Part shown: positions 1 to 64,000 of the stretch, one piece after another | How positions within the stretch are numbered: the stretch's first letter is position 1 | How the letters are laid out: the number at the start of each line of letters is the position of its first letter | Assembly (NCBI RefSeq): GCF_947494125.1 | Contig: NZ_CANLTU010000004.1 | Coordinates: 186,001 to 250,000, forward strand | DNA: 64,000 bases | Direction: 5' to 3' | From: an uncultured Tenacibaculum sp. | Lineage (GTDB): Bacteria > Bacteroidota > Bacteroidia > Flavobacteriales > Flavobacteriaceae | Program-made: the position numbers and the translations under genes | The notes under the pieces: generated by a model | Seen by the model: only the letters and a program-made list of their open reading frames with translations | The model's database searches: none | Told to the model about the DNA's origin: nothing

Positions 1-2745
1 AATAACAAATTATTATTATCTGCTTGGGGTAGTAACTCTGCTAATTTTACAGAATACTTTCAACCTAAAAAAGATGGTGAAAATCATACTATAGAATTTA
101 ATTTAGTTGATTATATTCCTTGGGTTGAAGAAAAATTTATAGAAGAAGATAATGCTACCGAACACATTTTATTTGTAGAAAGCTCAAGCGGAAGCAGACA
201 CGAACATTATATCAAAAGTGGAACTGTACAAAATATTCACAATATACTTGTTGGATTTAATTCAAAAGAAGGTGGAGCGAATATTAATATTTTTAAACGA
301 AACGATTCTTTAAAAATACTTACAAAAGCTACGGGTAATTTTCAGGTGATGGCTACCCAAGAAAAAGGATTTGTAAAACAAGATACTATCCAAGATTTTA
401 AATTACGATCACTTTATAATGTATCTGGGTTACCTTTTGTTGTACCAAACTACCCCATTAAAGGTGAAGTAAGAACTGTTCGAGGGAAGAAAGACCCTAA
501 AAAATATGATATGGTAGTTTTTGATGTTACTACTAATGAAAAAACTGAACGTATTGAATTAACTGGTGGTCAATTTAATGTTGATGGTCAAAAACAATTT
601 AAAATTGGTGATTTAAACTTTAGAGCTTGGTACGGAGCCAAACAACGTAAAACACCTTTTAGTGTTAAATTAAACGATTTTCAATTAGAAAAATACCCTG
701 GTTCGGAAAATGCAGCTTCATTTGCGAGTGAAGTTACTGTTATTGATAAAAATGAAACTTTTGATTTTAGAATTTTTATGAATAATATTTTACATTATAA
801 AGGATATCGTTTATTTCAATCGAGTTATTCTAATGCTGGTGAAAAAATAGAACAAACGCATCTTTCTATAAACCATGATTCTTGGGGAACTAATATTACC
901 TATATTGGTTATTTCTTATTGTTTTTTGGTTTAATAGCCTCTTTATTTGTTAAAAACACTCGTTTTTATGAATTAAAAAAATCATTAAATAAAATACGAA
1001 ACAAAAAAGCTTCACTGTCAATTGGATTATTACTTTTTAGTGCTATTAGTTTTTCTCAACACAAACCAACACACCAACCAAAAGAATTATCAATAACTCA
1101 AATTGATTCTATTTTACAAAAATCTATAGTAAATAAAGAGCATGCTGATTTATTTAGCCAATTGGTAATACAAGATGCAGGTGGAAGAATGAAACCAGCT
1201 CACACTTTTGCTTCTGAATTAGTAAGAAAAGTGGCACACACTGATAATTTTAAAGGATTAACTCCTAGCCAAATTTTAGTTTCTATTACAGAAGCTCCTA
1301 TGTTTTGGTTAAACGTCCCTTTCATTTATCTTGAAAAAGGGAATACACAAATTCGTGAAATCTTAGGTTTACCTAAAAATGCTAAATATGCTCGCTTTAT
1401 CGATTTTTATGATCAAAATGGGAGTTCAAAAATTAGCCATTTAGTTATTGAAGCTCAGAAAAAAAGAATTCAAAGTAAACTTGAACAAGATGCTATAAAA
1501 ATAGAACGAAGAGTTTGGTTGCTTTCTCAAGCATTAGGTGGTGGTATTTTAAGAATTTATCCAATTCCTAATAACGAAGAAAACAAATGGGTTTCACAAC
1601 CAGAAACTTCACAAGCAAACTTTAAAGGAACAGATTCGGTATTTGTTCGCCAATCTTTACCTGTATACTTTCAATTATTACAAGCTTCAAAAAAGACATC
1701 AGATTATACTGAAACTAATAAAATTTTAGATGGAATTAAAAAATTTCAAAGAAAATTTGGTTCAAAAGTAATCCCTACTCAAGATAAAATTCAATTAGAA
1801 ATAGCTTACAATAAAGCTAACATTTTTGTTAAGTTATCTAAATACTATGGCTGCATCAGTTTATTAATGATTGTATTTGTCTTCTTTCAAATTTTCAATA
1901 ATAAACCTTGGATTAATTATGTAATTAAAGCTTTTATAGGAATTATCATAATTCTATTCATTACTCATATTTTAGGTTTAGCCTCTCGTTGGTATATAAG
2001 TGGAAATGCTCCATGGAGTAATGCTTATGAAACTATTATTTTTGTTGGTCTAGCAACCATGTTATTTGGTTTAATCTTAGGGAAAAATTCTTCTTTAACT
2101 ATAGCTGCTACTACATTTTTAACTTCTACCATTTTGTTTTTTGCGCATCAAAATTGGTTAGATCCAGAAATTGCTAATCTAGTTCCTGTATTAAACTCTT
2201 GGTGGCTATATGTACATGTTTCTATTATTGTTGCTAGTTATGGACCTTTTGCTTTAGGTATGATTTTAGGAGTTTTCTCTTTATTCTTAATTATTTTCAC
2301 AAACAAAAAGAATAAAAAGAAAATGAAATTACATTTAAAAGAACTAACTACCATTAATGAAATGGCAATAACTGTTGGTTTAGTAATGCTTACCATTGGT
2401 AACTTTTTAGGAGGTATGTGGGCCAATGAAAGTTGGGGCCGTTATTGGGGTTGGGACCCTAAAGAAACTTGGGCGTTAATATCTATTATGGTCTATGCAT
2501 TTATTTTGCATATGCGTTTAATTCCTGGATTACGTAGTAAATACACATTTAATTTATGGTCAATAATTGCATTTGCATCTATTATGATGACATATTTTGG
2601 TGTTAATTTCTATTTATCTGGGCTACACTCTTATGCCAGTGGAGATAAAGTAATTACTCCAACTTCTGTATATTACTCTATTTCTTTTGTATTTATCATC
2701 GGCTTAATTGCATGGTTTAAACACAAGAAGTTTTACAAAAAATAA
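1..2745 (+). CDS. ccsA: ResB-CcsA fusion, cytochrome c maturation (5' truncated)
   Basis: The frame is open from base 1, so the real gene begins before the window and the ORF-track start at 346 is only the first internal start codon. The visible 914 residues hold the C-terminal part of a ResB-like domain, membrane segments, a long extracytoplasmic stretch and a C-terminal multi-pass CcsA domain. The heme-handling motif WGRYWGWDPKETWAL lies near the C-terminus, followed by further membrane helices. The family (system II heme export and ligation) attaches heme to apocytochrome c on the outer face of the inner membrane. A ResB-CcsA fusion of roughly 1,050 residues is common in Flavobacteriia. 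The assignment is firm; the N-terminus is not visible. Confidence 0.93.
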   Translation, partial: NNKLLLSAWGSNSANFTEYFQPKKDGENHTIEFNLVDYIPWVEEKFIEEDNATEHILFVESSSGSRHEHYIKSGTVQNIHNILVGFNSKEGGANINIFKRNDSLKILTKATGNFQVMATQEKGFVKQDTIQDFKLRSLYNVSGLPFVVPNYPIKGEVRTVRGKKDPKKYDMVVFDVTTNEKTERIELTGGQFNVDGQKQFKIGDLNFRAWYGAKQRKTPFSVKLNDFQLEKYPGSENAASFASEVTVIDKNETFDFRIFMNNILHYKGYRLFQSSYSNAGEKIEQTHLSINHDSWGTNITYIGYFLLFFGLIASLFVKNTRFYELKKSLNKIRNKKASLSIGLLLFSAISFSQHKPTHQPKELSITQIDSILQKSIVNKEHADLFSQLVIQDAGGRMKPAHTFASELVRKVAHTDNFKGLTPSQILVSITEAPMFWLNVPFIYLEKGNTQIREILGLPKNAKYARFIDFYDQNGSSKISHLVIEAQKKRIQSKLEQDAIKIERRVWLLSQALGGGILRIYPIPNNEENKWVSQPETSQANFKGTDSVFVRQSLPVYFQLLQASKKTSDYTETNKILDGIKKFQRKFGSKVIPTQDKIQLEIAYNKANIFVKLSKYYGCISLLMIVFVFFQIFNNKPWINYVIKAFIGIIIILFITHILGLASRWYISGNAPWSNAYETIIFVGLATMLFGLILGKNSSLTIAATTFLTSTILFFAHQNWLDPEIANLVPVLNSWWLYVHVSIIVASYGPFALGMILGVFSLFLIIFTNKKNKKKMKLHLKELTTINEMAITVGLVMLTIGNFLGGMWANESWGRYWGWDPKETWALISIMVYAFILHMRLIPGLRSKYTFNLWSIIAFASIMMTYFGVNFYLSGLHSYASGDKVITPTSVYYSISFVFIIGLIAWFKHKKFYKK

Positions 2746-2766
2746 TTATAATAAATTAGAATGACG

Positions 2767-2774
2767 TACTTTTG
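2767..2774 (+). promoter_or_regulatory. Bacteroidota -7 box
   Basis: TACTTTTG matches the TAnnTTTG consensus exactly and lies 21 bases before the ATG at 2796. I see no clear -33 TTG. The box overlaps the TTG that the ORF track uses as a start, which argues that the TTG is not the real start. Confidence 0.55.
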
Positions 2775-2795
2775 CGCGTTGTTAAAAAAGAAATT

Positions 2796-3311
2796 ATGTT
2801 CAATAAAAATATAAAATTAGTTTTAGCTGGATTAACTGCTATTTGGTCGGTATATGAATTTACTCAAGGTAATATAATGAATGGTATATCTATTTTGTTA
2901 CTTACAGGTATATTTATACTTTTCTATTTCAAAAATGAGTTTATTTTATTAGCTTTTTTACAATTAAGAAAACAAAACTTTGCAGGAGCTACAAAATGGT
3001 TAAGTTATATTAAAAATCCTTCAACAGCTTTAATTCAAAAACAAGAAGGTTATTACAACTATCTTCATGGTATAATGTTGTCTCAAACTAACATTACGCA
3101 AGCTGAAAAGTTTTTACGAAAAGCTGTAAAATTAGGATTGGCAATGGATCATGATTTAGCTATGGCTAAATTACAATTGGCAGGAATTGCTATGACTAAA
3201 CGTAGAAAACGTGAAGCAACTAATTTAATGGCTGAAGCTAAAAAGCTAGACAAGCATGGAATGCTAAAAGAGCAAATGCAAATGATGAAACAACAAATGA
3301 AGAAAATTTAG
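2796..3311 (+). CDS. Small membrane protein with TPR-like C-terminal half
   Basis: The track starts at a TTG (2772) inside a probable promoter box; the ATG at 2796 (MFNKNIKLVLAG) is preferred, giving 171 residues. Two hydrophobic segments occupy about residues 6-22 and 27-50. The rest is helical and basic, with the look of one or two TPR-like repeats (LRKAVKLGLAMDHDLAMAKL) and a Met/Gln/Lys-rich tail. I do not recognise a specific family function. It sits between the cytochrome c maturation gene and the polysaccharide genes and appears to have its own promoter. A membrane-anchored scaffold role would be a guess. Confidence 0.7.
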   Translation: MFNKNIKLVLAGLTAIWSVYEFTQGNIMNGISILLLTGIFILFYFKNEFILLAFLQLRKQNFAGATKWLSYIKNPSTALIQKQEGYYNYLHGIMLSQTNITQAEKFLRKAVKLGLAMDHDLAMAKLQLAGIAMTKRRKREATNLMAEAKKLDKHGMLKEQMQMMKQQMKKI

Positions 3312-3354
3312 TTCTTTTTATTTTTTTGTACTTTTAACTTCTAATAAACAATCA

Positions 3355-5259
3355 ATGATTAGAAAACTAGTTTTAAAAGCCTTTGAGAAATATGCTTCTC
3401 GATGGGTTGTTTTAATAATAGATATTATATTAGTTTGTATATCTTTTCTTTTAGCTTATACTGTTCGTTTTAATGCTAGTTTAAATTTTGACGTTCAAAA
3501 TTTATATTATCAAATTCCGTTTATAGCCACAATAGCTCTAGTTAGTTTTCTTACCGTTGGGTCCTATAGAGGTATCGTAAGACATACCGGAACTAGAGAT
3601 GCTTTTAATGTTTTTGTAGGTGTTACTTTGCTATCAATGATAACAATAAGTATTGTTTTAATTAATAATACATTTAAAATCATTCCTAGCTTTACTATTC
3701 CGAAATCTATTGTTATTATCCATTATTTAATTTCAGTATTAATCTTAGTCGTCAGCAGGTATGTATTTAAAGCTTTTTTTGAAATTATTTCTACTGAATT
3801 AGATACAATTACTAATGTACTTATTTATGGTGCTGGTGATTCTGGTTTAATTACTTATGGAGCATTAAATAGAGATACAAAAAACAAATACGAAGTATTA
3901 GGCTTTCTTGATGATGATGAAAAAAAAGCAGGAAAGAAGATTAATCGAATCAAAATTTTTGATGGAAAAAAAATAGACAAAAATTTTATTGACAACAAAC
4001 AAATCGATGAAATCATTATTTCTATTCAAAATGCTAAACCTGAAAAACTACTTTATTTAACAGATAATTTATTAGCACTTGGTGTTAAAGTTAAAATTGT
4101 ACCTCCTCTTTCAAAATGGATTGACGGAGATTTAGAAGCTAATCAAATTAAAAGTGTTAAAATAGAAGATTTACTTGATAGGAAACCTATTTTAATAGAT
4201 AACCCTATCGTTAAACGAGAGGTTGCTAATAAAATTATTTTAGTAACCGGAGCTGCTGGTTCTATTGGTTCAGAAATTTCTAGACAACTAAGTTCATATG
4301 ACCATGAACAATTAATTTTAGTTGATCAAGCTGAATCTCCTTTATACGATCTTCAACAAGAACTTATTCAAAAAGATAAAAAAAACTTCACTTCAATAGT
4401 TGCTGATGTAAGAGATGAAAAAAGAATGTCTCAAATATTTGAACAATATAAACCTCATAAAGTTTTTCACGCTGCTGCATATAAACATGTTCCTTTAATG
4501 GAAATGAGTCCTTACGAAGCTGTGAAAATAAACATTGGAGGAACAAAAACTATTGCTGACTTAGCAATAAAACACCACGTTGATCGTTTTGTAATGGTTT
4601 CTACTGATAAAGCAGTAAACCCTACTAATGTAATGGGAGCTACAAAAAGAGTCGCAGAAATGTATATTAGCTGTTTAAGTAAGTTAAACAATCATAATAC
4701 AAAGTTCACAACAACACGTTTTGGAAATGTTTTAGGCTCTAATGGTTCAGTTATCCCTCTTTTTAAGAGACAAATTGAAAATGGAGGGCCATTAACAGTT
4801 ACTCATAAAGATATTACGCGATATTTTATGACTATCCCTGAAGCTTGTCGTTTGGTACTAGAAGCTGGAACAATGGGAAATGGTGGTGAGATTTATATTT
4901 TTGACATGGGGAATTCTGTTAAAATATATGACATTGCTAAAAGAATGATTCATTTATCTGGATTATATTTCCCTGAAGATATTGATATAAAAATAACTGG
5001 ATTACGCCCTGGCGAAAAACTATACGAAGAATTATTAGCTAATGGAGAGAATACTTCTCCAACTTATCATGATAAAATTATGATTGCTAGAAATCAAGAA
5101 TTAAATATTGATCTAATAAAAAATAAAATTATTGATTTATGTCTTGCTAATAAAAGTCACGATAATCAAAAAACGGTACAACTAATAAAAGAAATTGTAC
5201 CAGAATATAAATCGAACAATTCTATCTATGAAAAATTAGATGTTGTTACAAGAAATTAA
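3355..5259 (+). CDS. Membrane UDP-sugar 4,6-dehydratase, PglF/WbpM/CapD type
   Basis: At 634 residues this has the full length of the membrane-bound PglF/WbpM family. About four hydrophobic helices lie in the first 135 residues, then a Rossmann-like domain (LIYGAGDSGLITYG, about 156-170), then the catalytic SDR domain with VTGAAGSIGSEIS near residue 297. The active-site stretch VSTDKAVNPTNVMGATKR (about 415-432) has Met where classical SDRs have Tyr, as is typical of this family. The reaction is removal of water from UDP-GlcNAc to give the 4-keto-6-deoxy sugar at the inner membrane. It precedes wza- and wzc-like genes. Its product could feed the DegT aminotransferase at 20898, but the substrate is inferred. 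Confidence 0.9.
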   Translation: MIRKLVLKAFEKYASRWVVLIIDIILVCISFLLAYTVRFNASLNFDVQNLYYQIPFIATIALVSFLTVGSYRGIVRHTGTRDAFNVFVGVTLLSMITISIVLINNTFKIIPSFTIPKSIVIIHYLISVLILVVSRYVFKAFFEIISTELDTITNVLIYGAGDSGLITYGALNRDTKNKYEVLGFLDDDEKKAGKKINRIKIFDGKKIDKNFIDNKQIDEIIISIQNAKPEKLLYLTDNLLALGVKVKIVPPLSKWIDGDLEANQIKSVKIEDLLDRKPILIDNPIVKREVANKIILVTGAAGSIGSEISRQLSSYDHEQLILVDQAESPLYDLQQELIQKDKKNFTSIVADVRDEKRMSQIFEQYKPHKVFHAAAYKHVPLMEMSPYEAVKINIGGTKTIADLAIKHHVDRFVMVSTDKAVNPTNVMGATKRVAEMYISCLSKLNNHNTKFTTTRFGNVLGSNGSVIPLFKRQIENGGPLTVTHKDITRYFMTIPEACRLVLEAGTMGNGGEIYIFDMGNSVKIYDIAKRMIHLSGLYFPEDIDIKITGLRPGEKLYEELLANGENTSPTYHDKIMIARNQELNIDLIKNKIIDLCLANKSHDNQKTVQLIKEIVPEYKSNNSIYEKLDVVTRN

Positions 5260-5264
5260 ATTAG

Positions 5265-5272
5265 TACTTTCG
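5265..5272 (+). promoter_or_regulatory. -7 box before the export lipoprotein gene
   Basis: TACTTTCG is one base from TAnnTTTG and lies 16 bases before the ATG at 5289. It would give the wza-wzc pair its own start of transcription. No convincing -33 element was identified. Confidence 0.4.
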
Positions 5273-5288
5273 CAAAAAAATTCAACAA

Positions 5289-6056
5289 ATGCTAAGAGTT
5301 ATAAAAATTTTGTTAGCCATTCTACTGCTAACTATTACTTCATGTGTTTCGAAAAAGGAAATTGTATACTTCCAAAACCATGAAACAAGTCAATCATTAA
5401 TAAATAACACTTATAAAATTACTTTTAAACCAAGTGATTTGGTTCAAATAACGATTTCAGCTTCAGACTTAGAAGCTGTAAAACCTTTTAATTTATCAGC
5501 TGTTGCATATGCAACAACAACAAATAGTCTTGCTGCTGCTCCACAACAACAATCTTATCTAATAGATAGTAATGGTTTTATAGAGTTTCCTATTTTAGGA
5601 AATATAAAGTTAGGAGGGTTAACAAGACAGGAAGCTATTTCATTATTAAAAAACAAACTATCTCCTGATTATGTTAAAAATCCGACTATTAATATAAAAA
5701 TTTCGAATTTTTCGGTTACTGTTTTAGGAGATGTTAAAAGTCCTGGGAATTTTATTATTCCTAATGAAAGAGTTTCAGTGATAGAAGCAATTGGTTTAGC
5801 TGGTGACTTAAATATTTCTGGAATACGAAACATAGAAGTAAAAAGGGAAGAAAACAGTACAATTAAAACTTATAATTTAGATTTACGTTCTAATATGATT
5901 TTCACTTCGCCTGCATACTATTTACAACAAAATGATATCGTATATGTAAAACCTAACAAAGCGGCGTCACAATCTGCTTCTTATAACCAAAATACTGGTT
6001 TATTTATTTCTATTGGTTCTGTAATTATTTCTTTAATCTCTATTTTAACAAGGTAA
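5289..6056 (+). CDS. Wza-like polysaccharide export lipoprotein
   Basis: The 255-residue product starts with a lipoprotein signal peptide ending in TITSC (Cys19), then KKEIVYFQNH, as in Bacteroidota export proteins. A poly-export domain with segments such as IKFPSDLVQI-type strands is followed by an SLBB-like domain (TVLGDVKSPGNFIIP, about 144-158). A hydrophobic C-terminal helix (GLFISIGSVIISLISIL) probably crosses the outer membrane. The family forms the outer-membrane channel for capsule or exopolysaccharide. It lies six bases before the tyrosine kinase gene, its usual inner-membrane partner, so the two are likely co-expressed. Confidence 0.92.
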   Translation: MLRVIKILLAILLLTITSCVSKKEIVYFQNHETSQSLINNTYKITFKPSDLVQITISASDLEAVKPFNLSAVAYATTTNSLAAAPQQQSYLIDSNGFIEFPILGNIKLGGLTRQEAISLLKNKLSPDYVKNPTINIKISNFSVTVLGDVKSPGNFIIPNERVSVIEAIGLAGDLNISGIRNIEVKREENSTIKTYNLDLRSNMIFTSPAYYLQQNDIVYVKPNKAASQSASYNQNTGLFISIGSVIISLISILTR

Positions 6057-6062
6057 ACGAAC

Positions 6063-8432
6063 ATGAATAACGAACAATATTCTCCACAAATTCAAGATAA
6101 CGATACCATTAACATTAGAGCTGAATTAGAAAAATATTTGATTCATTGGAAATGGTTTGTTTTAGGTATTATAATTTCTGTTATTGGAGCTTTTTTATAT
6201 TTAAGATATAGTACTCCTAAATATAATGCAACGGCTACTATCCTAATTAAAAATGATAAAAAGGGAGGGCTTTCAGATGAGCTCGCTGCGTTCGGTGACC
6301 TTGGTATTGTTGGAGGGTCAAGTAAAAATATTGATAATGAAATTGAAATTATAAAATCAAGAAGGCTTATACATGATGTTATAAATAAACTAAATTTAAA
6401 TGTTAAATATATAGTTGAAGGTACTATTAAAGAATCAGAGTTATATAATAATAGTCCAATTTCTTTAATCTCTATAGATTCTTTGTCGTATAATTTAAAT
6501 AAATTAGATACTGTTTTAAACGTTCGTATTTTATCTGATAAAAAATTTAACCTATTAGACAAAAACGGTAATTCTATTTCAGAAAATTCATTTAATAAAT
6601 CTATCAAAAGCCCTAATATTGGAAAGTTTAGAATTATAAAAAGTAATAATTTTTCAAAAAACTCAATAAATAAAACTTTAAAAATACTTTTTAGTTCAAT
6701 AGATAGAACTATTGATTCTTACCAAAATAGCATTAACGTATCTCCAATAAATAAAAGATCTAGTGTTTTAAAATTGTCTTTACAATCTGAATTAAAGGAA
6801 AAAGCTGAAGACGTATTAGATGAATTAGTTATTCAATATAATAATGATGCTATTTTAGATAAAAAACAAGTTTCAGAAAAAACTAATGATTTTATTATTG
6901 AACGTTTAAATAGTGTTGGTAATGAATTAGCAGGAATAGATGATAAAGTTCAGATATTTAAAAGTAAAAACAATATTACTGATATTGAATCCGAAGCTAA
7001 ATTAACCCTAGAAACCAATACACAAAACCGTCAGAAATTAATAGAAGCATCGACTGAATTGAGTTTAGCTAAATCATTAAGTAAAGAACTAACTAATAAT
7101 GATTATCTACCTGCAAATTTAGGCTTATCAGATTCAAATATAGCTAAATCTATAGCCGAATATAATTTATTGATTACCCAATTAAAACGTTTAGAGAAAA
7201 GTGCTGGAGATAAGAATACTGTACTTATAGAAGTTCAAGATAATATTTCTAATTTAAAAAATTCTTTGAGAAAAAGTTTAGAAAACGCTGTCAAATCACT
7301 TCAAATTAAAGTAAATAGCTTACAACGTGAATCAGGTAGATTTAGCTCTAAAATTTCATCTATTCCTTCTAAAGAAAGAGAGTTTTTAGATATTGCTCGT
7401 CAACAAGAGATTATTGCTGGTTTGTATTCTTATTTATTAAAGAAAAAAGAAGAAACGGCTATATCTCTTACCGCAACTGCTGTTCCAAATGCAAAAATTA
7501 TAGATAAAGCTTATGGCTCAAACATCCCTGTAAGTCCTAAAAGAAAAATAATATACTTAGCAGCTCTTTTATTAGGCCTCATAATACCTTTTATAATTAT
7601 ATATTTAAAAGAGCTTTTAGATACAAAAGTTCATACTAAGAAAGATATTGAAGAACATACAACAATTCCTTACTTAGGTGATATTCCTCATTCTGTAACT
7701 AGAGAGAAAATTGTTATAAACTCAAGTGCTCGTTCTAGTACTGCTGAAGCTTTTAGATTAATTAGAACTAATCTAGATTTTATGCTTCCGCAAAAAACTA
7801 CGGAAAAAGGTAACACTATTTTTGTTACTTCTACAACTAGTGGAGAAGGAAAATCATTTACATCAATTAACTTAGCAGCTTCTTTATCTTTATCTGGAAA
7901 AAAAATTGTTTTAGTTGGTATGGACTTAAGGGCTCCAAAAATCACAGAATATCTTGAAATTCCTGACAGAAAAGGAATTACTAATTTTCTAACTAATAAT
8001 AGTATTACTTTAGATTCGTTAAAATTTTCTATTGATGAAATACCAAGCTTAGACATTATTGCTTCTGGTGCTATACCTCCTAACCCAGCTGAATTGTTAA
8101 TGTCTGACAAAATCGGAGATATTTTTACTGAATTAGAAGAGAAATATGATTATGTCATTATAGATACTGCTCCTGTTAATTTAGTTACAGATACGATGTT
8201 AATATCAAAACATGCAAACATGGTGTTATATGTTACAAGAGCTAATTATCTTGATAAAAGAATGTTAATAGTACCACAAACTTTATATAAAGATAAAAAG
8301 CTTCCTAATGTAGCTATTGTCTTAAATGATGTTGATATAAAACGTGGGTATGGATATGGGTATGGATATGGATATGGATATGGTATCCCAGAAGAAGAAG
8401 ATTTACCATGGTACAAAAGACTATTTAGTTAA
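6063..8432 (+). CDS. Wzc-like chain-length regulator and BY-type tyrosine kinase
   Basis: The 789-residue protein has the Wzc plan. An N-terminal Wzz domain begins with a membrane helix (about 31-50). A long coiled-coil periplasmic part and a GNVR-like region (SKEREFLDIARQQEI) lead to a second helix (about 497-516). The cytoplasmic kinase has Walker A TSGEGKSFTSIN (about 592-603), Walker A' VLVGMDLRAPK and Walker B VIIDTAPV. The C-terminus carries the tyrosine cluster GYGYGYGYGYGYG (about 762-774), the expected autophosphorylation tail, encoded by a hexanucleotide repeat. It controls polymer length and export with the Wza-like protein; the phosphatase that should reverse it is the convergent gene at 8484. 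Confidence 0.94.
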   Translation: MNNEQYSPQIQDNDTINIRAELEKYLIHWKWFVLGIIISVIGAFLYLRYSTPKYNATATILIKNDKKGGLSDELAAFGDLGIVGGSSKNIDNEIEIIKSRRLIHDVINKLNLNVKYIVEGTIKESELYNNSPISLISIDSLSYNLNKLDTVLNVRILSDKKFNLLDKNGNSISENSFNKSIKSPNIGKFRIIKSNNFSKNSINKTLKILFSSIDRTIDSYQNSINVSPINKRSSVLKLSLQSELKEKAEDVLDELVIQYNNDAILDKKQVSEKTNDFIIERLNSVGNELAGIDDKVQIFKSKNNITDIESEAKLTLETNTQNRQKLIEASTELSLAKSLSKELTNNDYLPANLGLSDSNIAKSIAEYNLLITQLKRLEKSAGDKNTVLIEVQDNISNLKNSLRKSLENAVKSLQIKVNSLQRESGRFSSKISSIPSKEREFLDIARQQEIIAGLYSYLLKKKEETAISLTATAVPNAKIIDKAYGSNIPVSPKRKIIYLAALLLGLIIPFIIIYLKELLDTKVHTKKDIEEHTTIPYLGDIPHSVTREKIVINSSARSSTAEAFRLIRTNLDFMLPQKTTEKGNTIFVTSTTSGEGKSFTSINLAASLSLSGKKIVLVGMDLRAPKITEYLEIPDRKGITNFLTNNSITLDSLKFSIDEIPSLDIIASGAIPPNPAELLMSDKIGDIFTELEEKYDYVIIDTAPVNLVTDTMLISKHANMVLYVTRANYLDKRMLIVPQTLYKDKKLPNVAIVLNDVDIKRGYGYGYGYGYGYGIPEEEDLPWYKRLFS
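8346..8384 (+). repeat. Hexanucleotide repeat encoding the Tyr-Gly tail
   Basis: Thirty-nine bases of GGN-TAT units, alternating glycine and tyrosine codons with six tyrosines, lie near the 3' end of the wzc-like gene. The third base of the glycine codon varies (ggg, gga, ggt), so the array is not perfectly uniform. Gain or loss of a unit would keep the frame and change the number of phosphorylatable tyrosines. Confidence 0.85.
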
Positions 8433-8446
8433 ATAGTTTATACTAC

Positions 8447-8489
8447 TTATAAATAAAAAGGAAGCCTAATGCTTCCTTTTTATTTATAA
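8447..8489. terminator. Bidirectional terminator between wzc and phosphatase
   Basis: A perfect 19-bp inverted repeat (left arm 8447-8465, right arm 8471-8489) surrounds the loop ctaat. A/T runs flank the GGAAGC core on both sides, so it can end transcription from either direction. It includes the stop codon of the minus-strand phosphatase gene. Confidence 0.9.
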
Positions 8490-9221
8490 AAATTTTTTAT
8501 TATTTCTCAATAAATGTTCTATTTGTTTTTTAATCTTAATTGTTCCTATTCTATTTAATAGTTTAAGATGATTATGGTGATGTGTATCTGTCCCTACAAA
8601 ATCATACATATTTTCTTTTAATAATTTCTGAGCCGTTTTTTGTACTCCTTTACCATATTGCTCCGTTAAAGACAATAAATTAAGTTGAAAAACACATCCT
8701 GCTTTTTTTAATTTATAAAAATTTTGAAAATCATTATGATAAAAATTATAACGTTCTGGGTGAGCTAATACAGGTTTATATCCTTTTAACTGAATTTCAA
8801 ATAAAACATCATATAAATTATATGGTGCATTGAAATATGACATTTCTACCAAAATATAATTATCATTTAAAGTTAAAATATCATTTTCTTTAAGTCTTTC
8901 TACAAATTGTTCATCCATCATATATTCAGCTGCTGCATTAATATTTATATCATGAAAACCTTGTTTAATTAACTCATCTTTTACTAACGTTAATTTATCT
9001 TTTATCGTTTTTGATGAATTAGGATACACATCTCCTAAAACATGTGGTGTAGTAATAAAATTCTTAATTCCATAAGAGTGCATCTTAGTTATTAAGGAGA
9101 TTGAATTTTCTAAATCTTTTGCTCCATCATCAATTCCTGGAAGTAAATGAGAATGTATATCAACAAATCCATCTGGGAAAAACTCATTTAATGGAATATC
9201 TTTTTTCTTAAAAAACAACAT
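8484..9221 (-). CDS. PHP-domain tyrosine-protein phosphatase, CpsB/YwqE type
   Basis: The 245-residue cytoplasmic protein has the metal-binding signature DIHSHLLPGIDDGAKD near residue 22, TTPHV near 60, LAHPERY in the middle and GTDTHHHNH near the C-terminus. These are the hallmarks of manganese-dependent PHP phosphatases that dephosphorylate BY-kinases. Convergent placement next to the wzc-like kinase strongly suggests that kinase is the substrate. It is separated from it only by a shared terminator hairpin and probably has its own promoter in the gap before the GlcNAc kinase gene. Length and motifs are normal for the family. Confidence 0.93.
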   Translation of the reverse strand: MLFFKKKDIPLNEFFPDGFVDIHSHLLPGIDDGAKDLENSISLITKMHSYGIKNFITTPHVLGDVYPNSSKTIKDKLTLVKDELIKQGFHDININAAAEYMMDEQFVERLKENDILTLNDNYILVEMSYFNAPYNLYDVLFEIQLKGYKPVLAHPERYNFYHNDFQNFYKLKKAGCVFQLNLLSLTEQYGKGVQKTAQKLLKENMYDFVGTDTHHHNHLKLLNRIGTIKIKKQIEHLLRNNKKFL

Positions 9222-9331
9222 ATAATATATTAATCACTAATTAATTTACAAATTTACACTAATAATATACCCTATCTTAACAAAATCTATACCTTTTTTC
9301 ACAACGAAAACGATTGAGATTATTTCTCCTA

Positions 9332-9362
9332 TTGTACAACTAAATTTGATAGTATATATTTG
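9332..9362 (+). promoter_or_regulatory. -33/-7 promoter of the GlcNAc kinase gene
   Basis: TTG at 9332-9334, 20 bases of spacing, then TATATTTG at 9355-9362, which matches TAnnTTTG. The ATG follows at 9384, leaving a short leader. Confidence 0.6.
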
Positions 9363-9383
9363 AGCAAAACTAAATAAAATATA

Positions 9384-10235
9384 ATGATTTTAATAGCTGA
9401 TGGCGGTTCTACAAAAGCAGATTGGATTGCTTTAGATAATAATAAAGAAGAAGTTTTTAGAGTAAGAACCTTGGGCTTAAATCCTGCCGTAGTTGCTAAA
9501 GAAGAATTATTAAATAGAATAGAGAATATATTTCAACTTATTAATATTAAAGAAACTGTTGAAGCTATTCATTTTTATGGAGCTGGTTGTGGTACAGCTT
9601 TACCTGTTAAAATATTAGAAAACGTATTACAATCTATATTTACAAACGCTTCAATTAATATATCAGAAGATATGTTGGCCGCAGTTTATGCAAGTTCTGC
9701 TCAAAACCCTGCCATTGTTTGCATTTTAGGTACTGGATCTAATAGTTGTTATTATGATGGAAATATTATGGAAATGGTAGCCCCATCGCTAGGCTATACT
9801 ATCATGGATGAAGCTAGTGGTAATTATTTTGGAAAACTTTTATTGAAAGATTACTATTATAAAAAGATGCCAAAAAAAATCGCTGAATCTTTTGAAAACG
9901 AATTCAATATTGATGCAGATCATATTAAGATGAATTTATATAGAAAACCTAATCCAAACATGTATCTAGCTTCTTTTGCTAAGTTTATGTTTGATTATAA
10001 AGATAAAAAATACGTTAAAAAAATTATTAAAAAAGGGTTTCAAGAATTTTTTAAATATAGAATATTGCCATATCAAAAGGGAAGTGAAACACCTATTTAT
10101 TTTATTGGATCTATTGCTTATTACTTTAGAGATATACTAGAGAACATTGCCTCTAAAAACAATTTAATTATCACAGATGTAATCCAACGTCCTATTGATA
10201 ATTTAGTCAAATTTCACATGAATAATGATATTTAA
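9384..10235 (+). CDS. N-acetylglucosamine kinase, BadF/BadG/BcrA ATPase fold
   Basis: The 283-residue protein begins MILIADGGSTKADWIAL, the phosphate-1 loop of the sugar-kinase/Hsp70 fold. It continues with CILGTGSNSCYYDG (phosphate 2, about 113-126) and GYTIMDEASGNYFG (about 137-150). Flavobacterial proteins of this size and sequence are annotated as GlcNAc kinases that phosphorylate amino sugars recovered from cell-wall or chitin turnover. It is a single gene with its own promoter, and its stop codon overlaps the stop of the convergent murF by three bases. The exact sugar is inferred from the family. Confidence 0.85.
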   Translation: MILIADGGSTKADWIALDNNKEEVFRVRTLGLNPAVVAKEELLNRIENIFQLINIKETVEAIHFYGAGCGTALPVKILENVLQSIFTNASINISEDMLAAVYASSAQNPAIVCILGTGSNSCYYDGNIMEMVAPSLGYTIMDEASGNYFGKLLLKDYYYKKMPKKIAESFENEFNIDADHIKMNLYRKPNPNMYLASFAKFMFDYKDKKYVKKIIKKGFQEFFKYRILPYQKGSETPIYFIGSIAYYFRDILENIASKNNLIITDVIQRPIDNLVKFHMNNDI

Positions 10236-11485
10236 CAATAAGGAACAATTTTTTCTAATGCAACACCTCTTGATCCTTTAATTAAAATAGTGCTATTTTT
10301 AATAGGTTCATTCAATAAGTATTTTTCTAATGCAGCTAATGTTTTAAATTTTAAGTGATTTGATATTGTCTCCGAAAAATTACTTCCAACAAAAAAAACT
10401 GAATCAAAATTTGCACTTGAAACAAAATCAACTACTTTTTGATGCTCTATAGAACTAAATTCTCCTAACTCAAACATGTCTCCTAAAATAATAGTTTTAT
10501 GATCTGTTTTATATTCAACAAAGCTATTTAAAGCAGCTTTTATACTAGTAGGATTCGCATTGTAAGCATCTAAAATTATCTTATTATTATTTGTTTCTAT
10601 TATTTCTGATCTGTTATTTGATGGAATATAATTTTCTATTACATTTTTTATTTCCTCTTTTGTTACTTTAAAATAATTACCTATAGTAATAGCTGCAGAA
10701 ATATTTGCAAAATTATAACTTCCTATAAGCTTGCTAGTAATTTCTTCATTATAAAAACTCAATTTAACGAATGGATTTGATTCAATAAATTTAATCGAGT
10801 CATTAAAACATATAGTTTGAATTCCTTTTGTTTTTTCTACTTGAATTTTATCTTCTGTATTAATAAAAGCCTTGCGATTATTTTCCTCTATAAAATCATA
10901 TAATTCAGACTTACCTTTTATGACTCCTTCAATAGAGCCGAAACCTTCTAGATGTGCACTTCCAAAATTCGTAACATAACCGTAATCAGGACTTACTATC
11001 TTAGATAAAAAAGATATTTCATTTAGGTGATTTGCACCCATTTCAACAATACCTATCTCTGTACTAGAGTCCATAGATAGCAAAGTTAAAGGAACACCTA
11101 TATGGTTATTTAAATTACCTACAGTCGCTATAGTTTTATACTTAGAAGATAAGACAACGTTAATTAATTCTTTTGTTGTGGTTTTACCATTACTTCCAGT
11201 TAAAGCAATTATAGGAATTTTCAAATATTTTCGATGATAACTAGCTAATTCTTGTAATGATTTTAAAACATTTTCAACCAATATTATATTATCAGACGTT
11301 TTATATTTTATTTCATCTACAATAGCATATTTAGCCCCTTTGGATAAAGCTTCTTCTGCAAACTTATTACCATTAAAATTAGCTCCCTTTAAAGCAAAGA
11401 AAACTGTATTTAGCCTTATGTTTCTAGTATCTGTATCAACTAAACCATGTTGAATATATAAACTATGTAAATCCTCTATCTTCAT
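10232..11485 (-). CDS. murF: UDP-MurNAc-tripeptide:D-Ala-D-Ala ligase
   Basis: The ORF track starts at 11518 inside a terminator hairpin; the ATG at 11485 (MKIEDLHSLYIQ) is the sensible start and gives 417 residues. The Mur-ligase ATP loop LTGSNGKTTTKELI is present, as are IGVPLTLLSMD, VEMGANHLNEI and the C-terminal domain sequence ILDAYNANPTS. The enzyme adds D-Ala-D-Ala to the UDP-muramyl tripeptide in the cytoplasm, the last soluble step of the peptidoglycan precursor. It lies downstream of gldJ but behind a strong terminator, so it needs its own promoter or read-through. Confidence 0.95.
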   Translation of the reverse strand: MKIEDLHSLYIQHGLVDTDTRNIRLNTVFFALKGANFNGNKFAEEALSKGAKYAIVDEIKYKTSDNIILVENVLKSLQELASYHRKYLKIPIIALTGSNGKTTTKELINVVLSSKYKTIATVGNLNNHIGVPLTLLSMDSSTEIGIVEMGANHLNEISFLSKIVSPDYGYVTNFGSAHLEGFGSIEGVIKGKSELYDFIEENNRKAFINTEDKIQVEKTKGIQTICFNDSIKFIESNPFVKLSFYNEEITSKLIGSYNFANISAAITIGNYFKVTKEEIKNVIENYIPSNNRSEIIETNNNKIILDAYNANPTSIKAALNSFVEYKTDHKTIILGDMFELGEFSSIEHQKVVDFVSSANFDSVFFVGSNFSETISNHLKFKTLAALEKYLLNEPIKNSTILIKGSRGVALEKIVPYC

Positions 11486-11494
11486 AGTGTAAAA

Positions 11495-11526
11495 ATAAAA
11501 AACCTCATTGAATTTCAATGAGGTTT
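11495..11526 (-). terminator. gldJ terminator
   Basis: A 12-bp inverted repeat (11500-11511 with 11515-11526, loop of 3) has the core AACCTCATTGA. On the minus strand it is followed by a T-rich tract, so it suits termination of gldJ transcripts just before murF. Confidence 0.8.
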
Positions 11527-11551
11527 GGTTTTATAATTTGAGATATCTTAT

Positions 11552-13267
11552 TTATCTTCTCTTTTTAACATATCTAGGTGTTGCTGATTTCTTTTCATTT
11601 AACATCATTGGCCCCATTTTATCAGTAGCACATCTAAAACCTATGAAATTAGTAGCCATATATTCTGGGAAATATCTTCTTTGTGCTGGATCTAACCAAT
11701 ACTCTCTGTCTGTCCAAGAACCACCTTTATATACTCTAGATTTGTCACTAATTAAAGTAGATCTTGTCTTAGAATCATACTTATAATTATTGATCACATT
11801 TCCTAAAGAATCTTTTTCTGATTCAGGTTTTTGAGGTGAATTGTACATTCTTGCTTTAGGATCTAACTGATCTTTATCTAAACCATAATTCTTTGAAGAA
11901 GCTTGATCTCCATCACCTAAACTTGAGTTATTTGCAAGATTATAATTTCTTCTCATATAAGTATCTTCCTTAGTAATTGGAATATACTTAACACTTCCAG
12001 GTAAATCTTTAGGAATAATTCTTCCGTTTTCTAAAGTATCATACTCAACATCTCCTAATTCATCTCCTACGATTACAACTTTACCATCTTGATCAATCAT
12101 TTTTTTAGTAAAGATATTTCCTCTAAAATAATTGAAATCATTTGCTTCTGAATCTATAATTGGACGATAAACATCTTCAACCCATTCTGCAACATTTCCA
12201 GACATGTCATATAAACCAAAAGCATTTGGAGGGTAACTTCTAACTGCATTTGGAATATCAGAACCATCACTACTCCAACCAGCAATACCACTATAGTCTC
12301 CTTTTCCTTGCTTAAAGTTACCTAATTGATCACCTCTTCTTCTTTTATCTCTATCTCTAGTATATTTACCATTCCAAGCATATTTCTTTCTTCCTCTTAT
12401 ATTATTATATTCACGGTTTTCGAAAATAGCTTTTGCAGCATATTCCCATTCAACCTCAGTAGGAAGTCTAAATTTTTGTGATAAAACACCATCAGAAGAA
12501 GTAACTTGTCTTCCAGAAAACTCATCTTTCCCTGGTTTAGGGTCTCCTTTTTTCCTTGGTACAGGAATTCCTTTTTTATAAATTGTTGAATCTCCTTCAA
12601 ACAACGCGTACGGATTTGTTAAATAAGTATCTGTATCAAAATTGTTTTTCCCTTTAAAGTTTAAAGAATCTTCTTTAAATATATTTTTGATAACACCTTT
12701 ATCCATTAATATCTTCAAGTTAACGGCATTAGTACGCCATTTACAATATTTATTAGCTTGTAACCAACTAACTCCTACTACAGGATATTCTGCATAAGAT
12801 GGATGTCTTAAATAACTTTCAGATAATAAATTCGTATTACCTAATCCTTTTCTCCATACTAATGTATCTGGTAAAATTGAAGAATATATGTCTTTAAATT
12901 GTTCTTCTTCTGGAGGAAAAATATCTTTGGTATATTGCATAAATAACCCATACTCTGCATTTGTTACTTCAGTCTCATCCATATAAAATGAACGAACATG
13001 CATTTTCTTTGGAGTAGTATTCCAATCAAACATTACATCATCTTGTACTAACCCCATAGTAAAACTACCTCCCTCAATATGCACCATACCTGGAGGGGTT
13101 TTTCCATCTTTAAACTTCCCTTTTAAATAACCACCATAATTAGGGTCATTAAAATTCCATCCAGTTAGCGAAGATTTACTTGAACCACCACTTCTGTTAC
13201 TTTTACAAGAAGTAATTAATAAGCTAGTGATAGCCAATAAACTAAATAATTTTAAGGTACTTTTCAT
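11552..13267 (-). CDS. gldJ: Gliding motility lipoprotein GldJ
   Basis: The 571-residue product has a lipoprotein signal peptide ending in LLITSC (Cys21). A formylglycine-generating-enzyme-like (SUMF) fold follows: PGMVHIEGGSFTMG near the N-terminus, FYMDETEVTNAEY, FRLPTEVEWEYAAKA, GLYDMSGNVAEWVEDVY and, near the end, YKGGSWTDREYWLDP and FIGFRCA. The basic tail KKSATPRYVKKRR is like that of other GldJ proteins. GldJ is a cell-envelope component needed for gliding and for stability of GldK and the type IX secretion motor. The SUMF fold is structural rather than enzymatic here. It is divergent from porV, another type IX secretion gene. Confidence 0.95.
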   Translation of the reverse strand: MKSTLKLFSLLAITSLLITSCKSNRSGGSSKSSLTGWNFNDPNYGGYLKGKFKDGKTPPGMVHIEGGSFTMGLVQDDVMFDWNTTPKKMHVRSFYMDETEVTNAEYGLFMQYTKDIFPPEEEQFKDIYSSILPDTLVWRKGLGNTNLLSESYLRHPSYAEYPVVGVSWLQANKYCKWRTNAVNLKILMDKGVIKNIFKEDSLNFKGKNNFDTDTYLTNPYALFEGDSTIYKKGIPVPRKKGDPKPGKDEFSGRQVTSSDGVLSQKFRLPTEVEWEYAAKAIFENREYNNIRGRKKYAWNGKYTRDRDKRRRGDQLGNFKQGKGDYSGIAGWSSDGSDIPNAVRSYPPNAFGLYDMSGNVAEWVEDVYRPIIDSEANDFNYFRGNIFTKKMIDQDGKVVIVGDELGDVEYDTLENGRIIPKDLPGSVKYIPITKEDTYMRRNYNLANNSSLGDGDQASSKNYGLDKDQLDPKARMYNSPQKPESEKDSLGNVINNYKYDSKTRSTLISDKSRVYKGGSWTDREYWLDPAQRRYFPEYMATNFIGFRCATDKMGPMMLNEKKSATPRYVKKRR

Positions 13268-13649
13268 GTATTTTTAACTATTTTAAGGGTGCCGCAATTT
13301 ACAATATTTCTAATTTCTTACAACTTATTTATCTATAATTTCTCATACTTAGAAAGTTGCTCTTGCAAGATTACAAACGACCATTTTTTAAGTTTAGTAT
13401 TACGAATCTAAGAAAAAGATTAAATATCTAGCATTAATTTTTATTATTTTATAACATTCTCATTCTAAACAACTCACTTTCAAAACAAAAAACACCATAA
13501 AATGTATATTTTAAAATATTTTCAACTAATCTTGAAAAAAATGTAATAATTTTATCCTTCAATCGTTAAGGTAGTGATTAAAATTTAACAAATTTTAGCA
13601 ATATTTTAAGAAAATCATATATTTGCCGAACTAATAATCAAATTTTTAC
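13268..13649. other. Divergent gldJ-porV intergenic region (382 bp)
   Basis: Very AT-rich. On the minus strand a TTG (CAA at 13321-13323), 19 bases of spacing and TAAATTGC (13294-13301) form a weak -33/-7 candidate for gldJ. On the plus strand TATATTTG at 13618-13625 is a good -7 box for porV. A minus-strand stretch around 13336-13407 reads IRNTKLKKWSFVILQEQLSK between stops without an ATG. No RNA gene or long repeat is seen. Confidence 0.5.
13618..13625 (+). promoter_or_regulatory. -7 box of porV
   Basis: TATATTTG matches TAnnTTTG and ends 24 bases before the porV ATG. No clear -33 TTG at the right distance. Confidence 0.5.
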
Positions 13650-14741
13650 ATGAAAAAATTATCAATTTTATTGTTTTTTGCATGTTTTGCCCTTCAAATC
13701 AAAGCACAAACAACATCAAGTGGAATCACAACAGCTACTCCATTTTTATTAATTTCATCAGACGCTCGTGCTGGTGGTATGGGTGATGTAGGTGTCGCTA
13801 CGTCATCTGACGCTTTTTCAATTTTTCATAACCCTGCAAAAGCAGCTTTTAACCAAAACAAAATAAGTATTGGTATAAATTATACGCCTTGGTTACGTAA
13901 TTTAACTGATGATATTTTTGTTGGAAATTCTTCTTACATAAATAGATTCAAGGAAAACGCAGCTTGGGGAGTTGATGTTAAATATTTTTCTCTTGGTCAA
14001 GTTCAATTAACTGATTTAAATGGTAATAGTACTGGAACAATAAATCCAAGTGAATTTGCTATTACTGGTATTTACTCAATGAAGTTAAGTGAAAAATTCT
14101 CAATGGGTATTGGCTTAAAATACATTAATTCTAATTTAGATGTGAATAGTAATAGTATAGAAGCAGTAAATTCTTTTGCTGTAGATATTTCTGGTTACTA
14201 TCAATCAGACGAAAGAAATTATGGAAACTTCAATGGTCGTTACCGTTTAGGTTTTAACATAGCTAATATTGGCCCAAAAGTAGAATACACTCCTGGACAA
14301 GAAAATTTTATTCCAACTAATGCTAAATTAGGTGGTGGTTTCGATTTTATCTTTGATAGTCAAAATACATTAGGTTTAAATTTAGAATTCACAAAATTAT
14401 TAGTTCCATCTAGTAGTGCACAATCTTCAAGGGGTTGGTTCGAAGGAATGTTTACTTCATTAGGAGATAGAGGTTTTGGAGAAGAATTAAAGGAAACAAC
14501 TTGGGCTTTAGGAGCTGAGTATTTGTATAACAAAGCCTTTGCTTTAAGAGCTGGATATTTTCACGAAAGTGAAGAGAAAGGTTTAAGACAATTTTTAACT
14601 CTAGGAACAGGGTTTAGTGCAAAAGCATTTACGTTGGATTTATCATACTTAATAAATACTTCATCAGTAAATAACCCATTAGAAAATACATTAAGGTTCT
14701 CTTTATCATTTGATCTAGGAGAAATATACGAAGATTACTAA
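13650..14741 (+). CDS. porV: Type IX secretion outer-membrane protein PorV (LptO)
   Basis: The 363-residue protein has a cleavable signal peptide (MKKLSILLFFACFALQIKAQ). The family signature follows at once: TPFLLISSDARAGGMGDVGV, then SSDAFSIFHNPAKAAF. The rest is beta-barrel-like, ending in LENTLRFSLSFDLGEIY. PorV shuttles substrates from the SprA translocon to the attachment complex of the type IX secretion system in the outer membrane. It faces gldJ across a divergent promoter region and is followed by a terminator, so it appears monocistronic. No porU lies beside it in this window. Confidence 0.95.
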   Translation: MKKLSILLFFACFALQIKAQTTSSGITTATPFLLISSDARAGGMGDVGVATSSDAFSIFHNPAKAAFNQNKISIGINYTPWLRNLTDDIFVGNSSYINRFKENAAWGVDVKYFSLGQVQLTDLNGNSTGTINPSEFAITGIYSMKLSEKFSMGIGLKYINSNLDVNSNSIEAVNSFAVDISGYYQSDERNYGNFNGRYRLGFNIANIGPKVEYTPGQENFIPTNAKLGGGFDFIFDSQNTLGLNLEFTKLLVPSSSAQSSRGWFEGMFTSLGDRGFGEELKETTWALGAEYLYNKAFALRAGYFHESEEKGLRQFLTLGTGFSAKAFTLDLSYLINTSSVNNPLENTLRFSLSFDLGEIYEDY

Positions 14742-14778
14742 AATTTATATTTTTTTTTATAATTTCGTAACAAAATTT

Positions 14779-14806
14779 AAAAGCAGTCTTATCGACTGCT
14801 TTTTTT
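14779..14806 (+). terminator. porV terminator
   Basis: A 10-bp perfect stem (14779-14788 with 14794-14803, AAAAGCAGTC/GACTGCTTTT) with loop ttatc runs into a T tract. Confidence 0.9.
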
Positions 14807-14823
14807 GACCAATACTATTTCTT

Positions 14824-15306
14824 ATGGAAAAAATAGAAGTAAAAACTTCAGCTATCATTTATAATAATGTAGGAGAATTATCGCAGGAAGATAAAATGTT
14901 AATGGATAAAGCTGTAGAAGCTAGAGCAAAAGCTTATGCCCCTTATTCTAAATTTAATGTTGGAGCTGCTTTTTTATTAGAAAATGGAGCTGTTATTTTA
15001 GGAAACAATCAAGAGAATGCGGCATACCCTTCAGGTATGTGTGCTGAAAGGGTTGGTATTTGGAAAATTGGCTCTGAATTTCCTGGAGTCAAAATTAAAA
15101 AGCTTGCAATTACTGCTGCATCAACTCAAACCAAAGTAAATAAACCAGTTGGACCTTGTGGAGCTTGTAGACAAACTTTGTCTGAATATGAAATCAATCA
15201 AAAAGAACCTATGGAAATTTTATTTATGGGAGAAGTTGGTAAGATTATAAAAACTGAATCTTTACTATCTTTATTACCTTTTTCTTTTGATAGCTCTTAT
15301 TTATAA
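14824..15306 (+). CDS. cdd: Cytidine deaminase
   Basis: The 160-residue homotetramer-class enzyme has substrate-loop sequence YAPYSKFNVGAAFL near residue 38. The zinc site is AAYPSGMCAERVGIWK (Cys-Ala-Glu, with Glu as proton shuttle) plus PCGACRQTLSEYE, which supplies the two further zinc cysteines. It deaminates cytidine and deoxycytidine to uridine forms in pyrimidine salvage. It follows the porV terminator closely. Length and motifs are complete. Confidence 0.95.
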   Translation: MEKIEVKTSAIIYNNVGELSQEDKMLMDKAVEARAKAYAPYSKFNVGAAFLLENGAVILGNNQENAAYPSGMCAERVGIWKIGSEFPGVKIKKLAITAASTQTKVNKPVGPCGACRQTLSEYEINQKEPMEILFMGEVGKIIKTESLLSLLPFSFDSSYL

Positions 15307-15463
15307 AAACAACAAGCTTAGAAAAGCCATCTTTTTATTAAAAAATAACTAATTATTTTCTTCTTTTTTAAGAATTCAACAATTCTTTAAAATTGACTGA
15401 TAATTAAACCATTAATGTAATTAAAAATGCTTTATTTGTATTCTTTAAATATAAAAGAATCTA

Positions 15464-16528
15464 ATGACATCATCAGTAATTACAGGAACAGGTACATATA
15501 TTACTACCGTTCAAAAAACAAATGCAGAGTTTTCTAATCATCAGTTTTTAAATGAAGATGGTTCAGATTTCCCTAGCACTAATGATGTTATTATTAATAA
15601 ATTTAAATCGATTACTGGTATTGAAGAACGTCGTTATGCTAAGGATGAATACAATACTTCAGACTTGGGTTATTTTGCTGCTCAAAAAGCGATTGAAGAC
15701 GCTGGTGTAAATCCAGAACAATTAGATTATATTATACTAGCTCATAATTTTGGTGATGTAAAAAGTAATGCTATACAAAGTGACATCTTACCGAGTTTAG
15801 CCACCAGGGTCAAATTCAAGTTAGGCATAGAAAATCCAAATTGCGTAGCTTATGATATTTTATTTGGTTGCCCTGGATGGATTGAAGGAGTAATTCAAGC
15901 ACAAGCTTTTATAAAAGCAGGAATTGCAAAAAAATGTTTAGTTATTGGAGCTGAAACTTTATCTAGAGTTGTCGACAAAAACGATAGAGATTCTATGATA
16001 TATAGCGATGGTGCTGGCGCTTGTATTCTTGAAGCTAAAGAAGGTGCTGAATCTGGAGTTATTAGTCATGCGACTCAAACATTCACAAAAGAAGAAGCTT
16101 TTTATTTATTTTTCGGAAAATCTTTTAATAAAAAACATGATAAAGATGTACGTTATATAAAAATGCATGGTCGTAAAATTTATGAATTTGCATTAAATAA
16201 CGTACCTAATGCCATGAAAACTGCATTAGATAAAAGTGGTATCGAAATAGATGAAGTTAAAAAAATATTTATCCATCAGGCTAACGAAAAAATGGATGAA
16301 GCAATTATTAAACGCTTCTATAGGTTATATAAAAAACCAATCCCTGAAGGCATTATGCCAATGAGTATTCATAAACTTGGAAATAGTTCAGTAGCTACGG
16401 TACCTACCCTCTTAGATTTAGTTTTAAAAAACCAAATAGAAAATCAGAAAGTAGAAAAAGGAGATGTAATTATGTTAGCTTCTGTAGGCTCAGGTATGAA
16501 TATAAATGCAATAGTTTATCGCTATTAA
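15464..16528 (+). CDS. 3-oxoacyl-ACP synthase III-like enzyme
   Basis: The 354-residue thiolase-fold protein has an active-site Cys region AYDILFGCPGWIEGVIQAQ, a His-containing IHQANEKMDEAI and an Asn/His-type MSIHKLGNSSVATVPTLL. These match the Cys-His-Asn triad layout of KAS III (FabH) enzymes that condense a primer acyl-CoA with malonyl-ACP. The GCPGW context around the Cys differs from housekeeping FabH (usually ACAG/AACAGF), so this may be a KAS III paralogue with another primer or product. It stands alone between cdd and guaA, about 155 bases from cdd. Confidence 0.82.
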   Translation: MTSSVITGTGTYITTVQKTNAEFSNHQFLNEDGSDFPSTNDVIINKFKSITGIEERRYAKDEYNTSDLGYFAAQKAIEDAGVNPEQLDYIILAHNFGDVKSNAIQSDILPSLATRVKFKLGIENPNCVAYDILFGCPGWIEGVIQAQAFIKAGIAKKCLVIGAETLSRVVDKNDRDSMIYSDGAGACILEAKEGAESGVISHATQTFTKEEAFYLFFGKSFNKKHDKDVRYIKMHGRKIYEFALNNVPNAMKTALDKSGIEIDEVKKIFIHQANEKMDEAIIKRFYRLYKKPIPEGIMPMSIHKLGNSSVATVPTLLDLVLKNQIENQKVEKGDVIMLASVGSGMNINAIVYRY

Positions 16529-16579
16529 AAAACTTCAAAAAATCTAAAATCAAATACTTAAAATCTAAAATCTAAGTAC

Positions 16580-16587
16580 TATTTTTG
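16580..16587 (+). promoter_or_regulatory. guaA: -7 box immediately before guaA ATG
   Basis: TATTTTTG matches TAnnTTTG and ends only three bases before the ATG at 16591, which would place the transcription start at or next to the start codon. Two imperfect 21-base direct repeats beginning AAAATCTAAAATC (16539-16559 and 16560-16580) lie directly upstream. Confidence 0.5.
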
Positions 16588-16590
16588 CAC

Positions 16591-18126
16591 ATGCAACAAC
16601 ACAACGTACTTATATTAGATTTCGGATCGCAATACACGCAATTAATTGCGCGCCGGGTAAGAGAATTAAACATTTATTGTGAAATTCATCCGTATAACAA
16701 AATACCAAAAAACTTAAACTATTTTAAAGCTGTAATTCTATCAGGAAGTCCATCTTCTGTTCGTTCTGATGAAGCTCCACACCCAGATTTATCAGAGATT
16801 AGAGGTAAAAAACCTTTATTAGCTGTTTGTTATGGTGCTCAGTATTTAGCCCATTTTTCTGGCGGTCTTGTAGCTCCGTCAAACACTAGAGAATATGGTA
16901 GAGCTAACTTATCTTTTGTAAAAGAAGGTGAAGAGTTTTTTAAAGAAATTTCAGAAGGAAGTCAAGTTTGGATGAGTCATTCAGATACGATTAAAGAATT
17001 ACCAACTGGAGGAACTTTATTAGCAAGTACTCATGATGTAAAAAATGCAGCATATAAAATTGAAGGAGAAGCTACCTATGCTATTCAATTTCACCCTGAA
17101 GTTTATCATTCTACAGATGGAAAACAATTATTACAAAATTTTTTAGTTAATATAGCAGGAGTAGCTCAAACATGGACACCAGCATCTTTTGTTGATGAAA
17201 CAGTAGCCGATATAAAAGCTAAAGTTGGAAACGACAAAGTTGTTTTAGGGTTATCTGGAGGTGTAGATTCAACAGTAGCAGCAGTATTATTGCACAAAGC
17301 TATTGGTAGTAATTTACACTGTATATTTGTTAACAACGGTTTGTTACGAAAAAACGAATTTACTGACGTATTAAAACAATATGAAGGTATGGGCTTAAAC
17401 GTAAAAGGAGTAGATGCTTCGGCACGTTTCTTGAATGAACTTGCTGGGTTAAGTGACCCTGAAGCTAAACGTAAAGCTATTGGTAAAGTTTTTATAGATG
17501 TTTTTGATGATGAAGCAAACCAAATTAAAGATGCAAAATGGCTGGCTCAAGGAACTATTTATCCAGATGTTATCGAGTCTGTTTCTGTTAATGGTGGCCC
17601 ATCAGCAACGATTAAAAGTCATCATAATGTAGGCGGCTTACCAGATTTTATGAAATTGAAAATTGTTGAACCTCTACGTATGATCTTTAAGGATGAAGTT
17701 CGTCGTGTAGGTGCATCTATGGGAATTGATAAAGAATTATTAGGTCGTCATCCTTTTCCAGGACCAGGTTTAGCAATTAGAATTTTAGGAGATATAACTT
17801 CAGAAAAAGTTAGAATCTTACAAGAAGTTGATGCTGTTTTTATCAACGGATTAAAGGAAGATGGTTTATATAATAAGGTATGGCAAGCAGGAGCAATTTT
17901 ATTACCAGTTAACTCTGTTGGAGTTATGGGTGATGAAAGAACTTATGAAAAAGTAGTAGCTTTACGTGCTGTTGAAAGTACTGATGGAATGACTGCTGAT
18001 TGGGTAAATTTACCTTATGAGTTTTTACAAAAAATATCGAATAAAATAATTAATAATGTGAAAGGTGTTAATAGAGTTGTTTATGACATTAGCTCAAAAC
18101 CACCTGCAACAATTGAATGGGAATAA
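16591..18126 (+). CDS. guaA: GMP synthase (glutamine-hydrolysing)
   Basis: The track starts at a TTG inside a promoter-like box; the ATG at 16591 ([20 protein letters not shown]) matches the normal family N-terminus and gives 511 residues. The glutamine amidotransferase domain has the nucleophile in [11 protein letters not shown] (Cys80) and FHPEVYHS. The synthetase domain has the PP-loop [16 protein letters not shown] and [16 protein letters not shown], and ends in PPATIEWE. It makes GMP from XMP with glutamine and ATP. The LysM lipoprotein gene follows 25 bases later, so the two may be co-transcribed. Confidence 0.97.
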
Positions 18127-18151
18127 AATCCTAATAATAAAAACAACGTAG

Positions 18152-20002
18152 ATGAAGAAATTACAATTTTTACTTTTAATTTGTATTTTAACCTTTGCCG
18201 TTTCTTGTGGTCAACAAAAACGATATGTCTCTTATAAAGTTCAAGATGGTGAAACAATGCGTGACATTGCTAAACGCCTAGACATGAAAACTAAAGATTT
18301 GCTTCGTTTAAACCCTGATGTAGGGAGAAGACCAGATGCAAATACGGTAATTGTTATTCCGAATCCTGAAATTAAAAAAGGAGTTTCTTCATCTTCATCT
18401 GAAAATACAGAGGATCCTGTTATAACTGATACAGAAAGTACAGAATCTGAATCGCCAGAGAAAAACACAGAAACTACAGAAAACATATTTCAACAAACTG
18501 TTTATGAATATGAAACACATGTAGTAAAAGCAGGTGAAACTGTATATAGAATCACTAAAGAATATAATATATCTAAAGATGATTTAATTAAGTGGAATCC
18601 TGAATATCCAGGTATTAAAAATAACGATTTAAGCATTGGTCAAGTTTTAAAAGTTAAGGCAACTGAGAATGTAATAACTATTGATCGTGAAGAGGTGTTA
18701 AAAAAGTTTTTAACACACACTGTTAAAAGTAAAGAGACTGTTTATAGCTTGACACGTTTTTACAATATTTCTAAAGAGGATTTAATTCGATTGAATCCTG
18801 AATATCCTAATATTGTTGACAATGAACTTTCTATTGATCAATTACTTAAAATTAAACCGATAGAAGAGGTTAATTCAGATGAAAATTATACTTTTTATAA
18901 AGATACTATTCAAGAAAATACATCTATTAACTTAGCTATTTTACTTCCTTTCAAAGCTAAAGAATACGATTCTTTATCAGCAAGAAATATTTTTAGCGAG
19001 AAGAAAAACAAATCAGCTTCATTAGCTAACATGGTTACCGATTTTTACATGGGTTCAGAAATGGCAATTGATTCTATAAAAAAACAAGGAGTTATTGTTA
19101 ATATGAATATTTTTGATACTGGAAACAGAGGAAATAATATAACTTCAATATTAGATGAAGATAAACTAGACAGTGCAGATGTTGTTATTGGTCCTTTTTA
19201 TTCTAACAAAGCCGAAATCATTGCTCGTAAAGTTAGTGTTCCTGTTGTTTTTCCTCATTTTTCAAGTAAACAGCAAAATTTCTCAGCTTCTAAACTGATA
19301 AAAACTGCTCCAGAAAAAGATAATTATACAGATTATTTAACATCTTTCTTAAAAGACACTTATAATGGTGAAGAAATTTTTATTGTTGGTGATGGTGATT
19401 CAAATTCTAATGCTAGAATAAATAAAATTGTTCGTAGTTTAAAAAGCCATGATTCAATTAAAAACATTCATGTTTTAAAACCTAAAGATGGTTATATTAA
19501 AAGAGAACGATTTACTAAAGAAATGAACCCTAAAAAGCACAATTGGGTTGTAATCACATCAAACAATAATGTAGCAATTGCTGATGCTTTAAATAGTATG
19601 ATTGGTTTACCTGATGATATAACTGTTCAGGTATTTGCTATCGAGAAAAACAAAGCATATGATAAAATAGAGAATAATAAACTAGCTAGTATTGATTTCA
19701 CTTATGTTTCTAATTCTTTTGCTGATGATTCATCTACTGATGTAAAAGCTTTCAATAAAAAATATTATACTAAAAATAACACTATTCCTTCTGATTATGC
19801 TATTAAAGGGTTTGATATTACTTATGATGTGTTAATGAGATTAGCTTCAGGAAAAAGCTTAACTGATACTTTTAAAGATGGTGTATCACTTCGTTTAGAA
19901 AACAAATTTGACTATCGTAAAAAGGTTTTTGGTAGCAGTAGTAATAGTGGTTTGTTTATTGTAAAATACAATAAAGATTTAAGTTTAAGTAGACTTAAGT
20001 AA
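18152..20002 (+). CDS. LysM lipoprotein with periplasmic-binding-protein domain
   Basis: The 616-residue product has a lipoprotein signal ending in TFAVSC (Cys19) and three LysM modules. These start at about residues 28 (VSYKVQDGETMRDIA), 125 (THVVKAGETVYRIT) and 189 (THTVKSKETVYSLT); the second and third are close repeats. A Ser/Thr/Glu linker separates the first and second. From about residue 255 the protein resembles a type-1 periplasmic binding domain (NLAILLPFKAKEYDS, ADVVIGPFYSNKAEI). A role in binding peptidoglycan and sensing or scaffolding in the periplasm fits, but no transport genes are nearby and the ligand is unknown. Confidence 0.85.
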   Translation: MKKLQFLLLICILTFAVSCGQQKRYVSYKVQDGETMRDIAKRLDMKTKDLLRLNPDVGRRPDANTVIVIPNPEIKKGVSSSSSENTEDPVITDTESTESESPEKNTETTENIFQQTVYEYETHVVKAGETVYRITKEYNISKDDLIKWNPEYPGIKNNDLSIGQVLKVKATENVITIDREEVLKKFLTHTVKSKETVYSLTRFYNISKEDLIRLNPEYPNIVDNELSIDQLLKIKPIEEVNSDENYTFYKDTIQENTSINLAILLPFKAKEYDSLSARNIFSEKKNKSASLANMVTDFYMGSEMAIDSIKKQGVIVNMNIFDTGNRGNNITSILDEDKLDSADVVIGPFYSNKAEIIARKVSVPVVFPHFSSKQQNFSASKLIKTAPEKDNYTDYLTSFLKDTYNGEEIFIVGDGDSNSNARINKIVRSLKSHDSIKNIHVLKPKDGYIKRERFTKEMNPKKHNWVVITSNNNVAIADALNSMIGLPDDITVQVFAIEKNKAYDKIENNKLASIDFTYVSNSFADDSSTDVKAFNKKYYTKNNTIPSDYAIKGFDITYDVLMRLASGKSLTDTFKDGVSLRLENKFDYRKKVFGSSSNSGLFIVKYNKDLSLSRLK

Positions 20003-20050
20003 TAAATAAAAAGGGAAGTTATTAATAACTTCCCTTTTTATTTATTACTT
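19997..20050. terminator. 54-base perfect palindrome, terminator after the LysM gene
   Basis: Arms 19997-20023 and 20024-20050 are exact reverse complements, with the core GGGAAGTTATT/AATAACTTCCC flanked by A and T runs. It includes the stop codon of the LysM gene. It can act in both directions and would also have ended transcription of the decayed minus-strand genes beyond it. Confidence 0.92.
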
Positions 20051-20074
20051 ATTTTAACATTGTCTTTACTCTCA

Positions 20075-20512
20075 TTATTTTTTGTTTATTCTTTCTAAAC
20101 ACTCTTTTAATGAATCTCTCCAATATGGTATTTCAATATTAAAGTCTTCTTTTATTTTAGATTTATTCAAAAGTGAATAATTTGGTCTTTTAGCGAGAGT
20201 TAAGTAATTTTTTAGTCTCAATAGGACTTATCTTACACTTTAAATTAGAAATTTCCATAATAGCAATGGCAAAATCATACCAAGAAGTTACTCCTTCATT
20301 AGAATAATGATAAATTTTAGATTTTTCATCTATTTCCCCTTCTTTTGATAAGATATTTAAACAGACTCTAGCTAAATCTCTAGCATAAGTTGGCGTATAA
20401 TAATTATCTACTTTATAAGCTTATAGTTGTCTTTTATTTTCTTCTGATAATTCTTCTACAATATGTTTTCCATAAGTAGGTTAAGTAACTCTTATATCTA
20501 CTACTAATGTAT
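20075..20512 (-). pseudogene. rfbD: Remnant of rfbD (dTDP-4-dehydrorhamnose reductase), C-terminal half
   Basis: Not in the ORF track. Read on the minus strand, fragments align with the intact RfbD encoded at 35167-36018: YGKHIVEEL, YYTPTYARDLARVCL, KIYHYSNEGVTSWYDFAIAI, KRPNYSLLNKSKI and NIEIPYWRDSLKECL. The native stop is at 20075-20077. Internal stops (for example after ENKRQL) and a one-base frameshift after SPIET break it. The whole NAD-binding N-terminal half is absent, and the fragment joins directly to the rfbC remnant upstream. It is a relic of a second rhamnose locus. Confidence 0.87.
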
Positions 20513-20516
20513 CTAA

Positions 20517-20731
20517 TCAATTTAGACTGTGTAAAAGGAGACTTTTAAAAATGTAATCCTCTTAAAACTCCTTTATTTAATTTAGATTCATTATCTTGAA
20601 TAAAAGTTGTATTTTTTATACATTCTTCAATTTTTTTGTTTAAACGATTCAAAAAAACAACCTCTTTTATCACCAAATATAGTTGGTACTATTATTATTA
20701 CTTCAGGGATTTCTGTATTTACAAACTTCAT
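20517..20731 (-). pseudogene. rfbC: Remnant of rfbC (dTDP-4-dehydrorhamnose 3,5-epimerase), N-terminal part
   Basis: On the minus strand an ATG at 20731 opens MKFVNTEIPEVIIIVPTIFG, then DKRGCFFESFKQK. After frameshifts it continues FIQDNESKLNKGVLRGLHF, a stop, then FTQSKL. This parallels the intact RfbC at 36011 (MRFTRTEIPDVV, FCQDNESKSSYGVLRGLHY, YAQTKL). The C-terminal two-thirds of the gene is gone, and the break lies next to the rfbD remnant, so one internal deletion seems to have fused the two genes before or during decay. Confidence 0.87.
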
Positions 20732-20861
20732 TATTATTTAACTAAATTTATTAAATATTTAAAAGATTCATTATTACTACCTCTATTATACTATAAGTTA
20801 CCAATCTATTAGTTAATATGATCCCTTTTATAAAGCAACATGATATCTAACCAAATTATAG

Positions 20862-20899
20862 AAAAATAAAGCCCAGATATTTTTCTGAGCTTTATTTTT
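20862..20899 (-). terminator. Terminator of the minus-strand glycan locus
   Basis: Arms 20862-20876 and 20885-20899 pair with one G-T (AAAGCCCAG against CTGAGCTTT), flanked by T runs on the minus strand. It overlaps the stop codon of the aminotransferase gene and marks the 3' end of the long glycan cluster. Confidence 0.8.
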
Positions 20900-22037
20900 A
20901 CTTATTTAGTACCTTATTTATAGATTTTTTAATTCTAATTCTATCTTCGTCTGTTAAATTTGACCCAGAAGGTAAACACAATCCATCTTTAAACAATTTC
21001 TCTGACACATTAGAACCATAATAATCATAATCTTTAAAAATTGGTTGTAAATGCATTGGTTTCCATAATGGACGAGATTCAATATTATCTTTTTCTATAG
21101 CTAAACGTAAATCTTCTCTTGAAAACCCTGTTTTAGATTCATCTACAATTATAGCACTTAACCAATGATTCGAGTAATAATCTTGTGTAGCCTCTTCGAA
21201 TACAGTTATTCCTTCAATATTTTTAAATACTTCTTTATAAAACTGGTTATTTGCTCTACGATAATCAATATGTTCATCCAACACTTCCATTTGACCACGA
21301 CCAATACCTGCTACAATATTACTCATGCGATAGTTATATCCAACTTCTGAATGTTGATAGTGGGGTGCATTGTCACGTGCTTGAGTAGCAAAAAAGATAG
21401 CTTTTTCTTTATCTTCTTTATTTTTACAAACCAATGCTCCTCCTCCTGAAGTTGTTATGATTTTATTTCCATTGAAAGATAAAATACTAAAATCACCAAA
21501 AGTCCCACATTTTTGCCCTTTAAAGGTTGAACCTAAGGCTTCTGCAGCATCCTCTATTAAAGAAATATCATATTTTTTTGAAATAGCTAAGATCTCATCC
21601 ATTTTAGCAGGCATACCATATAAATGAACTACAATAATTGCTTTAGGCTTATTGCCTTTTACTATTTTATCTTTAATAGCTTCTTCTAGCGCAATCGGAC
21701 ACATATTCCATGTATCTTTCTCACTATCTACAAAAACAGGAGTTGCTCCTTGATAAATAATTGGGTTTGCCGAAGCCGAAAAAGTCATACTTTGACAAAT
21801 AACTTGATCTTTATTAGATACTTCAGCTAGTATTAGCGCTAAATGTAACGCAGAAGTCCCTGAAGACAAACAAGCTACCTTTGAGTTTTCTTCTATATAA
21901 TCTTCTAAATCTTTCTCAAACCCATTTACATTTGGGCCTAACGGGGCTACCCAATTTGTATCAAAAGCTTCCTGTACGTATTTTTGCTCAGCTCCTCCCA
22001 TATGTGGAGAGGATAGCCAAATTTTATGTTTTTTCAT
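20898..22037 (-). CDS. DegT/DnrJ/EryC1 aminotransferase, PglE-like
   Basis: The 379-residue PLP enzyme has CLSSGTSALHLALIL (PLP phosphate contact), IEDAAEALGS (ring-binding Asp) and the catalytic lysine in SFNGNKIITTSGGG (Lys192 by my count). It transfers an amino group from glutamate to a 4-keto (or 3-keto) nucleotide sugar. As the last gene of a cassette with a PglC-type transferase, ATP-grasp and HAD genes, and with a PglF-type dehydratase elsewhere in the window, a C4 aminotransferase of bacillosamine type is the best guess. The matching acetyltransferase (PglD) is not in the window. The substrate is inferred. Confidence 0.88.
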   Translation of the reverse strand: MKKHKIWLSSPHMGGAEQKYVQEAFDTNWVAPLGPNVNGFEKDLEDYIEENSKVACLSSGTSALHLALILAEVSNKDQVICQSMTFSASANPIIYQGATPVFVDSEKDTWNMCPIALEEAIKDKIVKGNKPKAIIVVHLYGMPAKMDEILAISKKYDISLIEDAAEALGSTFKGQKCGTFGDFSILSFNGNKIITTSGGGALVCKNKEDKEKAIFFATQARDNAPHYQHSEVGYNYRMSNIVAGIGRGQMEVLDEHIDYRRANNQFYKEVFKNIEGITVFEEATQDYYSNHWLSAIIVDESKTGFSREDLRLAIEKDNIESRPLWKPMHLQPIFKDYDYYGSNVSEKLFKDGLCLPSGSNLTDEDRIRIKKSINKVLNK

Positions 22038-22046
22038 CTCTTTTTT

Positions 22047-22706
22047 TTAAGAAATTATCCGTATATCTTTTAATGAATAAATATAATAGTTTGGGAGTTT
22101 TCCTACATCTAATTTCTCTTGAGAATGGTGATGGATATTTTTTCCGTTATCTATTAGGCATATCGTTTTCCAATTTAACTTGTTTGGTGCAATAAAATCT
22201 TTCAAAAGGTTATCTCCAATATAATAGCAATCTTCTCTTTTAAATTCATTTTGAATTAATTGAAACCCTTTTAAAGAAGGCTTAACTTCACCTATCTCTT
22301 CAGAAATAGAAATATAATCAAACATTTCTTGAATCCCTAAAGCCCTTAATTTATTCCTTTGAGTAATTGATCTTCCATCTGTCAATAAAGCCAATTTTAC
22401 AGATTTAGTTTTAAGTATTTGAAATAATTCTAAGACTGAGTAATCTAAACTTAATGAAGGTTTATGATTTCTATAAATACTTAAAAGATTCTCTTTTTGT
22501 ACTGGATAAACACCTGATAAATATTCAAATACATCTTGGTTATTTCTATATAATGAAAACATAACAGAGAATATTTCTCTCTCTTTTGTTTTATCAATGT
22601 AACTAGCAATACATTTATATCCAGAAATTAGATAATCTAACTCATTGTAAAGTGTGTCGTCTAAATCAAAGACTATCAAAGTATTAAAATCAACCTTTAT
22701 ATCCAT
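22047..22706 (-). CDS. HAD-family hydrolase
   Basis: The 219-residue protein shows all four HAD motifs: FDLDDTLYNE (nucleophile Asp14 and Asp16), LLTDGRS, the lysine in GEVKPSLKGF and CYYIGDNLLKDFIAP. It has a helical cap of type C1, so it is probably a small-molecule phosphatase. It overlaps the upstream ATP-grasp gene by 17 bases and ends 9 bases before the aminotransferase gene, so these three form a coupled unit. The substrate is not evident; a phosphorylated sugar or ATP-grasp product is possible. Confidence 0.85.
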   Translation of the reverse strand: MDIKVDFNTLIVFDLDDTLYNELDYLISGYKCIASYIDKTKEREIFSVMFSLYRNNQDVFEYLSGVYPVQKENLLSIYRNHKPSLSLDYSVLELFQILKTKSVKLALLTDGRSITQRNKLRALGIQEMFDYISISEEIGEVKPSLKGFQLIQNEFKREDCYYIGDNLLKDFIAPNKLNWKTICLIDNGKNIHHHSQEKLDVGKLPNYYIYSLKDIRIIS

Positions 22707-23667
22707 TAACTATTATTTCTTGATCATATCTAATCATTAATAAATTTTCTATCCAATCATCAAAATAATCATCTTCAAATCTATCTAATATATATTCTTC
22801 AATGATCCATTTAGGAAAGTTTGCTCCAGAATTATAAGATAGAGGATAACCTCCTCCAAACCTTGGATTTATTTCAATTCCAATAATTTCATCTTTATCA
22901 TTATGCTTAAAAACTTGAAGTGTAATGCAGCCTCTCAATCCATTCAAATTCTTTAATTTTTCTTTTACGTATAATACAATGCTATTATTCCTAGTGCATG
23001 CAGTATTGACTTCTCCATCGCGGACAATTATTCTTTCTCTAGGAACAATACATTTAATTTTAGAATGTTTCGTAAAATAAATGTCAATTGTAAATTCAAC
23101 ATAATTATCGCTTGGTAAATATTCTAAGAACATATTTTTGTTATTCTCTAAAATCTCTTGAGTTAAGTCATTTTTGGATTCTATCAAATAAATACCTTGT
23201 GACCTACTTCCATCAGATGGTTTTACAAAAGATGGGTATTTAAGTTTTTTAATATTATATTCCTGTGCTCTTTTAAACTCTATTGAATCAAAAAAATCAT
23301 GTATCAACCTTTTATCTCTACATTTCTGAATAAACTCTAGATTAGATATTAAAACTATAATCCCATTTTTAGAAAAAAGCTCTACATTTTTAGCTAAAGT
23401 TTCTAATTCAGTATCAATAGTTGGAATTACGATTCTTATATTATTCTCAATACATATATCTAATAAATCATTAATATATTCTATATCTGTAACTTTTTTT
23501 ACTTTAAAAAAGCCATCTGCAACTTGACATGCTGAAGATAATATTGGATTAAGATCAGTGCAATAGATTCTAGAAAAAAGCCCTAGTGATTTAACCTCTT
23601 CTTTGAAAGAATTCACAAGAGAAACTCTTCTCCCTGCTGATGTAATAAGTATATTAGTTTTTTCCAT
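22690..23667 (-). CDS. ATP-grasp ligase-like protein in glycan cassette
   Basis: The 325-residue protein has an N-terminal NAD-like pre-grasp domain ([20 protein letters not shown]). The ATP-grasp core follows: [20 protein letters not shown] (nucleotide-binding lysine loop), [18 protein letters not shown] and the metal-binding [15 protein letters not shown]. Proteins of this type, annotated as carbamoyl-phosphate-synthase-like or PylC-like, join a carboxylate to an amine or similar acceptor using ATP. It overlaps both neighbours (14 bases with the sugar transferase, 17 with HAD), so it is translationally coupled in the cassette. An amino-acid or acyl decoration of an amino sugar is a reasonable inference; no acceptor is identifiable. 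Confidence 0.82.
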
Positions 23668-24259
23668 TAAATTTCTCTATTGTAGCATGATTCTCGGCTG
23701 ATATTCCTTCTGACTTAATAACTTTTTTAAAAGATTTAAAAAAGATTTCTAGGTCTAAATAAAACGAGATATTATTAACATAATAAATATCCAACTGAAA
23801 TTTTGAAGTCCAACTAATGGCATTTCTACCATTTACTTGTGCCCAACCAGAAATACCAGGTCTAACATCATGTCGTTTTTTTTGTTCTTGATTATAGTAT
23901 AATAAATATTCTGGTAATAAAGGTCTAGGTCCAATTATACTCATATCACCTTTTAATACATTAATTAATTGAGGCAATTCATCTAAGGATGATTTACGCA
24001 CTATACGTCCAATTTTACTAATCCGTTTAGAATCAGGTAGCAAATTTCCTTTACTATCCTTTTTATCATTCATTGTTTTAAACTTTATAATGTAAAACAA
24101 TTTTTCATCTTTTCCTGGTCGAGATTGAAAAAAGAAAGGTTTCCCTTTATTTACAATAGTTAAGCCAATTGAAACTAAAACAAGTAACGGGAATGTTAAA
24201 AACAATCCTAAAGTAGCAAATATAAAATCTATAACTCTTTTAAATATCTTGTTATACAT
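23654..24259 (-). CDS. Initiating phosphosugar transferase, PglC-like
   Basis: The 201-residue protein is a small monotopic polyprenyl-phosphate sugar-1-phosphate transferase. It has one N-terminal membrane helix ([20 protein letters not shown]), then [19 protein letters not shown]. The catalytic [20 protein letters not shown] is followed by [14 protein letters not shown] and [13 protein letters not shown]. It moves a sugar-1-phosphate from UDP onto undecaprenyl phosphate, the first membrane step of repeat-unit assembly. It lacks the large N-terminal domain of WbaP/WcaJ. It is the only clear initiating transferase in the window. Confidence 0.93.
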
Positions 24260-24263
24260 ATTT

Positions 24264-24983
24264 TTAATTTTTAAAATCTAACGAAAATTGTTTTAACAAA
24301 AAACCATATTCATCTTTATAGTTATATCTAATTTTAAAAAAAATAAATATTTTATTAAAAACATGATATAAACTTTTATTCTTAAAATTATTAAATATAA
24401 GGCTAACTTTTGCTTTTGCAGACAATTTACTTAGTTTCAATTCACTATTATTTACTGCCAAATAAAAACTTTTTACAATTGCTTTATTGAAGCTTCCTTC
24501 AAAGGGCTTATAGCTATTCTCTTTCATTTTAGATTTCAATGTTTTTATCTTATCTTTTCTTATCCAATTATTATGCAATAATTCCTTTAAAAAAGATAAA
24601 GCAAATTCATATTCTTCTGAAGGGACATAAATTAAACCATTATAAAGCATTTTAGAACTTAACAGCTCATCAATATTTAAATATTCAAGTCCAACATAAT
24701 TAAAACTCCACCATATATCTATTTTTAAAACCTCATCAAACTCATTATAAAACTGCATCTTAATAACATCAAGCCTTATCAATTCAATCTTTACATCATA
24801 ACAATGTTTAAAGGCTAATTTATTCAAAATACTAAAAAAAAACTTTTTATCACTCGAAGCAATTCCAAAATCTACGTCATTTACAACTTTTTTTGGCAGT
24901 TTTTCATACCCTCTTAAAACACAATACCTTATAGACTCCTTATTTAATTCTTCAAATAATTCTCTCAAAAAAATAGCATCCAT
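24264..24983 (-). CDS. Nucleotidyltransferase-fold protein of unknown role
   Basis: The track uses TTG at 24989; the ATG two codons on (24983, [13 protein letters not shown]) is preferred. The protein has the pattern [20 protein letters not shown] (about residues 20-39), in which a conserved Arg-Gly-Tyr-Glu segment is followed by an Asp-Val-Asp like the metal site of MNT-type nucleotidyltransferases, and [12 protein letters not shown], with a possible third Asp. The remainder is helical and lysine-rich. Similar proteins occur in glycan loci without an assigned reaction. It sits four bases before the sugar transferase gene. I would call it a putative nucleotidyltransferase; function unknown. 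Confidence 0.68.
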
Positions 24984-25008
24984 AATCAATTTATTAAAAC
25001 ATCTAATT

Positions 25009-26220
25009 TTAAAAGTTTTTAAACATTTTTTTATTTTTTATTTTTTTATTTCCTAAAGAAACAAAATTAGGAATATTACTAACTTCACCTAATAACCATT
25101 TATATAGTTGAATAGTTTTATGACCAATATCTTCCCAAACATAATCTTTTAATACTAATTCTCTCCCATTAACTCCCATTTCTTCTAATTCAGCAGTAGA
25201 TTTGCTAGTAGCCTCAAAAAGCCCATCTTCAATTCCTTCTTGAGTATTCTCTACCCAAAACCCACTATTTGTAGTATGTAAATTTTCCCATGGAGCACCA
25301 TAAGTCGTTAATACTGGTACCGATCTTGCTAATGCTTCTGCTACAACAATACCAAAATTCTCAGTGTATGTAGGTAAAACAAATAAATCAGAAGAATCAA
25401 ATAATTTTATTTTATTGTCATTAAAAACCGGCCCGCAAAAAATAACTTTGTCTTTTATTCCAAGCTCATTTGCATATGCCTTTAAAGACTCTATATATAT
25501 AGCTTCTCCATTACCCGCAATTGTTAGTTCCCAACTATTTTGTCTTGTTTGGTTTAATTTTGAAAATGCTAAAAATAATCTCTCAATTCCTTTTGAAGGG
25601 TGAATTCTTGACAAAAAAAGCATTTTTCTCTTTTCGGCTAAAGACTTCTTTTTTTCTTCTTTTTTAATAAAACTTCTCCAAACCCCATTTGGTATTAGAG
25701 CAATATCTTTATTTGGAAATAAATCTCTTAAATGTTTTACTTCTCTTTCTGAACAACCAATTAATATAGATGATCTAGTTAAATTTATTTTTTCAAATAA
25801 ATTATACATAACTTTTTTTTTCAAACTAGACATTTTCAAACTAAAAGGCTCTAAATAACCATGTGGTTGAATAATTACAGGTATATTATCACGAGCAGCT
25901 GCAATTGAAAGTTCTGAATTCCTTAACCATAGTCCGTGTTGATGAATCAAATCAAAATCACTTAACTCTTTTTTTAAAAAATTCATTTTTTTTAAAAGCC
26001 CATAATTAGGGTTTAAATATGTATCTAAGGCTTTTATTCTAATTTTCATTTCATTTGTTAAATCTTCTCTTATCTCTATTTCTTCATTTTTACTTCCTGG
26101 AAACCATAAATGAGAATCAACTTCTTTAAAGTTTTGTAATTTAAAATACGCAAAAGCAACCTCGTGTACTCCTCCACCTCTTTTAAGACCAGCAACATTT
26201 GCTAAATTTAAAACTCTCAT
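25009..26220 (-). CDS. Glycosyltransferase, GT4 family
   Basis: The 403-residue GT-B fold enzyme has an N-terminal glycine-rich loop (NVAGLKRGGGVHEVAFAY), LIHQHGLWLRNSEL, and the donor-binding C-terminal domain with FLSRIHPSKGIERLFLAF. The GT4 E-x7-E region reads PTYTENFGIVVAEALARSVP. It probably adds one sugar to the lipid-linked repeat at the inner face of the membrane. It lies six bases after the next upstream glycosyltransferase gene (start at 27381), in the same operon. Donor and acceptor cannot be told from sequence. Confidence 0.9.
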   Translation of the reverse strand: MRVLNLANVAGLKRGGGVHEVAFAYFKLQNFKEVDSHLWFPGSKNEEIEIREDLTNEMKIRIKALDTYLNPNYGLLKKMNFLKKELSDFDLIHQHGLWLRNSELSIAAARDNIPVIIQPHGYLEPFSLKMSSLKKKVMYNLFEKINLTRSSILIGCSEREVKHLRDLFPNKDIALIPNGVWRSFIKKEEKKKSLAEKRKMLFLSRIHPSKGIERLFLAFSKLNQTRQNSWELTIAGNGEAIYIESLKAYANELGIKDKVIFCGPVFNDNKIKLFDSSDLFVLPTYTENFGIVVAEALARSVPVLTTYGAPWENLHTTNSGFWVENTQEGIEDGLFEATSKSTAELEEMGVNGRELVLKDYVWEDIGHKTIQLYKWLLGEVSNIPNFVSLGNKKIKNKKMFKNF

Positions 26221-26226
26221 CGTTTT

Positions 26227-27381
26227 CTATTTATATATGTTTAACAAAATATCATCAAAATCCTTAACATAAGAAGAATATGAAAAATTCTCTTTAAAAA
26301 AATTATAAGACATTGTTTTCATTAATTTAACTTCATTTAAACTAATAGATTCTAAAAAGCTTATAGCATAAGTTAAATCATTTTCACTAAAATTAACACC
26401 TATTCTATTTCCCTTAATAAACAACGAAGTATCACCTTTTGCAGAATTAATTATAGGAATACCATAAGACCAGTAATCAATAGATTTATATGATAACGCT
26501 ACTTCTGTGGTATCTTTATAGCCATTAAAACCAAACCACGAGTCTTTTAATAATTCATATTTTTTATTTTCTTCAAAAATTTTACCATAATAAACATAGT
26601 TAATTCCGTAAAAATTCAATTTATCAATAAAATAATCTTTTTTATCTCCATCTCCAATAATTTTTATGAAAATTTCACGTTTTTTTGATACAATTAAAGC
26701 TATCTGAATAAAACTATCAATATCATTAATCCTCCCAATATTTCCTAAATAACAAAAGGTTAACGTTTCTGAAATAGAACTATTATAGTCTATTAATTCA
26801 TTTTCTTGAGTTTTTTTAAGGTAAATAATTCTGGCTTTTTTTTCTTTATCAATTTGCATGAGTTGAAAAAAGTAATTAGATTCTGTAATTATATAATCCG
26901 AATTCTGGATCGTAAAATTTCTAAGACTCTTCCAAATTTTACCAAAGGTTATATTAAGTATTTTTTTTGCAGGTACAGGTACAGGTAATGCTTCTGGCCA
27001 TACGTCAATAATATCAACTATTATTTTTATGTTATTTTTTTTTGAAAACTTTGTCAATAAATAACCTAAAAAATTTGGGGGCACAGTTACAAAAAGTAAA
27101 TCTACATTCATTTTTTTTAAAAAAAATAAAGTCTTGATGCTAAAAATAATATGAGAAATTATTCTAATCACAGAGAAATTCGAACTATAACCAAGAGTAT
27201 TAATCTTATGGTAATTAGGAGCATCAAATTCTCTTTTTTTCTTGTTACTATGAGAGAAATCGGAGTATACAACATGCATCTCGAAATCTTCTCTTTGTTC
27301 GAAATATTTTGATGCAAGGTAAGGCCTTGAATTTGGTAGTCTTTCAAAAAAATTTGAAACTATAACAACTTTTCTAATCAT
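26227..27381 (-). CDS. Glycosyltransferase, GT4-like
   Basis: The 384-residue protein begins MIRKVVIVSNFFERLPNSRP and has VDIIDVWPEALPVP in its first half, a stretch typical of WbuB-like GT4 enzymes. The second domain has TFCYLGNIGRINDIDSFIQ. The donor-site region is less canonical (YKDTTEVALSYKSIDYWSYG, where an E-x7-E is usual). It overlaps the upstream phosphotransferase gene by 8 bases, so it is translationally coupled. It probably extends the repeat unit; sugar specificity is unknown. Codon use is strongly A/T-biased, like its neighbours. Confidence 0.85.
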   Translation of the reverse strand: MIRKVVIVSNFFERLPNSRPYLASKYFEQREDFEMHVVYSDFSHSNKKKREFDAPNYHKINTLGYSSNFSVIRIISHIIFSIKTLFFLKKMNVDLLFVTVPPNFLGYLLTKFSKKNNIKIIVDIIDVWPEALPVPVPAKKILNITFGKIWKSLRNFTIQNSDYIITESNYFFQLMQIDKEKKARIIYLKKTQENELIDYNSSISETLTFCYLGNIGRINDIDSFIQIALIVSKKREIFIKIIGDGDKKDYFIDKLNFYGINYVYYGKIFEENKKYELLKDSWFGFNGYKDTTEVALSYKSIDYWSYGIPIINSAKGDTSLFIKGNRIGVNFSENDLTYAISFLESISLNEVKLMKTMSYNFFKENFSYSSYVKDFDDILLNIYK

Positions 27382-28534
27382 ATAAAAACGAATTATATTC
27401 TTTTATAAACTTATCTGTTCTTACACCTGGATTAAAAAAGTTTATTGACCAATCATTCATTATCAAAAATGAGAATTCTTCAATTAAGATTAATAGTTTA
27501 TATAGCTCATCAGGTATTCCTTTTGTTTTTATAAAATATTTAGAATTTTTTTGTTTAAAAATCTCATGTTTTTCAAAAGCTTTAATTAAATTATTCCCTT
27601 CTCTTATACCTGATACCAAAACAAAAAGATCATAAAACATAAATCTATTCGACACCATTTCCCAATCAATAACCACAGGCTTGTTTTTTGAATTAATTAA
27701 GATATTTGAAGATTGAAAATCTCCATGATTTAATGATATAGGGATTATAATATCAGAATATTTATTAATCAGATCCTTTAAGCTGTTCAATTCAGTAACA
27801 GTTTTAAAAGCTCTATTATTAATCTCTTTATTGTTAAATTTACTTGCGACATCCCATATTTTAACTTCAAGCGTTGATATTAAATGTTTAAAGTAAGTTA
27901 ATACATTAATTTCACTTAAATTTGGTTTTAACAGTTCTTTTTCATGCAACTCATAACATTTTAATTTTAAATTAAAAGTTGTTTTCGTATTCTTAAGTCT
28001 ATTAATAGGAGTCGCATAAATAAACTCTTCCTGAAACCAAAACATCCCATGATTTATTAACTTAGGTATATATGAAACATCATTAGCACTAGATTTTCTA
28101 AAGTTAATTTCATTAGATATTAGTGATGTATCTTCTCCTTTTTTTAGTAATACATAAATTTGTCCCTTTATTTCATTTGACAATCTCATTCTATGATTAC
28201 CTCCAATAATTAAAAAATCACTTATTGTAAATTGAAACCTAATTTTTTTACATAAAATAGGCAATATCATTCTGTTAGTCGCTAAGAATACATAGCTGCT
28301 CTGTAAAACAGTTCTTAAGTAAGTTTTACCAACAGAATATTCATTACTCAAATTAGTAAAAAAATGTTTTGTTTTTGGGAGAGTTGTTATAAAATTCAAA
28401 TATTTATTAATATAGTAAACTCCTTCATTATTATTAATCATGCTCCCTATTACAGCTTCTCTTTTAGCTTCAATAAGTGTACTTTCAATAATATTAAAAA
28501 AAGGTTCCCTTTTAACTAATTCGCTAATTCTCAT
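27374..28534 (-). CDS. Aminoglycoside/choline-kinase-like phosphotransferase
   Basis: The 386-residue protein has the Brenner-type motif of the APH/choline-kinase family, SLNHGDFQSSNILINSKNKP, followed by the metal-binding VVIDWEMVSNRFMFYDL. The N-terminal lobe is poorly conserved. In this setting an antibiotic substrate is unlikely; transfer of phosphate to a sugar, polyol or amino-alcohol is a more natural idea. It overlaps the TMK-like gene by 11 bases and the GT4 gene by 8, so it is in the middle of a coupled block. The substrate is unknown. Confidence 0.75.
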   Translation of the reverse strand: MRISELVKREPFFNIIESTLIEAKREAVIGSMINNNEGVYYINKYLNFITTLPKTKHFFTNLSNEYSVGKTYLRTVLQSSYVFLATNRMILPILCKKIRFQFTISDFLIIGGNHRMRLSNEIKGQIYVLLKKGEDTSLISNEINFRKSSANDVSYIPKLINHGMFWFQEEFIYATPINRLKNTKTTFNLKLKCYELHEKELLKPNLSEINVLTYFKHLISTLEVKIWDVASKFNNKEINNRAFKTVTELNSLKDLINKYSDIIIPISLNHGDFQSSNILINSKNKPVVIDWEMVSNRFMFYDLFVLVSGIREGNNLIKAFEKHEIFKQKNSKYFIKTKGIPDELYKLLILIEEFSFLIMNDWSINFFNPGVRTDKFIKEYNSFLYD

Positions 28535-29177
28535 TTTTTTCTATATACGAAATTATTTGCTTTTTAATATCTGATTTACTATCAAAACCATTTATATAAA
28601 TCCCTTTATTATTTTCTAAATATTTTTTATAATAGTTTAATCTTTTTGCTAAAACTTCAGGAGTATCTGGAAATGGTTCAAACTTTTGTTTTGACCTTAT
28701 AACAGATTCTTCTACTGTAATTAGCGCTACAAAATGACTAGAAGGCTTATACATAGTCTTAACAAGGATTTTCCAAATAACCCAATTCTCGAATTTTTGC
28801 AAAGGAAAATTCAATCTAAAATCAATAAATGTATCATAAAGATACCTATCACATATAACTACTTTTCGTAAAATTTTTTCTTGAAACCTAAGGTAAAATG
28901 AATAATAAAAAATCAAATCAACAATTGCTATAAACAACCAAACTTTCTGTACTTTAACATTACTAATTGCCTTGTCTCTAGCTGGTGTATTTCCTGATTT
29001 TGGCAGTTTCTTTCTTAAAACCTTCCTCAAAATTGTTTTAAGAAGCTCAAATCCATCAGTATATCCTCCACGGCTCCAAAAAACCAAAACTTTGGATCCT
29101 TTTTTTTCAAAATATTGTTTCAATATCTCTATTTGTGTCGACTTACCCGCACCATCTAATCCTGAAAAAACTATCAT
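28524..29177 (-). CDS. Thymidylate-kinase-like P-loop kinase in glycan locus
   Basis: The 217-residue protein has the Walker A MIVFSGLDGAGKSTQIEIL at the very N-terminus and the TMK-style VVICDRYLYDTFIDFRLNFP in the middle. The usual TMK substrate residues around the ends of these motifs are not obviously kept, and the fold includes a hydrophobic stretch (VWLFIAIVDLIFYYSFYL) unlike housekeeping Tmk. It overlaps its neighbours by 4 and 11 bases. TMK-like proteins paired with APH-like proteins occur in some polysaccharide loci and probably phosphorylate a non-nucleotide substrate. This is an inference from context. Confidence 0.78.
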   Translation of the reverse strand: MIVFSGLDGAGKSTQIEILKQYFEKKGSKVLVFWSRGGYTDGFELLKTILRKVLRKKLPKSGNTPARDKAISNVKVQKVWLFIAIVDLIFYYSFYLRFQEKILRKVVICDRYLYDTFIDFRLNFPLQKFENWVIWKILVKTMYKPSSHFVALITVEESVIRSKQKFEPFPDTPEVLAKRLNYYKKYLENNKGIYINGFDSKSDIKKQIISYIEKNEN

Positions 29178-30043
29178 TTCTTATTTATTAATTTATTAAA
29201 ACTCTCTTTTTCTTTATTTAATTGTAACAGCTTTTTTTTATTGTTTGTAATGTAGAAAACAAGTCCCTTAACACTTAGCAGAAGTAAGTTTAAATATTTA
29301 ACTATTTTAAAATTAAATCCAAAATATTTATAATAAAATGAAAGAGATTTGTGGTGTTCGTTTAACAAAAACTCAGACATCTGAACTTTCTTTTCCAAAT
29401 GAATATATTTTAAATCAGATCTAAATCCTAATAAATATTTTTCTGGTAAATTTAAAATTTTCTTAGCTATATATGACTCTTCGTGGTATAAAAACATATT
29501 TGTATTAAAACCTCCAATATCTTCAAAAACATTTCTTTTAATAAAAAGGCAAGCTCCTGAACTTATCATATTACCAAGTTTAAAATCGAATCTATTAAAC
29601 CATTTTACAAGAAAATTTAACAAAGGAGTAAAGTAACCTCGTATAAAAAAGAAAGAAATCTGTTTATTTAAATGTTCATCAACCATTTGTAATCCTAATG
29701 TGCCCAATTTTGTATTCTTAAAACTTTCAATTATTTTTAAAAATATTGGTTCAATCAATATTGTATCAGGGTTCAAAAAAAGTAAAATTTCTCCAGAGGA
29801 AATATTAAAACCTATATTATTGGCAGTACCAAATCCGACGTTACCCCCACTTCTTTTATATATAATCTTATCACCATAAAGATTAATAAAATTATCACTC
29901 ATTCTATTTGAAACTTCATCATTGCTATTATCAACAACAATAATTTCTAATCCCCTACCAATATCATTGTATTTTAATAATGAATCTAAACAATCAAAAA
30001 TAACTTCTTCTGAGTGAAATGTGACGATAATAACTGAAATCAT
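29174..30043 (-). CDS. Glycosyltransferase family 2, rhamnosyltransferase-like
   Basis: The 289-residue GT-A enzyme starts MISVIIVTFHSEEVIFDCLD and has EIIVVDNSND, the donor/metal motif FLNPDTI (Asn-Pro-Asp in the DxD position) and the catalytic-base region LYHEESYIAKKI. The arrangement resembles WbbL-type rhamnosyltransferases, and dTDP-rhamnose genes are in the same locus. It is the first gene after a 152-base gap with a promoter box, so it probably heads the transcript running to 20898. Confidence 0.9.
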   Translation of the reverse strand: MISVIIVTFHSEEVIFDCLDSLLKYNDIGRGLEIIVVDNSNDEVSNRMSDNFINLYGDKIIYKRSGGNVGFGTANNIGFNISSGEILLFLNPDTILIEPIFLKIIESFKNTKLGTLGLQMVDEHLNKQISFFFIRGYFTPLLNFLVKWFNRFDFKLGNMISSGACLFIKRNVFEDIGGFNTNMFLYHEESYIAKKILNLPEKYLLGFRSDLKYIHLEKKVQMSEFLLNEHHKSLSFYYKYFGFNFKIVKYLNLLLLSVKGLVFYITNNKKKLLQLNKEKESFNKLINKK

Positions 30044-30155
30044 TTATTAAATTATTAATAAGGCTATTGGTAGATTATTGTTTACTTAAAATCATTATAA
30101 AACTCAAATTAAGTTTTATTTTAAAAAACTTCATAAGCTTAAAATCAATGAAGCG

Positions 30156-30163
30156 CAAAAATA
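30156..30163 (-). promoter_or_regulatory. -7 box heading the 3' half of the glycan locus
   Basis: On the minus strand TATTTTTG matches TAnnTTTG and is followed by CGC. It lies about 113 bases before the GT2 start at 30043 in the largest gap of this half of the locus. No good -33 TTG is seen. Confidence 0.45.
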
Positions 30164-30195
30164 CTATTTTTAATTTCTTCTAGTTCATAAATTAT

Positions 30196-31269
30196 TTAGT
30201 TTCTACGCAATAATCTTGGATTTTTATTTTTCTGATTAAAAAAAATATATTTATATACTTGGTGTATTATAAGTGGTAAAATTACTCCAACAATACTATA
30301 CAAAAACCACCACATAGATCCTTTAATACTAATGACAGGAAAAGATGAAATTTTTTCATAAGGATATGAATAAACATAAATAATAATTAAGCTAACCAAT
30401 TTAAAAGAAAAGAAGTGTAATGCTAATATTGTTAACGTATTTTTTCCAATATAATTTAAAAAATTACATTCAGAAAATCTTATTAAAGTCTTTGATATAT
30501 ACAAAACCAAATAAACACCTGACATTGAGGATATAATAAAAAATAATGGATTTACATAAACATTTAATCCTACATTAATAGAACCGAATTGATTAAAAAA
30601 TATTAATATAAAAATTGAAATTAATGCGTATTGAAATTTATTTGGTATTTTATCTTCATATTGGCGATATATAACACCAGCATGATAAATTAAAATCATT
30701 ATTAAGGAATTATCCAAAAACCTAGGTAGTTTATATCCCATCATAAGAATAGTGTTAGCTATAATAAAAATCAATAAACAAATAATTGTCATTGCTCTAA
30801 CATTTTTTAAATATTTTACAACTATAAAGTTCAAAATTAAATAAATCATACTGATTTCTATTAACATTGTTAAAAACCAAAATGCTCCAAGAAGCCCATC
30901 TCCTTTAATACCTCCTCCAAGAAGTAAAATGTTTATCATAGGCTTAAGATAAAAGTCAAATGACCAAACCATAACACTATCTTTAAACAGACCAAACCAT
31001 ACAAAAATATTATAACATATTAAAAAAAACAATGAATATTTAATGAATGGAATGTAAAGCGATTTAATTTTTTTTACCATAGCTATTTTTAAAGGGTATT
31101 TACCATTAAAAGTATAACCAGATAAAAAAATAAATGCAGCCATATGAAACAAATAGATATAAGAAGTGAATGGAGCACCTGAATGACCTATTACCATTAA
31201 AATTATTAAGATAGCTTTACTAATATCTAAAAACTTAAATCTTTCATTCATTTTATTTATTTTACTCAT
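30196..31269 (-). CDS. Membrane acyltransferase, acyltransferase 3 family
   Basis: The 357-residue integral membrane protein has about ten hydrophobic helices. The N-terminal region KFLDISKAILIILMVIGHSG carries the conserved His of acyltransferase-3 (OafA-like) proteins, and LFHMAAFIFLSGYTF follows. Such enzymes move acetyl or other acyl groups onto sugars of O-antigen or capsule. It lies between the Wzy-like polymerase gene and a gap, consistent with O-acetylation of the repeat unit. The acyl group is not known. Confidence 0.88.
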   Translation of the reverse strand: MSKINKMNERFKFLDISKAILIILMVIGHSGAPFTSYIYLFHMAAFIFLSGYTFNGKYPLKIAMVKKIKSLYIPFIKYSLFFLICYNIFVWFGLFKDSVMVWSFDFYLKPMINILLLGGGIKGDGLLGAFWFLTMLIEISMIYLILNFIVVKYLKNVRAMTIICLLIFIIANTILMMGYKLPRFLDNSLIMILIYHAGVIYRQYEDKIPNKFQYALISIFILIFFNQFGSINVGLNVYVNPLFFIISSMSGVYLVLYISKTLIRFSECNFLNYIGKNTLTILALHFFSFKLVSLIIIYVYSYPYEKISSFPVISIKGSMWWFLYSIVGVILPLIIHQVYKYIFFNQKNKNPRLLRRN

Positions 31270-31307
31270 AAAGAATTGCTTTTTTTATGAAATTTAAACC
31301 GTAAAAA

Positions 31308-32558
31308 TTATAAAGGTTTATATTGAAAATCATTTCTCTTACTATAACTAGTGATTCTTAAATTATCCATTTGTTTGAATACAAGAAGCCAGTATATAAT
31401 TTCAACAGTATATCCTGTCAAATTTGAAGAAAATATATTTACCAATAAAATACCAAAAATAATTATTGCTAATTCAAAATATCGCTTTTTAAAAATAGTA
31501 AAGAGAATAAGAGTAAGGTTAAATAAAATCCAAAAAAGGAAAATGAATATCCCACTATCATATAATAATGCTAAATGAAAATTTTCTACATAAACCCCAA
31601 ACCCCATTCCTGGTTCAAGTTCCATATTTGCAAAACCAACACCTTTTCCAAATAAGATTGTTATAAAATTGTCATTCCCTAAATTATCTATTAATTGTGT
31701 TATAGAACCTAACCTTGCTGTATAACTATGCTCCTTTAATGTAACAATCGATAATATATCATCCAATTTACCTGTAAGAACAACTGCAAACGCAAAAACA
31801 AAACTTGATAACAAAATTTTTAAGGTTTTCTTGTGGTAAATCAAGTTATAACAAATAACAACAAAAAGCATTACATATGAAGATCTACTTCCCATAACTA
31901 TCATAGGTATTATAGATATAATCACAAGAAAATAAAACATTTTAGTTTTTTTATTTTCATAATAAAAAAAAGACAAAAAGCTTACAAGTTCAATAGAAAA
32001 AATAATTGGAGTACTAAGGTTTGACGGTCTAAAACTTTGTCCTCCATATGCAAATAAATGTTCAAATTCAGTACCAGAATAAATATTAACCACTCCAAAA
32101 AAGGAATAATCAATAACAGTTCTGTAATAAACTATAATTAAGTTTACAATAAAATAAGGCACTAAAAGTTGGGAGAATTTTAAATTATTTTTTTTTGAAT
32201 AAATGAAAGAATAATATATAACAAACGGTATTACAATAAATCTATAAATTGAAAGAATTATTTGAAATCCTGATAATGACACCAACAATACTTGTAGTAA
32301 GATCAAAACACTAACTAAAGCCCAAATTACAATATGCTTAGTTTTAATTAAACTATCTTTAACAAGATGTATGGATAACATTAATATTATTAAGGCTATT
32401 AACAAGTATGAGCCTGAACGAAAATTTGCATTTATAACAGGTGATAAACTTGTTGCTAAAGCAAAAAACATTGCAGAATAATAAGGTTTGCTATAAAGAG
32501 TTTTTAGTATCATTATAATTAATACTAAAAAGACAACAACACTAAGAAAAGCAAGCAT
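31308..32558 (-). CDS. O-antigen/capsule polymerase, Wzy-like
   Basis: The 416-residue protein is almost wholly hydrophobic, with about eleven or twelve helices. A larger polar loop near the end contains LFGKGVGFANMELEPGMGFG and YVENFHLALLYDSG, the kind of periplasmic loop with a conserved His seen in O-antigen ligase/polymerase families. Placed between a glycosyltransferase and an acyltransferase and with a flippase nearby, it is the likely Wzy that joins flipped repeat units. Wzy sequences diverge strongly, so the call rests on topology, the loop and context. Confidence 0.85.
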   Translation of the reverse strand: MLAFLSVVVFLVLIIMILKTLYSKPYYSAMFFALATSLSPVINANFRSGSYLLIALIILMLSIHLVKDSLIKTKHIVIWALVSVLILLQVLLVSLSGFQIILSIYRFIVIPFVIYYSFIYSKKNNLKFSQLLVPYFIVNLIIVYYRTVIDYSFFGVVNIYSGTEFEHLFAYGGQSFRPSNLSTPIIFSIELVSFLSFFYYENKKTKMFYFLVIISIIPMIVMGSRSSYVMLFVVICYNLIYHKKTLKILLSSFVFAFAVVLTGKLDDILSIVTLKEHSYTARLGSITQLIDNLGNDNFITILFGKGVGFANMELEPGMGFGVYVENFHLALLYDSGIFIFLFWILFNLTLILFTIFKKRYFELAIIIFGILLVNIFSSNLTGYTVEIIYWLLVFKQMDNLRITSYSKRNDFQYKPL

Positions 32559-32570
32559 ATTAGTTCTTTT

Positions 32571-33665
32571 TTAAAAATCTCTTAAAATAATTTTAGATAT
32601 ATCTAATGACCGTTCCTTCCAAGAATTAATTTTAAGAAAATTAGTTCTCTCTTCTTTTGATTTAACAGATAAGTTTCCAAGCATTAAATTATTTATTAAC
32701 TGTAAAAAATCTTCATCATCATTATAAGCATAAACAAATTCATTAAACTGTTCAATTTCCTTATAATTACATGTTATTACCGGTTTTCCTGCAAATATAT
32801 ATTCATATAATTTTACTGGATTCACAGATAATATTAAATCATTAACTATGAACGGCATAATTAATGCATCCGCTTTTGCCATAAAAAGAGGCAACTCAAC
32901 ATGTGCTTTTGCTCCTAGGTGAATAATTCGGTTGTGAGTAGGTATTTCACTCCCTAAAGGACCAATCAAAATGAGTCTTAATTCAGAAAAATCATCTAAC
33001 GCTTTTTGAATGATCTCAAAGTTTAACCACTCAGATATTGTACCTATGTACATAATATCTACATACGCTTTTTTGAGTGGATAACTTATTTCTTTATTAA
33101 GCAAATTCTTGTGCAAAAAATTTTGGTCAATTGCATTATTTATTAAATGAATATTTTTTTTAATTCCATATCGCTTATATATTACCTGTTTTAACCAATT
33201 AGATGAAACAATTATATTATTAGCTCTTTCAACGAACTTCTTTTCCTTATTAATAATTTTTGAAGCTTCTGGTTCTTTCTTATATTTAGGAAATTCACAT
33301 ACATCATCCATGCAGTCATAAACTAAATTTAGTTTAATATCTATTATGTCCGAAATACTTGAATAATCAATAGCACTACTCATCCAAAGGCAGTCAACAT
33401 TCTTTAAATATTTTTTGACATATTGTCTATAAATAAATCTATTTAACTTTGCAATAATTTGAAATCTACTTAATGGAAATTGGAATATACCAATACAATT
33501 ATTTGGAATCGTTGATCTTGTCAAGAAGTCTGTAAGTGATTTTTTATATAATATAGTTACGTCAAAATATTCATTTAAGTTTTCTGCTAAAAAGTGCGGT
33601 CTTTGCTTTATCCAATACCAACTAACATGCATTATATATAGCATTTTTCTTTTACTATGTTCCAT
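32571..33665 (-). CDS. Glycosyltransferase, TuaH/GT4-like
   Basis: The 364-residue protein starts near MLYIMHVSWYWIKQRPHFLA and has NLVYDCMDDVCEFPKY, a stretch typical of TuaH-like GT-B enzymes. IIVSSNWLKQVIYKRYG and VDIMYIGTISEWLNFEIIQ follow, and the C-terminal LIMPFIVNDLILSVNPVKLYEY ends in the donor-binding glutamate region. It lies 27 bases from the flippase gene and 12 from the polymerase gene. It adds a sugar to the repeat; specificity is unknown. Confidence 0.87.
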   Translation of the reverse strand: MEHSKRKMLYIMHVSWYWIKQRPHFLAENLNEYFDVTILYKKSLTDFLTRSTIPNNCIGIFQFPLSRFQIIAKLNRFIYRQYVKKYLKNVDCLWMSSAIDYSSISDIIDIKLNLVYDCMDDVCEFPKYKKEPEASKIINKEKKFVERANNIIVSSNWLKQVIYKRYGIKKNIHLINNAIDQNFLHKNLLNKEISYPLKKAYVDIMYIGTISEWLNFEIIQKALDDFSELRLILIGPLGSEIPTHNRIIHLGAKAHVELPLFMAKADALIMPFIVNDLILSVNPVKLYEYIFAGKPVITCNYKEIEQFNEFVYAYNDDEDFLQLINNLMLGNLSVKSKEERTNFLKINSWKERSLDISKIILRDF

Positions 33666-33692
33666 TTTTGTAAAATATTAATTATGATTTGA

Positions 33693-35033
33693 TTACATTC
33701 TATCTAAATACTTAACTGTAAAAACTGATTGAATAATAGTGTGTATCAAGTAAGATATCAAAAAACTATAAGCTAAACCTTTTGCTCCATATCCTAATTT
33801 TAATAAAATAAATGTACTTATCAATAAGACTGCACCCCAAATTGAATTAAAAATAAACCCAATCCACATTTTACCTTTTCCAGCTATTGCTTGTCCAACA
33901 ACTCCATTAATTGAAATTAAAACAGTAGAAAATGCCAATATTATAAGAATAATATTTCCCTCAGCAAAACCTTTCCCATAAGTATTCATGATTATAGAAG
34001 AAAAGAGAGAGATTCCAATTGCCATAATCAATGAAATTATAAAATTAATTATAACATTTAGTTTCAAGATACGCATAAATTGTTGTCGGTCGGTAGAACC
34101 CGACAAAAGTGGTAATACAATCTGAGAAAGGACAACAGGTACAAAAAGAATGGCACTCTTCCATTGATTAGCCGCAGAAAACATAGCCATTTCATCAAAA
34201 CCTTTTGGTTCATTCACTAACATTGCATTACATGCCCAAATAATAGGACTCACCATTAATCCAGAAAGAAGAGCTGGCAAACTAAATTTATAAAGAATTG
34301 GCCATTCATTTAATGCTTTTTTAAATTGGATAGTAATCCCAAATTTAAAAGATTCTCTCCGAACCGCTACAAAATTAAGTACCCACAAAATTAAAAAATT
34401 TAACCCAAAACCAATTACAGATCCAGGTAAACCAAAAACAAAAGTAAAGCCAATTTGAATTGGAAAAACCAGAATTACTGATATAATATTAACCTTAGCT
34501 ATAATCTTGAAAGACTCAAAACCTGCAAGTATACCTGTTTGTGCTCCGTTTAGCGAACTAAAAAAAAGTATAAATGCACTCAAGCGAATTTCATTAACCA
34601 AGTGGGCTGCATTTATAGTTTTTTCCGCTAAAAATGGTGCGGAAATTAATAAAAAAACAGCAATAACACCTCCCGTAGCTCCTGCAAAAAGGGATGTAAG
34701 TCCAATAATTTTCCCTGCTTTATCTTTATCTTTTATCTTAAATTCAGCGATATATTTGGTTGCTGTCAAGCCTAATCCAAAACCCGCAAAAACTGTAAAC
34801 ATATTTACCGTAGAACGAATAATTCCTAATTCTCCAAATTCTGTTTTCCCTAATATTCGCGCAACAACTATCGAAGCTACTAACATTAATCCTTGTGAAA
34901 GAACTGAACCTGTTAGAGACCATAAAGCTCCACTAGCAATTCGCCTTCCTATATCTGATTCTTCAACTCTATTCCAAAACTTTTTAAGAACCTTTGGAAG
35001 AATCGAATATATTTTAACTCCTATATTATTCAA
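33693..35033 (-). CDS. Oligosaccharide flippase, Wzx-like
   Basis: The 446-residue protein has about twelve to fourteen helices and the N-terminal signature IGRRIASGALWSLTGSVLSQ, then LMLVASIVVARILGKTEFGELG, typical of polysaccharide transporters of the MATE-like superfamily. It should flip the undecaprenyl-linked repeat across the inner membrane. The start is a TTG at 35033: an in-frame stop lies three codons upstream and the next Met is inside the first helix. No ATG alternative exists, so either TTG is used or the original start was lost. Confidence 0.9.
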   Translation of the reverse strand: MNNIGVKIYSILPKVLKKFWNRVEESDIGRRIASGALWSLTGSVLSQGLMLVASIVVARILGKTEFGELGIIRSTVNMFTVFAGFGLGLTATKYIAEFKIKDKDKAGKIIGLTSLFAGATGGVIAVFLLISAPFLAEKTINAAHLVNEIRLSAFILFFSSLNGAQTGILAGFESFKIIAKVNIISVILVFPIQIGFTFVFGLPGSVIGFGLNFLILWVLNFVAVRRESFKFGITIQFKKALNEWPILYKFSLPALLSGLMVSPIIWACNAMLVNEPKGFDEMAMFSAANQWKSAILFVPVVLSQIVLPLLSGSTDRQQFMRILKLNVIINFIISLIMAIGISLFSSIIMNTYGKGFAEGNIILIILAFSTVLISINGVVGQAIAGKGKMWIGFIFNSIWGAVLLISTFILLKLGYGAKGLAYSFLISYLIHTIIQSVFTVKYLDRM

Positions 35034-35035
35034 AA

Positions 35036-35131
35036 CTATTTATTAGATGATTTAGATTTTTTACCTGCAAAGAAATTACTTAATTTAAGTAATGTATCTA
35101 TCTGTTTTTTTAGTTCACTAAACGCTACATA
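35036..35131 (-). pseudogene. Possible 3' gene remnant between rfbD and wzx
   Basis: On the minus strand an open stretch reads YVAFSELKKQIDTLLKLSNF, then FAGKKSKSSNK and a stop, ending three bases before the wzx TTG. There is no start codon and an in-frame TGA bounds it upstream. The amphipathic sequence with a Lys/Ser-rich end looks like a protein C-terminus. I do not recognise its source; chance is possible at this length. Confidence 0.3.
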
Positions 35132-35166
35132 TCATTGGTAAAGGTAAGATTAATCAATATTAAAAA

Positions 35167-36018
35167 TTATTTTAAACAAAGTCTTAATGAGTCTTTCCAA
35201 TATGGTATTTCTATATTATATTGTTCTATAATCTTTCTTTTGCTTAATATAGAATATAATGGTCTTTTTGCTGCTGTAGGATATTGGTTTGTCTCAATAG
35301 GATTCACTTTAATATCAATTCCAGAACATTCAAAGATTGCCTTTGCAAAATCATACCAACTACAAATACCCTGATTTGAAAAATGATACACTTCTACCTC
35401 TTTATTTTGTAATTGAGGTAAAATTTCAAGAATAATTCTTGCTAAATCTTTAGCGTATGTGGGAGTACCGACTTGATCAGCTATAACAGATAACTCATCT
35501 CTTTCACTCCCCAATCTTAGCATTGTTTTTACAAAATTATTACCATAATTAGAATACACCCATGACGTTCTAATAATAATAGAGTTTTCTGGAGCAATTT
35601 CCTGAACTGCTACTTCTCCTGCCGCTTTTGTTATTCCATAAACAGTTTGTGGGTTTGTAGCATCTGATTCTAAATAAGGTCTGTTTTGGATTCCATCAAA
35701 CACATAATCTGTAGAGATTTGAATTAATTTAATTTTTAAGTCTTTGGCAATTCTAGCAAAATTCTTAACAGCCAAATGATTTACCTCATCATTCAGTTCC
35801 TTTTCTCCTTCAGCTTTATCGACAGCAGTATAAGCTGCACAATTAACAATCACTTCAATTTCATTGTTTATAATGAAATTTTTCACTAAAGAATGATTTG
35901 TAATATCTAACTCTTTTGAATCTGTAAAATAAAAAACATGCTCATAATACTTACTCTGAAAATCTTTCAATTCAGAGCCTAATTGGCCACTTCCTCCTGT
36001 AACTAATATCTTAGACAT
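35167..36018 (-). CDS. rfbD: dTDP-4-dehydrorhamnose reductase
   Basis: The track begins at 36057, but the ATG at 36018 (MSKILVTGGSGQLGSELKDF) matches the family N-terminus, giving 283 residues. It has the Rossmann glycine loop, QISTDYVFDGIQNRPY and the SDR catalytic pair in YGITKAAGEVAVQEIAP, and ends EIPYWKDSLRLCLK. It reduces the 4-keto group to finish dTDP-L-rhamnose. It overlaps rfbC by 8 bases. A broken relative of this gene lies at 20075. Confidence 0.96.
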   Translation of the reverse strand: MSKILVTGGSGQLGSELKDFQSKYYEHVFYFTDSKELDITNHSLVKNFIINNEIEVIVNCAAYTAVDKAEGEKELNDEVNHLAVKNFARIAKDLKIKLIQISTDYVFDGIQNRPYLESDATNPQTVYGITKAAGEVAVQEIAPENSIIIRTSWVYSNYGNNFVKTMLRLGSERDELSVIADQVGTPTYAKDLARIILEILPQLQNKEVEVYHFSNQGICSWYDFAKAIFECSGIDIKVNPIETNQYPTAAKRPLYSILSKRKIIEQYNIEIPYWKDSLRLCLK

Positions 36019-36583
36019 ACAATTTATCTTTGAAATTAAAATAGGATGCCTTTTCAAAAACAGGTTGTTTCGTATCTTTTTCTGACAACTTCATTACTTC
36101 TATAGGAATCCCCCAATCAATATTTAAAAAATCATCATCAAATGCAATTCCTCTATCACATTCTGGATTGTAGAAATTATCTACTTTATATGCAAAAGTA
36201 GCTTCCTCACTTAATACTAAAAAACCATGAGCAAACCCTCTAGGAACTAATAGTTGTTTTTTATTTTCTCCTGTCAATTCAACTGCAACATGCTTTCCAA
36301 ATGTAGGAGACCCTTTTCTAATATCAACAGCTACATCTAATACACTACCTGTAATTACTCTAACTAATTTTGTTTGTGCATACGGTGCTAATTGATAGTG
36401 AAGTCCTCTTAAAACTCCATACGATGATTTTGACTCATTATCTTGACAAAAATCTATATCAAACCCTAAAAAAGCATCTAGCTTGTCTTCTCGAAATGTT
36501 TCTGTAAAATACCCACGCTCATCACCAAAAATTTGAGGTTCACAAATCACTACATCAGGTATTTCTGTTCTTGTAAATCTCAT
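36011..36583 (-). CDS. rfbC: dTDP-4-dehydrorhamnose 3,5-epimerase
   Basis: The ATG at 36583 (MRFTRTEIPDVVICEPQIFG) is preferred over the GTG at 36586. The 190-residue cupin has GDERGYFTETFRE, FCQDNESKSSYGVLRGLHYQ with the catalytic His, then KLVRVITGSVLDVAVDIRKG and FAHGFLVLSEEATFAYK. It epimerises C3 and C5 of the 4-keto sugar. It is tightly packed between rfbA and rfbD. Confidence 0.96.
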   Translation of the reverse strand: MRFTRTEIPDVVICEPQIFGDERGYFTETFREDKLDAFLGFDIDFCQDNESKSSYGVLRGLHYQLAPYAQTKLVRVITGSVLDVAVDIRKGSPTFGKHVAVELTGENKKQLLVPRGFAHGFLVLSEEATFAYKVDNFYNPECDRGIAFDDDFLNIDWGIPIEVMKLSEKDTKQPVFEKASYFNFKDKLYV

Positions 36584-36585
36584 CA

Positions 36586-37461
36586 CTAATTTTTTACCCT
36601 ATTAATTAAATATTGTCCATAACCATTTTTCTTTAATGGTTCTGCTAACACTAATAATTCTTCTTTAGAAATATACCCCATTTCAAAAGCAATTTCCTCA
36701 ATACAAGCTATTTTTAACCCTTGTCTATTTTCTATTGCTTGAATATAGTTTGAAGCTTCTAACAGTGATTCATGAGTACCTGTGTCTAACCAAGCATATC
36801 CTCTCCCCATTAACTCCACTTTTAGATTACCTTTATCTAAGTAAGCTTGATTTATCGAAGTAATTTCTAACTCACCTCTATCACTTGGTTTCACCTTCTT
36901 AGCTATTCCTATAACCGAATTTGGATAAAAATATAAACCAACAACGGCATGGTTACTTTTTGGATTTTTGGGTTTTTCTTCAATACTCAATGCACTTCCT
37001 TCTTTATTAAAGTCTACAACCCCATAACGTTCTGGATCCTGCACATAATAACCAAAAACAGTAGCCATTTTTTCTTCTTCAACATTTCTCAGAGAGGATG
37101 CTAGTAATTTTGTAAATCCATGGCCATAAAAAATATTATCTCCTAATACCAAGCACACATCATCATTACCTATAAAATCTTCGCCTAAAATAAACGCTTG
37201 AGCAAGTCCATCTGGCGAGGGTTGCACCTTATATAAAAACTTCATTCCCAACTCCTCACCTGTTCCCAATAATTTAATGAAATTTGGTAAATCATCTGGT
37301 GTCGAAATTATCAATACTTCTTTAATACCTGCCAGCATTAATACTGACAAAGGGTAATAAATCATCGGTTTATCGTTAATAGGTAACAACTGTTTTGAAA
37401 CAGCCTTTGTTAATGGATACAACCTAGTTCCTGAGCCTCCCGCTAAAATAATTCCTTTCAT
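36586..37461 (-). CDS. rfbA: Glucose-1-phosphate thymidylyltransferase
   Basis: The 291-residue enzyme starts [20 protein letters not shown], then [19 protein letters not shown], the nucleotide- and sugar-phosphate-binding signature. It also has [32 protein letters not shown] and [16 protein letters not shown]. It makes dTDP-glucose from dTTP and glucose-1-phosphate, the first step toward dTDP-rhamnose. It lies two bases after rfbB in the rfbBACD order. Confidence 0.97.
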
Positions 37462-37463
37462 AT

Positions 37464-38513
37464 TTACTTGTATTGTTTTTTATAATATTTTTCATACTCT
37501 CCACTTACAATACGCTTCATCCATCCTTCATTATCAAGGTACCAATCAATTGTCTTAGACAAACCTTCTTCAAAAGTAACGGAAGGCTTCCACCCCAACT
37601 CTTTACTTATTTTTGAAGCATCAATAGCATAGCGCAAGTCGTGCCCTGGACGATCTTTTACATAAGTAATTAGTTTTTCGCTTTCTCCTTTATCTCTTCC
37701 AAGTTTTTCATCCATCTGAAGGCATAATAATTTAATCAAGTTAATATTTTGCCATTCATTAAAACCGCCAATATTATACGTTTCTTCATTTTTTCCTTTG
37801 TGAAAAATCAAATCTATTGCAATGGCATGATCTACAACGTATAACCAATCACGTGTGTATTTACCATCTCCATAAACAGGTAATGCTTTATTCTTTATTA
37901 TATTATTAATAAACAATGGAATTAACTTTTCTGGAAATTGATTACCTCCATAATTATTTGAACAATTAGAAATCACATATGGTAATCCATATGTTTCTCC
38001 ATAAGCTCTTACAAAATGATCAGAACTTGCCTTACTAGCAGAATAAGGTGAATTAGGGTCATAAGAAGTTGTTTCAGTAAACAACCCAGTTTCTCCAAGT
38101 GTTCCGTATACTTCGTCAGTACTTATATGGTAAAACAATTTGTTTTCCCATTTATCTTGCCACAATTCTTTGAAAGCATTCAACAATACCATAGTTCCCA
38201 ATATATTAGTTTTCGCAAATGCCAATGGATCTGATATAGACCTATCCACATGAGATTCAGCGGCTAAATGTATAACACTATCAAATTTATACTTTCTAAA
38301 AAGTTTTCTTATAAAAACTTCATCAGTTATATCACCTTTAATAAAAGTGTAATTAGATCTATTTTCTATGTCTGTTAAGTTTTCTAAATTACCAGCATAC
38401 GTAAGCAAATCTATATTATAGACCTCATACTCATGGTATTTATTTACAATAAGTCGTACAACATGAGAACCTATAAAACCTGCTCCTCCTGTAATTAATA
38501 TTTTTTTACTCAT
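37464..38513 (-). CDS. rfbB: dTDP-glucose 4,6-dehydratase
   Basis: The 349-residue extended SDR has [45 protein letters not shown] (with the Thr-Asp-Glu of this dehydratase) and the Tyr-Lys pair in [32 protein letters not shown] and [16 protein letters not shown] follow. It makes dTDP-4-keto-6-deoxyglucose. It heads the rfbBACD block after a 170-base gap from wecB. Confidence 0.97.
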
Positions 38514-38683
38514 ATTTAAATTATGATTTTATTTCACAGTAAACTATTACTATTTTCAAACATTATTCTTTAATTGAAAATACTAATATCGCCTGTAACT
38601 TAGATTATAACGTTTATATTTTTAATCTAACCTTATTTATACTCTATAGAATTTCAATACAATTTAGTATAGTCATTATTTTT

Positions 38684-39819
38684 TTACTTACTCATTTCTA
38701 ACCCTTTAATAAAGTTAACAATTTTAGCACAAGCTGTTCCATCTCCATAAGGATTATGTAACTTACTCATTGAAACATAATCTTCTTTATTATTCAATAA
38801 TTTCTGTGCTTCTGAAACTATTTTTTCTGTATTTGTACCAACTAATAAAACCGTACCAACTTCTACAGCTTCTGGTCTTTCTGTTGTGTTTCTCATTACC
38901 AAAACAGGTTTTCCCAAACTTGGTGCTTCTTCTTGCACACCACCACTATCAGTAATTATTAAATATGATTGATTCATTAACCACACAAAAGAAGGGTATG
39001 ATAATGGTGAAATTAATTTAATATTATTAACTCCGTCTAATAATTCATAAACAGGTCTTTGTACATTCGGATTTAAATGTACTGGGTAAATTATTTGAGC
39101 ATCAGGATTTTTTTCTGCTATCAGTTTTAATGCAGAGCAAATATTTACAAATCCTTGTCCATGATTTTCTCTCCTATGTCCAGTAACTAAAACCAACTTC
39201 TTAGAACTATTTACAACATCTTTTAGCATAGTAACTTCATTATCTGAATAAGAATCTGAAGTAACTTTATCTGAACTAAAATGTAATGCATCTATAACTG
39301 TATTACCAGTTATTAAAATATTTTCTTTTGAAATGTTTTCGTTTAATAAATTCTTTTCTGAAGTTGTTGTTGGAGAAAAATGATAATCACAAATACTTCC
39401 TGCTACACTTCTATTTACTTCTTCTGGAAAAGGTGAACGCTTATTAAATGTTCTTAAACCTGCTTCTACATGACAAACTTTTGCTCCTGAATAAAATGCA
39501 GCAATACTAGATGCCATTGTAGTTGTTGTATCTCCATGAACATATACATAATCTGGTTTAAATTCTTCAAGAATTGGTTTTAAACCTGTAATTATATCTG
39601 CTGTTAAGCCATATAAATTTTGATTCGGTTTCATCAAATTCATATCATAATCTGGAGTAATCTCAAAAAAATCTAAAACCTGATCTAACATTTCTCTATG
39701 CTGAGCCGTAATACAAACTTTCGTTTCAAACACATCAGAATTTTTAAAAAACTCCTTAACAAGAGGTGCCATTTTTATTGCTTCTGGTCTTGTACCAAAA
39801 ATTATTAAATTTTTCTTTT

Positions 39820-39823
<4 letters not shown>
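38684..39823 (-). CDS. wecB: UDP-N-acetylglucosamine 2-epimerase (non-hydrolysing)
   Basis: The 379-residue enzyme has IFGTRPEAIKMAPLVKEF, YVHGDTTTTMASSIAAFY, HVEAGLRTFNKRSPFPEE, VTGHRRENHG and SGGVQEEAPSLGKPVLVMRN with TTERPE. It interconverts UDP-GlcNAc and UDP-ManNAc in the cytoplasm. It overlaps the dehydrogenase gene upstream by four bases. Given the wbpA/wlbA-like genes in the same operon, a WbpI-like role on a uronic acid is an alternative, but the sequence looks like ordinary WecB. Confidence 0.93.
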
Positions 39824-43354
<3,531 letters not shown>

Positions 43355-43379
43355 CTCTTATACCTAATAAAATAGCTTA

Positions 43380-43387
43380 CGAAATTA
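43380..43387 (-). promoter_or_regulatory. -7-like box before the wbpA-like gene
   Basis: TAATTTCG on the minus strand is one base from TAnnTTTG and lies 25 bases before the ATG at 43354. The same box is present in the other repeat copy (46852-46859). There is no TTG at the ideal distance. Confidence 0.35.
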
Positions 43388-43412
43388 CAAAAAACATCAT
43401 AACAAAACATCA

Positions 43413-43459
43413 TATAACAAAAAGTCTTCATCTTTAAAAGATGAAGACTTTTTGTTATA
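43413..43459 (-). terminator. Terminator of the colitose module
   Basis: A 22-bp inverted repeat (43413-43434 with 43438-43459) has core AAGTCTTCATCTT and a 3-base loop, with T runs on both strands. It ends the gmd-colC-colD transcript on the minus strand. Confidence 0.88.
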
Positions 43460-43498
43460 ACGGAAAAGACTCCTCTTTTCTCTTTTCTTCTTTAACAA

Positions 43499-44659
43499 CT
43501 ATTTCAATACATCAAATAAATATTGAATTTCCTCCTTAATCAAAACTTGTTGATTACCTACAAACAAACCATTTTCATGTAAATATTTTGCATTCTTTAA
43601 TTCTTTATGAATTTCATAGTCGAAATATTTCATTACTTCATTTTGAGTAAAATCCCCAGTTACAATAGGCCTACACTCAATTTCTTTATCATACAATTTA
43701 TTAACTAAGTCCTTTCTATTTAAATCTGATTCTGGTTTTATTATTAATGAAAATCCAAACCAAGAACTTTTACTTATTTCTTTTTGTATTATAAAATCTT
43801 TATGATCTTTAAATAACTCAACAAAAAATCCCGCATTCATCCTTCTATTCTCTATAAAAGAAGGTAATTTTTTTAATTGCTCAACCCCTATTGCTCCACT
43901 CATTTCAAGTGGTCTAACATTATATCCTGGAAGCACAAACCTAAATGACTCCTCAAACCAATCATCACTTTTATTAGATACTAAATTCTTTTTTGGCAAG
44001 TTTCTAGTCCAACCGTGTGCTCTGATCGATAACAAAATATGATACAATTCTTCATCATCTGTCGTTACAAAACCACCTTCCATTGTAGCCATATGATGAG
44101 AGAAAAATGTTGAAAAAGTTCCCATAACCCCAAAAGTACCTGCCTGCTTATTTTTATAAGTAGCTCCCATTGATTCACAGTTATCCTCTATAAGAAAAAT
44201 ATCTTTATCTTTTATAAGGTCGTTAATTTTATCAAAATCATTTGGGTTACCTAAAAGATTTACTACCATTATCATTTTAGTAGTCTCTGATATTGCTTCT
44301 TCTAAAGCTTCTAAATCATAATTCAAAGTTTCTAAATCTATATCTACAAACTTTAACTTTAGACCATATTGCTGTAAAGGAAAATAAGTCGTAGACCATG
44401 ATACCGCTGGGACTATTACCTCATCTCCTCTTTTTAACTTAGGATTCTTAGTAAAAAAAAGTGCTGCTACAGCTAATAAATTTGCGGTAGACCCAGAACT
44501 CGTCATTACACAATATTTTGTCTCAAGAAAATTAGAAAAGTCTTCTTCGAATTTTTTTACACTATCTCCCATAGTATAAATATCCTTATCTATTACAGAT
44601 TGTATTGCTCCTAATTCTTTCTCATCCCATGTTGAAGATGCTAACTTATACTGCTTCAT
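43499..44659 (-). CDS. colD: GDP-4-keto-6-deoxymannose 3-dehydratase (ColD-like)
   Basis: The track begins at a TTG (44686); the ATG at 44659 (MKQYKLASSTWDEKELGAI) gives 386 residues, the length of ColD. It is a DegT-fold PLP enzyme with SSGSTANLLAVAAL and IEDNCESMGATYKNKQ. Where aminotransferases have the Schiff-base lysine (KxxT) it reads TFFSHHMATMEGG, with His188/His189 and no lysine. That substitution is the hallmark of ColD and related 3-dehydratases, which remove the C3 hydroxyl using PLP and glutamate. It follows a ColC/Fcl-like gene and gmd, completing the GDP-L-colitose route. RfbH is less likely because it is longer and needs an iron-sulphur site. Confidence 0.88.
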   Translation of the reverse strand: MKQYKLASSTWDEKELGAIQSVIDKDIYTMGDSVKKFEEDFSNFLETKYCVMTSSGSTANLLAVAALFFTKNPKLKRGDEVIVPAVSWSTTYFPLQQYGLKLKFVDIDLETLNYDLEALEEAISETTKMIMVVNLLGNPNDFDKINDLIKDKDIFLIEDNCESMGATYKNKQAGTFGVMGTFSTFFSHHMATMEGGFVTTDDEELYHILLSIRAHGWTRNLPKKNLVSNKSDDWFEESFRFVLPGYNVRPLEMSGAIGVEQLKKLPSFIENRRMNAGFFVELFKDHKDFIIQKEISKSSWFGFSLIIKPESDLNRKDLVNKLYDKEIECRPIVTGDFTQNEVMKYFDYEIHKELKNAKYLHENGLFVGNQQVLIKEEIQYLFDVLK

Positions 44660-45578
44660 TGAACTCTTCTTTTTTGTAATATTCAAATGTTTTTTTTAAC
44701 CCTTCTTTTAAAGTTGTTTTAAACTCCCAGCCAAACTCTTTTAATTTTGAATCATCTATCAACTTTTGCTTCATTCCTATTGGCTTTGTTAAGTCATGTA
44801 CAAATTGCCCTTTATACCCTATAGTCTCAGCAACTTCTTTGTAATATTCATTTATTGAATAATCATGACCTAGACCAACGTTAATATTTTGCGGCATTGA
44901 TTTAAATTTATCAATGGCGTAAAAAATAAAATCTGCTAAATCCTCAGCATACATAAACTCTCTCCTCGCTAAACCATCTCCCCAAATATCAATCTCTTCA
45001 GCCTTAGTTAACTTAGCATCATAAATTTTTCTAATAACAGCGGGTATCATATGAGAATTCTTAGGGCTAAATTTATCATATTTACCGTATAAATTACATG
45101 GAATTACTGTTTTATAGTTTTTTGTGTTATCTTCTTTCATTATATATTCACATAATCTAGCAGACATTACTTTTGCAATTGCATAACCTTCATTTGTTGG
45201 CTCTAATTCCCCTTTTAAAATAAGATCTTCTGATAGTGGATTTTTAGCATTTCTAGGATACATACATGAACTTCCTAAATTAAGCAGATTCTCTACTCCA
45301 TTATTTTTAGCAGCCATTATTATATTCCTGCCCATATCTATATTGTCCACTAAAAAACTTACTGGCTCCGCAATATTAGCTTGAATACCTCCTACTTTTC
45401 CAGCCGCATGAATAATAAAATCTGGTTTATTCTCTTTTATATAATTATATACTGAGTCGTAATTCAACAAGTTTAACTCTTTACTTGTTGGCGCTAAAAA
45501 TTGATGTTTCGAAGCTTCGGAATATTCTAAAATATTTCTTCCCACCATTCCTGACGCTCCAGTTAACAATATCTTCAT
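44646..45578 (-). CDS. colC: GDP-L-colitose synthase or GDP-L-fucose synthase (ColC/Fcl-like)
   Basis: The 310-residue SDR has KILLTGASGMVGRNILEY, IIHAAGKVGGIQANIAEP, NLGSSCMYPRNAKNPLSEDL and the Tyr-Lys pair in YAIAKVMSARLCEYIM. NLYGKYDKFSPKNSHMIPAV and GLARREFMYAEDLADFI follow. This family epimerises C5 (and C3 in fucose synthesis) and reduces C4 of GDP-4-keto-6-deoxy sugars. Sequence alone does not separate Fcl from ColC; the overlap by 14 bases with a ColD-type gene makes ColC the better call. It lies four bases after gmd. Confidence 0.85.
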   Translation of the reverse strand: MKILLTGASGMVGRNILEYSEASKHQFLAPTSKELNLLNYDSVYNYIKENKPDFIIHAAGKVGGIQANIAEPVSFLVDNIDMGRNIIMAAKNNGVENLLNLGSSCMYPRNAKNPLSEDLILKGELEPTNEGYAIAKVMSARLCEYIMKEDNTKNYKTVIPCNLYGKYDKFSPKNSHMIPAVIRKIYDAKLTKAEEIDIWGDGLARREFMYAEDLADFIFYAIDKFKSMPQNINVGLGHDYSINEYYKEVAETIGYKGQFVHDLTKPIGMKQKLIDDSKLKEFGWEFKTTLKEGLKKTFEYYKKEEFNEAV

Positions 45579-45581
45579 TCT

Positions 45582-46709
45582 CTATTCGAAATAATTATTA
45601 GTATAGTATCCTCCTTTTTTCAGGTATTGATCTTTTGTCATTAACTTCAAATCACTCTGCATCATATCTTTTATTAAATCCTGTAAATCATATTGCAATT
45701 CCCAACCTAACTTTGTTTTTGCTTTTGTAGGATCTCCTATTAATAAATCTACTTCTGTTGGTCTAAAATATTTAGGATCTACCGATAACACTTCTTTTCC
45801 TATTTCTATTTGATATTCTGGATTGTTACACGCTTTTACATAAGCCCTCTCTTCAACCCCAATTCCTTTAAACTCTAACTCTATTCCCGCTTCATTAAAA
45901 CTCATTTTAACAAAATCACGAACTGTTGTTGTTTTACCTGTTGCTATTACCCAATCTTCTGCCTCATCCGCTTGTAATATCATCCACATCATTCGCACAT
46001 AATCTTTAGCATGCCCCCAATCTCTCTGTGCATCTAAATTCCCTAAATAGAATTTATCTTGTAAACCTAATGCTATTCTTGATGTTGCTCTTGTTATTTT
46101 CCTTGTAACAAATGTCTCACCTCTTATTGGTGATTCATGATTAAATAAAATTCCGTTACATGCATACATCCCATATGCCTCTCTATAATTTACTGTTATC
46201 CAATACGCATACATTTTTGCTACTGCATATGGGCTTCTAGGATAAAAAGGTGTTGTTTCCGACTGTGGTACTTCTTGAACTTTCCCATAAAGCTCTGAAG
46301 TTGATGCCTGATAAATTCTTGTTTTCTTTTCCAAACCTAGTAATCTAACTGCATCTAAAATACGTAATGTTCCTAGACCATCCGCATTACCTGTATATTC
46401 TGGTATTTCAAAAGAGACATGAACATGACTCATTGCCGCCAGATTATAGATTTCATCTGGCTGAATTTCTTGTATTAAACGAATAATATTTGTACTATCT
46501 GTCATGTCCCCATAATGCAAAAAGAAATTTCTATCTTCTACATGAGGATCTTGATATAAATGATCTATTCTATCTGTATTAAACAAAGATGTTCTTCTTT
46601 TTAACCCATGAACTTCATACCCCTTTTTCAATAAAAACTCACTTAAGTAAGCCCCATCTTGTCCAGTTACACCAGTAATCAATGCTACTTTTTTAGTACT
46701 CATAATCAT
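45582..46709 (-). CDS. gmd: GDP-mannose 4,6-dehydratase
   Basis: The 375-residue SDR has [58 protein letters not shown] and [18 protein letters not shown]. The catalytic Tyr-Lys pair is in [15 protein letters not shown], and [19 protein letters not shown] follows. It converts GDP-D-mannose to GDP-4-keto-6-deoxy-D-mannose. A second possible ATG lies two codons downstream (46703, [11 protein letters not shown]). It is the first gene of the three-gene colitose module, about 130 bases downstream of repeat copy R. Confidence 0.97.
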
Positions 46710-46743
46710 TTTATTAAGTTAGGCAATTCTTCTTTTACCTATA

Positions 46744-46821
46744 TTATATTTTTAGACTTCTCGTTTTCCTCCTTTTCAAAATTAACAATGTATCAATATC
46801 ACTAAAATTGACTTCACTCAT
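46744..46821 (-). other. Possible 25-residue leader or relic ORF upstream of gmd
   Basis: ATG at 46821 opens MSEVNFSDIDTLLILKRRKT, then RSLKI and a stop, in the leader between repeat copy R and gmd. It contains the purine run AAAAGGAGGAAAACG. It may be a truncated gene start left by an insertion, a leader peptide or chance. No family is recognised. Confidence 0.22.
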
Positions 46822-46842
46822 TTTTAATTTCTCTCACCATAG

Positions 46843-46925
46843 AATAGCTTACGAAATTACAAAAAACATCATTAACAAAATATCCTAAAACAAAAAAGTC
46901 TTCATCTAAAAAGATGAAGACTTTT
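46843..46925. repeat. Direct repeat copy R (tRNA terminator plus promoter-like unit)
   Basis: The partner of 43371-43459: 30 identical bases, a slightly divergent middle, then the GTCTTCATCT hairpin. This copy directly abuts the 3' end of the tRNA-Val gene, so it is probably the ancestral one. A -7-like TAATTTCG lies at 46852-46859 on the minus strand. Confidence 0.9.
46894..46925 (-). terminator. tRNA-Val operon terminator
   Basis: A 14-bp perfect stem (46894-46907 with 46912-46925, AAAAGTCTTCATCT) with an AAAA loop on the plus strand. On the minus strand it starts at the tRNA 3' end and is followed by a T run. Confidence 0.88.
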
Positions 46926-47002
46926 GGTGGGCGCGAAGGGATTCGAACCCCTGACCCCTTGGGTGTAAACCAAGTGCTCTGAACCAACTGAGCTACGCGC
47001 CC
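46925..47002 (-). tRNA. tRNA-Val (anticodon TAC), CCA encoded
   Basis: On the minus strand the acceptor GGGCGCG (5') pairs with CGCGCCC (3'). The D stem GCTC/GAGC, the anticodon stem CTTGG/CCAAG around loop TTTACAC (anticodon TAC, valine GTA codons), and the T arm with TTCGAAT complete the cloverleaf. The discriminator A is followed by genomic CCA. It is the downstream copy of two. Confidence 0.95.
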
Positions 47003-47028
47003 TATTGCAATTAACTTCTTAAGAGTTG

Positions 47029-47103
47029 TGGGCGCGAAGGGATTCGAACCCCTGACCCCTTGGGTGTAAACCAAGTGCTCTGAACCAACTGAGCTACGCG
47101 CCC
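47029..47103 (-). tRNA. tRNA-Val (anticodon TAC), CCA not encoded
   Basis: The same mature sequence as the copy at 46925, with the anticodon loop TTTACAC. Here the discriminator A is followed by CAA rather than CCA, so the end must be added by nucleotidyltransferase. It is first in the two-tRNA transcript; the spacer is 26 bases. Confidence 0.95.
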
Positions 47104-47123
47104 TTAATTGCTAATTGCGGGTG

Positions 47124-47153
47124 CAAATATATAACTCTTTTAGATATCTGCAA
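47124..47153 (-). promoter_or_regulatory. Strong -33/-7 promoter of the tRNA-Val operon
   Basis: On the minus strand TTG (CAA at 47151-47153), exactly 19 bases of spacing, then TATATTTG (47124-47131). This matches the Bacteroidota TTG-N19-TAnnTTTG consensus in full. It ends about 20 bases before the first tRNA. Confidence 0.8.
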
Positions 47154-47173
47154 TGACTTTTTTTACTTTTTTT

Positions 47174-48382
47174 TTATAAAATTTCCGCTACGACAAACGT
47201 ACTCCCACCTACATAAATTACATCTTCTTTCTCTGATTGTGTTTTCGCTTTTTCAAGAGCTTGATTTACAGACTCAAAAACTTCTCCTTTTAAATTATAC
47301 CCCCTTGCTTGCTCTTGCAAAAATACTTCTGACATTCCTCTAGGAATATTTGGTTTGCAAAAATAATAAGTTGCTTTTTTAGGAAATAATGCTAATATTT
47401 CATTCAACTTCTTATCTGAAACCATCCCTAAAACAATATGCAATTTTCCATATTCCTCTTTTTTAAGTTGTCTTAATGTATAAATCAACCCCTCTTTATT
47501 ATGAGCTGTATCGCAAATTATTTTAGGTTTTTCTTGTAAAACTTGCCAACGTCCTTTTAAACTTGTGTTTTTTACTACTTTTAACAATCCTTTCTTTATA
47601 GCTTCATCAGAAACGACAAACTCTTTTAATTGTTGAACTGCTAAAACTGCTGTCTTAACATTTTTCAATTGATACTCTCCTAATAAATCAGTCTTAAATT
47701 TACTCTCTTCATCTGAAGCAAATAAAATTTCAGAATTACATTCTAATGCTTTATTTATAAAAACATGTTCAATGGACTCTTGCCTCTCACCAATAACTAC
47801 TGGAATTTTATCTTTTATTATCCCTGCTTTTTCAAATGCTACTTCTGGTAAAGTCTCTCCCAAAAACTGTGTATGATCTAATCCAATATTTGTTATTACC
47901 GACACTTCTGGCTCTATAATATTAGTGGAATCTAATCTTCCCCCTAAACCTACTTCAATAATAGCTATATCTACTTCTTCTTTTGCAAAATAGTCAAAAG
48001 CCATTCCTACTGTCATTTCAAAAAAAGATAACTTTTGCTCTTCTAAAAACCTCTTATTCTCAGTTACAAAATCAATAACACTATCTCTCGGAATTTCTTC
48101 TCCATTAATTCGAATACGCTCTGTAAAGTTTTTTAAATGTGGTGAAGTATATAATCCTACTTTATAGCCTGCCTCTTGCAGAATAGAAGCAATCATATGA
48201 CTTGTTGACCCCTTACCATTAGTTCCTCCTACATGAATAGTTTTAAACTTTTTCTCTGGACTTCCTAACTCTTTACTTAAAACTACAATATTTGTTAAAT
48301 CTTTTTTAAATGCTGTCTTGCCTTGACGTTGGTACATTGGCAATTGAGCAAACATCCAATTTAAAGTTTCTTGATATGTCAT
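47174..48382 (-). CDS. folC: Dihydrofolate/folylpolyglutamate synthase
   Basis: The 402-residue Mur-ligase-fold enzyme has the P-loop HVGGTNGKGSTSHMIASIL, GLYTSPHLKNFTERIRING, IIEVGLGGRLDSTNII and NIGLDHTQFLGETL. ICDTAHNKEGLIYTL follows. It adds glutamate to dihydropteroate and to folates. It is the last gene of the exbB-exbD-tonB-folC string, 64 bases after tonB. Confidence 0.95.
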   Translation of the reverse strand: MTYQETLNWMFAQLPMYQRQGKTAFKKDLTNIVVLSKELGSPEKKFKTIHVGGTNGKGSTSHMIASILQEAGYKVGLYTSPHLKNFTERIRINGEEIPRDSVIDFVTENKRFLEEQKLSFFEMTVGMAFDYFAKEEVDIAIIEVGLGGRLDSTNIIEPEVSVITNIGLDHTQFLGETLPEVAFEKAGIIKDKIPVVIGERQESIEHVFINKALECNSEILFASDEESKFKTDLLGEYQLKNVKTAVLAVQQLKEFVVSDEAIKKGLLKVVKNTSLKGRWQVLQEKPKIICDTAHNKEGLIYTLRQLKKEEYGKLHIVLGMVSDKKLNEILALFPKKATYYFCKPNIPRGMSEVFLQEQARGYNLKGEVFESVNQALEKAKTQSEKEDVIYVGGSTFVVAEIL

Positions 48383-48445
48383 ATTTATTTCTTACAACAT
48401 CTCTACTTCAATGTTTGAGATGATATTAATTATGATATAAGTTTA

Positions 48446-49264
48446 TTATTGTGACAAAGAAAATTTGTAGATTATTGTTCCTCTTTGTTTTGACGGTGCC
48501 TTACCATCTGCATTCCATTTTGTTCTTAAAGCTGCATCTTTTGCTGGTCTAAGTAAACAAGGTGCTGTATTTGTTGATCCTTTTACTCCTGGAACAGCTT
48601 TAATTACCTTTCCATTCTGATCTACCTCTATACTAACAACCACTGTTCCTTCTTCTTGACAATCTGGTTTTTTTATAGGCTTAGACAACGCCTTCCTTCC
48701 TGCTAAATTATAATTACCTCCTGAGCCACTTCCTGAATTTCCATAATATTTATTTGAATTTGGATCTCCATTTTCTTTTCCTTTTACCCCTGATTCATTA
48801 TCATCTCCTTCTCCTTTATCCCCTCCATCTTTTGATGTTCCATTTAACAAACTATTTAAAGCATCTGTTGTTTCTTTTGAAGGTTTTGGCTTTGGCTTTT
48901 CTTTTGGTTTTTCTTTCTTTTGAGTATCTTTTACTACTTCTTTTTTTTCTTCTACCTTTTCAATTACAGGCACATCTTTTGCTGACTCATCAGTAATTAC
49001 ATCCTCTTGAATTGTTTCTTGCGGTGTTACTTTTACTTCCTCAACAACTTCTTCTTGCTCTTCTGGTGCTGATTGTGTTTTTGTTTTTTCTACAGGCTCT
49101 CCACTCCCTACTTCTGAATTACCAAAATTAATTGCCAATCCATACTCAATTGGAGGGTCTAGATATTTCATTCCATAATTAAATATCCCTAACAATAAAA
49201 GTATCAAAATAACAGCTGTTATTACAGCTGACTTACGTTTATGTTGTGTATCTAAAACTGACAT
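48446..49264 (-). CDS. tonB: TonB-family energy transducer
   Basis: The 272-residue protein has one N-terminal membrane helix (AVITAVILILLLLGIFNYGM, about 14-33). A long periplasmic spacer rich in Glu, Lys and Pro (KKEKPKEKPKPKPSKETTDA) leads into a Gly/Asn-rich stretch. The short C-terminal TonB-like domain has QEEGTVVVSIEVDQNGKVIK. It links the ExbB-ExbD proton channel to outer-membrane receptors. It lies four bases after exbD. Confidence 0.92.
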   Translation of the reverse strand: MSVLDTQHKRKSAVITAVILILLLLGIFNYGMKYLDPPIEYGLAINFGNSEVGSGEPVEKTKTQSAPEEQEEVVEEVKVTPQETIQEDVITDESAKDVPVIEKVEEKKEVVKDTQKKEKPKEKPKPKPSKETTDALNSLLNGTSKDGGDKGEGDDNESGVKGKENGDPNSNKYYGNSGSGSGGNYNLAGRKALSKPIKKPDCQEEGTVVVSIEVDQNGKVIKAVPGVKGSTNTAPCLLRPAKDAALRTKWNADGKAPSKQRGTIIYKFSLSQ

Positions 49265-49267
49265 TAT

Positions 49268-49660
49268 TTATTTGCCCTTTACCGCTAAAATCATTTTTAA
49301 CTTATTCCTATTTGCAATATCAATTACTTTCATGACATTTTTATAAGGAACGTTTTGATCTCCTCGTATTACTACTGTTTTCTTTTTATCTACTCCTACT
49401 TTGGCTAATATTGTATTTTCTAAATTTACATTACTCACCTTTGTTTTGTCTATATAAAAAGAAGAGTTTTTTGTTATTGTAACTGCTACTGCTGTATTGT
49501 TTTCTGTCTTCCCTCCTGCTTTTGGCAATAATACATCAATTGCACTTACAGTAACTAATGTAGATGTTAACATAAAAAAAATCAACAATAAGAAAACAAT
49601 ATCTGTCATTGAAGACATATTGAAACTTGGATCTACTTTATTTCTTCCTTTTAAATTCAT
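49268..49660 (-). CDS. exbD: ExbD/TolR-type proton channel subunit
   Basis: The 130-residue protein has a short cytoplasmic N-terminus (NKVDPSFNMSSMTDIVFLLL) with the channel aspartate at the start of its only helix, and a periplasmic domain ending KLKMILAVKGK. With ExbB it uses the proton gradient to energise TonB. Its start overlaps the ExbB stop by one base. Confidence 0.95.
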   Translation of the reverse strand: MNLKGRNKVDPSFNMSSMTDIVFLLLIFFMLTSTLVTVSAIDVLLPKAGGKTENNTAVAVTITKNSSFYIDKTKVSNVNLENTILAKVGVDKKKTVVIRGDQNVPYKNVMKVIDIANRNKLKMILAVKGK

Positions 49661-50343
49661 TATACTGGCTCATTTAATAGATCTAAAAACTCTACCGATT
49701 TAGCTTCCATTTGATAAACTACTTTATCTGTACGAACTACTAAATGATTATACGCTATATAGGCTATAATACCAACTATTAATCCAGCTACTGTAGTTGT
49801 CATTGCTGTATACAATCCGTCGGATAATAATTTTATATCTATTTGCCCTCCCGAATTTGCTATTTCGTGTATTGCAACTATCATTCCAATTACTGTCCCT
49901 AAAAAACCTATCATAGGTGCTGCTCCTGCTATGGTTGCTAACACTGAAACATTTCTTTCTAATTGATAAACCTCTAGCTTCCCTGCATTCTCTATTGCTT
50001 TATTAATATCATCTAAAGGTTTTCCTATTCTAGAAATTCCTTTACCTATCAACCTTGCCGTTGGTGTTTGCGTGTTTTCACACATTGCTTTTGCACTCTC
50101 TAACTTACCACTGGTAACGTGATCTCTAATTTGATTCATGAAGTTTTTATCAACTTGAGATGCTGATTTTATTGCAAAGAATCGTTCAAAGTATATATAT
50201 AATGCTACTGCTAATAACACAAACAATAGCGCTATAATAATTTGACCTCCTAATCCACCATCTTTAATTAATTGAATAATTGATAATGTTTTTTCTTCTG
50301 ACACTTCTTCTAACAATTCTTTACTTTCTTGAAATAATAACAT
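49660..50343 (-). CDS. exbB: ExbB/TolQ/MotA-type proton channel subunit
   Basis: The 227-residue protein has three membrane helices: IIIALLFVLLAVALYIYF near residue 35, LATIAGAAPMIGFLGTVIGM near 140 and TTTVAGLIVGIIAYIAYN near 190. The central conserved sequence is that of ExbB/TolQ. It forms the pentameric part of the inner-membrane motor with ExbD. It is the first gene of the string. Confidence 0.95.
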   Translation of the reverse strand: MLLFQESKELLEEVSEEKTLSIIQLIKDGGLGGQIIIALLFVLLAVALYIYFERFFAIKSASQVDKNFMNQIRDHVTSGKLESAKAMCENTQTPTARLIGKGISRIGKPLDDINKAIENAGKLEVYQLERNVSVLATIAGAAPMIGFLGTVIGMIVAIHEIANSGGQIDIKLLSDGLYTAMTTTVAGLIVGIIAYIAYNHLVVRTDKVVYQMEAKSVEFLDLLNEPV

Positions 50344-50427
50344 TAAAAATAATATTAGAGTTTGTAATTTACGTTAACTAACTAACGTTTTGTTTTATTG
50401 AAAATTGCTTTAAAACACAAGTATAAA

Positions 50428-50464
50428 AAAGTCTTCCTCAATAACCATAATTAAGGAAGACTTT
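50428..50464 (-). terminator. nhaD terminator
   Basis: An 11-bp stem AAAGTCTTCCT/AGGAAGACTTT (50428-50438 with 50454-50464) with a 15-base loop and T-rich flanks lies between nhaD and exbB. Confidence 0.75.
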
Positions 50465-50485
50465 ATTTTTTATTTTATGTTAAAC

Positions 50486-51880
50486 TTATATGATTCCTCT
50501 CATTAACACAAATGCTAATGATCCAACTAAAAATCCTATTAAAGCCAACCATGATATTTTTTTCAAATACCAAAAGAAGTCTATTTTTTCCATTCCCATT
50601 GCTACAACACCTGCTGCAGATCCGATAATTAACATACTTCCTCCAGTACCCGCTGAAAATGCAATAAAGTGCCATAACGGATTATCTAATGGCTCAGAAA
50701 ACATTCCTAATGATGCTGCTACTAATGGTACATTATCAATTACTGCTGAACCTATTCCTAATAATATTACTACTAAATCAGAAACTTTAGTCCCATCTAA
50801 TTCACTTCCCATTAAAGGTATTCCTTCCTTTAAACTGTCAGCAAAATTAAATAAGATTCCTAAAGATTCTAAAGCTGCTACAGCCATTAAAATACCTAAA
50901 AAGAATAAAATACTAGGCATTTCTATTTTAGATAATGACGCATGTACAGGGCTATGGTGTGCGTGAGCATCAGATTCTTCGCTATCAAAATCTGTAAGAG
51001 AGAATTTTGTTCTACTATAAATCTCAGCGAAAGTTGCTACAACTGCTAAAGACAACATCATTCCTACATATGGAGGCAAATGCGTTACCGTTTTAAAGAA
51101 AGGAACGAATACTATTGCTCCTAGACCTAAATATAACATTCTTGCACTATGCGGGCTTTTTTGTTTCTCTTCTTCATTACTATCAGATTCTATTTCTCCT
51201 TGAAAAGCTGGTAAAAAAGATGCAATAAACGTTGGTACTATCATACATAGAACCGATGGTATAAATAAGTATGTAATCAACATTGGTGTACTTACTTTTT
51301 TACCAATCCATAACATTGTTGTTGTAACATCTCCAATAGGAGACCAAGCACCACCTGCATTTGCTGCTATAATAATTAAACCAGCAAACCAGATTCGATC
51401 TTCTCTTCTCTTTACTATTTTTTGTAAAATAGATATTAATACAATGGTAGCAGTTAAATTATCTATAATTGCCGATAATATAAAAGCTAAAACCCCAAAC
51501 ATCCATAAGATCTTCTTCTTGCTTTTAGTTTTTACATATCCTTTAATAGTAGAAAAACCATCAAAATAATCGATAATTTCAACTATAGTCATAGCTCCTA
51601 AAAGGAAAACTAATATTTCTGCTGTTTTACCTAAATGATGTAATAATGTTTCTTCTACTAAATGCAACTTATCATCATGGGCTAAGGCTCCAAAACCTTC
51701 TACTAAAGCATGCTTTGACGAATCAAACCAGTTAGAAAAGCTATCTACTCCTAGAGCTACTAAAGCCCAACAAATAGCCATCATTATTAATGCTGGTATT
51801 AATTTATCTAACTTAATATTATGCTCTAAAGTAATGGCCAAATATCCCATTACGAATACTAAAATAATCGCTGACTCCAT
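50486..51880 (-). CDS. nhaD: Sodium:proton antiporter, NhaD type
   Basis: The 464-residue membrane protein has about twelve helices. Conserved NhaD segments include AIIDNLTATIVLISIL, AGGAWSPIGDVTTTMLWIG and IGSAVIDNVPLVAASLGMF, with polar residues in the helices of the ion path. A His-rich loop (SEESDAHAHHSPVHASL) lies mid-protein. It exports sodium in exchange for protons, which suits a marine lifestyle. It follows the glutamate dehydrogenase gene by 16 bases. Confidence 0.93.
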   Translation of the reverse strand: MESAIILVFVMGYLAITLEHNIKLDKLIPALIMMAICWALVALGVDSFSNWFDSSKHALVEGFGALAHDDKLHLVEETLLHHLGKTAEILVFLLGAMTIVEIIDYFDGFSTIKGYVKTKSKKKILWMFGVLAFILSAIIDNLTATIVLISILQKIVKRREDRIWFAGLIIIAANAGGAWSPIGDVTTTMLWIGKKVSTPMLITYLFIPSVLCMIVPTFIASFLPAFQGEIESDSNEEEKQKSPHSARMLYLGLGAIVFVPFFKTVTHLPPYVGMMLSLAVVATFAEIYSRTKFSLTDFDSEESDAHAHHSPVHASLSKIEMPSILFFLGILMAVAALESLGILFNFADSLKEGIPLMGSELDGTKVSDLVVILLGIGSAVIDNVPLVAASLGMFSEPLDNPLWHFIAFSAGTGGSMLIIGSAAGVVAMGMEKIDFFWYLKKISWLALIGFLVGSLAFVLMRGII

Positions 51881-51896
51881 TTTTTATAATTTGTGT

Positions 51897-53129
51897 TTAT
51901 ATCAATTCTTTTAATGCAATTTCAAATGCTGTTGAACAGATTTTTGTTTTTGATGCGCTTTTTGCAAATGATCTTTGCAATGCTTTTTTAATTGTATTTG
52001 AAGTATCATCAAAAATTGCTTTATCTTCCATTGGTAATGCTACTTTAGCTTCCATTAAATAAGCAAAAACTCTAGCAATCCCACAATTAGAGATGAAATC
52101 TGGCAATAAACTTAAGTGTTTATCTGTATATTCCATAATTGGCCCAAAGAAAATTTCTTTATCTGCAAACGGAACATTTGCTCCTGGAGAAACTACTTCT
52201 AAACCTGTATTAATCATTTGTTGAACTTGATCTTGAGAAACTAGTCTTGAAGCTGCTGCAGGAACAAATATCTCTGCTGGCAAACTCCATATTTTATTAT
52301 TAATTTCATCAAAAGGAATCATCTTATCTGAAACTAATTTGTTTCCATCTTTAGCTAAAAACAAATCTTTCATTTCTTCCATAGAAAATCCTTCTTCATT
52401 TATAACTCCACCATCTCTATCAATAATTCCAACAACTTTTGCTCCTAACTGAGTTAAGTAATAAGCTGCAGCTGAACCTACATTTCCGAAACCTTGAACG
52501 ATTGCTCTTTTTCCAGAAATAGTTCCTCCATAAATATTATAATAATGCTTAACCGCTTCGGCAACACCATAACCAGTTAACATATCTGCTACAGTATATT
52601 TTTTAGATAAATCTGGCGAAAACTGCTCGTCTTCAATCACTTTAATTACCCCTTGACGTAACTGACCAATTCTATTAATTTTATCAGCTTCAGTTGGCTT
52701 AAAATGACCATTAAAAATACCTTCTTGCGGATGCCAAACACCACAACTTTCTGTGATTGGGATTACATCTTTATCTGCATCAACATTTAAATCTCCTCCT
52801 GTTCCATAATAATGCTTTAACAACGGAGTTACCGCTTTATACCAACGCTCTAAAACGCCTCTTTTTCTTGGATCATTCGGATCGAAATTAATTCCTGATT
52901 TTGCTCCTCCAATTGCAGGTCCCGAAACAGTAAACTTAACTTCCATTGTTTTTGCTAAAGACAAAACCTCATTTTTATTCAAACCCTTGCGCATTCTTGT
53001 TCCACCGCCAGCAGCTCCACCTCTTAATGAGTTTATTACTGTCCAACCTTCAGCTTCTGTTTCTGAATCTTTCCAGTTAAAAACTATTTCTGGTTGTTTT
53101 TCTTCGTATTTTTTTAATAAATCTTTCAT
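51897..53129 (-). CDS. Glu/Leu/Phe/Val dehydrogenase (glutamate dehydrogenase-like)
   Basis: The ATG at 53129 (MKDLLKKYEEKQPEIVFNWK) is preferred to the track start at 53153, giving 410 residues. It has LRGGAAGGGTRMRKGLNKNE, the catalytic-lysine region VSGPAIGGAKSGINFDP, YYGTGGDLNVDADKD and the Rossmann loop VQGFGNVGSAAAYYL. It interconverts an amino acid and its 2-keto acid with ammonia and NAD(P). Substrate among glutamate and branched-chain amino acids is not settled by sequence. Confidence 0.9.
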   Translation of the reverse strand: MKDLLKKYEEKQPEIVFNWKDSETEAEGWTVINSLRGGAAGGGTRMRKGLNKNEVLSLAKTMEVKFTVSGPAIGGAKSGINFDPNDPRKRGVLERWYKAVTPLLKHYYGTGGDLNVDADKDVIPITESCGVWHPQEGIFNGHFKPTEADKINRIGQLRQGVIKVIEDEQFSPDLSKKYTVADMLTGYGVAEAVKHYYNIYGGTISGKRAIVQGFGNVGSAAAYYLTQLGAKVVGIIDRDGGVINEEGFSMEEMKDLFLAKDGNKLVSDKMIPFDEINNKIWSLPAEIFVPAAASRLVSQDQVQQMINTGLEVVSPGANVPFADKEIFFGPIMEYTDKHLSLLPDFISNCGIARVFAYLMEAKVALPMEDKAIFDDTSNTIKKALQRSFAKSASKTKICSTAFEIALKELI

Positions 53130-53425
53130 TTTAAATCTTATAGGTAAATTCAACTTTAATTGTTCTCTTTTTCATACTTTGAAGTTCTTTACAATTTGTC
53201 CCCTAAGGGGAGTTAAAGTTGATCCATTTTACTGTAGTTTTATTAATAATAGTTGTGCTTACAAAACTAGCATAAAAAAACATATTTTACACATTATTAA
53301 TGCAATTAGCTTTATTACTTTTAAGCACTATTTAATAGTATATTAAAAATAACCGTGCTAAAATACATAGGAAACTTTAAATACTAAAAAAGTTTCCTTG
53401 GTTTTTGTTAATTTTAACATATCTA

Positions 53426-54493
53426 TTATTCTTTTGTTGGATAAAAAATTTCCCCCGATGAATGATCCTTTATTGCTCCAGTTACTGATCTTAAACAATT
53501 TACCTCATTATTATCCTTAAGCATTCCTAATAATGAAAAAATTAATGCTTCTTTATAGTTTATAAGTTTATCATTAGGGATTTCTACTCTATTTTTTGTG
53601 TGAAATTCAATTCTCTTCATTAAAAAAGAATTAAAAACACCTCCTCCTGTGGCCAATACTGATTCTGTATTCTTTATGATATTGCTTATTTGAATAGCAA
53701 TGTGCTCTACAAAAGTTCTCAATATTGTTTGAATATCTTCTTCTAAATTATCAATTAGTGGAAAAATTTCTTCTTGCACCCATTCCAATCCTAACGATTT
53801 TGGTGGCTTAACTGCATAGAAATTAAGTTTATTTAACTCCATTAACAAAAGCTCATTTATCTTTCCTTTTGAAGATATTTCACCACCATCATCGTATTCA
53901 AAACCGAGTTTTCTTGTATAATGATTCAAAACTATATTAACTGGACAAATATCAAATGCTATTCGGTTAGCTCCCTTCTCAAAAGATACATTAGCAAATC
54001 CTCCTAGATTCAAACAATATTCATAACTTGAAAATAATAGTTTATCACCTATTGGAACTAAAGGAGCTCCTTGTCCACCATATTTAACATCTTGAGTTCT
54101 AAAATCGCAAATAACTTTTTCATTGGTTATTTTTGCTATTTCCTCACCATTTCCAATTTGCAAAGTAATTCCATCATCTGGTTGATGTAAAACTGTATGT
54201 CCATGGGAAGCTATAAAATCTAATTTGGCAATTTTATTTACAGTTATAAATTCATTTAAAAGGTTCCCTAAAAATATTCCATACTCAATATCTAAACTTA
54301 TTAAATTACTCTTATTATAAGAAATTGCTTCTTGTAATTTCTTTTTCCATTCGTTAGAATACGAAAACGTATTCGCTTTAATAATTTCAAAATCAACATA
54401 AGAGTTATTATTAATTTTCACATACGCTAGATCAACACCATCTAGTGAGGTTCCAGACATTAATCCTATACAATAAGTATAATTGTTATTCAT
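53426..54493 (-). CDS. anmK: Anhydro-N-acetylmuramic acid kinase
   Basis: The 355-residue sugar kinase has YCIGLMSGTSLDGVDLAYVK at the N-terminus, SHGHTVLHQPDDGITLQIGN, CDFRTQDVKYGGQGAPLVPI and NLGGFANVSF. LATGGGVFNSFLMKRI follows. It phosphorylates and opens 1,6-anhydro-MurNAc in cell-wall recycling. It is divergent from the acyl-CoA dehydrogenase gene. Confidence 0.95.
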   Translation of the reverse strand: MNNNYTYCIGLMSGTSLDGVDLAYVKINNNSYVDFEIIKANTFSYSNEWKKKLQEAISYNKSNLISLDIEYGIFLGNLLNEFITVNKIAKLDFIASHGHTVLHQPDDGITLQIGNGEEIAKITNEKVICDFRTQDVKYGGQGAPLVPIGDKLLFSSYEYCLNLGGFANVSFEKGANRIAFDICPVNIVLNHYTRKLGFEYDDGGEISSKGKINELLLMELNKLNFYAVKPPKSLGLEWVQEEIFPLIDNLEEDIQTILRTFVEHIAIQISNIIKNTESVLATGGGVFNSFLMKRIEFHTKNRVEIPNDKLINYKEALIFSLLGMLKDNNEVNCLRSVTGAIKDHSSGEIFYPTKE

Positions 54494-54514
54494 AAAGTAA
54501 AAATAACAAGTCTA

Positions 54515-54545
54515 TTGAAAATTTGCTATTAAAAAAGTATCTTTG
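54515..54545 (+). promoter_or_regulatory. -33/-7 promoter of the acyl-CoA dehydrogenase gene
   Basis: TTG at 54515-54517, 20 bases, then TATCTTTG at 54538-54545, an exact TAnnTTTG. The ATG is 40 bases further on. Confidence 0.6.
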
Positions 54546-54585
54546 AGCACATTTTTTACGAATTTAACAAAACACATAATAAATA

Positions 54586-55728
54586 ATGGATTTTAATCTT
54601 ACTGAAGAGCATTTAATGATTAGAGATGCTGCACGTGATTTTGCTCAAACTGAGTTATTACCTGGAGTTATAGAAAGAGATGAAAAACAAAGTTTCCCTG
54701 ACGAATTAGTTCGTAAAATGGGAGAATTAGGTTTTATGGGAGTGATGGTAGATCCTAAATATGGAGGAAGTGGAATGGATGCTGTTTCTTATGTATTAAT
54801 TATGGAAGAATTATCTAAAATTGATGCATCTGCTTCTGTAATGGTTTCTGTGAATAATTCATTAGTATGTTATGGTTTAGAAGCATATGGTTCTGAAGAA
54901 CAAAAGCAAAAATATTTAACAAAATTAGCTACTGGTGAACAAATTGGAGCTTTTTGTTTAAGTGAACCTGAGGCTGGTTCTGATGCTACTTCTCAAGCAA
55001 CTACAGCTATCGACAAAGGAGATCATTATTTATTAAATGGAACAAAAAACTGGATTACCAATGGTGGTCGTGCCGGTGTTTATTTAGTAATTGCGCAAAC
55101 TGATCGTGAAAAAGGACATCGCGGTATTAATGCTTTTATCCTTGAAAAAGGAATGGAAGGTTTTGACATTGGACCTAAAGAGGATAAATTAGGTATCCGT
55201 GGTTCTGATACACATACTTTACAATTTAACGATGTAAAAGTTCCTAAAGAAAATAGAATTGGAGAAGACGGTTTCGGATTTAAATTTGCTATGAAAACTT
55301 TATCTGGTGGACGTATTGGTATTGCTGCTCAAGCATTAGGTATTGCCGCGGGAGGTTATGAACTAGCTTTAAAATATTCTAAAGAACGTAAAGCTTTCGG
55401 AACTGAGATTTGTAACCATCAAGCTATTGCTTTTAAATTAGCAGATATGTATACTGAAATTACTGCTGCTCGTCATTTAGTAATGGCAGCTGCTTGTGAT
55501 AAAGACAATGGAGATGATTATACGCGCTCTGGAGCTATGGCTAAACTATACGCTTCTAAAGTTGCAATGGAACATACCGTAGAGGCTGTTCAAATTCATG
55601 GTGGTAATGGTTTTGTAAAAGAATACCACGTTGAGCGTTTAATGCGTGATGCAAAAATTACTCAAATCTATGAAGGAACTTCAGAAATTCAGAAAATTGT
55701 AATCTCAAGAAGTTTAATTAAAGAATAA
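54586..55728 (+). CDS. Acyl-CoA dehydrogenase
   Basis: The 380-residue flavoprotein has the ACAD signatures GAFCLSEPEAGSDATSQATT and WITNGGRAGVYLV, RKAFGTEICNHQAIAFKLAD and QIHGGNGFVKEYHVERLMRD. The catalytic glutamate is in ITQIYEGTSEIQKIVISR near the C-terminus. It oxidises acyl-CoA thioesters with FAD and passes electrons to ETF. Its position of the Glu is that of short/medium-chain enzymes. It has its own promoter and terminator, so it is monocistronic. Confidence 0.95.
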   Translation: MDFNLTEEHLMIRDAARDFAQTELLPGVIERDEKQSFPDELVRKMGELGFMGVMVDPKYGGSGMDAVSYVLIMEELSKIDASASVMVSVNNSLVCYGLEAYGSEEQKQKYLTKLATGEQIGAFCLSEPEAGSDATSQATTAIDKGDHYLLNGTKNWITNGGRAGVYLVIAQTDREKGHRGINAFILEKGMEGFDIGPKEDKLGIRGSDTHTLQFNDVKVPKENRIGEDGFGFKFAMKTLSGGRIGIAAQALGIAAGGYELALKYSKERKAFGTEICNHQAIAFKLADMYTEITAARHLVMAAACDKDNGDDYTRSGAMAKLYASKVAMEHTVEAVQIHGGNGFVKEYHVERLMRDAKITQIYEGTSEIQKIVISRSLIKE

Positions 55729-55750
55729 AGATTTTACATAAAATAGACTT

Positions 55751-55784
55751 AAAAACACTCATTAATTTATAATGGGTGTTTTTT
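55751..55784 (+). terminator. Acyl-CoA dehydrogenase terminator
   Basis: AAAACACTCATTA pairs with TAATGGGTGTTTT (one G-T) and is followed by T runs. Confidence 0.8.
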
Positions 55785-55847
55785 ATTTATAAAACACTGG
55801 CATAGTAATTGTAAACTTCCGTAATCTAATCTTAAATTATAAAAATT

Positions 55848-56333
55848 ATGAAAAAATTATTATGTACAATTGTTTTAGTTATTACTGCTTTAACTGCTAA
55901 TGCACAAGACGGACAATTTAATCTAGGAATTAACGGAGGTTTGCCTATAGGTGATTTTGACAAAACCCATTCTTTTACCTTAGGTGCTGAAGTTAATTAC
56001 TTATTTGAAGTCGCTGAAAACTTTAAAGTTGGACCATCGGTTGCTTTCATTAATTATTTTGGTAAAGAAGAAAATAATATTGGTTTTGGAGATATTCAAT
56101 TTTTACCAGTTTCAGCTGCTGCTAGATATAATTTATCTGAAAAATTTTCTTTTGGAGCAGATTTAGGATATGGAATAGGTATTAACAATGGTAATGATGG
56201 AGGCTTTTATTATCGTCCATTAATTAGTTATGCTATTTCAGAAAAGATGGCTATTCAAGGAAGCTATTCTGGAATTTCAAAAAATGGAAATACCATTTCT
56301 AATATTGGTATAGGAGTTTCTTTTAGTTTATAA
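55848..56333 (+). CDS. Small outer-membrane beta-barrel protein
   Basis: The 161-residue product has a signal peptide (MKKLLCTIVLVITALTANAQ), then alternating aromatic/polar strands (GQFNLGINGGLPIGDFDK) and a terminal strand ISNIGIGVSFSL. It looks like an eight-stranded OmpW/OmpX-class barrel. Function is unknown; such proteins are common stress-responsive envelope proteins. It is monocistronic, ending in a terminator shared with the convergent TruA-like gene. Confidence 0.82.
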   Translation: MKKLLCTIVLVITALTANAQDGQFNLGINGGLPIGDFDKTHSFTLGAEVNYLFEVAENFKVGPSVAFINYFGKEENNIGFGDIQFLPVSAAARYNLSEKFSFGADLGYGIGINNGNDGGFYYRPLISYAISEKMAIQGSYSGISKNGNTISNIGIGVSFSL

Positions 56334-56344
56334 AGAACTTAACT

Positions 56345-56373
56345 AAAAACAGTCTCAAAATGAGACTGTTTTT
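56345..56373. terminator. Terminator between barrel protein and truA-like gene
   Basis: A 13-bp perfect stem AAAAACAGTCTCA/TGAGACTGTTTTT (56345-56357 with 56361-56373) with an AAA loop and a T tract on the plus strand; it abuts the stop codon of the minus-strand gene. Confidence 0.9.
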
Positions 56374-56374
56374 T

Positions 56375-57154
56375 TTACTTAAACTCTATATTTTGTAAAT
56401 GCAGCCCAGATGCTGGAGCTATATTTTTAATTAACTCTATATCTGAATTTGGATCTAAACTTTGTCTAATAAAATTTAAATCAAATTCACCTTTCCCTAA
56501 ACTATGTAAACCTCCCATTATTAAACGAATTTGATTTCTTAAAAACCCCTCTCCTCTAACAATTAGAACATAACTTTCTTTCGGAAAAAAAGAAGCGGTG
56601 AGTTCAGTATTTTTTTCAATTCTACAATATATAATCTCCCTTTCAACCTTCGTTTCTTCAGATGGCTTAGTACAATACCTCTTATAATTATGAAAACCTT
56701 CAAACAACTTTGCTCCCTCTTTCATTAAAGGAACATCTAATTGCTCTCTAAAACGTGTTAAAAAAGGTGCAGCATACGGATGATTTTTTTCTCCATATGA
56801 AAAATAATAGCGATACTCTTTAACTTTTGGGTGCTGAATTATATTAAAATCTCTATCAATATCTTCAATCTTTAGAGCTCTCATATCACCTGGAGCATTT
56901 GCGTTAAAATCTAACATAAATTGATTAAAGTCTACTTCATGATCAATAAATAGTTGAAATGCAAAATAATTAGCTGAAACTCTAGCGTCAGTTCTTCCAA
57001 CTCCTAAGCTCTTAAATCGAATTCCTTTGTAAATAAACTTCAGAGTTTTATCTAAAAAAAGATGTCCTGTTTTTAAATTAGGTTGCTTTTGCCATCCATG
57101 AAAACGAAACCCTAAATATTGTATTGTAACTAAGTAAGAATGCTTGTAATTCAT
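56375..57154 (-). CDS. tRNA pseudouridine synthase A-like protein
   Basis: The track starts at a TTG (57163); the ATG at 57154 (MNYKHSYLVTIQYLGFRFHG) gives 259 residues. It has YLGFRFHGWQKQPN, the catalytic-Asp loop SLGVGRTDARVSANYFAFQL and the late motif GEGFLRNQIRLIMGGL, all TruA features. TruA makes pseudouridine at positions 38-40 of tRNA. The substrate loop and length differ somewhat from housekeeping TruA, so it may be a TruA paralogue. Confidence 0.85.
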   Translation of the reverse strand: MNYKHSYLVTIQYLGFRFHGWQKQPNLKTGHLFLDKTLKFIYKGIRFKSLGVGRTDARVSANYFAFQLFIDHEVDFNQFMLDFNANAPGDMRALKIEDIDRDFNIIQHPKVKEYRYYFSYGEKNHPYAAPFLTRFREQLDVPLMKEGAKLFEGFHNYKRYCTKPSEETKVEREIIYCRIEKNTELTASFFPKESYVLIVRGEGFLRNQIRLIMGGLHSLGKGEFDLNFIRQSLDPNSDIELIKNIAPASGLHLQNIEFK

Positions 57155-57534
57155 AAGCCTCAAATCTACAATGATTTTTGATTAAAATAAAAATTACATT
57201 TAATTCACAAAAACAAATAAAACATACAAATAAATATATTAAAAACACGATTACACATAAAATACAATAACAAAAACACAATAATTTGTTGTTTTTTTCA
57301 ATAATCATCATTTTTATCATATCAATAATTTTTTACTCTCATTTTGGTTTCTCTCTATTTCCTCTCCTTATAAATATGGGTGAATTATTATATCATCATT
57401 TTTTACCCTACTTTTTTGATTCTTACTGGTTTAACGAAAACGTTTTCTACACACAACCTACTGTAAATCATTTGCTTATACCGAATAAATATTGAAAATT
57501 AGCAGCTCATATCAAGCAAAAAAAACCAACAATT
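57155..57534. other. AT-rich divergent intergenic region before the nitrogen operon
   Basis: About 380 bases with extreme A/T content, including runs on both strands. The 69-codon ORF at 57286 in it has no family likeness and phenylalanine-rich composition expected of T-rich DNA. The region must hold the promoter of the porin-P-II-Amt-gltB operon and that of the TruA-like gene, but I see no convincing TAnnTTTG box. Confidence 0.4.
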
Positions 57535-58524
57535 ATGATTCATTTTAAACCTGTCACACTTACATTAGGGATACTTTGTTTTAACTCATTTTCTCAAACT
57601 GATTCTAAAAAAAGTAATCTTTCTCTGAGTGGAAGTGTGGATGTCTATTATACTAGTAATCTCAACAAAGATGCTAAAGGAACTTTAGGATTACTATCAG
57701 ATGTTCAAACTAATGGTTTTGGTCTTGGTATGGTTAACACTATAGCTTCTTATAAAAAAGAGAAAATAGGTGCCGTTGCAGATTTAGCTTTTGGACCTAG
57801 AGCTAATTCAGCAAATGCCTACGATGGAGCAATCAATCAACTATATGTCTATTACAAACCTGTTGAAAACCTTAAATTCACCCTTGGTCAGTTCAACACT
57901 TTTTTTGGATATGAAGTAATCTCTCCAACGGTTAACTTCAACTATACTGTTTCATACTTATTTAGCGCAGGTCCTTTTTCTCATACTGGTTTACGAATAG
58001 ATTACAATGCTTCTGATGATCTAAGTTTAATGTTAGCTGTTACTAATCCTCATGGTATAACTACTGGATCCAATTCAACAAGTTCTTATCAAACTGGTTT
58101 TCAAATAGGTTATAAAAAACAATATTTAAATCTTATTTATGGTGCAGATGGTTTCAATGCTAACGATGCTCTTTTAATTGATTACACAGCAGGTTTAAAT
58201 TTTTCAAGTACCATTTATATGGGTATAAATGCAGCATATTCTTATTCTAACAAAACTGAAGCTGGATACAAAGGAGTTGCTTTATACTTTCAAAAAGAAT
58301 TCAAAAACGATTTTGCTTTAGGCTTTAGACCAGAGTTTTTCTCTACAATTTCTGCTCAAAAAAACTTAGATCAGTCTGCTTATACTCTAACTGCTCAAAA
58401 AACTCTTTCAAAAGAATTAAAAATGATTGCAGAAATAAGATATGATACTTCAAAAGATATAACATTTTTTAATAGAAATAATCTAACAGGAATTACAGTT
58501 GCAGCTGTGTATACTTTAAAATAA
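57535..58524 (+). CDS. Outer-membrane porin-like protein of the ammonium operon
   Basis: The 329-residue protein has a short signal peptide (MIHFKPVTLTLGILCFNSFSQ) and then barrel-type sequence, for example NLSLSGSVDVYYTSNLN and LKFTLGQFNTFFGYEVISP, ending in NNLTGITVAAVYTLK. It belongs to the outer-membrane beta-barrel porins of the Bacteroidota. It precedes P-II by 16 bases, so it is presumably co-transcribed with nitrogen-assimilation genes and may let ammonium or small nitrogen compounds through the outer membrane. That role is inferred from context. Confidence 0.85.
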   Translation: MIHFKPVTLTLGILCFNSFSQTDSKKSNLSLSGSVDVYYTSNLNKDAKGTLGLLSDVQTNGFGLGMVNTIASYKKEKIGAVADLAFGPRANSANAYDGAINQLYVYYKPVENLKFTLGQFNTFFGYEVISPTVNFNYTVSYLFSAGPFSHTGLRIDYNASDDLSLMLAVTNPHGITTGSNSTSSYQTGFQIGYKKQYLNLIYGADGFNANDALLIDYTAGLNFSSTIYMGINAAYSYSNKTEAGYKGVALYFQKEFKNDFALGFRPEFFSTISAQKNLDQSAYTLTAQKTLSKELKMIAEIRYDTSKDITFFNRNNLTGITVAAVYTLK

Positions 58525-58540
58525 CTAAACCACTTAATAC

Positions 58541-58879
58541 ATGAAAAAAATAGAAGCAATTATACGAAAATCAAAATTCCATCAAGTCAAAAAATCTTTG
58601 CATGAAGCTGGCATTAACTTCTTCTCTTATTGGGATGTAACCGGACTTGGAAATGAAAAAGAAGGACATGTATACAGAGGTGTGTCTTATAGTACTAGTG
58701 ATATTCAAAGAAGATATTTATCTATTGTTGTTAATGATGATTTTAAAGAAGCTACCATCAATGCTATTTTATCCTCTGCTTCAACCGGAGAAGTTGGTGA
58801 CGGAAAAATATTTGTTTCAAATATTGAGGAGAGTTATAGAATAAGAACAGGAGAAAAAGGAAAAAACACACTTAACTAA
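58541..58879 (+). CDS. glnB: P-II nitrogen regulatory protein
   Basis: The 112-residue protein starts MKKIEAIIRKSKFHQVKKSL and ends with the PII C-loop STGEVGDGKIFVSNIEESYR, then IRTGEKG. The T-loop reads GLGNEKEGHVYRGVSYSTSD. The Tyr-Arg-Gly and the following Tyr (uridylylation site of proteobacterial PII) are kept, but the GRQ that supplies the 2-oxoglutarate-contacting Gln is replaced by GNE. It senses energy and carbon/nitrogen state and usually binds the ammonium transporter, encoded seven bases downstream. Confidence 0.93.
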   Translation: MKKIEAIIRKSKFHQVKKSLHEAGINFFSYWDVTGLGNEKEGHVYRGVSYSTSDIQRRYLSIVVNDDFKEATINAILSSASTGEVGDGKIFVSNIEESYRIRTGEKGKNTLN

Positions 58880-58886
58880 CAAAATT

Positions 58887-60125
58887 ATGGATATGCTTAC
58901 AATAAATAATGTGTGGATGATGATATGCATAGCTCTTGTTTTCTTTATGCATTTAGGTTTTGCCTTTTTGGAAATAGGACTAACAAGACAAAAAAACACG
59001 ATAAATATATTATTCAAAAATATTTTTATAATCACCGTAGGATTACTCTTATACTATCTAATTGGTTTCAATTTAATGTACCCTGGTTTTTCTAAAGATG
59101 CTTTAGGCATTTTAGGTTTTTCAGGAATTGGATTAGATGCTCCATTAAAAAACGGTGTTTTAGATTTAACATATAATGAAGGTTACACATATTGGACTGA
59201 CTTTTTATTTCAGGGAATGTTTGCCGCAACTGCTGCTACAATTGTTTCTGGGGCTGTAGCTGAAAGAATGAAATTAATTCCCTTTATTATTTTTACAATA
59301 ATATATGTAGGGATTATATATCCAATTGCTGGCTCATGGAAATGGGGAGGTGGCTTTTTACATACCTTAGAAACTCCATTTTATGATTTTGCTGGATCTA
59401 CTTTAGTACATTCTGTAGGTGGATGGGCAGCTTTAATTGCTGTTTGTTTATTAGGCCCAAGAATAGGAAAATTTAAAAAAGGAAAAGCACAAGCTATTCC
59501 TGGGCATAACATTCCTATTGCTACTGCTGGAGTTTTAATTCTATGGTTAGGCTGGTTCGGTTTTAATGGAGGCTCAGTACTTTCAGCTAATCCATCAGCT
59601 ACTTCTCTAACATTAGTAACTACATGTTTAGCTGCCGCCGCTGGAGGCTTCTTAGCTTTCCTAACATCTTCAATTATTTATAAAGGATTTGATTTAACCA
59701 TGTATTTAAATGGAATTTTAGGTGGTTTAGTTGGGATCACTGCTGGAGCAGATCAAATGTCTCCTACCGATGCTATACTTATTGGAGGAATTGCAGGTAT
59801 CATTGTCGTTTTTGCAGTAAGCATAATTGATCGTTTAAAATTAGATGATCCTGTTGGTGCCATTGCTGTACACTTAGTATGTGGTATTTGGGGAACATTG
59901 GCTGTAGGAATCTTTGGAAACTTAGCAGGTTGGAATCAATTTGTTTCTCAATTAATTGGAATTTTAGCGTATACAGTATTCTGCTCAGCTTCTTCATTTA
60001 TAATCATTTTTACTTTAAAAAAGACAATGGGAATTAGAGTAAACGAAAGAGAAGAATTAGAAGGACTAGACAAATTTGAACATGGAATTAATGCATATCC
60101 AGATTTTAGATTAAACGAACATTAA
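58887..60125 (+). CDS. amt: Ammonium transporter, Amt family
   Basis: The 412-residue protein has eleven helices. The twin histidines of the conducting pore lie in [20 protein letters not shown] and [20 protein letters not shown]. Other family sequences are [14 protein letters not shown] and [17 protein letters not shown]. The N-terminus is cytoplasm-facing short and lacks an obvious cleavable signal. It carries ammonium across the inner membrane, gated by the P-II protein encoded just upstream. gltB follows after 13 bases. Confidence 0.96.
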
Positions 60126-60138
60126 AAACATAAACAAT

Positions 60139-63100
60139 ATGGAAGATCAGGGATTATATTTAAGCGAATTCGAAAGAGACAATTGTGGTGCTGGCTTCAT
60201 TTGTAATTTAAATGGAGAAAAGTCTAATACAATTATTCATAATGCACTTGAAATTTTAGTAAAATTAGAGCATCGTGGAGCTGTTAGTTCTGATGGTCGA
60301 ACTGGAGATGGTGCTGGTATTTTAATTGATATCCCCCATAAATTCTTTAAACGAGTTTGTTCATTTATAATTCCTAAATCAAAAGAATATGCCGTAGGTA
60401 TGGTCTTTCTACCTAAAAGTTCTAACCAGACAAACTATTGTGTTTCAATTTTAGAAGATGAAATAAAAAAGCAAGGCTTACGAATCATTGGGTGGAGAGA
60501 TGTTCCTGTAGACACTTCTATTATTGGAGAAATTGCTTCAAAAACTGAACCTAAAGTAAAACAAATATTCATAGATAAGAATGAAAGCAAACTAACAGAT
60601 ATACAGTTTAATGCTAAACTATTTGCTGCTCGTAAAATAGCAGAACATATTATTGCTAAATCTAAACTTTCGCAAGCAAATTATTTCTATATCTCTAGCC
60701 TTTCAACAACAACTTTAATTTACAAAGGTTTATTAATTCCAGAAGATATAGGCAGGTATTATATCGATTTAAAAGAAAAAGATGTAGTTACCAGATTAGC
60801 TTTAGTACATCAGCGTTTTTCTACAAACACGTTCCCAGCTTGGAGTTTAGCACAGCCTTTTCGTTATATGTGTCATAATGGAGAAATTAATACACTTCGT
60901 GGAAACGTTAGTAGAATGAGAGCACGAGAGGAATTAATGAAAAGTGACTTATTCGGAGAAGACATAAAAAAATTATTTCCTATTGTAACCGACGGTAAAT
61001 CTGACTCTGCGTCTATGGATTTAGTCGTAGAATTACTATTAATGACTGGAAGAACATTACCAGAAGTAATGATGATTATGGTTCCTGAAGCCTGGGAAAA
61101 ACACCAAACAATGTCCGAAGATAAAAAGGCTTTTTATGAATACAACTCGTGTATAATGGAACCTTGGGACGGTCCAGCATCAATTCCTTTTACTGATGGA
61201 ATCTATATCGGCGCCTTACTAGATAGAAATGGATTAAGGCCTTCAAGATATACAGTTACTAAAGATGGGTTTGTAATTATGTCTTCAGAAATTGGTGTCG
61301 TAAAAATTGCTCCAGAAAATGTTGAAAAACACGGTAGACTAGAACCCGGAAAAATGTTTTTAGTAGACATGGATGCTGGTAGAATTATTGAAGATGAAGA
61401 AATAAAAACTAAAATTGTATCTAAGAATCCATATAAAAAATGGGTTTCGGAACACATGTTACCACTAGCGCAAGTTCCTTACACAAATAATATGTGTCCA
61501 ATTGAACCTACAGCATATAAAACAAGATTACGAGCTTTTGGTTATACTTTAGAAGAAATCAGTTCTATAATCAATCCAATGGCTATAAAAGCAAAAGAAG
61601 CTATTGGTTCAATGGGAACAGATACTCCTCTTGCAGTTTTATCAGACAAACCGCAATTGCTATATAATTATTTCAAACAATTATTCGCACAAGTAACCAA
61701 TCCTCCATTAGATGGAATAAGAGAGGAATTAATTACAGATATCAGTTTAGCTATTGGAGGAGATCGTAATATTTTCGACATTATCCCCGATCAAGCAAAA
61801 AAATTGAAAATTCAAAACCCTGTTATTTCTAATGACGACTTAGATAAAATTAAAAACATAACGCATCCAGAATTTAAAGCGGTTTCTATTCCTATGTTAT
61901 ACCCTATTTCTGAAGGTGTAAATGGTTTAGAGAAAGCGTTAGACAACATTCTTATTGCTGTAGAAAAAGCTGTTTTTGAAGGAGCAAATATTATTATACT
62001 TTCAGATAGAAATGTAGATAAAAATAATGCACCAATACCTGCTTTATTAGCTTGTTCTTATGTGCATCATTCTTTAAATAACAAACAAAAAAGGTCAAAA
62101 TTTGGTATCGTTTTAGAAACTGCTGAAGCACGTGAACCACATCATTTTGCTACTTTATTTGGTTATGGAGCCAGTGCCATTAATCCATACTTAGTAAATG
62201 AAATTATAAGAGAGCAAGTAAAAACAAAAGTTATTAAAGACTTAGATGAAGAAACAGCAGTAAATAATTTTAATAAAGCTATTGGAAAAGGGATTTTAAA
62301 AATAATGAATAAAATAGGGATCTCTACACTACATTCATACAGAGCATCACAAATTTTCGAAGCTTTAGGGCTTAAAAAAGCTTTTACTGAAAAACACTTT
62401 CCATATACTCCTTCAAGAATTGGCGGAATAGGGTTAGTTGTTTTAGAAAAAGATATTCAAAAAAGATTTGACAAAGCATTTAAACTAGAAAATTATAAAT
62501 CGGTATTAGATCTTGAAATTGGTGGTGATTATAGGTGGAGAAGAAACGGTGAAAAACACATGTTTAATCCAACCACAGTTGCAAAACTACAACAAGCAGT
62601 TAGAAGTAAAAGTAAAGACAGTTATAAAGTTTATGCTGATAAAGTAAATAAACAAAGTGAAAATTTAATGACCCTACGAGGTCTATTTGAGTTTAATAAT
62701 TTAGATCCAATTTCTATTGATGAAGTTGAGCCATGGACAGAAATAGTAAAACGTTTTAAAACTGGAGCTATGTCTTACGGATCAATAAGTCAAGAAGCTC
62801 ATGAGAATTTAGCCATTGCTATGAATAAAATTGGAGCTAAAAGTAACTCAGGAGAAGGAGGAGAAAACAAATTACGTTTTATAAAAGAAAAAAATGGTGA
62901 TTGGAAGAATAGTGCAATTAAACAAGTAGCTTCTGGTAGATTTGGAGTTTCAAGTAATTATTTAACCAATGCAAAAGAAATACAAATTAAAATGGCTCAA
63001 GGAGCTAAGCCAGGAGAAGGAGGGCATCTTCCAGGTGAAAAAGTATTACCTTGGATTGCTAACGTTAGAAATTCAACTCCTTATGTTGGTTTAATCTCTC

Positions 63101-64000
63101 CACCACCTCACCACGACATCTATTCAATAGAAGATTTAGCACAATTAATTTTCGATTTAAAAAATGCCAATAGAGAAGCTAGAATTAATGTAAAATTAGT
63201 TTCTAAAGTTGGTGTAGGAACAATAGCAGCAGGAGTAGCAAAAGCAAAAGCAGATGTAATATTAATATCTGGATTTGATGGAGGAACAGGAGCCTCTCCT
63301 TTAACTTCATTGAAACATGCAGGGCTTCCTTGGGAATTAGGACTAGCAGAAGCGCAACAAACATTAATATTAAACGGATTAAGAAATAGAGTTGTTCTTG
63401 AATGTGATGGGCAATTAAAAACAGGAAGAGATGTCGCTATAGCTGCATTATTGGGGGCAGAAGAATTTGGTTTTGCAACAGCCCCTTTAGTAGCTTCAGG
63501 TTGTATTATGATGCGTGCTTGTCATTTAAACACTTGCCCAGTAGGTATAGCTACTCAAGATCCTAAGCTTAGAAAAAACTTCAAAGGAACACCGGAACAT
63601 GTAATCAACTTCATGTATTTCGTTGCAGAAGAGTTAAGAGAAATCATGGCGCAATTAGGCTATAGAACACTTAATGAAATGATTGGGCAAAGTCATAAAC
63701 TAAACACAAACAAAGCAATAAAACATTATAAAGCAAAAGGAGTAGATCTTTCAGCTATTCTGTATAAGCCTCAACAGAGTAAGAATAACATTCAATACAA
63801 TACTGAAAATCAAAACCATAATTTAGATAATGTATTAGATTTCAAAATTTTTAATGACGCTAAAGCAGCAATTATTAATAAACAAGAAACTACATTAACC
63901 TATCCAATTCAAAATACAGATAGAGCAGTTGGAGCAATTTTAAGTAACGAAATTTCTAAGCGTTATGGAGAATCAGGCTTACAAAAAAACACATTAAATA
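60139..64000 (+). CDS. gltB: Glutamate synthase large subunit (3' truncated by window)
   Basis: Absent from the ORF track because it has no stop in the window; the frame is open for 1,287 codons from the ATG at 60139. The amidotransferase nucleophile is in [13 protein letters not shown] (Cys16, so a short propeptide is probably removed). Further features are [30 protein letters not shown], the FMN-domain [18 protein letters not shown] and the iron-sulphur cysteines in [20 protein letters not shown]. The C-terminal beta-helix domain is only begun. It converts glutamine and 2-oxoglutarate to two glutamates. It continues the porin-P-II-Amt operon; gltD probably lies beyond the window. Confidence 0.96.

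What the first reader, a model, noticed from the sequence alone, without database searches (positions are those of the whole stretch)
24264..29177. Kinase-like, phosphotransferase-like and nucleotidyltransferase-like trio inside a glycosyltransferase operon
A TMK-like P-loop kinase (28524), an APH/choline-kinase-like protein (27374) and an MNT-like nucleotidyltransferase (24264) are embedded among glycosyltransferase genes, the first two overlapping. None has an obvious job in standard nucleotide-sugar synthesis. Together they could activate an unusual non-sugar substituent (for example a polyol- or amino-alcohol-phosphate) by phosphorylation and nucleotidylation for transfer to the glycan. 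I know of no described pathway with this combination.
Basis: inference. Interest (0 to 1): 0.62.

Follow-up and report, generated by a model that had tools for sequence, protein, structure and literature searches.

The report
Kinase–nucleotidyltransferase–kinase module for surface polysaccharides
Three enzymes sitting among sugar-transferase genes in this bacterium (two kinases and a nucleotidyltransferase) belong together: in many other bacteria they are kept in the same genome and often fused into one protein inside polysaccharide gene clusters, so they very probably carry out one shared, so far undescribed step in building the cell-surface polysaccharide.

Summary
The trio is real and at the stated coordinates: NTase-like 24264-24989(-), APH-like kinase 27374-28534(-), TMK-like kinase 28524-29177(-), in a Wzx/Wzy-type polysaccharide operon of a Bacteroidota genome. 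Among 80 APH-anchored loci from at least six phyla, 30 encode all three as one ~800-aa protein (28 in the order APH-NTase-TMK, 2 in the permuted order NTase-TMK-APH), 35 encode APH plus an NTase-TMK fusion, 3 are cut by contig ends, and in all 12 others an NTase-TMK fusion lies elsewhere in the same genome. In 297 Bacteroidota genomes, 8 of 8 with the APH have the NTase (9 have it in all). Catalytic residues are intact. Models built without the window recognise all three window proteins (the APH weakly). So 'one functional unit of polysaccharide synthesis' is well supported. The chemistry is not shown: activation of a substituent by phosphorylation and nucleotidylation is compatible, but direct phosphorylation/capping of the lipid-linked glycan is a serious rival, since no dedicated transferase was seen to travel with the trio. 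No description of the combination was found in the held open-access papers.

The parts
24264..24989 (-). NTase-like protein (Pol-beta-type nucleotidyltransferase fold, D38/D40/D91), 241 aa
   Evidence: (window-free model 74.5 bits, 2e-21)
27374..28534 (-). APH/choline-kinase-fold kinase with family-specific N-terminal region, 386 aa; K129, E142, H270-G-D272, N277, D290 present
   Evidence: (window-free model 25.5 bits, 1.5e-6)
28524..29177 (-). TMK-like P-loop kinase, 217 aa; P-loop residues 6-14, D110-R111-Y112
   Evidence: (window-free model 48.6 bits, 1e-13)
25009..26220 (-). GT4 glycosyltransferase between NTase and APH, nearest to the GT4 subfamily that stands beside the trio in about 54 other loci
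   Evidence: 178.8 bits; best non-subfamily neighbour GT 120 bits
26227..27381 (-). divergent GT4-like glycosyltransferase, overlaps APH by 8 bp
   Evidence: weak, 17 bits
29174..30043 (-). GT2 glycosyltransferase, overlaps the TMK-like gene by 4 bp
23654..24259 (-). initiating sugar-1-phosphate transferase (Bac_transf)
31308..32558 (-). Wzy/O-antigen-ligase-like polymerase (weak)
33693..35033 (-). Wzx flippase
35167..38513 (-). rmlD, rmlC, rmlA, rmlB (dTDP-L-rhamnose)

Best explanation
The three proteins are a split, divergent version of a conserved three-enzyme machine (APH-fold kinase, Pol-beta-type NTase, TMK-fold kinase) of Wzx/Wzy-type polysaccharide synthesis. Shown: the association, the fusions, the intact catalytic residues, the polysaccharide context, and the absence of transmembrane-like segments. 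Inferred: the APH-like kinase phosphorylates a hydroxyl of a cytosolic sugar or alcohol; the TMK-like kinase, whose fold acts on phosphorylated substrates, adds a second phosphate or serves the nucleotide partner; the NTase joins a nucleotidyl or phosphoryl group, giving an activated, phosphate-linked component. A neighbouring glycosyltransferase, most likely the GT4 at 25009-26220, then builds it into the lipid-linked repeat unit before flipping by Wzx. The order of the kinase steps and the substrate are not known.
For: Association: tblastn of the NTase-TMK fusion and of the APH from one Agrobacterium locus against 72,556 plasmids hit the same six records. That locus had been reached with the window's NTase alone. 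80 APH-anchored loci: 30 triple fusions, 35 APH + NTase-TMK fusion, 3 contig-end, 12 APH-only; all 12 of the last have an NTase-TMK fusion elsewhere in the genome. Domain order differs in L027/L029, suggesting independent fusions. 297 Bacteroidota genomes: NTase in 8/8 APH genomes (hypergeometric 7e-15). Window membership by window-free models; window APH aligns along the whole family profile, unusual N-terminus included. Catalytic residues conserved. Context is flippase, polymerase, PCP and GT4 genes. Structure: triple fusion pLDDT 88, pTM 0.82, hits to dTMP kinase and macrolide phosphotransferase; window APH hits choline kinase, LicA and APH(2'').
Against: Substrate and product are unknown. 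No dedicated transferase for an activated substituent was seen to travel with the trio (only the top 25 Pfam families were shown). The window's APH is remote (about 18% identity, 25.5 bits) and its TMK lacks some family motifs (RP and RK replaced). One genome has an APH-NTase fusion without a detectable TMK (G262), and three have a TMK-like protein without the APH, so the TMK is not strictly tied to the other two. The NTase and TMK models were trained on APH-linked loci, which favours co-occurrence.
Confidence: 0.45

Rival explanations
1. The trio acts directly on the lipid-linked glycan: the APH-like enzyme phosphorylates a sugar of the repeat unit, and the NTase then caps or bridges that phosphate (with NMP or a sugar phosphate), the TMK-like enzyme adding a second phosphate. 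No further transferase is needed.
For: No separate transferase was seen to accompany the trio. Precedent: in the pseudomycoidin cluster the kinase PsmK phosphorylates a serine and the annotated nucleotidyltransferase PsmN is needed to put hexose on that phosphate (PMC9266682). The APH-superfamily fold also holds enzymes acting on glycan-like acceptors such as aminoglycosides.
Against: The fold neighbours are mostly small-molecule kinases; nothing shows binding of a lipid-linked acceptor; proteins are soluble.
Confidence: 0.3
2. The trio makes a nucleotide sugar from a free sugar: APH = anomeric kinase (as known for NahK/AmgK-type APH enzymes, from general knowledge), NTase = nucleotidylyltransferase, TMK = kinase of the nucleotide.
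For: Order of activities fits sugar -> sugar-1-P -> NDP-sugar; the conserved Bacteroidota operon holds several GT4s but no nucleotide-sugar genes of its own.
Against: Known sugar-1-phosphate nucleotidylyltransferases are of the RmlA type, not the Pol-beta fold (general knowledge); many loci carry the ordinary rml genes as well.
Confidence: 0.12
3. The trio is regulatory: nucleotide-dependent control of polysaccharide synthesis rather than a biosynthetic step.
For: Many of the Bacteroidota operons start with response-regulator genes and a Wzc-like tyrosine kinase.
Against: Regulators are lineage-specific whereas the trio is kept in loci without them; all three catalytic sites are conserved.
Confidence: 0.08
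4. The TMK-like protein recycles dTMP/dTDP for the rml pathway and the other two are unrelated passengers.
For: rmlABCD lies about 6 kb from the TMK-like gene in the window and next to the module in Leisingera.
Against: Fusion of all three in loci without rml genes nearby; score far below the dTMP kinase cut-off (31.7 vs 83.25); the window TMK has relatives in only 3 of 251 family genomes, itself included.
Confidence: 0.03
5. The trio is a chance neighbourhood in a mosaic polysaccharide locus.
For: Single-sequence searches find almost nothing; window proteins are divergent and split by two GT genes.
Against: Everything.
Confidence: 0.02

Closest known systems
Pseudomycoidin PsmK/PsmN (lasso peptide kinase + annotated nucleotidyltransferase; PMC9266682)
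   Same: A kinase followed by an annotated nucleotidyltransferase that together put a phosphate-linked group on a substrate
   Different: Peptide substrate, one kinase only. Whether PsmN is related in sequence was not tested here
Choline kinase / LicA and aminoglycoside phosphotransferases (PF01636/PF01633)
   Same: Fold and catalytic residues of the APH-like protein
   Different: Unique ~100-aa N-terminal region; no LicC/LicD-type partners in the window's locus; fused to or kept with NTase-TMK
dTMP kinase (PF02223/TIGR00041)
   Same: P-loop, DR(Y), fold
   Different: Far below the dTMP kinase cut-off; rare; found in polysaccharide loci; family-specific motifs (R-P-x-x-L-P, R-K-Q-E)
PF14907 NTP_transf_5 and MNT/ANT-type nucleotidyltransferases
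   Same: Three catalytic Asp; profile match
   Different: No Pfam hit for the window protein; the classical G-S motif is missing; a separate PF14907 gene exists elsewhere in the same genome

Membership tests
APH-NTase-TMK polysaccharide module (defined here) | All three proteins encoded in one polysaccharide locus | tested here: met
   window-free models find all three
APH-NTase-TMK polysaccharide module (defined here) | Catalytic residues of all three conserved | tested here: met
   window TMK lacks some family-specific, non-P-loop motifs
APH-NTase-TMK polysaccharide module (common form, not a defining requirement) | NTase and TMK fused, or all three fused | tested here: not met
   in the window all three are separate genes, NTase about 2.4 kb from APH; fusions in 65 of 80 related loci
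dTMP kinase | Score above the TIGR00041 equivalog cut-off | tested here: not met
   31.7 vs 83.25 bits
dTMP kinase | Activity on dTMP | not testable with these tools
   needs an assay
APH superfamily (PF01636) | Score above gathering cut-off and HGDxxxxN / D motifs | tested here: met
   34.5 vs 23.2 bits; residues
Choline kinase / lic pathway | PF01633 above cut-off | tested here: not met
   26.9 vs 29 bits
Choline kinase / lic pathway | LicC/LicD partners in the locus | tested here: not met
   none among Pfam hits of the window locus
MNT/Pol-beta nucleotidyltransferases | Two-plus-one catalytic Asp | tested here: met
   D38, D40, D91
MNT/Pol-beta nucleotidyltransferases | G-S/G-G motif before the first Asp pair | tested here: not met
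   window reads LRGYEKLP...NDVD
PF14907 NTP_transf_5 | Pfam score above cut-off | tested here: not met
   no hit; distant profile relation only
MNT/HEPN toxin-antitoxin | Adjacent HEPN gene | tested here: not met
   neighbours are glycosyltransferase and sugar-transferase genes
PsmN-type nucleotidyltransferase | Sequence relationship to PsmN | not tested

The most novel reading that the evidence does not exclude
A widespread, previously undescribed enzymatic machine (kinase, Pol-beta-type nucleotidyltransferase and second kinase, often one polypeptide) that makes or attaches a phosphate- or nucleotide-linked component of bacterial surface polysaccharides by chemistry not seen in known glycan pathways.
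Probability: 0.4. Interest if true: 0.8.

Novelty: new variant of a known kind. Interest (0 to 1): 0.6.

Why it matters
Kinases and nucleotidyltransferases are often passed over as stray annotations in polysaccharide loci. Showing that these three form one module kept across at least six phyla defines a new family of glycan-modifying machines, gives a marker (the triple fusion) to find them, and makes the question 'what phosphate-linked component do these polymers carry?' directly testable with one gene deletion and a phosphorus NMR spectrum. It also ties together protein families that are now mostly annotated as 'hypothetical protein', 'phosphotransferase' or 'dTMP kinase'.

Tried and rejected
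Single-sequence searches with the window APH and NTase in 297 Bacteroidota genomes and with the APH in genome contigs found only the window itself or nothing: the families are too divergent, and profiles were needed. PDB sequence searches gave only dTMP kinases for the TMK and nothing useful for the other two. Chance neighbourhood rejected by co-occurrence. Housekeeping dTMP kinase rejected by score and rarity. The APH-only Saprospiraceae loci first looked like exceptions, but all 12 genomes hold an NTase-TMK fusion elsewhere. Ten literature searches found no paper describing the combination (one search gave the pseudomycoidin precedent). The library holds only open-licence PMC papers, so absence there is not proof. 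P0001 finds nothing in phage records.

Full report
Observation. TMK and APH overlap by 11 bp; the APH overlaps the following GT4-like gene by 8 bp and the TMK overlaps the preceding GT2 gene by 4 bp, so they are part of one tightly packed operon. Pfam supports TMK (PF02223, 31.4 bits) and APH (PF01636, 34.5 bits); the NTase has no significant Pfam or NCBIfam match. Neighbours are a GT2, two GT4-like genes, an initiating sugar transferase, Wzy-like and Wzx proteins, rmlABCD and further nucleotide-sugar genes: a Wzx/Wzy-type surface polysaccharide locus. The genome is a Bacteroidota member with PorV.

First link outward. With the window NTase alone, tblastn against 72,556 plasmid records found one locus, in Agrobacterium leguminum. 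The hit protein (P0001, 465 aa) is an NTase fused to a TMK domain, and six genes upstream stands a phosphotransferase (P0002) of APH type, among glycosyltransferase and capsule export genes. P0001 and P0002, searched separately, hit exactly the same six plasmid records: Agrobacterium, four Leisingera, Hymenobacter. In Hymenobacter swuensis both queries fall in one 823-aa protein, which reads APH-NTase-TMK.

Breadth. A scan of about 85,000 prokaryote genomes with an APH alignment (without the window) gave 80 loci from Alpha-, Beta- and Deltaproteobacteria, Bacteroidota, Planctomycetota, Aquificales, Anaerolineales and a Eubacterium. Sorting by domain models: 30 loci encode a triple fusion, 35 an APH gene plus an NTase-TMK fusion gene, 3 are cut by contig ends, and 12 have only the APH within 10 kb. 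In all 12 of the last group the genome holds an NTase-TMK fusion of 433-480 aa elsewhere, in four cases on the same contig, 12-20 kb away (contig sizes and positions; TMK part confirmed). Two triple fusions (L027, L029) have the order NTase-TMK-APH, the others APH-NTase-TMK, which points to separate fusion events. In one fixed set of 297 Bacteroidota genomes, strong matches were: APH 8, NTase 9, TMK 10 genomes; all 8 APH genomes have the NTase and 7 have the TMK (hypergeometric 7e-15 and 3e-11). The exceptions are informative: G262 has an APH-NTase fusion without a TMK; G120 and G382 have a TMK-like protein next to a different NTase-like protein in glycan loci; G424 has a lone TMK-like gene.

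Is the window's trio a member? Profiles iterated without any window sequence recognise the window NTase (74.5 bits, 2e-21), TMK (48.6 bits, 1e-13) and APH (25.5 bits, 1.5e-6); the three other APH proteins found in the same genome are not hit. The APH match is weak in score, but the window APH aligns with the family over its whole length, including the unusual N-terminal region and the GTPGPxRK-like loop, where the window reads GGNHRMRL. Residues expected for catalysis are present: NTase D38, D40, D91; APH K129, E142, H270-G-D272, N277, D290; TMK P-loop 6-14 and D110-R111. The window differs from the common form in that the three are separate genes with two GT4-type genes between NTase and APH; one of these (25009-26220) is nearest to the GT4 subfamily that stands next to the module in about 54 other loci (178.8 bits against 120 for the best other neighbour GT).

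Structure. AlphaFold of a triple fusion from Hymenobacter mucosus gave pLDDT 88 and pTM 0.82; Foldseek matches dTMP kinases and macrolide 2'-phosphotransferase. The window APH model is only moderate (pLDDT 69; first 64 residues low) but matches choline kinase, LicA and APH(2''). The NTase did not appear in the top 50 fold matches; its assignment rests on the three conserved Asp, the predicted strand order, and the profile match to PF14907 (hhalign 94%, E 1e-7). None of the three has a transmembrane-like stretch.

Function. What is shown is a physical and evolutionary unit of three intact enzymes in polysaccharide loci. What it makes is inferred. In Bacteroidota the module sits in a stable operon: response regulator(s), Wzc-like PCP, Wzx, GT4, Wzy, module, hexapeptide acyltransferase, GT4, GT4, DUF1972-type GT4, and a WecA-like initiator. 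No CDP-alcohol or LicD-type transferase was seen, although only the top 25 Pfam families of a sample of neighbours were shown. Either the product is an activated component used by a neighbouring GT, or the NTase itself is the transferase and acts on the glycan; the pseudomycoidin kinase/NTase pair shows that an annotated NTase can be responsible for a sugar on a phosphate (PMC9266682). I put 0.45 on the first and 0.3 on the second.

Limits. The NTase and TMK profiles were trained on APH-linked loci, so the co-occurrence figures lean towards association; the six-plasmid result and the discovery path from the window NTase are free of profile training. Many loci are from metagenome bins. The paper library is open-licence only.

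Noticed in passing
L135:7861-9175 and L136:7238-8529: A TMK-like kinase gene followed by a different NTase-like protein (read by eye in L007/L136: SGGIIRGSMNKYSDIDV), in glycosyltransferase loci without the APH: a second kinase-NTase pairing.
   Followed up: partly
L137:9350-11487 (also L006): TMK-like kinase directly followed by a protein that looks, by eye, like an alkaline-phosphatase-superfamily phosphodiesterase, beside a GT4 gene.
   Followed up: no
L100:331-2304: APH-NTase fusion (658-aa frame) with no detectable TMK part; C-terminus looks degenerate or replaced.
   Followed up: partly
Bacteroidota loci such as L082:2283-17928, L044, L087: Conserved exopolysaccharide operon (response regulators, Wzc-like PCP, Wzx, GT4, Wzy, triple fusion, hexapeptide acyltransferase, three GT4, WecA-like) in Hymenobacter, Saprospiraceae, Cytophagales and Flavobacteriales.
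   Followed up: partly
L139:1432-2559 (own genome): Best TIGR00041 match of the window's genome is below cut-off and lies in a protein that by eye looks like a FolK-deoxynucleoside kinase fusion; no dTMP kinase over the cut-off was found in this genome.
   Followed up: no
window 20898-24259: DegT aminotransferase (LegC-like), HAD hydrolase, ATP-grasp and initiating sugar transferase in a row: possibly synthesis of an aminosugar carrying an amino-acid-like group.
   Followed up: no
L122 (own genome contig C7): A separate PF14907 NTase gene over the Pfam cut-off elsewhere in the same genome.
   Followed up: no
L057, L065, L073, L083 upstream of the module: Very large ORFs next to the operon in some Bacteroidota; the one scanned (L065, 2006 aa) has FG-GAP repeats and a type IX secretion C-terminal domain.
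   Followed up: no
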